In this document: positions 1 through 35,484 of the stretch, piece after piece
Numbering within the stretch: position 1 is the stretch's first letter
Layout of the letters: each line of letters starts with the position of its first letter
DNA from: a virus
Length of the DNA: 35,484 nucleotides
IMG/VR virus record: IMGVR_UViG_3300031216_000001
Coordinates: 1-35,484 of that record
Reading direction: 5' to 3' (one strand)
The notes under the pieces: generated by a model
The model's database searches: none
The model's input: only the letters and a program-made list of their open reading frames with translations
What the model was told of the DNA's origin: nothing
Program-made: the position numbers and the translations under genes

Positions 1-127
1 CTTCTCCTATATAGTTATTGTCAGCGTCTAGCTGATCTCTAGTAATAAGATGTACTTTCATTGTGTTACTCGCTTTCCTGTAGTGCTTGTTTAGCTAAAT
101 TTTCTACATATAATAGCGACCTTGCGA
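1..127. repeat. Terminal duplication, left copy (circle closure)
   Basis: These 127 bases are identical to 35358-35484. An exact overlap of this odd length is the size of a common assembler k-mer, so it most likely marks a circular or circularly permuted genome rather than a biological terminal repeat. The unique genome is then about 35,357 bp. Positions 1-61 encode, on the - strand, the first residues of the hexapeptide-repeat protein that is complete at 34648-35418. Confidence 0.95.
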
Positions 128-260
128 TTGGCCATGCCCATATTGCTGCTATCAATGGAACGACAAACGCCGTCTTTTCGTTGACCTCTTTCAACTCTGC
201 TAGCTGCTGGCGCAACGGGTCATAGGCGCTTATTTCGTGCTTAATTATTTCTTGATTCAT
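66..260 (-). CDS. Small phage protein, possibly a truncated family member (64 aa)
   Basis: I take the ATG at 260 as the start because AGAAAGGTCGA lies just upstream, the same Shine-Dalgarno pattern used before several genes here. An in-frame ATG at 290 has no such site and overlaps the -10 of a predicted promoter. The N-terminal part (EISAYDPLRQQLAELKEVNEK) resembles, from memory, the first 25 residues of a longer phage protein family whose members continue with a charged FDYE..GNKEARS segment. Here the continuation is instead hydrophobic (FVVPLIAAIWAW) and the protein stops early. It may be a truncated or frameshifted relative, or a genuine small membrane protein. It sits directly upstream of the hexapeptide-repeat gene, which begins at 61 across the contig junction. 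Function unknown. Confidence 0.55.
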   Translation of the reverse strand: MNQEIIKHEISAYDPLRQQLAELKEVNEKTAFVVPLIAAIWAWPIARSLLYVENLAKQALQESE

Positions 261-288
261 GGTTCGACCTTTCTGTTTTAGTTCGCTC

Positions 289-316
289 ATAGTACCATTG
301 TTAAAACGTATGTAAA
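289..316 (-). promoter_or_regulatory. Predicted sigma70-type promoter with operator-like sequence
   Basis: On the - strand, TTTACA (316-311) is followed after 16 bases by TACTAT (294-289). This would start a transcript just upstream of the gene beginning at 260. The -35 overlaps ACGTGTTTAC and is followed by ACGTTTTAAC, echoing the CGTGTTA element of the promoters at 2241-2287 and 32852-32880, so it may bind the same regulator. Prediction by eye. Confidence 0.45.
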
Positions 317-384
317 CACGTTTTTATGATATTTTTTCGCTTTTTCAATCTCGGCGGTTAGTTGAACAACCGTTAAAACGCCGC

Positions 385-468
385 TTATAAGATTAACAAA
401 ACGACGATTGCGCCGCTCAAAACTCCGATTGCGTAGGCGTTCCACACATATTTTGCGCTGTACTTCAT
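385..468 (-). CDS. Tiny membrane peptide (27 aa)
   Basis: A short ORF starts with ATG at 468 and ends with TAA at 387-385. AAAGGGTTAAGGTT lies just upstream and is a strong Shine-Dalgarno sequence. The product begins with a short basic segment (MKYSAK) followed by a single hydrophobic stretch (AYAIGVLSGAIVVLLIL) running to the C-terminus, as expected for a one-span inner-membrane peptide. It lies between two other small genes in the same direction, the first of which (483-674) is also a membrane protein. No family is recognised. The spacing and ribosome site argue for translation, but the short length keeps confidence moderate. Confidence 0.5.
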   Translation of the reverse strand: MKYSAKYVWNAYAIGVLSGAIVVLLIL

Positions 469-482
469 AACCTTAACCCTTT

Positions 483-674
483 CTATTGTTGCAATGTGAC
501 GGCCGTCATTACTCCGACGCTCACAAGGATGATATAGGCGTATATCCCCCATGTAATTAGATTGTGACGTCGACCTATCTGCTTGATTCGATCAGAATGC
601 CGCTTTTTTTCAATTTCTAGCTCGATTAGCACTCTGTCGGCTACCTCTTTGCCTCTGCTGTTAAAATCACTCAT
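483..674 (-). CDS. Small single-span membrane protein (63 aa)
   Basis: The ATG at 674 follows AAAGGGGTATTT, a good ribosome site. Residues 1-37 are highly charged and probably helical (EVADRVLIELEIEKKRHSDRIKQ). Residues about 40-60 form one transmembrane helix (LITWGIYAYIILVSVGVMTAV). The gene lies just downstream of the replication pair in what looks like one - strand operon. No family is recognised. A cytoplasmic coiled segment with a C-terminal anchor would fit a membrane-attached accessory or superinfection protein, but that is speculation. Confidence 0.65.
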   Translation of the reverse strand: MSDFNSRGKEVADRVLIELEIEKKRHSDRIKQIGRRHNLITWGIYAYIILVSVGVMTAVTLQQ

Positions 675-684
675 AAATACCCCT

Positions 685-1206
685 TTAAAATTGTTTTCTG
701 TGTTTTCCGGTTAAATTAAAATGCTCGTAATCTTTCATATAATCCCATTCGGCGCTAGTGCGGTCGCATGCGTCTTTTTTCTGAATACCGATATAAAGCG
801 CCCGTTCTAGCGGTGGCTTGCCGCCTCTTTCGATCAAGTCGACGACGTCGAAGGGTGTAGGCATTTCGTTCGATCGAGTGACAAAAACCTTAAAAGCACC
901 CTCGACCTGCTGCCAGTTGTAATCGGCAAGCGTCATCTGAAAAAGAAGAACAAGCGATTTCAGTTGTTCGGGTTCTTTGCCGTAGACCCGTTGCGTTTCA
1001 AACAAAATCGCAATCATTTTCGTTAATTGGTTTCGGCTCGTCGCGCATTGCATGATTGTCGGCGGCTGATTCGAGCAATTCGGCGACGACGTGGCGGGTT
1101 CGGTCGTGTTTCGTTTGTTTTTGATTTGATCTATTGCCTTCGTCGTTGCCCCGCCTAGGCGCTCTGTCTTGTTCGGATGATAACCAGTTCGTAAGGAATC
1201 GTTCAT
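685..1206 (-). CDS. Putative helicase-loader-like replication accessory protein (173 aa)
   Basis: The C-terminal half (from about residue 60) carries a compact helical domain (LTKMIAILFETQRVYGK, LKSLVLLFQMTLADY, VEGAFKVFV, NEMPTPFDVVDLIE). It resembles the small replication accessory proteins that follow DUF1376 genes in phages and may load the replicative helicase. It ends in a short charged tail. I chose the ATG at 1206 because AGAAAGTCGAACT precedes it. Starting there overlaps the end of the DUF1376 gene by about 209 bases in another frame. The alternative ATG at 1017 would leave only a 20-base overlap but has no clear ribosome site. The N-terminal 60 residues are low-complexity and may not be functional. 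Role inferred from position and general resemblance. Confidence 0.6.
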   Translation of the reverse strand: MNDSLRTGYHPNKTERLGGATTKAIDQIKNKRNTTEPATSSPNCSNQPPTIMQCATSRNQLTKMIAILFETQRVYGKEPEQLKSLVLLFQMTLADYNWQQVEGAFKVFVTRSNEMPTPFDVVDLIERGGKPPLERALYIGIQKKDACDRTSAEWDYMKDYEHFNLTGKHRKQF

Positions 1207-1894
1207 AGTTCGACTTTCTGTTTTTTGGGTTTGCAACAAGCCATGCGGCGGCCTGTAAGATTTCGGTTTCGATAACGATTGCAGGATAGGCTTTTCGCCA
1301 TAACGAAATTAAGTCGTCACCAATTCCGACAAAGCTTTTTTTATCTAAATCGAATTCGATCTTTAAAGGCTTTTCTTTGGATAAGGACGAACGTAGAGAG
1401 TTCTTATCTTTCTTTATAACTACTGTCTTTATGGCATCTTTTTGCATAGTATTCGCATTCGTGTCGCATTGCGTATCCTTTGCCTTTGGTATGCGTTTCG
1501 CATTACCGCTTTTATTCCAACGGGTTATTGCCGCCTTTGTGCCGGCTGCTTTGCGCCTTTTCTCCCTCTTTTCTTGTTCGTCGAGGATAGAATCGCACAT
1601 TTTCGACCGCAAAAACCCGTCTTCGGTAGGGGTAAAGAGTTCGACGACCTCGGCCAATTCGCAAAGTAGCATAGCATTCGCATACGATTCGTATGCGCTA
1701 CGCATTTCACCGTTACTTATCAATGACATGGCGGCTATGCGGCAAAGTGAAGCATTATTGTTCGGTAATGGCCGCCGCGACTTCATATAATAGTCGATTA
1801 AGCGTCGATAAACGGCATCTTGTTTCAGCGATAGATGCGTCGTATCGCGATCGTATAAAATCGGATAGAACGGATACCAATAGTTTTCTGACAT
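998..1894 (-). CDS. DUF1376 phage replication protein (298 aa)
   Basis: The N-terminal 100 residues match the DUF1376 pattern: MSENYWYPFYPILYDRDTTHLSLKQ followed by AVYRRLIDYYMKSRRPLP and a helical winged-helix-like region. DUF1376 proteins sit where phages keep their replication initiator (lambda O-like position). The middle (residues 115-190) is basic and poorly ordered. A C-terminal segment (AYPAIVIETEILQAAAWLVANP.. YERFLTNWL) recurs at the end of many replication initiators of this type. The start at 1894 has AGGGGAAAAGC upstream. Its 3' end overlaps the next gene out of frame. It probably binds a phage origin and recruits the host helicase; I could not locate iteron-like repeats inside it. 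Confidence 0.8.
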   Translation of the reverse strand: MSENYWYPFYPILYDRDTTHLSLKQDAVYRRLIDYYMKSRRPLPNNNASLCRIAAMSLISNGEMRSAYESYANAMLLCELAEVVELFTPTEDGFLRSKMCDSILDEQEKREKRRKAAGTKAAITRWNKSGNAKRIPKAKDTQCDTNANTMQKDAIKTVVIKKDKNSLRSSLSKEKPLKIEFDLDKKSFVGIGDDLISLWRKAYPAIVIETEILQAAAWLVANPKNRKSNYERFLTNWLSSEQDRAPRRGNDEGNRSNQKQTKHDRTRHVVAELLESAADNHAMRDEPKPINENDCDFV

Positions 1895-1931
1895 GCTTTT
1901 CCCCTGTATTTTTCAGATTGAAAAGTCGGGA

Positions 1932-2021
1932 TTACAAACGGCGTTGCATTCTTTGCCGCGTACTGATATTCTGTAATTCGACCTTTGAAGGCGGTTGCTT
2001 AATAGCGCCGCCTTCTTTCAT
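1932..2021 (-). CDS. Possible 29-residue peptide
   Basis: An ATG at 2021 lies two bases after the stop of the upstream regulator gene, which would allow translational coupling. The ORF ends with TAA at 1934-1932. The product is basic (…STRQRMQRRL) with no recognised motif. The ORF spans an 8-bp inverted repeat (1987-2015), and the ribosome site is weak. It could equally be a short untranslated spacer before the DUF1376 gene. Confidence 0.3.
   Translation of the reverse strand: MKEGGAIKQPPSKVELQNISTRQRMQRRL
1987..2015. repeat. Inverted repeat GAAGGCGG/CCGCCTTC
   Basis: GAAGGCGG (1987-1994) and CCGCCTTC (2008-2015) are perfect inverted arms around a 13-base loop. No T-run follows on either strand, so it is not an intrinsic terminator. 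It could be a protein-binding site or an RNA hairpin between the regulator and the DUF1376 gene. Confidence 0.4.
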
Positions 2022-2023
2022 TT

Positions 2024-2209
2024 CTAGCTTTTGGTTATTTTCTTGTTCGCTGACTTTATAAGACGCTCTGCTATGCTTTCATCCATAACCGAATATGCAA
2101 GAACCGCGCGTTCGATGATAGCGTTCTTCTTTCGCCCCTCTGCGTTTGATAAGTTGTCGACAAGTTCAATAGCTTGCTGTGATAAGTGGTAGGTTTTTGA
2201 GCGACCCAT
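2024..2209 (-). CDS. Ribbon-helix-helix (CopG/Arc-like) transcription regulator (61 aa)
   Basis: The sequence starts with a short beta strand (SKTYHLS) followed by two helices (QQAIELVDNLSNAEGR and KKNAIIERAVLAYSVMDES), which is the ribbon-helix-helix order. The strand would insert into the major groove and proteins of this type bind as dimers. I chose the ATG at 2209 because AAGGG lies about 12 bases upstream; the ATG at 2227 has no ribosome site. It is the first - strand gene of the divergent control region, the usual position for a phage switch regulator. The mirrored TAACACG/CGTGTTA arms at 2244-2284 are plausible operators. No CI- or Cro-like helix-turn-helix protein is present, so this may be the only DNA-binding switch regulator. 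Confidence 0.7.
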   Translation of the reverse strand: MGRSKTYHLSQQAIELVDNLSNAEGRKKNAIIERAVLAYSVMDESIAERLIKSANKKITKS

Positions 2210-2240
2210 TTTTTGTATTCCCTTCATGTGTGTTTCATTG

Positions 2241-2287
2241 GTTTAACACGTTTTCCTATTGACGTCTAGCCCAAAAGCGTGTTATTC
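2241..2287. promoter_or_regulatory. Divergent early promoters with mirrored CGTGTTA elements
   Basis: On the + strand, TTGACG (2259-2264) precedes TTATTC (2282-2287) with a 17-base spacer. On the - strand, TAGACG (2268-2263) precedes TTAAAC (2246-2241) with a 16-base spacer. The two -35 boxes overlap at the palindrome GACGTC (2261-2266). Each -10 is preceded or overlapped by CGTGTTA (2278-2284 on +; 2250-2244 on -), so the whole region is an imperfect palindrome about 41 bases wide. It separates the regulator and replication operon from the recombination operon. Confidence 0.6.
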
Positions 2288-2318
2288 ATAGGTCACGAAA
2301 CGAAGAAAGGTCGATTAT

Positions 2319-2477
2319 ATGAACGAAGTTCACAAGATGATAGCAGGGCGCGACGCAAAAGACGTTATAGCGAAAGCCGCCGCTGCAATTCAAAAGGGCG
2401 ATACTGTCGTTCATATTCGCGCGCCTGGCGTGTCGTGCAAAGTAACGCCCCGATCTATGGTAGACGGGCGCGGATAA
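2319..2477 (+). CDS. Small hypothetical protein, first gene of the recombination operon (52 aa)
   Basis: ATG at 2319 follows AGAAAGGTCGATTAT, the ribosome-site pattern typical of this phage, and the ORF ends with TAA at 2475-2477. The product begins MNEVHKMIAGRDAKDV, has an Ala-rich helix (IAKAAAAIQKGD), then two likely beta strands (TVVHIRAPGVSCKVTP). This reads as a real small folded protein. The longer ORF in the neighbouring frame (2279-2500) is Arg/Ser-rich and looks like a shadow of it. It would be the first product made from the rightward early promoter. Such genes often encode host-takeover or regulatory proteins, but I recognise no family. Confidence 0.65.
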   Translation: MNEVHKMIAGRDAKDVIAKAAAAIQKGDTVVHIRAPGVSCKVTPRSMVDGRG

Positions 2478-2481
2478 CTCG

Positions 2482-2497
2482 CCGACATTTGTGTCGG
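2482..2497 (+). other. Short perfect hairpin CCGACA-TTTG-TGTCGG
   Basis: A 6-bp perfect stem with a 4-base loop lies between the stop of the 52-residue gene and the next start at 2519. No T-run follows, so it is not a terminator. It could protect the mRNA end or tune translation. Confidence 0.3.
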
Positions 2498-2518
2498 TAA
2501 CATATAAGGTCGAAAATT

Positions 2519-2917
2519 ATGAGTATTACAAAAGACGAAGTCGCCAAAAAACGGCGCGCAGAACTGAAAGACAATCTTAAAGTCATAGCCCCTAATAAAA
2601 TACCGCGAAGGGCGACCTTCCCTATGGTTGTTTGCTACGCGATAGGCGGTTCGTTTGCTGGCGAACTTTCATTATGCGAGCATAGCCGTGAAACTTGGGG
2701 AGATGGCGGAGAATGGGTCACTATTGGCGAAATAGAAGTGACGTTAGACATTCCGCTAGTCGATGAAAAAGGCATCAGAAGCAAAGCCGTCGAAATTCTC
2801 GAAGAAAAGAAGAAGAAAATTCAGGCCGAAGCGCAGCGCGATGTTTGGGATATTGAAGAAAAAATACAAGCGCTTCTTTCGATAGAACACAAGCCCAAAG
2901 GTGGCGAAAATGAGTAG
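2519..2917 (+). CDS. Hypothetical protein with C-terminal charged helix (132 aa)
   Basis: ATG at 2519 follows AAGGTCGAAAATT. The protein has a basic N-terminus (KDEVAKKRRAELKDNLKVI) and a central mixed region with aromatic and acidic residues (SFAGELSLCEHSRETWGDGGEWVTIGEIEVTLDIPLVDEKG). A long charged helix follows (AVEILEEKKKKIQAEAQRDVWDIEEKIQALLSI) that could form a coiled coil. Its end overlaps the next gene by eight bases. It sits early in the recombination operon upstream of the exonuclease. I recognise no family and cannot assign a function. Confidence 0.75.
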   Translation: MSITKDEVAKKRRAELKDNLKVIAPNKIPRRATFPMVVCYAIGGSFAGELSLCEHSRETWGDGGEWVTIGEIEVTLDIPLVDEKGIRSKAVEILEEKKKKIQAEAQRDVWDIEEKIQALLSIEHKPKGGENE

Positions 2918-3155
2918 CGACAACGTAACGGATTTGCGCGTCACGCAGCACAATATCGCCGATCGTGACGTCGCGGCGGCACATGAAGACCTAGACAAGC
3001 TTAATGTCGCCTATATAGAAGGCGTTCGCCATTTTGCAAAATTGCTTATTGATAGCCGCGCGTTTAACGCAATCGCGAATAAGCATATTCAAGCGCAAAG
3101 CGAAAGCTACATTAACATTTATCTAGCAACCTGCGACCGCATGAAAGGAAAATAG
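2910..3155 (+). CDS. Hypothetical small helical protein (81 aa)
   Basis: I place the start at the ATG at 2910, which is preceded by AAAGGTGGCGAAA; a GTG at 2901 is also in frame but would lie inside that ribosome site. The product is acidic and mostly helical (VAAAHEDLDKLNVAYIEGVRHFAKLLIDSRAFNAI...). The gene overlaps the upstream gene's stop and is followed after two bases by the start of a small membrane protein, so the three appear translationally coupled. No domain is recognised. Confidence 0.65.
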   Translation: MSSDNVTDLRVTQHNIADRDVAAAHEDLDKLNVAYIEGVRHFAKLLIDSRAFNAIANKHIQAQSESYINIYLATCDRMKGK

Positions 3156-3157
3156 CT

Positions 3158-3289
3158 ATGTATCGTCACTATGAAACACGGAAAGAACGCAAGGCGCGTC
3201 GATTGAGCAATTTTCTTTGGCTTGCTGCGCACTTAGCGCTTATAATCGCGGCGGGGCTGGCGATGTATTCAACATATTACGCAGTCTAA
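3158..3289 (+). CDS. Small membrane protein (43 aa)
   Basis: ATG at 3158 has AAAGGAAAATAGCT upstream and the ORF ends with TAA at 3287-3289. The first 17 residues are strongly basic (ETRKERKARR). A hydrophobic helix (FLWLAAHLALIIAAGLAMYSTYY) fills the rest. The positive-inside rule puts the N-terminus in the cytoplasm. It lies just upstream of the exonuclease. This is one of several very short membrane proteins in the genome. No family is recognised. Confidence 0.6.
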   Translation: MYRHYETRKERKARRLSNFLWLAAHLALIIAAGLAMYSTYYAV

Positions 3290-3315
3290 AAAATCAACAA
3301 AAAAGGTCGAAAATC

Positions 3316-4224
3316 ATGAATAAGGAATTACGAATTACAATTAAAAACGATAAGCACTGGCACGAACTGCGTCGCCAGAATGTCGGGGCTTCTGACGTTG
3401 CTTGCTTATTCGGTGCGTCGACGTTTATGTCGAAGTTTGAATTATGGCATCAAAAGCGCGGTAATGATATGGGGTTCGCTGATAATGAACGCATGCTATT
3501 AGGCCGCGAATTAGAAGCCGGCATCGCTTCGGCTGCGTGCAAAAAATACGAATGGAAGTTCATATCATGCGCGGGGCAATACTACTTGCACCCGACCGTC
3601 GACGGTATGGGTTGCACGCCCGACGGCATGATAATCGAAAGCGAAGGCGAAGGGCATGTAGGGGCTATTGAAATAAAGAACGTCGATTATATCCAGTATC
3701 GCGACAAATGGAAGGACGACGAACCACCGTTAAACTACATATTGCAGTTACAGCACCAGCTTGCAGTTACGGGCTTGTCTTATGGCTATATCGTGGCCTT
3801 GATTGGTGGCAGTGAATTGAAAGCCTATCGCTACGAACGAAACGAAGAAGCTATCGCTAAAATAATATCGGCAATCAATGAATTTTGGCAGTCGGTGGCC
3901 GAAGAAAAAGAACCCTTGATCGAATCGGCTGGCGACCTTGAAGTCGTTAAGTCGATCATGAAGCACGAAGGCGAAGAACAAGACCTTAGCGCAGACAATG
4001 AACTGCCCGACCTTTGTGCTAGATTTCTTGCAGCGAAAGCCGAACGATTAGTCGCCGAAAAGAAAGAAAAAGCGCTTCAAGCCGAAGTCATTAAAAAGGT
4101 AGGTTCCTACACCTTTACACTTGCAGCGGGCTTTAATATCAGCTATAAAAAAGTGATTTCAGAACGCAAGGCGCAGCCAGCAAAAACAACGGTTTCGAAC
4201 CGATTAACAGTAAAGGAAGTATAA
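3316..4224 (+). CDS. YqaJ-type viral recombinase exonuclease (302 aa)
   Basis: This is the exonuclease half of a phage two-gene recombination system. It resects double-strand DNA ends so the neighbouring RecT can load on single strands. The YqaJ/lambda-exonuclease signatures are in order: NVGASDVACLFGAS..SKFELW (residues 22-44), LLGRELEAGI (61-70), a PD-(D/E)XK core with TPDG (101-104, Asp103) and AIEIK (117-121, Glu119 and Lys121), and a Gln-rich helix YILQLQHQLA (141-150). I start at the ATG at 3316 because AAAAAGGTCGAAAATC precedes it; the upstream in-frame extension overlaps the small membrane gene. RecT starts four bases after the stop. Confidence 0.9.
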   Translation: MNKELRITIKNDKHWHELRRQNVGASDVACLFGASTFMSKFELWHQKRGNDMGFADNERMLLGRELEAGIASAACKKYEWKFISCAGQYYLHPTVDGMGCTPDGMIIESEGEGHVGAIEIKNVDYIQYRDKWKDDEPPLNYILQLQHQLAVTGLSYGYIVALIGGSELKAYRYERNEEAIAKIISAINEFWQSVAEEKEPLIESAGDLEVVKSIMKHEGEEQDLSADNELPDLCARFLAAKAERLVAEKKEKALQAEVIKKVGSYTFTLAAGFNISYKKVISERKAQPAKTTVSNRLTVKEV

Positions 4225-4227
4225 GCT

Positions 4228-5160
4228 ATGAACCAGCAAGTCACAAAAAAAGAACAAGTTAATTCTGTTCGCAACCTACTCGAACAAATGCGGCCGCAAA
4301 TGAATGCGGCGCTTCCTAAACACCTGACAAGCGAACGCCTTGCGCGGGTCGCTATGACAACGATTCAAAACACGCCGAAGCTTTTAGACTGCGACCGTAG
4401 TTCGCTCATTAGCGCGATTATGTCATGCGCGCAGTTAGGTCTTGAACCTGACGGTTTACTAGGCCAGGCATACCTAATACCGTTCAAAAATAAGGTGCAA
4501 TTCATTCCAGGCTATAAAGGGCTTATCGACCTAGCGCGGCGCTCTGGCGACGTTTCGTCTATATTGGCGAAAGAAGTGTACGAAAACGACGAATTCAGCG
4601 TCGACTATAGTCAAGAACCACCGTTCGTGCATAAGCCTTGTCTAAAGGGTGAACGCGGCGAAGCAATTTTGTTCTGGTGCTTGGCGAAATTCAAAGACGG
4701 CGGCTATCATTGGGATTATATGACGGTAGAAGAAATAAACGCCGTTCGCGACGGGTCGTCGGGCTATCAGTCTGCGAAGCGCTTTGCAAAAGGCGGGGTT
4801 ATAAATTCGCCGTGGGTTTCTCATTATAACGAAATGGCAAAGAAAACAGTCGTTCGCCGAATCTGCAAGATGCTTCCTATGTCGGTCGCGCGCGCAGCAA
4901 TGATCGAAGACGCTGTCGACGCTGGCAAGCGTGTCGATCGAACCGAAACGGGCGATTTTATTGTCGTAGACCATGAACCAACACCGGCACAAGACGACGA
5001 CGGCGGCAATCAGACCGCCGCGTCGTCTAAATTAGAAGCCTTTGTCGACAACGAAACGGGCGAAGTCATCGAAGGCAACGTAGACGAAGAACGCCGTCAA
5101 GTTGAATCTGGCGTTGCGTTCGACCCCGAAGACGCAGTCGACGCAAAGGTCGCGTCATGA
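4228..5160 (+). CDS. recT: RecT single-strand annealing protein (310 aa)
   Basis: RecT proteins coat single-stranded DNA as multimers and promote annealing and strand invasion during phage recombination. The protein shows the family pattern: an N-terminal helical region, a first conserved block (SLISAIMSCAQLGLEPD followed by GQAYLIPFKNKVQFIPGYKG, residues 64-100), then DLARRSGDVSSILAKEVYENDEF. Further conserved blocks are DYMTVEEINAVRD and SPWVSHYNEMAKKTVVRRICKMLP. The last 80 residues are acidic and low-complexity, as is common for the disordered tail. It directly follows the exonuclease and overlaps gapR by four bases (ATGA), so the three are probably translated together. Confidence 0.93.
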   Translation: MNQQVTKKEQVNSVRNLLEQMRPQMNAALPKHLTSERLARVAMTTIQNTPKLLDCDRSSLISAIMSCAQLGLEPDGLLGQAYLIPFKNKVQFIPGYKGLIDLARRSGDVSSILAKEVYENDEFSVDYSQEPPFVHKPCLKGERGEAILFWCLAKFKDGGYHWDYMTVEEINAVRDGSSGYQSAKRFAKGGVINSPWVSHYNEMAKKTVVRRICKMLPMSVARAAMIEDAVDAGKRVDRTETGDFIVVDHEPTPAQDDDGGNQTAASSKLEAFVDNETGEVIEGNVDEERRQVESGVAFDPEDAVDAKVAS

Positions 5161-5420
5161 CTACGGTAGGTAACGTCGCCGGCGATATTCTTCTTTCTTA
5201 TATTCAGCGCGTAGAACGGCTAGAAGAAGAAAAATCGAATATAGCGATCGACGTGCGCGAAGTGTATTCCGAAGCAAAGGGTAACGGCTTCGACACAAAA
5301 ACCATGCGCCAGGTTGTTAAGCTTCGCAAAATGAGTCACGAAGAACGCGACGAACAAGACTATTTGCTCGATACCTATAAACGGGCGTTAAGCATGTCGC
5401 CGGTATTAGATGACGAATAA
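5157..5420 (+). CDS. gapR: GapR/DUF2312 DNA-binding protein (87 aa)
   Basis: The sequence closely follows the GapR (DUF2312) family: IQRVERLEEEKSNIAIDVREVYSEAKGNGFDTK, then TMRQVVKLRKMSHEERDEQDYLLDTYKRAL. The cellular protein in Caulobacter and relatives binds AT-rich, overtwisted DNA ahead of replication and transcription and is essential there. At 87 residues this is about the usual length and includes the coiled-coil and DNA-contacting helices. It overlaps recT by four bases. Its presence is the best single clue to an alphaproteobacterial host. A phage copy might aid phage replication, or compete with or replace the host protein. That it binds DNA is family knowledge; its role in infection is inference. 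Confidence 0.88.
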   Translation: MTTVGNVAGDILLSYIQRVERLEEEKSNIAIDVREVYSEAKGNGFDTKTMRQVVKLRKMSHEERDEQDYLLDTYKRALSMSPVLDDE

Positions 5421-5427
5421 GGGTAGC

Positions 5428-5817
5428 ATGTCGGCCGAAGAATTTCGGCGCTACCTTGCTGAAAATCAAGGCAAGGCAAAAGTGCCGAAATATCGGAATC
5501 AAAAAATAGAAACCGAAGACGGCGTCTTTGATTCAAAAAAAGAGTTTCGGCGGTGGTGCGAATTAAAGCTTATGGCGAAAGCGGGGCGCATCACCGACCT
5601 AGACCGACAAGTAAACTTCACTTTTGAAGTAAACGGCGCGACGCTGCGCTATGCTGGTTCGGGTCGCTCTGTAACCTTTCGCCCCGACTTCGTCTACAAA
5701 GAAGCGGGTTCGATGATTGTCGAAGACGTCAAAAGCGAAGCAACGATCACCCGCGTTTATTTGATTAAAAAAGCCCTTATGAAAGCATGTTACGGAATAG
5801 AAGTCGAAGAAGTCTAA
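5428..5817 (+). CDS. DUF1064 PD-(D/E)XK endonuclease-like protein (129 aa)
   Basis: DUF1064 proteins belong to the PD-(D/E)XK nuclease fold and lie beside phage recombination genes, where a branched-DNA (Holliday junction) nuclease role is often proposed. Recognisable parts are VPKYRNQKIETEDGVFDSKKEF.RWCELKLM (conserved Tyr-Arg-Asn-x-Lys and the Glu of the first helix), then RFRPDF-like (TFRPDFVYKEAG) and VEDVKSE, the Asp and Glu/Lys of the active site. I prefer the ATG at 5428 because AAGGG lies five bases upstream; the ATG at 5410 overlaps gapR and has no ribosome site. Its stop codon overlaps the stop of the converging deacetylase-like gene (CTAA, 5814-5817). Confidence 0.8.
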   Translation: MSAEEFRRYLAENQGKAKVPKYRNQKIETEDGVFDSKKEFRRWCELKLMAKAGRITDLDRQVNFTFEVNGATLRYAGSGRSVTFRPDFVYKEAGSMIVEDVKSEATITRVYLIKKALMKACYGIEVEEV

Positions 5818-7202
5818 GCCGAATATGCTAGTTCTGACGGATGCCCGAAACGCATTACATCTCTGCAATGAGAAACCATAGCGCCGTAGCGCTCTAAGAA
5901 GCGATAGCCTGGCGCGGTTTCGCTTGTGTGTCCGATATACATCTCGGTTCCATGAAAATAGAACGGCATATCAGCGTATGCGCCTAGAATCGTGCAGTTC
6001 CCGAACCCGACTAGAAACGAAAGAATTTCGTCGGCGCTGTCTACTTCGTGCTGATTATCGCTAGAATTGAAAGGCGACTTAGAACCCACGATTCGAACGC
6101 CTCGACGCTCCGAACGCTGTATCGAACCGGCCGGCGAATAAATGCCCGTTGCGGCGGCGGCCGCGCCGTCGGTGCGAATCACTTTTACGCCATATTCTTT
6201 GCAAAGCTGCAAATAGTCGTCTGCGACCTGATTGTTAGGATGATACGTGTATCGGCCTTGATGTAACGGAATATCCATGCCCTTAGATTGTAAGTAGCCG
6301 ACGCCCGTCGAGCCTTCCAAGTTCGCACGAAGTGTCGATTTGCTGGCATTATAAAGCCACGAAGTATTATGCGTGATAGGATAAAACAAGCCGCCTTCCT
6401 GCGATATTCGTGGCGCGATGTAGCTTAAAATATCATCGTCGACCGTAGCGTCGATCACAGGGTTTATCCCTATCGTTAATGGTATATTGTGAAGCTGCAT
6501 AAGCGCGTATAGGGTTTCGGCGTCGCCTAGGGTGTTCGTTGCGTCAGGGAAGTCGTCCAGGTCGATATATGCCGTTGCCTTTTTCGGCGGCGCAGTAATG
6601 TCGCCACGATTAACCGCTTCTTGCAATAGCATAGGGAAAAGACCGCCATAGTTTTCATTGCCTACAATGTCGCTACTGTCGCAATAGACTGCGCCGTTAT
6701 CGCCCTGCAACCGCCATGCGTAGACGTTGTCTTCGTCGCTTGCGTCTACTGCTAGCGCGACAACGTCTTTCGCGCCGTCAAGTCGTTGCGGCTGCCCTCG
6801 CGTGTATAATTCAAGGTCGCCCCATAAAAGCTTTGCGTTTACGCTCCCGCTTTGGTGGCGAATAGTACCAACGCCGCCTTCAATAGAAGAAACGCCCCAG
6901 GCTGGCGCTGAAAGAATTATCGTCGTTATGCCGAAAGAACCTTCGATAAAGTCGAGCATTTTGCTAGATGCGTGCCAGTTGTTGCCTGGCTTGATGCGTG
7001 GCACGATAGCGAACGCGTAATCGTCTGTCGTAAGTGCGTCAAACTCTGATTGCGACGTGCTGCGTATCATGCGAACTACGGCTTCGTAGCCATGCGTGCG
7101 ACAAATTTGCCGCGCATAAGCAAGCGCGCGTTTATGCTGCGAAATTTGACCGCCGTTAATCATTCGTTCTTCGACGGCTATTAAGACCTTATTAGAAGGC
7201 AT
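5814..7202 (-). CDS. Polysaccharide-deacetylase-like protein, probable virion or secreted enzyme (462 aa)
   Basis: The C-terminal half resembles the NodB/CE4 deacetylase barrel. ATAYIDLDDFPD (about residues 210-220) looks like the first motif with its catalytic and metal-binding aspartates, followed by ALMQLHNIPLTIGINP. Then FYPITHNTSW supplies a candidate metal-binding His, and YTYHPNNQVADDYLQLCKEYGVKVIRTDG fits the later barrel strands. The first 200 residues are unassigned. It is the last gene of the late operon, beyond the lysis genes, and follows a small structural-looking gene with overlapping stop and start (TGATG). It might trim or deacetylate host surface polysaccharide, as a virion enzyme or as a modifier of the surface against superinfection. 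Family call is moderate; function is inference. The ATG at 7202 is preferred to the GTG at 7205. Confidence 0.5.
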   Translation of the reverse strand: MPSNKVLIAVEERMINGGQISQHKRALAYARQICRTHGYEAVVRMIRSTSQSEFDALTTDDYAFAIVPRIKPGNNWHASSKMLDFIEGSFGITTIILSAPAWGVSSIEGGVGTIRHQSGSVNAKLLWGDLELYTRGQPQRLDGAKDVVALAVDASDEDNVYAWRLQGDNGAVYCDSSDIVGNENYGGLFPMLLQEAVNRGDITAPPKKATAYIDLDDFPDATNTLGDAETLYALMQLHNIPLTIGINPVIDATVDDDILSYIAPRISQEGGLFYPITHNTSWLYNASKSTLRANLEGSTGVGYLQSKGMDIPLHQGRYTYHPNNQVADDYLQLCKEYGVKVIRTDGAAAAATGIYSPAGSIQRSERRGVRIVGSKSPFNSSDNQHEVDSADEILSFLVGFGNCTILGAYADMPFYFHGTEMYIGHTSETAPGYRFLERYGAMVSHCRDVMRFGHPSELAYSA

Positions 7203-7705
7203 CACCCGCCCCCGCGTGCGACAAGAACCAATCGAACGTTAGCGGTTCCCCCGTTGCCTTCTTTGACCTTAAAGAAAGGAAAATGACTATATATAAAAGA
7301 CGAGTCGTCTAGTTTTAGCACATACGTGCCGTTCGCCGTAATTCCGCTAAATAAGTCTTCTACGTCGCCTAGTTCGTTTTCGCCGTCTTCGCTTAGTCCC
7401 ATATCAATAGAAATACTAGGCGACGAAGCAACGCTAGAAACGATTAAAATAAGGGTCGCGGCCGCGACGTTGTATTTCGTGAAGTCGGCCGGCGCTGCTA
7501 ATATCTGCCCCGACGCAGTAAGCGCGGCGGTCGTGCCGTCTGCGCCGCCGATTATATGATCGCTATATGATCGGTTTTGTGGGTGCAATTCGGTAACTTC
7601 GGCTTTAACGTGCGGGATATGAACGCCGTTTTCGACCGTTGATTTCTGCGTGACTTCAAGCCCCGCCGTATGATCTACAATAAAGTCGTCGTCTAAGTCT
7701 GGCAT
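7202..7705 (-). CDS. Putative structural / tail-accessory protein (167 aa)
   Basis: The ATG at 7705 follows GGGGGAAATC, a strong ribosome site; the upstream in-frame start at 7735 does not. The protein is Ala/Gly/Ser/Asp-rich with beta-strand patterns (AAATLILIVSSV, GTYVLKLDDSSFIYSHFPFFKVKEGNGGTANVRLVLVARGGG). It lacks membrane segments or a signal peptide. This composition resembles phage structural accessory proteins (compare the gene at 11703-12083, which has a similar feel). It overlaps the deacetylase-like gene by one base, suggesting the two are made together. A fibre-attached or decoration role is a guess. Confidence 0.55.
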   Translation of the reverse strand: MPDLDDDFIVDHTAGLEVTQKSTVENGVHIPHVKAEVTELHPQNRSYSDHIIGGADGTTAALTASGQILAAPADFTKYNVAAATLILIVSSVASSPSISIDMGLSEDGENELGDVEDLFSGITANGTYVLKLDDSSFIYSHFPFFKVKEGNGGTANVRLVLVARGGG

Positions 7706-7932
7706 GATTTCCCCCGATTGCGATAACCATAACACTTTTTTCCGCTATTCTGTATTTGTTTTTTGCAATAAGTTAAAGTGTTCATAATTACGATATATTC
7801 GCCGCGTATTTTCTCGCATTTATCATTGCGCATAAGGTTTAATCTGCGTTTATTTTCGTGCATTATATCCGTTAATTGCTCGACCTTTTCTGCGTCGTGT
7901 ATGCGGTCAATTATCTGCGAGTAAAGCGTCAT
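7693..7932 (-). CDS. Hypothetical small basic protein (79 aa)
   Basis: The start ATG at 7932 lies inside the end of the Rz1 gene (26-base overlap) and the stop is 12 bases into the next gene, so the ORF fits tightly into the operon. The product is helical and charged (IIDRIHDAEKVEQLTDIMHENKRRLNLMRNDKCEKIRGEY) with a Cys/Lys-rich C-terminus. It has no signal peptide or membrane span. The tight packing favours a real gene; lack of any recognised family and a weak ribosome site keep confidence modest. Confidence 0.5.
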   Translation of the reverse strand: MTLYSQIIDRIHDAEKVEQLTDIMHENKRRLNLMRNDKCEKIRGEYIVIMNTLTYCKKQIQNSGKKCYGYRNRGKSCQT

Positions 7933-8173
7933 TAGCGGCTCGCTGTTCGGCTAGATTATCCAGTATAATTTGTTGTCGAAGGTTGCGAATAATGTAGACG
8001 CCTTCGTCTGTGCTGGCGCTGATTTTTTCCCATTCATTTGCAATAGAGGCCGGCGGGTAAACCGACGCGGGGCATTCTTGCGTTATATTAGGCGCCGGGG
8101 ATTTTTCCGGCGTCGCGCAAGCGGTCGATAATAGTAGCAGGGTCGTCGCCGCTAGTTTGAATGATTTTAACAT
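7907..8173 (-). CDS. Rz1-like outer-membrane spanin lipoprotein (88 aa)
   Basis: The N-terminus is a lipoprotein signal (MLKSFKLAATTLLLLSTAC) with the lipobox Cys at residue 19, followed by a Pro-rich stretch (TPEKSPAPN...CPASVYPP) typical of Rz1. The rest is a helical periplasmic arm. Its start lies inside the upstream Rz gene in a different frame, giving 86 bases of overlap (8088-8173), the classical partially nested Rz/Rz1 arrangement. GGGAGTA precedes the ATG. With Rz it would bridge the periplasm and fuse inner and outer membranes in the last lysis step, which also tells us the host is Gram-negative. Confidence 0.85.
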   Translation of the reverse strand: MLKSFKLAATTLLLLSTACATPEKSPAPNITQECPASVYPPASIANEWEKISASTDEGVYIIRNLRQQIILDNLAEQRAANDALLADN

Positions 8174-8357
8174 AATCTTGATACTCCCGCTTTAATTGCT
8201 CATGCTGCGCTAATAGCGCGTCGTACTTGTTGTTCGCATAAATAACCGAAAGCCGCGATTCTTCTTCTAAGGCGGCCGCCTTGCGGCCATACTTCCAAGC
8301 TAATAGCGACGGCACGATTAGGGCCGCCGCTATGATTGCGTAAACAACCCACTCCAT
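8088..8357 (-). CDS. Rz-like inner-membrane spanin (89 aa)
   Basis: One N-terminal transmembrane helix (WVVYAIIAAALIVPSLLAW) is followed by a Lys/Arg-bearing segment and a periplasmic coiled-coil helix (AALEEESRLSVIYANNKYDALLAQHEQLKREYQDYVKII). This is the architecture of an inner-membrane spanin. The holin stop and this start overlap (TAATG), and the Rz1 lipoprotein starts within it in another frame. The length is shorter than lambda Rz but within the range of phage spanins. Identification rests on topology and on the nested lipoprotein, not on sequence identity. Confidence 0.82.
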   Translation of the reverse strand: MEWVVYAIIAAALIVPSLLAWKYGRKAAALEEESRLSVIYANNKYDALLAQHEQLKREYQDYVKIIQTSGDDPATIIDRLRDAGKIPGA

Positions 8358-8626
8358 TAGATACCCGAACCGTCCGAACCAGTGACTTGTTGCGTCTGCG
8401 CCGCATTTGTTTGCGCCGAAATTACTCCGGCTTCTGCTTTCGCTTCGCTGCTTTTGATAACGGTTCGACTGATAACATACGTCGCGACTAGACCCGCTAG
8501 CGTAACTACGGCTTCGATAGGCAATTGATACTCGCCAAATATGCCAGATTGATTAAATATCGCGGCAATAGATGTCGCAAACGTAACCCAAAATTCTGAC
8601 GTTTTATAACCTGGTTTTTTTTCCAT
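8357..8626 (-). CDS. Holin-like protein (89 aa)
   Basis: Two hydrophobic segments (FWVTFATSIAAIFNQSGIF and AVVTLAGLVATYVISRTVI) are joined by a short loop and followed by a polar, Gln/Ala-rich C-terminal tail. The N-terminus is charged (MEKKPGYKTSEF), a pattern shared by many two-helix holins. It sits between the lysozyme and the spanins, the expected place. Holins assemble in the inner membrane and open it at a timed moment to release the lysozyme. AGAAAGGTTCTAC precedes the ATG. A predicted promoter just upstream (8657-8685) may give it independent expression. Confidence 0.75.
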   Translation of the reverse strand: MEKKPGYKTSEFWVTFATSIAAIFNQSGIFGEYQLPIEAVVTLAGLVATYVISRTVIKSSEAKAEAGVISAQTNAAQTQQVTGSDGSGI

Positions 8627-8656
8627 TGTAGAACCTTTCTTTTAACTGGTTTCACA

Positions 8657-8685
8657 ATAGTAGCACTTTTTGGCGCTATGCAAAA
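8657..8685 (-). promoter_or_regulatory. Weak predicted promoter before holin/spanin genes
   Basis: On the - strand TTTTGC (8685-8680) precedes TACTAT (8662-8657) with 17 bases between. The following bases GTGAAACCAGTTAAAAG resemble those after the predicted promoter at 20313-20341 (GTAAAACCACGTTAACAG), so the two may share a late regulatory element. Prediction by eye. Confidence 0.35.
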
Positions 8686-9197
8686 CGAAAAGAATTATTT
8701 CGATTTTTCCAACCCTCTAAGAAGACATGCTGCGACGGGTCGTTACGAACTATCGCAAGGTAAAAGTCCTTGCGCGCCTCGATGACATTAGCGCGAAGGG
8801 CGCAAGGGCTTTTTTGATTAGCAGTAATCGCGGCGGCGCGGGTGTTTTTTCCGACGATTCCGTCGGCTACTATAGCGACGCCGCTGCGCTTAATTCCACG
8901 CTGCAAAAGAATGCCGGCGCGTCGGCGGCCGTGGTTTACAATCATGTCGAAGTACACGTCTTGAACTATGCTTGGCAATTCCTCTATACGGTTCGGCGCG
9001 AATAATGAGTCGTAATAGATTTCGACCGCTTCGTCGCGCGTCATGTTCTTAATGTCGTGAATTGTCGCGCCTGGCTTGATGCGCTGTAAAAATCCGATAG
9101 TAATGCCGAAATTTGTCGCGCCGCCTCGGTCGTTCTTGTGATTAACGTAGCCGCCTTCGTGTTCAAGCGTTTGATCTATGATTTCGCGCGGGGTCAT
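8676..9197 (-). CDS. Endolysin, GH108 N-acetylmuramidase (173 aa)
   Basis: The N-terminal motif HEGGYVNHKNDRGGATNFGIT (residues 13-33) is the GH108 signature, with Glu14 as the likely catalytic acid. The C-terminal half matches the family's small peptidoglycan-binding domain (VAIVADGIVGKNTRAAAI, then KDFYLAIVRNDPSQHVFLEGWKNR). It cleaves the glycan backbone of peptidoglycan. The protein has no signal peptide, so it should need the holin for access to the wall. The gene overlaps the upstream membrane/coiled-coil gene by four bases and has AAGGAAAA before its ATG. Full length for the family. Confidence 0.92.
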   Translation of the reverse strand: MTPREIIDQTLEHEGGYVNHKNDRGGATNFGITIGFLQRIKPGATIHDIKNMTRDEAVEIYYDSLFAPNRIEELPSIVQDVYFDMIVNHGRRRAGILLQRGIKRSGVAIVADGIVGKNTRAAAITANQKSPCALRANVIEARKDFYLAIVRNDPSQHVFLEGWKNRNNSFRFA

Positions 9198-9757
9198 TTT
9201 TCCTTATCCTCTCTACGCCGCGCCGCAATGTCTTTTAACATTTCTTTAATGTCGTTTATATTATCGCGCATTAACTCGACGTCGCGGCGGTTATCGTTGA
9301 TTCTTTCGTCTGCTTTGTCAATCCATCTACTACGTTGCGCAAGCGTCGCTTCGCTCATAGTTATTCTTTGATCGTATGGCACAAGCGCCGTCTGAATAGT
9401 TGCCGTCGCGTCTTTTGCATCAAAGCGCGGGGCGCTTGTGAATATCTGCATTTCTCGCTGAAAATCCGAAAAGCTTTTTTCAAAACTGCGCCATTCATTT
9501 CTAAATTCAGTATTTACAACCCTTTCCGACTCACGCGCGGCGACGATTACGGCAATCTCTCTTTGCGAGTCTATTTGCGTGCTTATCATCCAAACCATGC
9601 CGGCGGCCAAAAGCCCTAAAACAGCGCGAACGATATATTCGCCAAGTTTTGCGCTATCAATAACCGGCGCGCCTCGACGCTCTGCCAGCGACCCTTTGAG
9701 CGCCGACGAAGTTGCGGCCTCGATTGCCGCTTGCAAGTCTTCTTGTGTAACGCTCAT
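9194..9757 (-). CDS. Membrane-anchored coiled-coil protein (187 aa)
   Basis: A single transmembrane helix (YIVRAVLGLLAAGMVWMIS, about residues 41-59) separates a short cytoplasmic N-terminus from a long helical part. The latter (ESERVVNTEFRNEWRSFEKSFSDFQREMQIF, later RWIDKADERINDNRRDVELMRDNINDIKEMLKDIAARR) has heptad-like spacing. It ends in a highly charged tail that overlaps the lysozyme start. It sits between a six-span membrane protein and the lysozyme. It could be a lysis regulator (antiholin-like) or a tail-associated protein; I recognise no family. The membrane and coiled-coil features are read directly from the sequence. Confidence 0.7.
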   Translation of the reverse strand: MSVTQEDLQAAIEAATSSALKGSLAERRGAPVIDSAKLGEYIVRAVLGLLAAGMVWMISTQIDSQREIAVIVAARESERVVNTEFRNEWRSFEKSFSDFQREMQIFTSAPRFDAKDATATIQTALVPYDQRITMSEATLAQRSRWIDKADERINDNRRDVELMRDNINDIKEMLKDIAARRREDKEK

Positions 9758-10375
9758 TTATAAGGCCGATAGGAATAAAGACGCGCTTAATGCAGCGCCA
9801 TAAAAACCACGGCCGACCGTTTCGCCGTACTGGTTCGGATTCGGTAGCAAGTTCATAGCGTAGTAAACAACCCCATATAATAGCGGCGGCAATAGTGCGC
9901 CGATAGAATAAAGACTAAACGAACCGGTGTAAATTCTCCATGCGATAATTATCGCGAATAACAAGCTATAACCGAAGCCAGCAAATACGCCATAGCGAAC
10001 CGCCGACAAGCGGGGATTTTTTCCGCTTCCAACGAAAAACCGTTCGATAAAATTATCGGCGTAATCCGTGATCGCCTCTATCTTTCCGCTATATGCAACG
10101 AACATTATCCGCTTATGGTAGAACATTTCGCACGCGTAGCCGTACCACGCAGCAACAAGTAAAAGAAACGCCGCAAAGGGCTTCCACATTTCGACGCCAG
10201 GCCATAATAAAAAACCTAGTGATGCGGCCAAATAAACACCGCAAAACCCGTCCGACGTCATGAAATTAACAACCGTCTGCCATGTTTCGCGCGTTTGTCC
10301 AGGCGGCAAATTATCGCCAAGCGAAAAGCCCTTAAGCCAGTGAATAAGTGCAAGTAATGCGCAAAGATAGGTCAT
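9758..10375 (-). CDS. Polytopic membrane protein, about six spans (205 aa)
   Basis: I take the ATG at 10375, which overlaps the stop of the upstream gene (ATGA); the longer ORF from 10429 would add an N-terminus overlapping that gene out of frame. Hydrophobic segments occur at about residues 2-17, 38-58, 62-85, 126-147, 150-172 and 188-205. A polar central loop (SGKIEAITDYADNFIERFFVGSGKNP) separates the third and fourth spans. A large membrane protein inside the late operon, between the receptor-binding protein and the lysis cassette, could be a second holin, an injection-related protein, or a surface-exclusion factor. No family is recognised. Confidence 0.7.
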   Translation of the reverse strand: MTYLCALLALIHWLKGFSLGDNLPPGQTRETWQTVVNFMTSDGFCGVYLAASLGFLLWPGVEMWKPFAAFLLLVAAWYGYACEMFYHKRIMFVAYSGKIEAITDYADNFIERFFVGSGKNPRLSAVRYGVFAGFGYSLLFAIIIAWRIYTGSFSLYSIGALLPPLLYGVVYYAMNLLPNPNQYGETVGRGFYGAALSASLFLSAL

Positions 10376-11694
10376 GAAACATCTTTCAACCATACGGTCA
10401 TCGTTCCCGCGTTTGACCCGAAGAACCAAAACAGACTAGGGTTGTCAGGGTCAAAGCATCCATAGCCTAAATCTATCACTGCTGATTGCTTGAACTCTTG
10501 CGCGACTCCATTACCCCAGCCCAGCCCGTCAATACTTAATACAGGGACATTTGAGCTACCTAAGGTTACTGATACACGGGGGCAATCATACACATTACGA
10601 GGGTCTGCTGGCATTATACGTGACACAGCGGGGTTTAAAGCTGTTCCTGTTGTGTTCTCACCGTCGAGCTGGGATCCGGGCGCACCTTTATTTTCGTCAG
10701 CTGAGCTGCTAGTTATTTCTACCATCATAGGGCTATAGGTAGTCAAACCATCGCGGCTATATGCATAGAAAACCCCGTCCTCAAGATACTGTACATAACC
10801 GTGGCTCACTGGCGCACCTATACCATTACCGTCTCTGTTTATGGTTAAAGTGTCGCCGCTTAATGAAAATGCTACATATTGTCGATATTGGTTTGCAGGG
10901 CCTAAACACAAGAAAACGTAGGTATCTCTGGCCGCATCATAGCCCAAAGCAGACAGCCAAGGGTTTTTAGTGCTAGTAGTTCCGTTGCCGTTGACAGTTG
11001 CATCATCGACCACTGCGCCGGAGGCATCAAATAAAACTGCTCTGAAAGCATTAGTCGTCACCGATAGCTGCCAAAAAGTCACAATCAGTTTAGTATCATC
11101 CTCAGCCCAGATGTATTGTAAGCTTTGCCCTTCCCAGTCGTGGGATATGTCACCCAACTCTGAGATAACGGCTCCACCGTTTAAAGCTGTGATCGTGGCG
11201 GCACCTGTGCCAGAGGCAGGGAAAACCACTTGATACATCAAATAGCCGTTTGCGCTTGTGTCGTGCAGAAAAACGAAAAATTTATTCTTATCGTTCATAA
11301 ACGGCACTACTAAATGGATTTTTTCGGCGGCATTTATTTCTGCTACCGTTCCAGTTACCACGGTCGAACCGTTGTATGTGGCTATGTTACACCGAGCATT
11401 TATATCTCCAGAAGTATTATGATAAAACATGCAAGCGCGGGGGTTGCCGTTTATAGAATCGTCGGTCAATGGAAACATTAGGTTTTTATTATTTACATAG
11501 TAATCATCCATTTCAGGCATGTACCCTGTGAACGTACTGCTCTCGACCAGAGAAGGTGGCACATCACTAAGTTCCATTGCCATTTTAGTGTACCTAGGTT
11601 TTGCCAGCGACGAACCGCCCGCCGAAGAACTAATCGCCGAACGTGGTTTCGCGTATTTCTTAGCAAGCGCGGGGCTGATAATGCGGTTTTGCAT
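10372..11694 (-). CDS. Putative receptor-binding / tail tip fibre protein (440 aa)
   Basis: The start ATG at 11694 follows AGGGGGCATC. The first 45 residues (MQNRIISPALAKKYAKPRS… AGGSSLAKPRY) are basic and Ser/Ala-rich, like an attachment segment. The rest is beta-rich, with repeated short strands around aromatic residues (KIHLVVPFMNDKNKFFVFLHDT, LQYIWAEDDTKLIVTFWQL, DTYVFLCLGPANQYRQYVAFSL) that suggest a beta-propeller or similar receptor-binding fold. It is the last of the tail-tip genes before the membrane and lysis genes. Its DNA from about 10440 to 11570 has visibly fewer GTCG/CGAC words than its neighbours, as if the receptor-binding part was exchanged. Function inferred from position and composition. 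Confidence 0.6.
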   Translation of the reverse strand: MQNRIISPALAKKYAKPRSAISSSAGGSSLAKPRYTKMAMELSDVPPSLVESSTFTGYMPEMDDYYVNNKNLMFPLTDDSINGNPRACMFYHNTSGDINARCNIATYNGSTVVTGTVAEINAAEKIHLVVPFMNDKNKFFVFLHDTSANGYLMYQVVFPASGTGAATITALNGGAVISELGDISHDWEGQSLQYIWAEDDTKLIVTFWQLSVTTNAFRAVLFDASGAVVDDATVNGNGTTSTKNPWLSALGYDAARDTYVFLCLGPANQYRQYVAFSLSGDTLTINRDGNGIGAPVSHGYVQYLEDGVFYAYSRDGLTTYSPMMVEITSSSADENKGAPGSQLDGENTTGTALNPAVSRIMPADPRNVYDCPRVSVTLGSSNVPVLSIDGLGWGNGVAQEFKQSAVIDLGYGCFDPDNPSLFWFFGSNAGTMTVWLKDVS

Positions 11695-11702
11695 GATGCC
11701 CC

Positions 11703-12083
11703 CTAGCTGTTGTCGTGACGGTTGACCCAACCCGTGATTAAAACTTCGTCGGCATTTTCAGCAAAGGACGAAACGACTTTCGCGTTTTGAATCGGCAAAC
11801 CAGTAATCAAGGGTATTAAGCCGTCGTCGCCAGCCGAACCGAATGCCGGTAGCGTAATGTGCATAAGGTCGTCGGGGTCTGTGCCGTCATCGAATGCAAT
11901 CGTTACTTTTTGCGGCGCGGCGGCGGCGTCGTCAACGTGCGCGAACAAAAACAATTCGTCGCGGTTTGTCGTGCCAGCGCCGGCGGTGTGAACCGTTACG
12001 CGACCCGCGTAGTTTGTGCCTGTAACCTTGATCGGTAGACCGTCGGTCGAACCTGAAAGGATTTCTTTTGTAATATCTGCCAT
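11703..12083 (-). CDS. Tail-associated structural protein (126 aa)
   Basis: A beta-rich protein starts MADITKEILSGSTDGLPIKVTGTNYAGRVTVHTAGAGTTNRDELFLFAHV and continues with KVTIAFDDGTDPDDLMHITLPAF. It has no membrane segments or signal. This type (a short protein assessing a value per virion, often beside fibre genes) recurs in alphaproteobacterial and related siphophages near the tail tip, by memory. It precedes the putative receptor-binding gene by eight bases and follows the 147-residue tail protein. Its exact role (adapter between fibre and baseplate, or decoration) cannot be told from the sequence. Confidence 0.6.
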   Translation of the reverse strand: MADITKEILSGSTDGLPIKVTGTNYAGRVTVHTAGAGTTNRDELFLFAHVDDAAAAPQKVTIAFDDGTDPDDLMHITLPAFGSAGDDGLIPLITGLPIQNAKVVSSFAENADEVLITGWVNRHDNS

Positions 12084-12098
12084 TTTTTCCCCCTGTGT

Positions 12099-12542
12099 TT
12101 AGCCGAAGCTTTGCGCTATCATAGCGATATGTCGACGATTTGTCGATACTGTTAGCGATTCGTCGCCGCCGTCGTTCGTTTCTGTTAAAATTATGCCGTC
12201 GGCCGCGACAAGCTTGCCGTTAAGGTTGCCGGCGGCGGTGTCGTTTGCGCTAACTTTTACGCCGCCGACTGCCGCTTGTGCGTCGGCCGCCGCTTGGCGC
12301 GCGTTTGAAAGAAGCCGGCGAATACGGTTTTCACCCGCAAGCACCGCCGCCGAAGCGGTTTGCGCTAGTGCTGCGCGTTTATTGATAATCGAAGAATCAG
12401 CGTTAATAGAAACTTGCAAGGTAATGATGTCTTGAAATAACAAGCCAAGGCTTTCTACATATTCGTAGCCTTCGTCGCCGATAAAATCGTCCGGCCATGT
12501 GTATGTATTGCCGTTGTCAAACGTAAGAACGATCGAAGTCAT
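12099..12542 (-). CDS. Tail fibre-like protein with helical stalk (147 aa)
   Basis: An N-terminal part (SIVLTFDNGNTYTWPDDFIGDEGYEYVESLGLLFQDIITLQV) is followed by an Ala-rich helix (RAALAQTASAAVLAGENRIRRLLSNARQAAADAQAAVGG) that could trimerise. The C-terminal motif VSANDTAAGNLNGKLVAADGIILTETNDGGDESLTVS is a recurrent segment of phage tail-fibre proteins. It overlaps the upstream tail gene by one base (TAATG). A small trimeric connector carrying or organising the receptor-binding protein is the likely role, inferred from these features and position. Confidence 0.65.
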   Translation of the reverse strand: MTSIVLTFDNGNTYTWPDDFIGDEGYEYVESLGLLFQDIITLQVSINADSSIINKRAALAQTASAAVLAGENRIRRLLSNARQAAADAQAAVGGVKVSANDTAAGNLNGKLVAADGIILTETNDGGDESLTVSTNRRHIAMIAQSFG

Positions 12543-13654
12543 TAAATTGCCTCCATAAGCTGCATACCTACATTATTAACATTAAAGTATGGGAATTGAA
12601 AGGGGTCTAATTCGGCAAGCGTTGCCGTGAAAGACGTTCGGCTAGTGAATTCTGGTTCGTCTGGCTGCATGATGAAAAATAACTGTTTATGCTTCCCTAG
12701 CTTGCGCTGCATATCGAAAAACGTCGTCAAAGCTTCGCGCTTTGGTAGGTTGTTAATTCCTATAGGCATGATGCGTTGCATAGGCTTCGGCGTGTATATT
12801 CGTCGCCCCGAAAGCGCGGTTTCGACTTTGGTTTGTGTTGTGAATCCGACCGTCGTTTCGCCATAAGCGATATTATACGTCGGTTGTACGCCGCGCGCGA
12901 AGAACATGCGGCCTATGCTGATTTGCCCGTCGGGGTTCGATTCGTCGACGAATTCGACTTTCATATATCGGGCGAATATAGTTTTCGGCAAAACAATAAC
13001 TAGCGGAAAAGTGCCTTCGTCAATATCACGCTGCGTTGGTTTTCCGTCAAGCCATGAAGGGTGGTAGAACGGTAGCGTTCCAAATGGGTATATCGTGTCG
13101 TAAACGTCCACTTGTTCGCCGTCATCGTATAGCGCGTCGGTGTAGTCGCCACTTCGACAAGTGATAACGGCTTCGTCGGCGGCGTTTTCGGCAAGCACTG
13201 GGGTAAATGAAACCGAACCCGTCGCGCTCGAAGAAATAGTAGCGCCAGCCGTGGCCGTATAAATGGTTGAATCGCCTTCGATAGTGAACGCGTCGCCTTC
13301 GCTGATATTAAGGTCAAACGAAGTGCCGGCTTGAAATGAAACCGAAGAAACGCCCGAAGAATGCGCGCCGCTCACTGTCGCGCCAGAAAATGCCGCCGTA
13401 TTAGACACGCGAACGCGACGCGTCGATCGAACGCTTAGGCTATTATTATCAAACGCTATTACACGAATGTCGCGCGAAGCGCCTATGTCGACTTCTAGTT
13501 TTGTCGAATCGGCTGTCGCGTCGGCCGTAATTGCTCGGTTGTTTATGTCGTCAAGCTGCAATCGTGACAAAGCACCGGCCGACCAATCGCCGCCGAATAA
13601 GACCGCCTCCGCTTCGTCCGACCAATTCGGAAAGGAAAAAATCGCATTATCCAT
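12542..13654 (-). CDS. Tail tip protein, discoidin-like N-terminal domain (370 aa)
   Basis: The N-terminus (FSFPNWSDEAEAVLFGGDWSAGALSRLQLDDINNRAITADATADSTKLEVDIGASRDIRVIAFDNNSLSV) has the pattern of a jelly-roll, carbohydrate-binding-like domain found in tail proteins of D3112/B3-like and alphaproteobacterial siphophages. A middle insert (residues 90-180) is Ser/Ala/Asp-rich. The C-terminal part (VGFTTQTKVETALSGRRIYTPKPMQRIMPIGINNLPKREALTTFFDMQRKLGKHKQLFFIMQ) probably contacts the baseplate. It overlaps the upstream tail hub gene by eight bases. It is likely a structural part of the tail tip; sugar binding is only a possibility. Confidence 0.65.
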   Translation of the reverse strand: MDNAIFSFPNWSDEAEAVLFGGDWSAGALSRLQLDDINNRAITADATADSTKLEVDIGASRDIRVIAFDNNSLSVRSTRRVRVSNTAAFSGATVSGAHSSGVSSVSFQAGTSFDLNISEGDAFTIEGDSTIYTATAGATISSSATGSVSFTPVLAENAADEAVITCRSGDYTDALYDDGEQVDVYDTIYPFGTLPFYHPSWLDGKPTQRDIDEGTFPLVIVLPKTIFARYMKVEFVDESNPDGQISIGRMFFARGVQPTYNIAYGETTVGFTTQTKVETALSGRRIYTPKPMQRIMPIGINNLPKREALTTFFDMQRKLGKHKQLFFIMQPDEPEFTSRTSFTATLAELDPFQFPYFNVNNVGMQLMEAI

Positions 13655-15203
13655 AAATTAAATACACCACTTTGTTTTCGGTTATCTCTCGCCACTCATA
13701 GCCAAGGATAACGAAATTTTTCCCTGCCGTCATGCCGAAACGGTCGATTTTGACTTCTATCACGTCGCCAATTTCTAGCGCGGTGTTTCTTTCAAGCGGC
13801 AAAAGCCACATGGTACGCATTATTTTTCGCAGATTATGCCGCGCGGTGTTTCGTGTTTCGGCCGCTGTTTTATCCGCAAGATAAGAGGCGATTTCTATCG
13901 GTTGTGACGATTTGTAGGTATCTTGAACGCTGGCCGTTTCCGCTTCAACCTTTCGCCATTCTTGCAAGCCGTCGATGCGGTCGGCCTCGCTTAATATACC
14001 TGCGATTTCTGTTTCTGTGAACCTGTGAAAATAATGTTTATAGCTTGTCGTCGTCTTATACGACGGTATGCCGCCGCCGACGTCGTCAATATCGACTTGT
14101 TCGAAGCCCTGCCCCTGATCGACTATATCGTTAATTTCAATTGTTTCTATCGCCGTTTTCAGTTCTGGCGCGGTCAACTGTGAAACAAAAAATTCTAAGT
14201 TTTTGTCTACCAGTATAGCGGCGTCGATGCTTCCTGCTATTGCCGAACAAACATCGAAAAGCATGTCTTCGCCGTCTGAATAGAACCCGACTTCGCTACT
14301 GTCTGCGCTATCTAGCGCCACGAAAGAAGCGGCATTAAAAGCAGGGGTAAAGCCAATCGCATAGTTTGTTATTGCTCTTTTAACGCATTGCGCGGCTGTA
14401 CGGTCGCCACTTGTTGCGCCCTCACTTACGTTTGCTGTGACGATTCCGTCGGGGCTTGCGTCTAATCGGGCAAGGCCGTCGGCCTCGCTTGTGCGATAAT
14501 CGTCCGTAATGGTGGCCGTTGATAGTGTCGCAAGGTCGGCGTCGTCGCCGTCAAAAACCAGAGGGTTAAGCTTGTCGAATATATCGTCATAAGCTAGGGG
14601 CGCGGGGTCGCCGTCTTTGCCAAAATTACAACCGTATATAAGCGACGTCGAATTAAGCAGGGTCAAAGGCACATGATAGCACGTTCCTATCGCAACGGGC
14701 TTTTTTTGCCCTTGAAGGTCGTTCGCAGTGCCTTCGATGTCGTCTGCGTCGCCGTCGTTATCTCCTAGAAACGTTGCGTCTTGAATAGGTCGGTTAAGCA
14801 GATACAAGGGGTCACGAATGATGAATTCTACTTCGTAATAACGAAACACCGTTTTTTCACATATAAACGTCGCGAATAGAACCGCCTCACTAAACGGCGT
14901 CGATTCGTTTTCGACTGTGTAGACCTCTATTTTTTGAAAGTCGAAACCGTCGTCGATATATTGATCAAGCGTTCCGTCGTTAGCGGCGACGATAGAACCT
15001 GCCCCGATTTCGGTTTGTCCGAATGTTTCACCAAAGCCGAACATATAGCGATTAACCGAACCGCCGCGCTTTAATATGTCGCTGTAATAAGCGTTTGAAG
15101 GCATGTCGCTGCGTTTTGTGGTGTACGGCGACGAAGACAACCGAAGCACCTGCGCGCTTTGATCGGCCGCGCTTATGCGGTGTATGTCATACAAGAAAAT
15201 CAT
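13647..15203 (-). CDS. Tail tip / baseplate hub protein (518 aa)
   Basis: It follows directly on the tape measure (four-base ATGA overlap), where siphophages encode the distal tail and hub proteins. N-terminal segments (YYSDILKRGGSVNRYMFGFGETFGQTEIGAGSIVAANDGTLDQYIDDGFDFQKIEVY) and a C-terminal part (LPLERNTALEIGDVIEVKIDRFGMTAGKNFVILGYEWREITENKVVYLIYG) look like the beta-barrel elements of tail hub proteins. The central part contains two acidic, Asp-rich stretches that could bind ions (GDNDGDADDIEG; FDGDDADLATL). No lytic-enzyme motif is evident. Identification is mainly from position and general pattern. Confidence 0.65.
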   Translation of the reverse strand: MIFLYDIHRISAADQSAQVLRLSSSPYTTKRSDMPSNAYYSDILKRGGSVNRYMFGFGETFGQTEIGAGSIVAANDGTLDQYIDDGFDFQKIEVYTVENESTPFSEAVLFATFICEKTVFRYYEVEFIIRDPLYLLNRPIQDATFLGDNDGDADDIEGTANDLQGQKKPVAIGTCYHVPLTLLNSTSLIYGCNFGKDGDPAPLAYDDIFDKLNPLVFDGDDADLATLSTATITDDYRTSEADGLARLDASPDGIVTANVSEGATSGDRTAAQCVKRAITNYAIGFTPAFNAASFVALDSADSSEVGFYSDGEDMLFDVCSAIAGSIDAAILVDKNLEFFVSQLTAPELKTAIETIEINDIVDQGQGFEQVDIDDVGGGIPSYKTTTSYKHYFHRFTETEIAGILSEADRIDGLQEWRKVEAETASVQDTYKSSQPIEIASYLADKTAAETRNTARHNLRKIMRTMWLLPLERNTALEIGDVIEVKIDRFGMTAGKNFVILGYEWREITENKVVYLIYG

Positions 15204-18200
15204 GCGCGCGCGCGATTCGACTTAGAGTTAAGGCGCTGCAAGTATTCATTGGTTTCGCGCTGTTGATCTTCTACGTTGCGCAGCCCCGCTTGAAGTAGCT
15301 TCACGGTTGCGGATAAATGCTGATTGGAACGAACCATTTCGTTAAGCATGGCTTGATTGTTTTGAATAGGAATAATGCTAGAACCAGCATTTGGCGCGAT
15401 AACCTCTGCGCCTAATTCACCAACTAGCGCCGGCGTTGTGCTGAAAGGTCGGCCGCCCTTCGCAAAGCCTGGTATAATGCCCTTGAAAACATTATAAAGC
15501 GCGTTGTTCGCGGCCTGATTTTGCTCGAAGAAAATCGACCGCGTACCGTTACCAGGCTCGACCCCTGGCGTTGCTTCACGAAGAAGACCGATCGCGCGTT
15601 CGGCGACGTCCTGCGATAAGGTCGGCAAAATCTGAATTAATCGTTCGTTTACATTGTTTTGGCTTACCAGTATGTCGGGATTAGCTAGCGAATTGACTTT
15701 CATCAACGAACTGCCTTCAATCGTAGACGTTAAGCCCTCAATCGCGGCAAGCTGTTGCTTGTCAACTTCCAACTGGTTCGAAAGAATGTCGATCTCTGAT
15801 TGATAGTATTCGCTGGCCGCCTGTAATTCACCCGTGACGCTGGCGAATATCTTGTCGAAATTGTCTTCGCTGGCGTAGACTTCGCGCGCGATAGATAGAA
15901 ACTCATTCGCTATGCCTGGCAAGTCATTCGCTGCGTCGACGTTACCCGAACGCGCAAGCGCGGCGGTGCTATTGAACCGCTGTTCTGCAAGCGCCAGCTT
16001 TTCGGTCGGCGACAAGCTAGAATCGTCGCCGACCTGAATAGCAAATAACGCGTTGCCTAGATTTTCGGTAATCTGTTTATAGCTATCGACTAGCGACTCT
16101 GTGTTGCTGATTATGTCGCTAAGTGAATCACCGGTCGAACCGATAGAACCTTCAAGGCTATTATACTGCGCATTGATTGCTTCAAGGTTCGCCGCGTGAA
16201 TAGCCTCGACTAAGGCCAAGTCGCCGTTTATTGCTGTAGCGTTTTCCAGTTGCGATTGATAGCGCGCCGTTTCGTTCGAAAGGTCGGCAAATATACCCGA
16301 TTGCGCTGAAAGAAGCTGTTGCGATAAAGACACATTAAAGTCGCTTCGAAGTTTTGCTTCGATTGCCGTTAGCTTTTCTTCTAGTTCGCCAAGCGGCAAG
16401 CCTAGGCGCTCCGACGATTCGCGCAGCGCGTCGAACTCTGCGTAGATGCCTTCTAGTTGCTGAATGAACGCCGAAACGGGTTCTTCTGCTTTCAAAATAG
16501 CGTCGCCGATATTGTCGAAGTTTGCGGCTAGTTCTATGTCGTTCAACACTTCAGATGCGTTGCGGCCTTCCGTTTCTATGTTCCCCAAGCTTTTTAAAAG
16601 CCTTTCATCAACGGCACCGCCCAGTTCGTCAATTCGCGTCACAAACAGTTTGCTTAGATCGCCCAACGCACGCTCTAAGTCCGCATTATTTTGAGGGTCA
16701 AACGTGACTGAAACGCGCTCATTGCCCAAATCACTTTTATGGTCACCAAAGGTGAAAAATCCAGTTCCGTCATTGATACCCGCCTGAAATGCGGTGCCGC
16801 CTTCCGGCGCTTTAATTAATGATAAATCCAGCCCCGCACTGCGTGAAATACTGCTAGTTACGCCTTGCAAAGCCTCTGCAATGGCTTGCGCAGCATCTTC
16901 ACTTAGGTGCTTCGCCTGCAAATCAACCCCCGTTAATCCGCCCGACTGGGTAAACCCAGAGACCCCCGCTGTCGCAGCAGGGTTGGGCGCACCACCACCG
17001 AACAAACCACCAACCGCCGAGCCTAAAAATCCACCAATCGCGGCGCCAAGTGGTCCGCCAACCGCCGTACCAATAATCGTGCCAACCGTACCCGTAATAC
17101 TACTATATTCGCCGGATAGCCCAAGCAAATCTGCCGCCATCGTTCCACCGAAACCGGCAAGCCCAGCCCCCGGCGTAAATGATTGACTCAAACCACCGGC
17201 AACACCGCTGCCAGAAAGCGTTGGAAGACCTGTTGTGCCAACACCAAAAATATTGTGGCCAACCGTGTCGATTAAATTTCCGACCGTAGAATCAAGCGCA
17301 AAAATAGATTCGCCCAAACTGCCAATCGAGAAAACGTCTGACAATCCAGACAGGTCACCGAGACCTAAATCACTTAACCCGTTGCCACCACCACCGCCGC
17401 CGCCTAATTGTTCGACGACTTGTTCTATTCCCGCCGAATCGACGCCGATCGAACTACCGATACTTTGAATAATCGGCACAATAATAGGTTGCGCGATTGC
17501 CAGCGTCGCAAGCTGCGCTAGCATGCTGACAAAAATATCTTTCACGCGGTCGGCTACGTCAGAAAATCCGTCGATCTGTCCTGAAAACAAGTCTTCAAAA
17601 GTCTGTGCAAAACCGTCGCGAATTGCCGAAGCGGTGTCCTGAAAAATCTGCGCAACGTTTTCTTGCTGTTGTTCAAGCTTTTCGAGTTCTTCGCGCGCGC
17701 GGCTGTTTTCTGTGATTTGCTCTTTTATCACGTCGACTTGCTTGCGCTGCGATTCCGTTAGGTTATCAACCGAACCGACATGCTTATTAACCATACGGTC
17801 GACGGCGAAAATCTCTTTTTCTAAGTCCGTCATGCCCATTTCAAGGGCTTCGACTTTTTTATCGTTCTGAATGTCGTCTAGTATTTTTTTGAATTTTTCC
17901 AGTTCGTCCGTTATGCCGCCGCCACCGCCACCGCTACCACTTCCAACCGGCGACGATAAAAGGTTCTTCATTTCTTCGATTGTGTCGCGCAGCTTGTCGG
18001 CTTTTTCTAAAACGTCAGTAGGTGCGTCGCCTACACCCATGCGGCCGAATAATTCAGCGCCAGCCATACCCAAAGCGCCTAGGCCGCGTTCTAGCATATT
18101 GCCGTCGCTTATTGACGCGTAACCCTCTATCAGCTTGTTAAGCGACTCTAGTTCTTCAATATGCGCTTGAATAATTGTATTCTTGTCTTCAACTATTTGC

Positions 18201-19504
18201 TTCGCGCGGTCGCCGCTTGCATTCGCCGCTTGCGCATGAAGCCCTTTCAATTCGCCTAGCGCAGTGCCATAGCGCCCCGTTGCTTCGGCGACTTCGTTTG
18301 TGCCAATAATCACTTGCGCAAGCGCAGCCGCTAGTAATAAAGGCGCAACGGCTTTCATGGCAACGCCTAGAAGTGCGAACTTTTTCGCACCGACGATGGC
18401 CGCATTACCAGCGCCGCCGACGACAACGGTAGAAGCCGCGACCGAACCTTGCGCCGCAATTGCAGCCTTCGACATTGCAAGCGACGCGCGACTATGCCCC
18501 GCCGCCGCCGCCGTTGCTACTGCTAACCCGCCGGCGTATGACGCGGCGGCCGCCTTTGAAGTCAAGAACGCCATTGCAGTAGTTGCCAAGCTAACGGCTA
18601 GCTTTGTGCCTAGAACCAGCGAAATAGCAAGCCCGACCTTTGCAATAGAGTCTAAGTTTTCAGCAAGAACAAGAATCGAATTAGCCAGGGCTTCGGCCGC
18701 TGAATTAACACCACCCGCGCCGCCTATTACCTGCGTAAAGGCATTATCTAGCACCGTCATCGCTTGGCGGATTGTGGCCGACGTTTGTGCGAAAATCGTA
18801 TCGAGTGAAGCGCCGCCCTCTAAAAGCCCTCTAAAAAAGGCTTGGCTTGTGACGTCGCCGTTAATAATCAGCGTGCGAAGTTTGGCAACACTGCCCCCCG
18901 CTTCGTCAATGCCACGCGCGGCCGCTTGCGCGATAGGAAAAGCACCTTCAAGAATCGAATTAAATTCTTCGGCGCGAACAATGCCCGACCCTAACGACTG
19001 CGATAGCTGCAAGATTGCGCCCGATGCCGAACCAGCCGCGCCGCCTTGAACGGCTAGACCCTTGCCGACAATTTCGGTTAATCTGAATAGTTCTTCTTGC
19101 GACGCACCTAACTCTTTCGCGGCAATACTTGCGCGCTGAAATAATTGCACGTTCGCCGCTATTGGCGTTCGGGTTTGGTTCGCTATACGGTTAAGACGAT
19201 CAAGAGTAGCAGTGACGTCGCCTAGCCCGTTTGTGGCTACCTTTACGCGGTTTTCTAGCTCTCGATAGCTGTCGGCGTAGTCTAGTATCTTTCGCGCAGC
19301 CAACGCGACGCCGACGCCTAATGCGATCGACTTCAAGCGGTTCATGGCGTCGCCCAATTTTTTTGTGTTACGCTCTGTCTGTGTTATTTGCTTGTCTGCG
19401 TCTTTTGTGCTGCGCGTGACGCTATCGGTCGCCGCCTCGAATTCGCGCGCACCTTGGCGCGCTTCCCTTGCGTCAATGCTTAGTTTTACCGTGGCGTCGG
19501 TCAT
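15200..19504 (-). CDS. Tail tape measure protein (1434 aa)
   Basis: By far the longest gene. The N-terminal 260 residues match the tape-measure domain (AREFEAATDSVTRSTKDADKQ, then RIANQTRTPIAANVQLFQRAS, EIVGKGLAVQGG, GSGIVRAEEFNSILEGAFPIAQAAARGI, GLLEGG). Hydrophobic Ala-rich helices follow (about 290-410), then coiled-coil stretches (540-630), a Gly-rich hydrophobic region (about 690-870) and a C-terminal helical part. At roughly 0.15 nm per residue, 1434 residues predict a tail near 215 nm, long for a 35-kb phage. The DNA between about 16700 and 17400 differs in word use from its flanks, suggesting module exchange. Overlaps the chaperone T part by 32 bases. Confidence 0.93.
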   Translation of the reverse strand: MTDATVKLSIDAREARQGAREFEAATDSVTRSTKDADKQITQTERNTKKLGDAMNRLKSIALGVGVALAARKILDYADSYRELENRVKVATNGLGDVTATLDRLNRIANQTRTPIAANVQLFQRASIAAKELGASQEELFRLTEIVGKGLAVQGGAAGSASGAILQLSQSLGSGIVRAEEFNSILEGAFPIAQAAARGIDEAGGSVAKLRTLIINGDVTSQAFFRGLLEGGASLDTIFAQTSATIRQAMTVLDNAFTQVIGGAGGVNSAAEALANSILVLAENLDSIAKVGLAISLVLGTKLAVSLATTAMAFLTSKAAAASYAGGLAVATAAAAGHSRASLAMSKAAIAAQGSVAASTVVVGGAGNAAIVGAKKFALLGVAMKAVAPLLLAAALAQVIIGTNEVAEATGRYGTALGELKGLHAQAANASGDRAKQIVEDKNTIIQAHIEELESLNKLIEGYASISDGNMLERGLGALGMAGAELFGRMGVGDAPTDVLEKADKLRDTIEEMKNLLSSPVGSGSGGGGGGITDELEKFKKILDDIQNDKKVEALEMGMTDLEKEIFAVDRMVNKHVGSVDNLTESQRKQVDVIKEQITENSRAREELEKLEQQQENVAQIFQDTASAIRDGFAQTFEDLFSGQIDGFSDVADRVKDIFVSMLAQLATLAIAQPIIVPIIQSIGSSIGVDSAGIEQVVEQLGGGGGGGNGLSDLGLGDLSGLSDVFSIGSLGESIFALDSTVGNLIDTVGHNIFGVGTTGLPTLSGSGVAGGLSQSFTPGAGLAGFGGTMAADLLGLSGEYSSITGTVGTIIGTAVGGPLGAAIGGFLGSAVGGLFGGGAPNPAATAGVSGFTQSGGLTGVDLQAKHLSEDAAQAIAEALQGVTSSISRSAGLDLSLIKAPEGGTAFQAGINDGTGFFTFGDHKSDLGNERVSVTFDPQNNADLERALGDLSKLFVTRIDELGGAVDERLLKSLGNIETEGRNASEVLNDIELAANFDNIGDAILKAEEPVSAFIQQLEGIYAEFDALRESSERLGLPLGELEEKLTAIEAKLRSDFNVSLSQQLLSAQSGIFADLSNETARYQSQLENATAINGDLALVEAIHAANLEAINAQYNSLEGSIGSTGDSLSDIISNTESLVDSYKQITENLGNALFAIQVGDDSSLSPTEKLALAEQRFNSTAALARSGNVDAANDLPGIANEFLSIAREVYASEDNFDKIFASVTGELQAASEYYQSEIDILSNQLEVDKQQLAAIEGLTSTIEGSSLMKVNSLANPDILVSQNNVNERLIQILPTLSQDVAERAIGLLREATPGVEPGNGTRSIFFEQNQAANNALYNVFKGIIPGFAKGGRPFSTTPALVGELGAEVIAPNAGSSIIPIQNNQAMLNEMVRSNQHLSATVKLLQAGLRNVEDQQRETNEYLQRLNSKSNRARA

Positions 19505-19865
19505 TTTTCCGCTTTTCGCTTTCCTTTTTCATTCGTTCCGACTCTCGTTTTAGGTAATGAGAATCGACCCCCCGAACGATTTGCATATACAATACACGGT
19601 CGTCTTCGTCGACTATATCATATATTTGCAAATAAGCAGCGATTTCTTGTAGCGAAATAGGGTTCATCATTCCGAACCCGCTTGTTCGCGACGATGATAG
19701 CGTCTGAAACGCCTCCCAATAGTCTGAATAAGCGGGGTCGAGTCCAGCGTCAAGATGCACTTGCGCAATCTTGCTTTCGTCTTCCCCACGCTCGCGCTTC
19801 CCTTCGATTAACCAATCGACGAACCCTGCGTCGAAGTCTAGTTGGTAATCGAGGAAAGCCGCTAG
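19473..19865 (-). CDS. Tail assembly chaperone, frameshifted T part
   Basis: This is the -1 frame continuation of the gene at 19862-20272. It has no good start of its own (a GTG at 19760 only) but is open from the slippery site onward. The sequence (LAAFLDYQLDFDAGFVDWLIEGKRERGEDESK, then GLDPAYSDYWEAFQTLSSSRTSGFGMMNPISLQEIAAYLQIY) fits the T domain, which in lambda binds the tape measure and tail tube. Slippage gives a fusion of 136 + 130 = 266 residues. The C-terminus is Lys/Arg/Glu-rich (YLKRESERMKKESEKRKNDRRHGK) and overlaps the start of the tape measure by 32 bases. Product inferred from the lambda G/GT precedent. Confidence 0.85.
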   Translation of the reverse strand, partial: LAAFLDYQLDFDAGFVDWLIEGKRERGEDESKIAQVHLDAGLDPAYSDYWEAFQTLSSSRTSGFGMMNPISLQEIAAYLQIYDIVDEDDRVLYMQIVRGVDSHYLKRESERMKKESEKRKNDRRHGKTKH

Positions 19866-20272
19866 TTTTTTACTGCGTCGTCTACTGCCTCGACTAGATA
19901 GTTTTCGTCGGCCGTCATGCGATCTACAACGAAGTCACGAAGCGAACGTGATTCTTGAAGGTAAACTAAGCCCGTTTCTGGCTTGTATTTTACGGCTTTT
20001 AACGTGCCGTCTTTCGCGCGCGTGAAGATGCCTTCCCAGTCCTTTAAGATGTGTTCGGCAATGATCGGCATTTGTACCTCGATCAACTTTTCTTCTGTCC
20101 ACAATTTGCGGTTTTTGGGCATTTTCTTAGCCACCACGTTTTTAAGCGCCTTGCGATACTCTGGCGAATTTGCGCTAGCAACCTTCAATCGAACGTCGAT
20201 GTCGTATTCTTGCCAAACGCCCTGACTTAGCTTGCTTTCGTCTTCTTTGTTTTCTTCTAAAATAAATGCCAT
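19862..20272 (-). CDS. Tail assembly chaperone, G part (136 aa)
   Basis: The gene lies between the tail tube and the tape measure, the standard place for the tail chaperone. The product is helical and soluble (YDIDVRLKVASANSPEYRKALKNVVAKKMPKNRKLWTEEKLIEVQMPIIAEHILKDWEGIF). It ends exactly after the slippery heptamer, so a fraction of ribosomes make the longer GT fusion. The chaperone keeps the tape measure soluble and recruits tube subunits; it is not part of the finished virion. A likely promoter and an upstream terminator separate it from the tail tube gene, allowing its much lower dose to be set apart. AAAGGGTCGAAAA precedes the ATG. Confidence 0.85.
   Translation of the reverse strand: MAFILEENKEDESKLSQGVWQEYDIDVRLKVASANSPEYRKALKNVVAKKMPKNRKLWTEEKLIEVQMPIIAEHILKDWEGIFTRAKDGTLKAVKYKPETGLVYLQESRSLRDFVVDRMTADENYLVEAVDDAVKN
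19865..19871 (-). other. Programmed -1 frameshift slippery heptamer A AAA AAC
   Basis: In the zero frame the codons read GTA AAA AAC TAG, so the canonical heptamer A AAA AAC (19871-19865) lies immediately before the stop codon (19864-19862). Slipping back one base continues into the T part without a stop until 19475-19473. A stop codon right after the slip site and a canonical X XXY YYZ sequence are strong evidence of programmed frameshifting. Confidence 0.9.
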
Positions 20273-20312
20273 TTTTCGACCCTTTCAAGGTGTTTACTGT
20301 TAACGTGGTTTT

Positions 20313-20341
20313 ACACTAGCAAAGTGTGTGTTTCTAATCAA
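20313..20341 (-). promoter_or_regulatory. Weak predicted promoter before tail chaperone
   Basis: On the - strand TTGATT (20341-20336) precedes TAGTGT (20318-20313) with a 17-base spacer, directly after the terminator that ends the tail tube transcript. The stretch after it (GTAAAACCACGTTAACAG) resembles that after 8657-8685. Prediction by eye; the -10 is a poor match. Confidence 0.35.
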
Positions 20342-20344
20342 CAT

Positions 20345-20376
20345 AAAAAGAACCCCCGCCGATTAAAGCAGGGGCT
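20345..20376 (-). terminator. Intrinsic terminator after tail tube gene
   Basis: On the - strand the arms 20376-20368 and 20359-20351 (AGCCCCTGC / GCGGGGGTT) pair with two G-T wobbles around an 8-base loop, followed by CTTTTT (20350-20345). It lies 28 bases after the tail tube stop. Confidence 0.8.
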
Positions 20377-20404
20377 AATATCTATCATCCAAATAGTAAG
20401 GCTA

Positions 20405-21868
20405 TTATTCCTCGAAATAATTGAATGCGTCAATCTGATAAGACGTTGCCGTTAAAGAGTCTTTAAGCGCGCGCGCGCTGATTTCTAGCATGGCGTCTTG
20501 ATTTCGTGCGCTAGAAGTGTTTTCGGCGCTTTCGGCTTTCAGCTTCGGCAAGGTGTGAACAAACGCAGACTTAACGCCGTCGCTTTCCTTATCCATAACG
20601 AAAGACGTGCTAAACGTCGATTGCCCGTCGAACTTGTCGTAGTAGGTCGCGTCTTCGTAATACGTCGTCATGCTTACGGTAATGTCGCAATCACCCGCAC
20701 CGATACCGACAAGACCTAGCGAACCGATTGCCATTTGTTCGCGAAGGTTGTTACGAAGTGAAACCGATAGGCGTCGAGCATAGCCGCCGCTTGTGATTTC
20801 AGAATCATTAAACATAATGCGCGCAACATCCGAAACGCCGTTCATTATGTCGCCTTCGTCGGCCGTATTCGGTGTCGCGTCGAAAGAAGCCGCCGAAACG
20901 TTTTCGCTACTACCTAAGAAGTCGACCGAACCAGTGACACGCGTGCCAGCTTCGACGGTAAAGTCTAGGCTATTCACGACGCAATCATTGTATTTGTGGA
21001 ATTGCGGCGTACTCTGATTTGTGACGACTTTTTCTTGCGTCAAATACTGCATTAACGTGCCGACGCGAAGCGTATCGCCAAACCATACCTTTATGGCCTT
21101 TGACCCGCCGGCATCTGTCGTCCAACCCGTAGGGCGATGATCTAAGACGATTGCATTCGCCGAAATAGAAGCAATGCGAACCCACGTATTAAGCGCGGCC
21201 GTTGTGAACTTAGAACCCACGGCCGAACCGCCGATTTTAAGCCATTGACCAACCTTTAGACCTAGGGTCGTGAAGTCTAGCGCCGTAGATGCCAAGCCCG
21301 TAGCGCTTGCAGTTATGTCGCCAGATTCGCCAACAAAGCCGACCGTTTTAAGCTTCGCGCCTTTTGGTGGCGAAGCTTCGTCGACTAAAGTAGCAACGCC
21401 GTCCGTAACGACTGTCGTGCCGGTGCTTGAATCGACTTCGAAAACAATATTATTTGCCGCATCTGTAAAGCCAGTGCTTTGAACCAAATGCCCCGCAACA
21501 AAAGCACCGCCGCCGCTTGCGACGGTAAACGTATCGCTAGAAGTGACAACGCCCTCGATCTCTGTATCGGCTGCGCTGTTTACGATTTCTGCAACCGCGT
21601 CGAAAGGATTAAATAGCGCGTTTTCCATAACGGTTAAGAACGGTTCGCCATAATGGAATTCGAAGCCGTAGCCGCCTGTTGCGCTTTCAGAAACTAGCGC
21701 AGTATCGTCGACCATACGATCGGCGCGAATTTCTTCGCTACGCTCAAAGCCCTTATTCGCCTTCATTGATTCGCCGGTAAAGCGAACCTTTGTTGCATCA
21801 GCGGTCGGGGCAAGCCCGAAACCTGGTTGTTTTGCTAGTGTAAATTCTGTGTAGTTAGTGTCTGCCAT
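20405..21868 (-). CDS. Major tail tube protein (487 aa)
   Basis: The start ATG at 21868 follows AGGGGGCTTTC; an in-frame ATG at 21919 lies inside the previous gene and is unlikely. The N-terminus (ADTNYTEFTLAKQPGFGLAPTADATKVRFTGESMKANKGFERSEEIRADRMV) matches the start of phage tail tube proteins of the TTP type. The body is beta-rich with additional domains (VTSSDTFTVASGGGAFVAGHLVQSTGFTDAANN), making it longer than most tube subunits (usually 150-350 residues). Subunits stack as hexamers around the tape measure. Its own terminator and place just before the chaperone fit a highly expressed structural gene. Confidence 0.85.
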   Translation of the reverse strand: MADTNYTEFTLAKQPGFGLAPTADATKVRFTGESMKANKGFERSEEIRADRMVDDTALVSESATGGYGFEFHYGEPFLTVMENALFNPFDAVAEIVNSAADTEIEGVVTSSDTFTVASGGGAFVAGHLVQSTGFTDAANNIVFEVDSSTGTTVVTDGVATLVDEASPPKGAKLKTVGFVGESGDITASATGLASTALDFTTLGLKVGQWLKIGGSAVGSKFTTAALNTWVRIASISANAIVLDHRPTGWTTDAGGSKAIKVWFGDTLRVGTLMQYLTQEKVVTNQSTPQFHKYNDCVVNSLDFTVEAGTRVTGSVDFLGSSENVSAASFDATPNTADEGDIMNGVSDVARIMFNDSEITSGGYARRLSVSLRNNLREQMAIGSLGLVGIGAGDCDITVSMTTYYEDATYYDKFDGQSTFSTSFVMDKESDGVKSAFVHTLPKLKAESAENTSSARNQDAMLEISARALKDSLTATSYQIDAFNYFEE

Positions 21869-21888
21869 GAGAAAGCCCCCTATTAAAA

Positions 21889-22320
21889 TTAAAACGTTTT
21901 GTCGGCTTGAAACTTGCACCGAAGCGACGTTCGCCAGTAGCGGCCTTCGTCGTCACCTTTGCCAGCCTCGCCCGACTGCATTACGTCGTAACATAACACG
22001 CCGTCGAATTCCGTACCACGAAAAATAGAAGCTAGCGAATCCATATAGTTATCAGCTAGGCCGCCGCCCGTTCCTAAAGGCGTGAATACGTGTAAAAAGA
22101 TAAAGCCTTCGGTTCGATATAGGCGATCGCCGGCGCGCCCTAAAGAAATTTGTTCTTGTGCGTATGGCGTAATTTCAATAAAAACGAAGCTATCGGGCTT
22201 TTTGCCGGCAACTTCTAGCTGCGATAGACTCATGTTTTCGAATAGAATAGGGGTCGTAGACCAGTTATCGGCTAATCTCTTTTCAATCGCTGCTTTGAAT
22301 GTAAATAAATGCGCCGTCAT
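21889..22320 (-). CDS. Tail terminator / tail completion protein (143 aa)
   Basis: The N-terminal segment FKAAIEKRLADNWSTTPILFENM and the later FVFIEITPYAQEQISLGRAGDRLYRTEGFIFLHVFTPLGTGGGLADNYMDSLASIF follow the DUF4128-type tail terminator pattern (alpha/beta fold, conserved W..TPI..EN). This protein caps the tail tube as a hexameric ring and joins the tail to the neck. Its position (after the HK97 gp10-like gene, before the tail tube) is as expected. It overlaps the upstream gene by four bases. Confidence 0.8.
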   Translation of the reverse strand: MTAHLFTFKAAIEKRLADNWSTTPILFENMSLSQLEVAGKKPDSFVFIEITPYAQEQISLGRAGDRLYRTEGFIFLHVFTPLGTGGGLADNYMDSLASIFRGTEFDGVLCYDVMQSGEAGKGDDEGRYWRTSLRCKFQADKTF

Positions 22321-22793
22321 GTCTGTATTGTAACCCCGTCGAACTCTTTTGCCAACCTTTCAGCGACAACGTTAAGAACGCCGGCCGGCGCTTTGATTGA
22401 ATAGCCTTTTTCGATTAGCCTGGCGTATGGCAACCCGTTCGCAATATGCGTTTGATCGAAAGGTTGAAGGCCGACAATCTGCGCGGCGGCGGCGGCAACG
22501 CCAGACGTTTTATAGGGTGCCCCGGGGTCGTCTGGCCATACAAGCCCGTTTCCTATTTCGGGGTGCGGTGGCTTGACTGCATAATTCGGCGCGCCGACGC
22601 TGACGTTAAACGATGCACGAAAGCGACCCGTCCACACCGGCGAACCAAACTGAAACGAAACGCTACGTGTATCGGCCGTGGTGTATTGATAGCCTTTAAG
22701 CGTAACGGTTCGATGTAACTCGACAAATTTCTCTATTCCAGCTTTTGCGGCCTCTTGAACCTGTCGCTCGAACTCTGCGTAATTAGTTGGCAT
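22317..22793 (-). CDS. HK97 gp10-like neck protein (158 aa)
   Basis: The helical N-terminus (FERQVQEAAKAGIEKFVELHRTVTLKGYQYTTADTRSVSFQFGSPVWTGRFRASF) with a conserved PVWTGRFRAS block, and the C-terminal PYARLIEKGYSIKAPAGVLNVVAERLAKEF, match the HK97 gp10-like family of head-tail completion proteins. It sits between the head closure and tail terminator genes with short overlaps on both sides (11 bases at its start, four at its end). It probably helps form the neck. Confidence 0.75.
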   Translation of the reverse strand: MPTNYAEFERQVQEAAKAGIEKFVELHRTVTLKGYQYTTADTRSVSFQFGSPVWTGRFRASFNVSVGAPNYAVKPPHPEIGNGLVWPDDPGAPYKTSGVAAAAAQIVGLQPFDQTHIANGLPYARLIEKGYSIKAPAGVLNVVAERLAKEFDGVTIQT

Positions 22794-23139
22794 CCCCTGA
22801 CGCGACGATCTTGTATTGTATCGCCTCCCCCTTCACGACAATGTCGTCGATCGAGCGCGCGCGGTATGTGTTGTCGCCAATAATCAAAAGGTCGTCGCGA
22901 CGCGGCGTAATAGGCAAGGCGTTGCCAGCAATACGAACTAGACGATCGTTAAACGTAAGGTCGCCGGCTATTTCGTGCGGCTTTAACTCACGAACGGCGG
23001 CTTTAATCGAATATTCAGTAGTAGTTACGCTTGCCGCGCTACGCGTGTCGGGGTCGTATGCGCTGCGCTGCGTGCGTCGATATATGATATCGCGGCCGTA
23101 TTCGTCCGTCATCTTTGCTACTTGATTCTGAAAACTCAT
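22783..23139 (-). CDS. Head-tail joining (head closure) protein (118 aa)
   Basis: A short beta-rich protein with the typical order ..YGRDIIYRRTQRSAYDPDTRSAASVTTTEYSIKAAVRELKPHEIAGDLTFNDRLVRIAGNAL.. followed by RRDDLLIIGDNTYRARSIDDIVVKGEAIQYKIV. This matches phage head closure/stopper proteins that bind below the portal adaptor and retain the DNA. It overlaps the adaptor gene by four bases and the next gene by 11. Confidence 0.78.
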   Translation of the reverse strand: MSFQNQVAKMTDEYGRDIIYRRTQRSAYDPDTRSAASVTTTEYSIKAAVRELKPHEIAGDLTFNDRLVRIAGNALPITPRRDDLLIIGDNTYRARSIDDIVVKGEAIQYKIVASGDAN

Positions 23140-23753
23140 ATTAACACCCGAAAATTATCTATTATTGCGGCGACGCTTGCAGGGAATGCCGCCGCGCCCT
23201 GCGCTGCGCCGTATTCGACCGAAGCAACACCCGCAAGCGTTTCTTTCACGACGCTAGGGTCGTCTTTACGGCGTGCGAACATGCTCTTAACCATTTCGAC
23301 GCATGCTCGTTCGAGTGAAAACGGAAGGTTTCGACCCGCTTCGCCTGGCAATATATAGCCGGCCGTGTATTCGATCGAGTATAAGCGGCGTTCGCTGCTA
23401 GGTATTTGCGGCCGGCTTGCCGTGTTACCGTAGCGTGCCGTTTCAATAAAGCCAAAGGGTGAATAAAGTTCGCCGGTTTCTGCGTCGCTTATTTCGACGT
23501 CTGTTAGCGTGACGGCGCTACCGTCATGCGTAATAGACAAGATTTCTACTATCGGAAATTTCGACAAGAAAAGCATGTTAGTATTGTTGCCGGCGATCTT
23601 TTCCGTAAGTGTTTCGCGCTCGAAAGAACGACCACAATAGTCTTCAATCATCTGCGAAGCCTCTGCGATAAAGTCGTCTAAAAGCGATATTTCGGCGGCG
23701 TCGGTCAAACCTAGCTGCAAATTAACGCGATCGGCGGTTGTTAAGTTTCCCAT
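23136..23753 (-). CDS. Head-tail connector adaptor, HK97 gp6-like (205 aa)
   Basis: The N-terminal part (LTTADRVNLQLGLTDAAEISLLDDFIAEASQMIEDYCGRSFERETLTEKI) matches the gp6-like adaptor family: a helical bundle beginning with a short helix, then D..I..AS..IE.Y.GR.F. The C-terminal half contains YSIEYTAGYILPGEAGRNLPFSLERACVEMVKSMF, also typical. Twelve copies bind the portal and form the first ring of the neck. TTAGGGC precedes the ATG. The preceding hairpin (23771-23794) may attenuate readthrough into this gene from upstream. Confidence 0.88.
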   Translation of the reverse strand: MGNLTTADRVNLQLGLTDAAEISLLDDFIAEASQMIEDYCGRSFERETLTEKIAGNNTNMLFLSKFPIVEILSITHDGSAVTLTDVEISDAETGELYSPFGFIETARYGNTASRPQIPSSERRLYSIEYTAGYILPGEAGRNLPFSLERACVEMVKSMFARRKDDPSVVKETLAGVASVEYGAAQGAAAFPASVAAIIDNFRVLI

Positions 23754-23770
23754 TACATGCCCTAATTAAA

Positions 23771-23794
23771 GCGCAGCGCCCGAAAGCGCTGCGC
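23771..23794 (-). terminator. Perfect 9-bp hairpin, possible weak terminator
   Basis: GCGCAGCGC (23771-23779) and GCGCTGCGC (23786-23794) are perfect inverted arms around a 6-base loop. On the - strand it is followed by TTTAATT rather than a long T-run, so termination may be partial. It lies between the gene at 23801-24052 and the adaptor gene. Confidence 0.6.
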
Positions 23795-23800
23795 GTTCTA

Positions 23801-24052
23801 TTATTTGCCTGTTTTGTTTTCGGCTGGCGTTGCTGCCTTGTTTTCGGGCGCTGCCTTGTTTTCGGCTTCTGCCTTAGCCTTAGCGCTTGCGCCGCCCTTT
23901 TTAATGACGTCGTCGGCTGCGAAGTTTTTCGCTAGCAAAGCGCGAACTTCGTATTTTTTGCCTTTTTGAAATGTCTTAACAAAAGCGCCGTCTGGCGATG
24001 CCTTTACGGTTTCCGTCATAGTCACTTCGATAAGTGTTTCTTCTTTTTTCAT
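23801..24052 (-). CDS. Hypothetical protein with ENKAA repeats (83 aa)
   Basis: The folded part (LIEVTMTETVKASPDGAFVKTFQKGKKYEVRALLAKNFAADDVIK) resembles a small beta domain often coded between capsid and connector genes in siphophages. The C-terminus is Ala/Lys/Glu-rich with repeats of ENKAA(T)P (AENKAAPENKAATPAENK) and is probably disordered. The ATG follows GCAGGGGTAAACC. It is the first gene after a terminator/promoter pair. Function unknown. Confidence 0.7.
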   Translation of the reverse strand: MKKEETLIEVTMTETVKASPDGAFVKTFQKGKKYEVRALLAKNFAADDVIKKGGASAKAKAEAENKAAPENKAATPAENKTGK

Positions 24053-24094
24053 GGTTTACCCCTGCGTTTGTGTTGCTAAAAAAACTATAATTCA

Positions 24095-24123
24095 GTTATA
24101 GCGTAAAATCTATCAGATAACAA
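24095..24123 (-). promoter_or_regulatory. Predicted promoter for connector and tail genes
   Basis: On the - strand TTGTTA (24123-24118) precedes TATAAC (24100-24095) with a 17-base spacer, just after the terminator at 24141-24176. The -10 is part of a small inverted repeat CTATAA-CTGAA-TTATAG shape (24101-24085), which could bind a regulator. Confidence 0.55.
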
Positions 24124-24140
24124 AACGTCTTTTATTCGCA

Positions 24141-24176
24141 TAAAGAAAAAGGGCGAAACCGAAGCCCCGCCCTTTT
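24141..24176 (-). terminator. Intrinsic terminator after decoration gene
   Basis: On the - strand AAAGGGCG (24175-24168) pairs with CGCCCTTT (24155-24148), and the downstream T-rich stretch TTTTTCTTTA completes a classical terminator. It lies 22 bases after the stop of the gene at 24199-24597. Confidence 0.82.
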
Positions 24177-24198
24177 CCCGTTTCGCAAAAAAACAACC

Positions 24199-24597
24199 TT
24201 ATGCCACTGGCGCGACGTCGGGGTTCCCTAGTTGGTAGCGTGCGCCAACCGTTGCGCCCGAACTTGTGCCAGTTGAAACAAGCGATAGACGAACGTAGCG
24301 TTTCGTTCCGATATAACCGATTTTAGAAGCGCCGGCCGCTGCAATAGCTGCGTTTGCTTCTGCACCTGTTAAAGCACTGTCGGCCGCCGCTGCCGCGTCT
24401 GACTTGTCGTCTTCGTCGGCTTCTTCAATCAACGGCGTGAACGTGCCGTCGGTGTAAGCGTTTGTGAACATATCGAAACCTAGGCTACCATAGCCCTTAG
24501 TATCAATCCAAGCGCCGTTCGTTGTGGTGTTCGTGCTAACGGCGGCGGCGACAATGGCCGCACCGAAAGCAAAATTTGAAATGTGTTCGCGATTCAT
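24199..24597 (-). CDS. Probable capsid decoration protein (132 aa)
   Basis: The protein follows the major capsid gene and is flanked by two terminators, as expected for an abundant virion protein. Its sequence (GAWIDTKGYGSLGFDMFTNAYTDGTFTPLIEEADEDDKSDAAAAADSALTGAEA, then ASKIGYIGTKRYVRLSLVSTGTSSGATVGARYQLGNPDVAPV) belongs to a recurrent phage structural family (short beta proteins with D.KGY..L and IGYIGTKRYVR), similar to Bordetella phage Bbp16-like proteins by memory. It has no signal peptide. Binding to the outer capsid surface is inferred from position. Confidence 0.7.
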   Translation of the reverse strand: MNREHISNFAFGAAIVAAAVSTNTTTNGAWIDTKGYGSLGFDMFTNAYTDGTFTPLIEEADEDDKSDAAAAADSALTGAEANAAIAAAGASKIGYIGTKRYVRLSLVSTGTSSGATVGARYQLGNPDVAPVA

Positions 24598-24630
24598 GGT
24601 TTTTACTCCTAATTAAGTTTATGTTTTGCT

Positions 24631-24661
24631 GAAAAAGTAGCGGGGCTTTTACACCCCGCTA
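24631..24661 (-). terminator. Intrinsic terminator after major capsid gene
   Basis: TAGCGGGG (24638-24645) and CCCCGCTA (24654-24661) form a perfect 8-bp stem with an 8-base loop; on the - strand ACTTTTTC follows. It begins 18 bases beyond the capsid gene stop and should reduce expression of downstream genes relative to the capsid. Confidence 0.8.
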
Positions 24662-24678
24662 AGGAATCAGCAAGCTAT

Positions 24679-25893
24679 TTATGCGGCCATTTCTAGCAGT
24701 TTGATTGCTTCGAAGTTAATCACCGCACCACCGACACGTTTAGTGGTGTAGAACTTCACGAAAGGCTTGCTAGTGAACGGGTCACGCAAGACACGAACGC
24801 CAACGCGATCGACAATCTGATAACCGCGACGGAAGTCACCGAACGCGATCGGCACTGCGCCAGAGGCGACGGCCGGCATGTCGACGCATTCTTGCACCGG
24901 CTGCCCTGCTAGCGTTTGCGGTTGCCCCGCTGCTAGACCTGGCTGCCAGATGTACGCATTCGTCGTCGCTTCTTTAAGCAAACGAACGTTTTTCAAAGTC
25001 GCCCGCTTCATTAAGAATGACGCATTAGACGCGTAATCATCTTTTAAGCCGTAGAATAGGTCGTAGATATTGTCGGCGGTAATAGCGGTCGTAGAACCCG
25101 CGTTAATACGCTCGATCTTGCCGTATGTCGTGCCGTCGGCATAGTTAAGAATACCGCTAGGCTTGCCAACCCCATCACCATTAATGAAGCTAGCAGCCTC
25201 ACCTTTTGCGAAGGTTTCAGAAACCTTGTTAGCTAACCAGGCTTCAATATCAAGCGAAGAATCATCCAAAAGCTTTTGCGTGGCCTTTGGCGTTGCTGCC
25301 AATTCATGAACCTTGATTTCGATCTTTCCGAAGCCTGGCGTATCGGTGTCGCCGCCGTCTTCGGTTTCGCCGACCCACTCGTAGCCCATAAGGTCTTTAT
25401 CGACTAGAACAAGCAAGCTATCACTACCAATAGTTTCGACCGATGCAAGCTGGCGCATTGGCGAAATTTCTTGAATGACTTTCGAAATATTGCCCGACAT
25501 TTCAGGCGTTACAGTGTAGCCGCCGTCTTCTTCGGAATTGACCGACATAGCCTTCGCTTGTAATTCAGCGATAGCGGTGTCGTTACCCTTACGAAGATAA
25601 GATGACATAGCCGCCTTATATTCTGTGGCATCAACATCGCTAGCCGTACCGTCAAGGCTGCCCTTGTCTTTGCGCTGCAAAGCGGTTTCGATCTGCTTAA
25701 TCGTCGTTTCTTGCGAAGAAACCGCTTCGTTAATACGGTTTAATTCTTCTTTCGTAATGCCGTCTTTTTGGCGTTGCGCTTCTAGTTGATCATTCTTTTT
25801 TCGTAACGCTTCAACCATTGTACCCATTTCGTCGAACTTCGCCTTTAATTCGGGCGTTATTGCGACTTCGACCGTGGTGTTCTCCTGTGGCAT
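24679..25893 (-). CDS. Major capsid protein, HK97 fold (404 aa)
   Basis: Residues about 1-90 are a charged coiled coil (VEALRKKNDQLEAQRQKDGITKEELNRINEAVSSQETTIKQIETALQ), the delta scaffolding domain removed by the protease. The mature part shows the usual HK97 order: AAMSSYLRKGND (94-105), GGYTVTPEMSGNISKVIQEISPMRQLASV (124-152), the E-loop (YEWVGETEDGG…PGFGKIEIKVHELAATPKATQKLLDDSSLDIEAWL, 171-220), FINGDGVGKPSGIL (236-249), and the strongly conserved C-terminal domain ending GDFRRGYQIVDRVGVRVLRDPFTSKP... It lies downstream of the protease with AAAGGGGC before its ATG. A shorter paralog is encoded at 31186-32055. Confidence 0.96.
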   Translation of the reverse strand: MPQENTTVEVAITPELKAKFDEMGTMVEALRKKNDQLEAQRQKDGITKEELNRINEAVSSQETTIKQIETALQRKDKGSLDGTASDVDATEYKAAMSSYLRKGNDTAIAELQAKAMSVNSEEDGGYTVTPEMSGNISKVIQEISPMRQLASVETIGSDSLLVLVDKDLMGYEWVGETEDGGDTDTPGFGKIEIKVHELAATPKATQKLLDDSSLDIEAWLANKVSETFAKGEAASFINGDGVGKPSGILNYADGTTYGKIERINAGSTTAITADNIYDLFYGLKDDYASNASFLMKRATLKNVRLLKEATTNAYIWQPGLAAGQPQTLAGQPVQECVDMPAVASGAVPIAFGDFRRGYQIVDRVGVRVLRDPFTSKPFVKFYTTKRVGGAVINFEAIKLLEMAA

Positions 25894-25894
25894 G

Positions 25895-26584
25895 TTAAGC
25901 CCCTTTCATTGTTTTAATCAGTTTGTCGAATTCGCCAGTAATAGCCCGACTTGCTACGTCGCGTAGTTCAAGTTCGGAATGTTCGACCGCTTCGTCGCGA
26001 AGTTCGGTCGACGACGAAAAGCCATTACTGGCAATGGATTTCGCCGCATTGGCCGAAAAACCGCTTTCACGAAGAAAGGATTCAAACGACCGAATGTCGG
26101 TAACGTCGTCGACGGCTTTCGAAGCCAGTACGCGCGACGCTCTATTAGCCGGAAAGGTCACTACTGACACTTCCCATAGGTCGACCTCGCTTAGATAGCG
26201 AAGCCCTTTTGTACGATCAAAAGACTGTTTTTTCGTGACAAAGCCAATCGACAATCCGTCGACTTCGCCCTCTTTCATTAGAAAATGCGCTTCTTTTGCT
26301 AGGTCTAGTTCGTCGATGTATAGTTTACCCTCGACTAGAAGCCCCCGTTCGTCTTCTTTCATACTGGTATATTTGCCGATCACCTTGCTAGGGTCGTGCT
26401 GCCATAGCAGTTTTGGCATTTTCCCGTTTTTCTTGTGCGCTGCAAGCGACTTTTTAAAAGCCCCGCGCGTCACGATTTCTTTGTAACAGTCTACAATGTC
26501 AAAAACCGACCCATAACCAACGAAAGAACCGTCGTCACTAATCGACTTTATTTCAAACGGAATCGTTAAATGTTTGCGATTCAT
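25895..26584 (-). CDS. HK97-family prohead protease (229 aa)
   Basis: A peptidase S78-type maturation protease. The conserved catalytic His lies in LLWQHDPSKVIGKY (residues 59-72) and the Ser in DGLSIGF (residues 109-115), with VVTFPANRASRV near the end of the domain. It would cut the delta domain from the major capsid protein inside the prohead and then itself. The gene overlaps the portal gene by 32 bases. The C-terminal 80 residues are a helical, charged extension that may act as an internal scaffold contact. Confidence 0.92.
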   Translation of the reverse strand: MNRKHLTIPFEIKSISDDGSFVGYGSVFDIVDCYKEIVTRGAFKKSLAAHKKNGKMPKLLWQHDPSKVIGKYTSMKEDERGLLVEGKLYIDELDLAKEAHFLMKEGEVDGLSIGFVTKKQSFDRTKGLRYLSEVDLWEVSVVTFPANRASRVLASKAVDDVTDIRSFESFLRESGFSANAAKSIASNGFSSSTELRDEAVEHSELELRDVASRAITGEFDKLIKTMKGA

Positions 26585-28541
26585 TTTCGGCCACCTCTTC
26601 CATGCGCTTTAATATAGCGTCTAGTTGTATTCTAAACATTTTGCGCGAAACTTCCATAAAGTTTTTATCTAGCGCCTGTCGCTGCTTTTCTCTTTTGTTC
26701 CATAAGTCTTTTTTCTCCATAGGCGAAAGCGACTTTTCGGGCAATACCGCCGCAATAGCGCAACGGCAATTTATATCTTCGTGGGCGATGCCGAATGCGC
26801 CAGGGTGTTTTGCCTCGCCACCACTGCTAGAACGAAACTTCGCTTCGACTCCGACACGCTGCCCGTCAAGCCCTGAATGCGTGTCGCGTGTTGAACCGTC
26901 GAGCGTCGAAAGCCATTCTTTTTGCTGCAATCCTGATTGCTCGATTGATTCATTGCCAGCAAAGCCCGTTAGCTTTGTGACTTCGGTTTCGGCGATACGC
27001 TGCGCGCGAACGCTGGCGATGTCGCCTTGAAATACGTCTGTAATGCGCGAACGGATTTCGTCGAGCGTTTCGCGTTGTAAGAACCCGTCCGTCACTTCTT
27101 CACGAACAAGTCGTTTTGTGGTTCGGTTCACGTTCTTAATTAACTGCGCGGTTGTTTGCTCTGCAAAGCGGGTCACGCGCTCATTGACTTCGAAGACGCT
27201 ACGAAGGCCGATTTCGGCGACGATTTCTTCGCCGTATTTTGAAACCAGCGCGTCAACCTCGCTTTTGATTAGGCCGTAAACCGTAGCCATTATTTCGGGT
27301 CGGTCTATTTCGTCGCTAATCGTCTTTAACACTTGCTCATTACTTTTTTTTTGAAGTGTTGCGCTTTTGTCGCTATCCGACGGCGGGGCGTCTACTGTGG
27401 CGATTTCTTCATAGCCTAGCGCCGTTCGCACTTCGTTCAGATTTAAAATGCCGTTTGTGTAAAGGTCTACAAGCGACATTTTTCGACGTTCTTGCTTTAT
27501 AGAAAGCGCTGAAACCTCGCTTAAATCCATTTTAATAGAGTATTCTACGCCGTAATACTCTGCAATCCAACGCATAAGGCCGCGTTCTAGGTGCTGCAAG
27601 ATAGGGATGATCTTTTCTTCCCATAGGAAAAGGCGCGATTCTGCAAGATTATTGTAGGTCGTTTCGCCGTTCACGACTAGAACGTGTGGCACGCCGAAGC
27701 CTGTGCATATCTCGCGCGCAAGGTCTAGCTTGCCTTTGTTAAAATCGAGTTCTTTCATAGTAGAACCCATTTTCAATAAATCCCAGTCACCACCCAAAAC
27801 CATAGCTTTGCCAGCGTTTTTTGTGCCTGAATATTTTTCTTCGAATTTCTTTTGTGCGCGGTCGATTGTCTTCACGTCCGTAGACTGTCGATGCACTAGA
27901 AGCGCCGAAGGTGTCGCGCCGTTCTGCATTAGCGCGGCGTTGTGCTTCCCTGCAAAGTTATGCTGATCTATCGCATAGGCGGCCGGTTCGACCGAAGCCA
28001 AGCCATAAAAGTCGTTAAGCGGGTGAAAGTGCTTTAAGTGGTAGACGCTGCATTTTCCCGTAATGGCATCGCAATCGAACTTTGTGCGAACGCCGCCGAC
28101 TTCATGCTCGAAATATTCGGTCGTGCCATTATCGCGAAGGGCTTTTTTCATACGATCGGGTCGTAAAGAAAATATTTCTAACGGTTCGCCTGTGAATGAT
28201 TCCGTCTTTTCAACGTAAGCGTTACCGGCAAGAATATAATGCGAAACAATGCTTTCGATAAGCGAAGAAATTTGCGATTCGGGGTTCGGCTTTTCTAGTA
28301 GCTGGTTCAACGGGTGCGCTTCGTCTGGCTCGTCGCCACGATAAACAACCCACGGCACGCTAGCGCATGATTCGGCGATAAGGCTTACGCAACGGTATGC
28401 AATGGCGTTCTTGATATAGCCTTCGTCGGCTAGGGTGTCATAGCGGCGCGGCGTCATTTTAGCCTGGCCTGACCCTATTTGCTGCGCGATCGCTCGACCG
28501 ACTGCGCTTTCTTTTTTGAATAATCGCGAAAATATCGACAT
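26553..28541 (-). CDS. Portal protein fused to MuF-like minor head domain (662 aa)
   Basis: Residues 1 to about 385 are an HK97-type portal: the start MSIFSRLF, then AIAYRCVSLIAESCASVPWVVYR (47-69), YILAGNAYVEK (102-112), VYHLKHFHPLNDFYGLASVEPA, and NGETTYNNLAESRLFLWEEKIIPILQHLERGLM (291-323). After a variable linker, residues about 500-605 form a MuF domain, with RIAETEVTKLTGFAGNE, KEWLSTLDGSTRDTHSGLDGQ (541-561) and the C-terminal INCRCAI (590-596). MuF proteins are minor head components that are often ejected or anchor other head proteins. The portal forms the DNA entry ring. The fusion puts the domain in a fixed dose at the portal vertex. Confidence 0.9.
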   Translation of the reverse strand: MSIFSRLFKKESAVGRAIAQQIGSGQAKMTPRRYDTLADEGYIKNAIAYRCVSLIAESCASVPWVVYRGDEPDEAHPLNQLLEKPNPESQISSLIESIVSHYILAGNAYVEKTESFTGEPLEIFSLRPDRMKKALRDNGTTEYFEHEVGGVRTKFDCDAITGKCSVYHLKHFHPLNDFYGLASVEPAAYAIDQHNFAGKHNAALMQNGATPSALLVHRQSTDVKTIDRAQKKFEEKYSGTKNAGKAMVLGGDWDLLKMGSTMKELDFNKGKLDLAREICTGFGVPHVLVVNGETTYNNLAESRLFLWEEKIIPILQHLERGLMRWIAEYYGVEYSIKMDLSEVSALSIKQERRKMSLVDLYTNGILNLNEVRTALGYEEIATVDAPPSDSDKSATLQKKSNEQVLKTISDEIDRPEIMATVYGLIKSEVDALVSKYGEEIVAEIGLRSVFEVNERVTRFAEQTTAQLIKNVNRTTKRLVREEVTDGFLQRETLDEIRSRITDVFQGDIASVRAQRIAETEVTKLTGFAGNESIEQSGLQQKEWLSTLDGSTRDTHSGLDGQRVGVEAKFRSSSGGEAKHPGAFGIAHEDINCRCAIAAVLPEKSLSPMEKKDLWNKREKQRQALDKNFMEVSRKMFRIQLDAILKRMEEVAENESQTFNDSV

Positions 28542-28550
28542 TTTTTCCCC

Positions 28551-29768
28551 TTAGTCTGGAATATACACGAACGCGGCCGGCGCGTGTAGTTTTTTTCTTG
28601 CTAACGCCAACGCGCAGACGACGTCATCGTGCAAGCCCTGTGGTGCTTCGTATTTTACACCGGTTCGCGAATAAGTATATTCAAACGTTTTAAGTTCTTC
28701 AACAATCACGCCGGCGGGGTAGCCAATTTCGCACTTCTGAATGCTAACGGTCAAGCCTTCCATAAGCTGTTGCTTGCTACTTGAAGAAAACTTAAAGCCC
28801 TCGAAGTTATCGCCGCCGTTTGCTTGTAGGTCTTCGAGTATTGCGTCACCTACGCCCGTCGAATCGACAAGCGCCGGCGTGCTACCTGTCGCCGCGATGA
28901 TGCGTTCTTTCGTCATGCGCCAGGGCGACTGAAAGCGCTCAATTCTACATACGTTCCCGTCTTCGTCTAGCGCAATTCCTACCGTCCAATCATAAGACTT
29001 TGCTAAATCCCACCCCCAGCAAACGGGCTTTTTCTTAGATAGCGAACGAATGCAAGCGTCGATATTGCTAATCCCGAACGGGTTGCCGCCGTCGTCCGAA
29101 GGCTCGGCCTCGTAAAGCTCTTTGAACACCCGTTCGGGTAACATGCTGCGTGCGTCGATGATCTCTTTTAGCGCAACGATGCCAGCTTCCACGGCATCCC
29201 AGCAAGTAAGCTTGTGATATTCTGCGTTTTCTTGCCCCGCCTCCGCTTTGCGACAACCTTTATAGTGCCAATTCTGGCGACCCTTAACGTTCCCGATAAA
29301 GCGCGCCATACCCCCCGTTGCGGTCAAGGTCGAGCGAATAGCGGCTAAAACTTCTTCTTTCGTGCGCGACGCTTCGTCGGCTACCAGCGCATAAACGTCG
29401 TCGCCGTATAAGCTATCGGGCTTATCCGCTGATTTGAAAACCAAAACCGCGCCGTTTGCTAAGACGATTTCTTTGTCGGATATATTGATCGACGACACAA
29501 ATTCGGCCGAAATGTTATGCCGCATGCGATTAAAGGCGATTTTAGCTTGCGAAGAAACCGGCGCGACCCACCAATAAGCCGCATTTGTCTTGCCGAATAG
29601 AACAGCTTGTTCTAGCAGCCAAGAAAGCGCCGGCTGCGTCTTTCCGCACTTAGTCGACCCCTCTATCCACGAATAGCGTGATTTCGTGTATATGGCGGCT
29701 TCCTGCAAGGGGTAACACCACGGCCGAACCCACTTCGCAGCTAAATCGACGCTAGGTTCGGCCGTCAT
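28551..29768 (-). CDS. terL: Terminase large subunit (405 aa)
   Basis: The packaging motor ATPase and nuclease. The Walker A motif is EGSTKCGKTQ (GSTKCGKT at 37-44) and Walker B is VYALVADEAS (Asp131, Glu132). A GNVKGRQNWHY segment (159-169) corresponds to the coupling motif region. The RNase-H-like nuclease follows, with candidate metal-binding residues in WGWDLAKSYDWT (Asp254), LVDSTGVGDAI (Asp302) and HDDVVCALALA (Asp381/Asp382). Length is at the short end of the family. It is ten bases upstream of the portal gene in the direction of reading, and the small subunit is unusually far away (33421-32897). Confidence 0.93.
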   Translation of the reverse strand: MTAEPSVDLAAKWVRPWCYPLQEAAIYTKSRYSWIEGSTKCGKTQPALSWLLEQAVLFGKTNAAYWWVAPVSSQAKIAFNRMRHNISAEFVSSINISDKEIVLANGAVLVFKSADKPDSLYGDDVYALVADEASRTKEEVLAAIRSTLTATGGMARFIGNVKGRQNWHYKGCRKAEAGQENAEYHKLTCWDAVEAGIVALKEIIDARSMLPERVFKELYEAEPSDDGGNPFGISNIDACIRSLSKKKPVCWGWDLAKSYDWTVGIALDEDGNVCRIERFQSPWRMTKERIIAATGSTPALVDSTGVGDAILEDLQANGGDNFEGFKFSSSSKQQLMEGLTVSIQKCEIGYPAGVIVEELKTFEYTYSRTGVKYEAPQGLHDDVVCALALARKKLHAPAAFVYIPD

Positions 29769-29771
29769 TTC

Positions 29772-30242
29772 TTAGCCTCGCTTTTTTTTACTCCGAAAGA
29801 TACCGGCGCGGCGTGCGGCGCGCTTCTCTTTTGGCTTTTCTTGCTCGACGACGCCTTGCTCTTTGCCTGTCGCTGGCATGCCTTCAGTGCGCGGGAATAT
29901 GAAAGTTCGGCCGCTGCGTTCGGCTAGGCGCGCGCCATTATTTATAAGCCCCTCAAGGCTAACGCTTCGGCCTACGCCTAAACGATTGCCGTTATCCATT
30001 AGCCAGACGTCATCGCTTTGCGGCTCAAGAATACGAATATCGGCTTCGGTTAAATATATTCGGCCTTTGAATTCGGCCGCAAGGTTCAATATATCATATA
30101 TAAATACGCCGTTTCGAAGTTCCCCACATATCTTGAAGTCGAGAACAACGCCTTTGCCGTTTTCGTCGATCATCGTGCCACGAACACCGAACGCCCGATT
30201 CATGTAGACAAATTCTTCTATGCTATCGTAAAAAAATTTCAT
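29772..30242 (-). CDS. Hypothetical protein with basic C-terminal tail (156 aa)
   Basis: The first 110 residues are predicted to be mixed alpha/beta (MKFFYDSIEEFVYMNRAFGVRGTMIDENGKGVVLDFKICGELRNGVFIYDILNLAAEF...). A Ser/Gly/Arg segment and a basic tail (KPKEKRAARRAGIFRSKKKRG) follow, which could bind DNA. It overlaps the DnaA-like gene by four bases (ATGA) and ends three bases before terL. The position between the accessory block and terL suggests a packaging accessory or a regulatory factor, but I recognise no family. Confidence 0.65.
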   Translation of the reverse strand: MKFFYDSIEEFVYMNRAFGVRGTMIDENGKGVVLDFKICGELRNGVFIYDILNLAAEFKGRIYLTEADIRILEPQSDDVWLMDNGNRLGVGRSVSLEGLINNGARLAERSGRTFIFPRTEGMPATGKEQGVVEQEKPKEKRAARRAGIFRSKKKRG

Positions 30243-30532
30243 AAGCCCCCGTCGTCTTCGCTAAGTATATGTTCAACCCTAGCGCATTTTGCGTCATAAT
30301 CAAAGTCGAACTTGCGACGTTCTATTATTGAAACTATGGAATGCGTTATCGTCGTATGATCTCGCTTGTATATCCTCGAAATATGCGCCTTTGTTTCTCC
30401 AAACATGCGCCAACGGCAATAAATTGCTATATTCCTAGCTTCGACAAATTCGGGTTTATGACTATGGCTTAGAATGTCTTTCTTCGATCTTTTGAAGACG
30501 ATAGACGCCGCTAGTTCGGGGTCGTGCTGCAT
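30239..30532 (-). CDS. Stand-alone DnaA domain IV (DNA-binding) protein (97 aa)
   Basis: The core matches the C-terminal DNA-binding domain of DnaA: ARNIAIYCRWRMFGETKAHISRIYKRDHTTITHSI (residues about 32-66). It includes the DnaA signature region with the helix-turn-helix and the RDHTT loop that reads the DnaA box in cellular DnaA. The ATPase domain is absent, so it cannot load helicase alone. It could compete with host DnaA at DnaA boxes, recruit factors to the phage origin, or regulate transcription. It lies in a tightly packed set of genes (a lipoprotein gene upstream and the 156-residue gene downstream). The fold is well supported; the role is inference. Confidence 0.8.
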   Translation of the reverse strand: MQHDPELAASIVFKRSKKDILSHSHKPEFVEARNIAIYCRWRMFGETKAHISRIYKRDHTTITHSIVSIIERRKFDFDYDAKCARVEHILSEDDGGL

Positions 30533-30538
30533 GGTTTT

Positions 30539-30661
30539 CTAGCATCCTTTTCGCTCGACGCATTCGTTTTTTTGCTTTTCAGCATGAACCGCCGGCCAGT
30601 TTAATGAATGCCTTGCGCAAGACGCGGCAAGCAATGCGAAGACGATTATTACACGGCGCAT
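30539..30661 (-). CDS. Small lipoprotein, possible exclusion factor (40 aa)
   Basis: The ATG at 30661 follows the upstream stop by three bases, giving translational coupling, and the ORF ends with TAG at 30541-30539. The first 15 residues form a lipoprotein signal (MRRVIIVFALLAASC): two arginines, a hydrophobic helix and a lipobox-like LAASC with Cys15. Ala follows the Cys, which favours outer-membrane sorting. The mature part is only 26 residues (ARHSLNWPAVHAEKQKNECVERKGC) with two more cysteines. Small phage lipoproteins of this sort block receptors or DNA entry in other systems (for example T5 Llp). That role here is inference; the signal and lipobox are read from the sequence. Confidence 0.65.
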   Translation of the reverse strand: MRRVIIVFALLAASCARHSLNWPAVHAEKQKNECVERKGC

Positions 30662-30664
30662 CTT

Positions 30665-31189
30665 TCAAACCGTCGCGTTCATTAACTCGCTGTAATCGAA
30701 TTTCTTGCCTATGCAGTCCACGACCGAAACAAGTTGGTTTTCCGATTGCTTGATAACTTCGCCGTCGAAGACATAACTATATTTTGGCACGACAAGGCTG
30801 TTGTCGATAAATTGTCGACCTTTGCGAGTGATTCGCCACCACCCCGAACACCGCTTAGAATCGTCGTCGGGGTCGATTTTTGACTCGATCAACTGCCAAT
30901 ACGCCAGCTTGCCTAGGTCGCCGCTACCAATACCGCGCACGCCTAGAAAGTCGCTTATGTGAAAATAGGCGTCGGGATAAGGTAGCGCGGCGGCGGCGGC
31001 GGTTCGGTAAAGGTTTCGCAGCATAAGAATCATTGCCGTGTTAATCTGTCGCTTGTAGACCTTGCCATATCGACCGCATGTCGGGCAATCGCCATCTGCG
31101 CCGCCCATAATGTGGCGAAGGTAATCGCTTTGCGCGCGCTTTTGCCTAGTTGGTATTTGCGGCGGCTGCCAGTTTAATAAATCGTTCAT
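30665..31189 (-). CDS. Zn-knuckle plus winged-helix phage protein (174 aa)
   Basis: A probable zinc-binding CPTCGRYGKVYKRQ (residues 35-48; only two cysteines, so the site needs other ligands or a dimer) is followed by a helical winged-helix-like region. The region (INTAMILMLRNLYRTAAAAA, HISDFLGVRGIGSGDLGKLAYWQLIESK, then GWWRITRKGRQFIDNSL) has the turn and wing pattern of a DNA-binding domain. The C-terminus (VPKYSYVFDGEV…GKKFDYSELM) is also conserved in this family, which I recall as common in phages but unassigned. It overlaps the capsid paralog by four bases (ATGA). DNA binding is likely; function unknown. Confidence 0.72.
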   Translation of the reverse strand: MNDLLNWQPPQIPTRQKRAQSDYLRHIMGGADGDCPTCGRYGKVYKRQINTAMILMLRNLYRTAAAAALPYPDAYFHISDFLGVRGIGSGDLGKLAYWQLIESKIDPDDDSKRCSGWWRITRKGRQFIDNSLVVPKYSYVFDGEVIKQSENQLVSVVDCIGKKFDYSELMNATV

Positions 31190-32055
31190 GGTGCGCCCGT
31201 CACTTTCAAAAGCTTGATTGCATCAACGTTCATTACTTCGCCGCCTGCACGCCGCGCGCAAAAGAACTTAACGTAGGGTTTGTCGGTAAAGGGGTCGCGA
31301 AGAACTGCCGTTTTTATGTTTTTAACGACGTGATACCCCGCGCGAAAGTCGCCTATCGCCACGCAAGGGCTGTCGCTGCCAATATCTCCCATTTGTTCCC
31401 ACTCATAAACGGGCAAGCCTAGAATCGTTTCGGGCGCGCCTACTGCAAGACTTGACTGCCAGATGTAGCAATTCGTTGCAGGGTCTACAATACTCCTGGA
31501 TTTCTCTAAGGTTTTTCGGTTCATTAAGACTACGGCGCTTTTGGTGTATTCCTCTTTAAGAGAATAAAAAGTTTCTTTTATCGCCTCGCAATCTAAATTT
31601 TTCGCTACGCCCGTTTCTAGTTCGGCCGACACAATGCCGCGCGGCTGGTTTATTCCGTTTCCATGGAAAAAGGCTTCGTCTTCACTTTTGAAAAATATAG
31701 GCGCTACACGCTTGGCAAGCCATTCGGAAATATTGGCCATAGCACCCGAATCTATTTGCAGTTGCGTCGTTTTTGGCACTGCGTAATGCTGATAAGCATG
31801 AATTGCGCTTGCATCATAGCCGCCCGACCAGCCGTTCGGTGTAGACTCTATTTGCAAAGCCCCGCTTGCTATTCCTGTGATGGATGAAACGGCCTCAATC
31901 GTCGACATGCCGCTGACAATAGAATCGACCTTTGCATCAAAAGCTTCGCCGGCAAAGTACCCGCCTTGCGGCGCTTTTTCTAATCCGCTGCCTTCGCCGC
32001 CGCGTCCACGTAGATAGCGCGCAAACGCCGCGTTTTGTTCCTCTGCATTATTCAT
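31186..32055 (-). CDS. Second HK97-fold capsid protein without scaffold domain (289 aa)
   Basis: This is a clear paralog of the major capsid protein at 24679-25893. It lacks the N-terminal delta domain and starts where the mature subunit would (AFARYLRGRG, then GGYFAGEAFDAKVDSIVSGMSTIEAVSSITGI). The E-loop is present but shorter by roughly nine residues (GWSGGYDASAIHAYQHYAVPKTTQLQ). The peptide FHGNGINQPRGIV and the C-terminal domain (ATNCYIWQSSL... GDFRAGYHVV... VLRDPFTDKPYVKFF) match closely: about 47 of 93 residues are identical by hand count. GAGGAGC precedes the ATG, and its stop overlaps the next start. It is an intact, expressed-looking gene in the block between terS and terL. It could be a minor capsid subunit or an interfering decoy. 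Confidence 0.88.
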   Translation of the reverse strand: MNNAEEQNAAFARYLRGRGGEGSGLEKAPQGGYFAGEAFDAKVDSIVSGMSTIEAVSSITGIASGALQIESTPNGWSGGYDASAIHAYQHYAVPKTTQLQIDSGAMANISEWLAKRVAPIFFKSEDEAFFHGNGINQPRGIVSAELETGVAKNLDCEAIKETFYSLKEEYTKSAVVLMNRKTLEKSRSIVDPATNCYIWQSSLAVGAPETILGLPVYEWEQMGDIGSDSPCVAIGDFRAGYHVVKNIKTAVLRDPFTDKPYVKFFCARRAGGEVMNVDAIKLLKVTGAP

Positions 32056-32263
32056 CTAAAGCTCCTCTTATATCGTCGAGTCGCGTCGCATGCCCGACAT
32101 AGTTTTCGCGCCGAAGAACATCGGCCGCCATTTCTAAATGGTGCGCCGCGCCCCCTGGCATAGCTTCGGCGTATTCAATCCCCCTGCTTCTGATTTCCTT
32201 TAATAGGTCGTCGTCGTCGACTTCTTCGAACAAGTCCGAAAGTGAAATGTAAACGCTTGGCAT
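32048..32263 (-). CDS. Hypothetical acidic protein (71 aa)
   Basis: The product is acidic and helical (YISLSDLFEEVDDDDLLKEIRSRGIEYAEAMPGGAAHHLEMAADVLRRENYVGHATRLDDIRGALDE), with no signal or membrane span. It overlaps the start of the capsid paralog by eight bases and follows the 82-residue gene after a short gap (5 bases). An AAAGGTAGC-type ribosome site precedes its ATG. The pattern DDDDLLKEI..RG recurs in several small phage proteins of unknown role; I do not recognise the family. Its tight linkage to the capsid paralog makes a shared role possible. Confidence 0.7.
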   Translation of the reverse strand: MPSVYISLSDLFEEVDDDDLLKEIRSRGIEYAEAMPGGAAHHLEMAADVLRRENYVGHATRLDDIRGALDE

Positions 32264-32268
32264 GATTG

Positions 32269-32517
32269 CTACCTTTCTAACATGTGCTGTCTTAACTTCG
32301 TGTAATTTATCGAAACAATGCCGTTTTTAACCAGCCCCCGAAGCGCATCAAAATCGAAGTATGTCGCGTCGTCGGTTGATATTAGGTCGGCGACCATGCA
32401 AAGCTTGTCTTCGCGGTCTATCGCCGCTTGATGTGACTTTGCGTCGCGCCAGTTCTTGAACGCCTTTTCGTCGCTGGTAACGAAGAGCCTTTGTTCGCCC
32501 TCTATGATTCTTTGCAT
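32269..32517 (-). CDS. Hypothetical protein (82 aa)
   Basis: I start at the ATG at 32517, which follows GGAGGTCTTAACC, a strong ribosome site partly overlapping the upstream gene's stop. The longer start at 32532 overlaps the previous gene out of frame. The product is mixed and soluble (RIIEGEQRLFVTSDEKAFKNWRDAKSHQAAIDREDKLCMVADLISTDDATYFDFDALRGLVKNGIVSINYTKL) without recognised motifs. It is the second gene of the operon begun at 32852-32880. Confidence 0.68.
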   Translation of the reverse strand: MQRIIEGEQRLFVTSDEKAFKNWRDAKSHQAAIDREDKLCMVADLISTDDATYFDFDALRGLVKNGIVSINYTKLRQHMLER

Positions 32518-32519
32518 GG

Positions 32520-32819
32520 TTAAGACCTCCAACCGCTAGCCGCTAGTTCGGCGTCTTTTTGATACGCTCGGCGCTCTGCCTCGGCGGGGTGTAGGTCGCC
32601 ACGGTCAAAATCGACTATATGCGTGACGCCATTATGCTCGATAAACGCAACGTCGTTATTCGTTGCAGGGTTTGTCGGCGCTGGCCGCGTTTGCTTCAAG
32701 TGAATTATGTCGCGCTCGACGCCGTTGTATTCTGAAACACGAAAGCGCTTGCCCTTTGCCGTCGTGACGGTCTTTGCGGTGCGTGCTTCGTATGTGGTGT
32801 TAATTTTGAAAGTGTTCAT
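32520..32819 (-). CDS. Hypothetical protein, first gene of accessory operon (99 aa)
   Basis: A short N-terminal beta-like part (FKINTTYEARTAKTVTTAKGKRFRVSEYNGVERDIIHLKQ) is followed by another strand region (DVAFIEHNGVTHIVDFDRGDLHPAEAERRAYQKDAELAASGW). It has no membrane span. AAAGGCCGAAC precedes the ATG, and a predicted promoter starts about 35 bases upstream. The next gene's ribosome site overlaps its stop. No family is recognised. Confidence 0.68.
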   Translation of the reverse strand: MNTFKINTTYEARTAKTVTTAKGKRFRVSEYNGVERDIIHLKQTRPAPTNPATNNDVAFIEHNGVTHIVDFDRGDLHPAEAERRAYQKDAELAASGWRS

Positions 32820-32851
32820 TTTGTTCGGCCTTTGTGTTATTGCTTACCTAC

Positions 32852-32880
32852 GTTTTAACACGTGTTTGCAATATGGTCAA
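32852..32880 (-). promoter_or_regulatory. Predicted promoter of the accessory (capsid-paralog) operon
   Basis: On the - strand TTGACC (32880-32875) precedes TTAAAA/TAAAAC (-10 at 32858-32852) with a 16-17-base spacer. The palindrome AACACGTGTT (32857-32866) overlaps the -10. The shared TTGAC…CGTGTTA pattern links it to the early divergent promoters at 2241-2287. It lies just after the stop of terS. Confidence 0.58.
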
Positions 32881-32896
32881 GCGGCAAAGTGTTTTT

Positions 32897-33421
32897 TTAT
32901 TCTTCGACGATATTGCCGTCTTCGTCGCGGCTAATTCCGGCCGCTTCCATATCTAAGCGGTTTTGCTCTGCGCGCTCTTTTGCCCATGCTGGCGGTTCGC
33001 CCATTTCGAAGGTTACGGTTATTTCTTTTTTGGTGTCGCCTAGAAGTTCTAGTTTGTCTTTGTTGCTCCAGCGCTGCGAATCGCGGTTTTCTAATATGTA
33101 TTTTTGCGCCTGAAAGTGTCGGTCTTCGATAGCGCTTTCGAACATGGCGTTTTCGACCTGCATTAAACGCAGCCGCTTACCTTGTTTGTAGGTGTCGGCA
33201 AACTCCCGATTAAACACTTCGGTTTTCACTTTGGCGCTTTTGAATTTCGGGTCAATCAACGCCAAGTAATGCTTTAATTCTTCTTTGGAATACCCACGGC
33301 ACGCCATTTGCATCACAAGCGCATGCTCTTGTGGCGTGAATTCTTGTCGCTTTCGCCCCGAACCAGGGCGCGCGCCGCCGCGTGTAGACGGCTTGCTTGT
33401 TGCTGTTTTTTTCGTTGTCAT
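32897..33421 (-). CDS. terS: Terminase small subunit (174 aa)
   Basis: The N-terminus is basic (TTKKTATSKPSTRGGARPGSGRKRQ), followed by a helix-turn-helix-like region (EFTPQEHALVMQMACRGYSKEELKHYLAL) and an oligomerisation helix part (NREFADTYKQGKRLRLMQVENAMFESAIEDRHFQAQKYILENRDSQRW). The C-terminus is a beta segment with an acidic tail. This is the pattern of phage small terminases of the GRPG…K type that bind packaging sites and feed TerL. It is about 3.1 kb upstream of terL in reading direction, with the accessory block between. There is no clear ribosome site; a strong promoter is so close that the mRNA may be leaderless. Confidence 0.8.
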   Translation of the reverse strand: MTTKKTATSKPSTRGGARPGSGRKRQEFTPQEHALVMQMACRGYSKEELKHYLALIDPKFKSAKVKTEVFNREFADTYKQGKRLRLMQVENAMFESAIEDRHFQAQKYILENRDSQRWSNKDKLELLGDTKKEITVTFEMGEPPAWAKERAEQNRLDMEAAGISRDEDGNIVEE

Positions 33422-33427
33422 GGCGCT

Positions 33428-33455
33428 ATTATATCAGACTTTCGTTAATTGCCAA
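33428..33455 (-). promoter_or_regulatory. Strong predicted promoter for terS
   Basis: On the - strand TTGGCA (33455-33450) precedes a perfect TATAAT (33433-33428) with a 16-base spacer. Only six bases separate the -10 from the ATG at 33421, so transcription should start at or very near the A of the ATG. Confidence 0.65.
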
Positions 33456-33514
33456 ATTCGATAAGGAAAAAGCGCGAATCCGAATAGGAATAAAAGCGCT
33501 ATCACGATAGGCAC
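33434..33514 (-). CDS. Tiny membrane peptide (26 aa)
   Basis: A GTG at 33514 overlaps the stop of the methyltransferase frame (TAGTG) and opens a frame to TGA at 33436-33434. The product (translated from GTG as Met) is almost one hydrophobic helix (PIVIALLFLFGFALFPYRIW) with a short basic tail, typical of a small one-span membrane peptide. The overlapping stop/start argues for coupled translation. It also contains the -35 and part of the -10 of the terS promoter in its 3' half, so it could alternatively be chance coding over a regulatory stretch. Confidence 0.45.
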   Translation of the reverse strand: MPIVIALLFLFGFALFPYRIWQLTKV

Positions 33515-34341
33515 TACGGCGTTTTCTTGGCTGCTTTCTTTGCCTTACACACCCTCCCGATACGTTTTGATTGCTGCTTTTTGCGCCTGTCTTCGTTATT
33601 CAACCTTTCTGCGATTGCTTCGCCCAAGATTTCAGCGATTTTAGGGACGATTGCATTTCCAAGCCCTTTAAGTCTGTCCACTCTGTAGGGTATCCCATTA
33701 GCCACTCGACCCACTGGGGGTTCAACTGCCCACTCTCTGTTGAGCGAACACTGTCGCAAAGACTGTTTGATGGCTTTCTCCCTTTTTCCGCTAGTTTCTC
33801 TGGTGTTCTCGCGCCCTTCCATTCGTTCGCTCTGGGTGTCGGCCAATACTTCGCCGCCGCTGGTAAGCCGTTGCGCGGGTCGTTCGCAAAGTTCCCGCGT
33901 TTCTGCGCATCGTTCGCTCTGGGTGTCGGTAGCCGTAATCCAGATGCGCTCGCGCAAGTGGTGCGCACCAACGTCTGCCGCTGAAATGCAATCCCATTCT
34001 GTGTTATACCCGATTTCGGCCAACTCTCCACATACAGTTCCCATCCCTCGACTAAGCAACGCTGCCACGTTCTCCAGCAACGCAACTCGCGGTCGTACCA
34101 GGCGAAGGGTTCGCACCACCTGCCCGAACAATCCTGAACGTGTTGTGGCCTCGCTGGTGGCTCTGTCGTATTGTATCCCTGCGCCTTTTCCCGCGAAGCT
34201 AATATCTTGGCAAGGGAACCCTCCCGTAACGATGTCAACGCCTTCTCGAAGTAGTCGTTCAGCTTCACTATATCCGGCCAGCAAGGGGTGTTCGGTTTCT
34301 TTTCCTTCATTAGCGCTTGGCTGTATGGTTCTATGTCGCAC
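33514..34341 (-). CDS. Cytosine-5 DNA methyltransferase, catalytic part (frame b, 275 aa)
   Basis: This frame carries motif IV with the catalytic Cys (GGFPCQDIS, Cys44), the SGLFGQVVRTLRLVRPRVALLENVAALL segment with the ENV of motif VI (residues 90-92), motif VIII (HHLRERIWI) and motifs IX/X (RLKGLGNAIVP, GN at 228-229). It ends in a very basic tail. It lacks motif I (S-adenosylmethionine binding), which lies in the overlapping -1 related frame at 34427 (DLFTGIGGFSLGLE). Frame b starts with a GTG at 34341 (TAA at 34356-34354 blocks any earlier start) and would make an inactive enzyme alone. A -1 shift at about 34262-34242 would join the two. The methylated sequence is unknown. Confidence 0.75.
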   Translation of the reverse strand: MRHRTIQPSANEGKETEHPLLAGYSEAERLLREGVDIVTGGFPCQDISFAGKGAGIQYDRATSEATTRSGLFGQVVRTLRLVRPRVALLENVAALLSRGMGTVCGELAEIGYNTEWDCISAADVGAHHLRERIWITATDTQSERCAETRELCERPAQRLTSGGEVLADTQSERMEGRENTRETSGKREKAIKQSLRQCSLNREWAVEPPVGRVANGIPYRVDRLKGLGNAIVPKIAEILGEAIAERLNNEDRRKKQQSKRIGRVCKAKKAAKKTP

Positions 34342-34427
34342 ATACCCTCCGTCTTATATTTTCCTGTTGATTCAAGGCCAAGCGAAAAGCCGCCGATGCC
34401 GGTGAATAAGTCTAGGTGCTTAAGCAT
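33600..34427 (-). CDS. Methyltransferase N-terminus plus alternative-frame C-terminal family (frame a, 275 aa)
   Basis: Residues 1-60 hold motif I (LDLFTGIGGFSLGLES, residues 5-20) and the acidic motif II region (EGMCDIEPYSQALMKE). The sequence then runs PCWPDIVKLNDYFEKAL, where motif IV should follow but is found only in the other frame (34341). Frame a stays open to 33600 anyway and contains segments I recognise from phage proteins annotated as cytosine methyltransferases: YDRELRCWRTWQRCLVEGW, WPKSGITQNGIAF, LPTPRANDAQKRGNF and NPQWVEWLMGYPTEWTDL. Both frames therefore look like real protein over the same DNA. The ATG at 34427 overlaps the 79-residue gene by 16 bases. Which products are made cannot be decided here. 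Confidence 0.7.
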   Translation of the reverse strand: MLKHLDLFTGIGGFSLGLESTGKYKTEGMCDIEPYSQALMKEKKPNTPCWPDIVKLNDYFEKALTSLREGSLAKILASREKAQGYNTTEPPARPQHVQDCSGRWCEPFAWYDRELRCWRTWQRCLVEGWELYVESWPKSGITQNGIAFQRQTLVRTTCASASGLRLPTPRANDAQKRGNFANDPRNGLPAAAKYWPTPRANEWKGARTPEKLAEKGRKPSNSLCDSVRSTESGQLNPQWVEWLMGYPTEWTDLKGLEMQSSLKSLKSWAKQSQKG

Positions 34428-34651
34428 TTTAAATCATTCTCAATACTTTCTCTTAATGAGCTAGCCGCATCTTCTATGGCCGATTCGCTCAACAACTCAT
34501 CCTTCATCCACTCGATAGCGGCTTGCCAGGCAAGCCATTCCAGATCAACGATCGCATTTACATACTCTCCACCCTCATTTCTTTCTAATATGGATGCATT
34601 TTCTTTAGCTGCCCACTCCTCAAAAGCCTTTCGCTGTGCGTGATTCATCAC
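34412..34651 (-). CDS. Small hypothetical phage protein (79 aa)
   Basis: The product is a soluble helical protein (NHAQRKAFEEWAAKENASILERNEGGEYVNAIVDLEWLAWQAAIEWMKDELLSESAIED) with the FEEWAAKE…Y.N…..LEWLAWQAA pattern of a widespread phage protein that I recall as of unknown function. It ends 16 bases into the methyltransferase start (overlap) and follows the hexapeptide-repeat gene with a four-base overlap. The three genes appear to move as one block, because their base composition differs from the rest of the genome. Confidence 0.75.
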   Translation of the reverse strand: MMNHAQRKAFEEWAAKENASILERNEGGEYVNAIVDLEWLAWQAAIEWMKDELLSESAIEDAASSLRESIENDLKCLST

Positions 34652-35418
34652 CCCTCGCTTTCCTGCTTCATGAGTTTATATTCCACGCCTTCAATCACTA
34701 CCACTTTACCATCACATGATGCGATTAAAGGCTTCTTCTTCGGTGCAGTGATGACTAGCTCACCAAACGCCACCGTTCCCTTGCGCAATTCCCCACACTT
34801 AATTTGCATTTCTTCTTGTTCTGGAGTTCTCCATAAGCATATTCCAGCAAAAATTCTAAGACCGCCGCTTATCCATTCACCGGTTATAGACAGACCTGCT
34901 TCGATGCCAATACCTGCTTCGATGCCAGCACCTGCTTTGATGCCAGCGCCCGCTTCGATGCCAGAACCTGCTTCGATGCCAGCGCCTGCTTTGATGCCAG
35001 CACCTGCTTCGATGCCAGAACCTGCTTTGATGCCCCAGCCTGCTTTGATGCCAGCGCCTGCTTCGATGCCCCAGCCTGCTTCGATGCCCCAACCTGCTTC
35101 GATGCCAGCGCCTGCTTTGATGCCAGCACCTGCTTCGATGCCCCAGCCTGCTTTGATGCCAGCGCTGGCATCGATGCCCCAACCTGCTTCGATGCCAGCG
35201 CCTGCTTCGATGCCAGTACCTGCTTCGATGCCCCAGCCTGCTTTGATGCCAGTACCTGCGCGGAACAATATATGAAACTTGGCCTTGATCGACTTGAACC
35301 TCACACTCCCAAGATTCTCCTCTGCTTCGATTGCTCCATCAAAATCAGTTAAGTCTACTTCTCCTATATAGTTATTGTCAGCGTCTAGCTGATCTCTAGT
35401 AATAAGATGTACTTTCAT
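34648..35418 (-). CDS. Hexapeptide-repeat protein, probable left-handed beta-helix (256 aa)
   Basis: Residues 53-178 are 21 copies of a six-residue unit G-I-[EKD]-A-G-x with x mostly Ala, Trp, Thr or Ser. A strict six-residue period with Ile at one position and small residues elsewhere suggests a left-handed beta-helix of about seven turns. The N-terminal 52 residues (…AKFHILFRAG) and the C-terminal 78 (LSITGEWISGGLRIFAGICLWRTPEQEEMQIKCGEL… AFGELVITAPKKKPLIASCDGKVVVIEG) flank it. I recall relatives in other tailed phages, unassigned. The ATG at 35418 corresponds to base 61 in the left copy. It could be virion-associated, surface-binding or enzyme-like; function unknown. Confidence 0.75.
   Translation of the reverse strand: MKVHLITRDQLDADNNYIGEVDLTDFDGAIEAEENLGSVRFKSIKAKFHILFRAGTGIKAGWGIEAGTGIEAGAGIEAGWGIDASAGIKAGWGIEAGAGIKAGAGIEAGWGIEAGWGIEAGAGIKAGWGIKAGSGIEAGAGIKAGAGIEAGSGIEAGAGIKAGAGIEAGIGIEAGLSITGEWISGGLRIFAGICLWRTPEQEEMQIKCGELRKGTVAFGELVITAPKKKPLIASCDGKVVVIEGVEYKLMKQESEG
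34885..35262. repeat. Tandem 18-base repeat array (about 21 units)
   Basis: The unit on the + strand is close to CCTGCTTCGATGCCAGCA, repeated with few substitutions. It encodes the hexapeptide repeats of the 34648-35418 gene. The 18-base period keeps several other frames free of stops, giving long spurious ORFs on both strands. Near-identity of the units indicates recent expansion or conversion and makes copy-number change likely. Confidence 0.92.
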
Positions 35419-35484
35419 TGTGTTACTCGCTTTCCTGTAGTGCTTGTTTAGCTAAATTTTCTACATATAATAGCGACCTTGCGA
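35358..35484. repeat. Terminal duplication, right copy (circle closure)
   Basis: Exact copy of 1-127; see the left copy. The 5' end of the hexapeptide-repeat gene (up to 35418) lies in it, followed by part of the gene that starts at 260 in the left copy. Confidence 0.95.

Follow-up and report, generated by a model that had tools for sequence, protein, structure and literature searches.

Why does a phage that encodes a full-length major capsid protein (MCP) also carry a second, shorter capsid gene at a distance from its head genes, and what could the product of that gene do? The question is raised by the virus record IMGVR_UViG_3300031216_000001, whose 35,484 bases, analysed as one stretch, we refer to as the window; an earlier note, made from the letters alone, had drawn attention to the locus.

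Genome context and gene neighbourhood

Positions 1–127 and 35358–35484 form an exact direct terminal repeat of 127 bp. As 127 is a common assembly word length, the repeat indicates completeness rather than a physical end, and the genome is complete, circular or circularly permuted, at 35,357 bp. Its gene content comprises terminase, portal, capsid, tail and lysis genes together with RecE/RecT and primosomal genes, and no third capsid copy was found within the 35,484 bases. The second capsid gene, hereafter the paralog, lies between terS and terL, where the earlier note had placed it, and far from the head genes (Table 1); the likely protease gene, which adjoins the MCP gene, is 4.6 kb away from it.

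Table 1. Features of the capsid paralog and its surroundings; positions are those of the window unless another record is named.
Feature	Positions	Strand	Basis
Own MCP (P0002), 404 aa, full delta domain	24679..25893	-	PF05065 E 4.4e-85; model pLDDT 87.1
Prohead protease (likely)	25895..26584	-	adjoins MCP gene; resembles similarly placed protease ORFs of related contigs
terL	28551..29768	-	phrog_2 E 1.5e-26; PF03237
174-aa protein, phrog_2693 (unknown)	30665..31189	-	4-bp overlap with end of paralog gene
Capsid paralog (P0001), 289 aa, HK97 fold (predicted)	31186..32055	-	profiles, BLASTP, AlphaFold2, PDB comparison
RDPFTDKP motif, residues 253-260	31276..31299	-	near-invariant in MCPs, kept in paralog
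Shortened E-loop, residues 66-92; low-confidence tip 76-80	31780..31860	-	alignment, models
Residual pro-part, residues 1-27, helix 3-16, up to aligned K27-A28 (putative cleavage)	31975..32055	-	alignment, secondary structure
71-aa protein upstream of paralog	32048..32263	-	ORF
Shine-Dalgarno AGGAG, 6 nt before paralog ATG	32062..32066	-	sequence
terS	32897..33421	-	phrog_309 E 4.5e-07
Sigma-70-like promoter TTGGCA-16-TATAAT, extended -10, just before terS	33428..33455	-	11/12
ctuI7215 second capsid-like gene (L012), 261 aa, UOF81702	MW202777.1 3714-4499		early region

Three other genes of the window deserve a remark in their own right. Between terS and terL there is also a 97-aa protein that consists of a DnaA DNA-binding domain alone (30239–30532, minus strand; PF08299, E 8.5e-10), and a 256-aa ORF (34648–35418, minus strand) repeats a short unit (AGxGIEAGxGIKAG...) many times and has no PHROG match. 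Nearly every relative of the 174-aa phrog_2693 protein in the phage collection comes from a mycobacteriophage (228 records), a bias that is odd beside capsid genes of alphaproteobacterial type.

Family membership and predicted fold

The paralog gene is open and intact over 289 codons from ATG to TGA, as had been claimed, and its product is, by sequence and by predicted fold, a member of the HK97 capsid family. BLASTP aligns it with the phage's own MCP at 32% identity over 317 columns (170 bits, E 1e-54), and it matches both PF05065 (E 1.9e-39, 136.2 bits against a cut-off of 24.2) and TIGR01554 (175.2 bits, cut-off 27.5). The AlphaFold2 model (pLDDT 86.3, pTM 0.83) has the HK97 fold with N-arm, E-loop, P-domain and A-domain, the E-loop being short, and its best match in the PDB is the RcGTA capsid (Z 22.3), followed by the capsid of the cf-PICI EcCI2 (Z 21.9), while other phage capsids and encapsulins score Z 15–19. 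The proposal of a second HK97 capsid protein is thus borne out by the two profiles, the identity to the MCP and the modelled fold; even the hand count of 47 residues shared with the MCP among the C-terminal 93 comes to 46/93 in the family alignment.

Pfam and NCBIfam scans of the paralog returned capsid families alone and no encapsulin family, and the Pfam scan, in which PF05065 was the sole family found, gave no match to the T4 capsid family. Delta-domain MCPs have a full N-terminal scaffold, for which the paralog has 27 residues and one helix before the aligned cleavage position, and adjoining protease and portal genes, which the paralog lacks. It is neither a typical delta-domain MCP nor a member of the T4 gp24 family.

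Anatomy of the shortened protein

Anatomy was read from the alignment with other MCPs and from the AlphaFold2 models of the paralog and the MCP (pLDDT 86 and 87), which agree with each other. The own MCP has helices at residues 14–40, 47–76 and 87–102 ahead of a putative cleavage site between K114 and A115, to which K27 and A28 of the paralog are aligned; the sole helix of the paralog's pro-part (residues 3–16) corresponds to MCP helix 87–102. We infer cleavage at this position because the modelled chains of the RcGTA capsid, which reach up to 297 of its 386 residues, have a length consistent with a start near the aligned lysine and alanine. The earlier statement that the protein lacks the delta domain therefore holds for the two long scaffold helices, which are gone, and fails for the last helix and the region of the aligned K27 and A28, which are kept. 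A longer form of the paralog is impossible, since the codon directly before its ATG is an in-frame TAG. The upstream 71-aa gene, which has no similarity to the MCP, was ruled out as a split-off delta domain.

Beyond the pro-part, the E-loop is about 15 residues shorter in the paralog (66–92) than in the MCP (159–200), in the alignment and in the models alike, so that the shortening first seen by eye is real; the N-arm is about 6 residues shorter and one A-domain loop about 12. The RDPFTxKP motif and a GG pair, both near-invariant in MCPs, are retained, and by alignment with HK97 the motif falls in the P-domain loop, close to the three-fold axes where capsomers meet. The role of the E-loop, by contrast, is inside a single capsomer (PMC8569155). 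Altered E-loop and N-arm together with a kept RDPFTxKP loop suggest a subunit that may still fit the lattice while mixing less freely within MCP capsomers.

Sequence constraint and divergence

The paralog has diverged far, its tree branch measuring 2.9 changes per column where that of the own MCP measures 0.8, and yet it contains no in-frame stop where neutral change would be expected to have produced about 15 stop-creating changes at 65% divergence or about 10 at 50%; the expectation is a simple calculation on amino-acid divergence, and the corresponding P of ~1e-5 to 1e-7 is rough. It shares the family residue at 17% of variable columns and at 69% of those with at least 90% conservation, and retention is higher in columns conserved at ≥70% than in those conserved at <50% (Fisher p 1e-8). 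Base composition is coding-like (GC1 0.55, GC2 0.45, GC3 0.49) and resembles that of the MCP by codon position. The gene is apparently under purifying constraint although far diverged, and the earlier suggestion of selection agrees with the missing stops and with the preferential retention of conserved residues.

Divergence is also visible at positions that the family rarely alters. Of the 52 columns that 205 MCPs conserve at 90% or more, the paralog has altered 14 and the own MCP 2. Set against the MCP of locus L014, the paralog is 28% identical across the N-arm and E-loop and 45% identical elsewhere, while the own MCP reaches 48% and 57%; the paralog's regional contrast has p 0.02, a value unadjusted for the generally lower conservation of these two parts. 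This is the picture of a fold kept with a new role, or of relaxed constraint. The second capsid gene of phage ctuI7215, described below, has lost some of the same conserved residues (R147, R363, Y382 and others; 9 shared among the 52, p 0.05), which is suggestive only and in part reflects the fact that both proteins have shortened E-loops. We also considered a candidate swapped salt bridge, in which R147/D362 would be replaced by E54/K245.

Relatives and origin

No close relative of the paralog was found in IMG/VR or in 84,980 GTDB genomes (one per species), and the check proposed in the earlier note, a search of related phages for a counterpart in the terS–terL interval, yielded no ortholog. 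Scans for sister phages with terL, the portal, the 174-aa neighbour and a tail gene produced three short contigs through terL and, through the portal, one contig of 28.7 kb (L257) with a single capsid gene in the record. A second capsid copy was present in 0/64 IMG/VR records searched with the paralog, many of these records being fragments. Among 252 loci the complete short capsid ORFs are the paralog and the ctuI7215 copy, with a 248-aa candidate (L179) besides them; two further candidates (L104 and L165) are broken genes and were discarded.

Capsid matches occurred in 203 phage records, and of these phages ctuI7215 is the one besides ours to have a second capsid copy (Table 1). That copy lacks the delta domain, the N-arm and most of the E-loop and has no close relatives of its own; at 25% identity it was ruled out as an ortholog of the paralog, and the second capsid gene of ctuI7215 probably arose independently. 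The apparent paralogs of Salmonella phage sal3 (KU927493.2), the sole further phage with two capsid places, were set aside as belonging to a duplicated record: this 77-kb entry repeats the head genes of one phage and looks like a duplicated assembly.

In a bacterial survey that was a sample of 115 genomes from the class of genome G058, three capsid-like genes of reduced alphaproteobacterial genomes (L253–L255) resemble the paralog in having no delta domain and differ from it in having E-loops of normal length; the tree separates this group from the paralog (SH-aLRT 99, in a quick tree with long branches). Two of the three (L254, 2539–3498; L255, 530–1453) have no other recognised head genes in the surrounding 4–5.5 kb, and each is followed by a similar small membrane-protein gene.

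Duplication, the origin given in the earlier note, is one of two candidates for the paralog. Its sisterhood with the own MCP is compatible with the AU test (p 0.36), but its best BLAST matches lie elsewhere, among GTA-like clusters and other alphaproteobacterial phages, whose MCPs (L014, 198 bits; L173, 197; L093, 192) score above the own MCP. The test rejects neither this sisterhood nor a clade with those relatives (p 0.356) for the long paralog branch. The gene may have arisen by duplication of the own MCP or by import, the latter being a candidate because the best matches are MCPs of other phages and of GTA-like clusters.

Expression signals

The AGGAG site 6 nt ahead of the ATG agrees with the strong ribosome site reported earlier, and the start of the paralog shares bases with the stop of the 71-aa gene upstream, just as its end overlaps the downstream 174-aa gene by 4 bp; from these features the paralog is probably translated within the gene run leading from terS towards terL. 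The claim of a promoter resembling early ones found no support. A single sigma-70-like site, just before terS, stands out, with no second strong candidate ahead of the gene run on the same strand, and promoter-like sites in the region are no commoner than in shuffled DNA (9 against 6.6 ± 3.0).

What the second capsid protein may do

The reading that we tentatively place first, at something short of an even chance, is that the paralog is a special second subunit of the MCP shell, most likely at the vertex pentamers or at other minority positions, by analogy with T4 gp24 and with Ccm, the capsid homolog of the satellite SaPIbov5. It would be expressed together with the packaging genes, recruited through lattice contacts to MCP capsomers bearing the full scaffold, and cut by the phage protease at K27; because its E-loop and N-arm have drifted away from the MCP's, paralog molecules would be expected to self-associate within one capsomer. 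In favour of this reading are the complete genome, the confident fold, the constrained sequence and the concentration of change in the N-arm and E-loop, beside a retained P-domain core and RDPFTxKP loop. Against it, phages of this size normally build their pentamers from the MCP, the gene lies far from the head genes, the absence of an ortholog in relatives argues that the protein is not a conserved structural part, and recruitment without most of the delta domain lacks an explanation.

The paralog could instead be a capsid poison or size switch that joins the shells of satellites, co-infecting phages or GTA-like elements of the alphaproteobacterial host and turns them into dead-end or small particles, a possibility that we consider unlikely but the nearest competitor; it shares the co-assembly step with the special-subunit reading and differs from it in the target shell. 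An orphan accessory position without orthologs fits an arms-race gene, capsid homologs are also encoded by PmCI172 and EcCICFT073 (PMC6092414), and the second copy of ctuI7215 sits among early genes. That the own MCP is outscored as a match by MCPs of GTA-like clusters and of other phages points in the same direction, but the own MCP is itself somewhat divergent, which partly accounts for the order of the BLAST scores. Moreover, the paralog is on the late-gene strand with the packaging genes, so that it would meet its own MCP first, and there is no known satellite of this phage.

Rather more doubtful again is that the gene is a relic or moron, the remnant of an older, replaced head module that has not yet been lost and has no present function. 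Such a history would sit well with the absence of orthologs from both IMG/VR and the GTDB genomes, with the long branch and the 14 altered conserved positions, and with the occurrence of delta-less orphan capsid genes in reduced alphaproteobacterial genomes; it sits poorly with 289 intact codons of coding composition behind a good ribosome site, with tight overlaps at both ends and with the retention of conserved residues.

We know of no decoy against capsid-sensing defence, and we regard it as improbable that the paralog is one, a non-assembling capsid mimic that would fill MCP-recognising host sensors of the CapRel type without triggering them. Immunity that senses capsid proteins does exist (PMC9712102), and a protein whose core is kept while its assembly parts are reduced would suit the role, but the position on the late strand seems late for it and the sequence gives no pointer to a sensor. 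Least probable of all is an encapsulin-like compartment, a small self-assembling shell made during infection: encapsulins likewise have no delta domain and score Z 15–17 against the model, but the RcGTA and EcCI2 MCPs score higher (Z 22), PF05065 matches without any encapsulin family, no cargo gene was recognised, and Ccm alone makes no shells (PMC8569155).

Significance

Both T4-type heads and satellites are known to use a dedicated second capsid subunit; we found no report, in the open-licence literature, of a second subunit in a small phage with a capsid-fused scaffold. It is conceivable, although on balance doubtful, that this small delta-domain phage has a Ccm-like subunit of its own which alters shell assembly, whether its own, through special vertices or by selecting a size, or that of satellites, GTA-like elements or rival phages, and that second subunits with almost no scaffold may have originated on two or more occasions, in this phage and in ctuI7215. 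If the paralog enters the shell, it would provide a two-gene system for testing how pentamers and hexamers are distinguished, with only one of the subunits bearing a scaffold; if it acts on others, phages would wield the same weapon that satellites use against phages.

Comparison with known systems

The nearest solved structure, both by sequence (8e-34) and by fold (Z 22.3), is the RcGTA MCP Rcc01687 (6tb9, 6tba), which differs from the paralog in being its particle's own MCP, with the N-terminal part present and an E-loop of normal length. The second copy of ctuI7215 is likewise a short, delta-less capsid paralog apart from the head genes and without close relatives; its N-arm and E-loop are more fully absent, it sits among early genes, and it is not an ortholog.

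The comparison with T4 gp24 made in the earlier note is apt in that both are second capsid proteins of HK97 fold within one genome with a short pro-part, and both may be diverged MCP duplicates. T4, however, is a large prolate phage with a capsid of another family, in which gp24 is essential and its gene lies beside that of gp23, whereas the paralog is far from the head genes and without orthologs. In T4, gp24 forms the pentameric vertices, is ~20% identical to gp23, loses only 10 residues at maturation and probably arose through gene duplication (PMC9958956).

Ccm has the HK97 fold and is homologous to a delta-domain MCP with which it shares little identity (24% to the phi12 CP, compared with 32% for the paralog and its MCP), and it has a shortened pro-part, of 87 against 128 residues (PMC8569155), with altered N-arm and E-loop as in the paralog. 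It fills all pentamers of the small capsid, needs CP, makes no shells alone and differs from CP in the N-arm (PMC8569155), and by itself it cuts phage titre 10^3- to 10^4-fold (PMC8569155, PMC5052747). The paralog resembles it as a capsid homolog with a shortened delta domain, but Ccm is encoded by a satellite that hijacks a helper and the paralog by a complete phage, and the delta domain of Ccm is only ~40 residues shorter, whereas the paralog has 27 residues before the aligned site and the shorter E-loop. The pro-part is short in Ccm, gp24 and the paralog alike, the paralog's being presumably removed at K27, and it is this feature, together with low identity to the main subunit in all three, that favours a co-assembling subunit.
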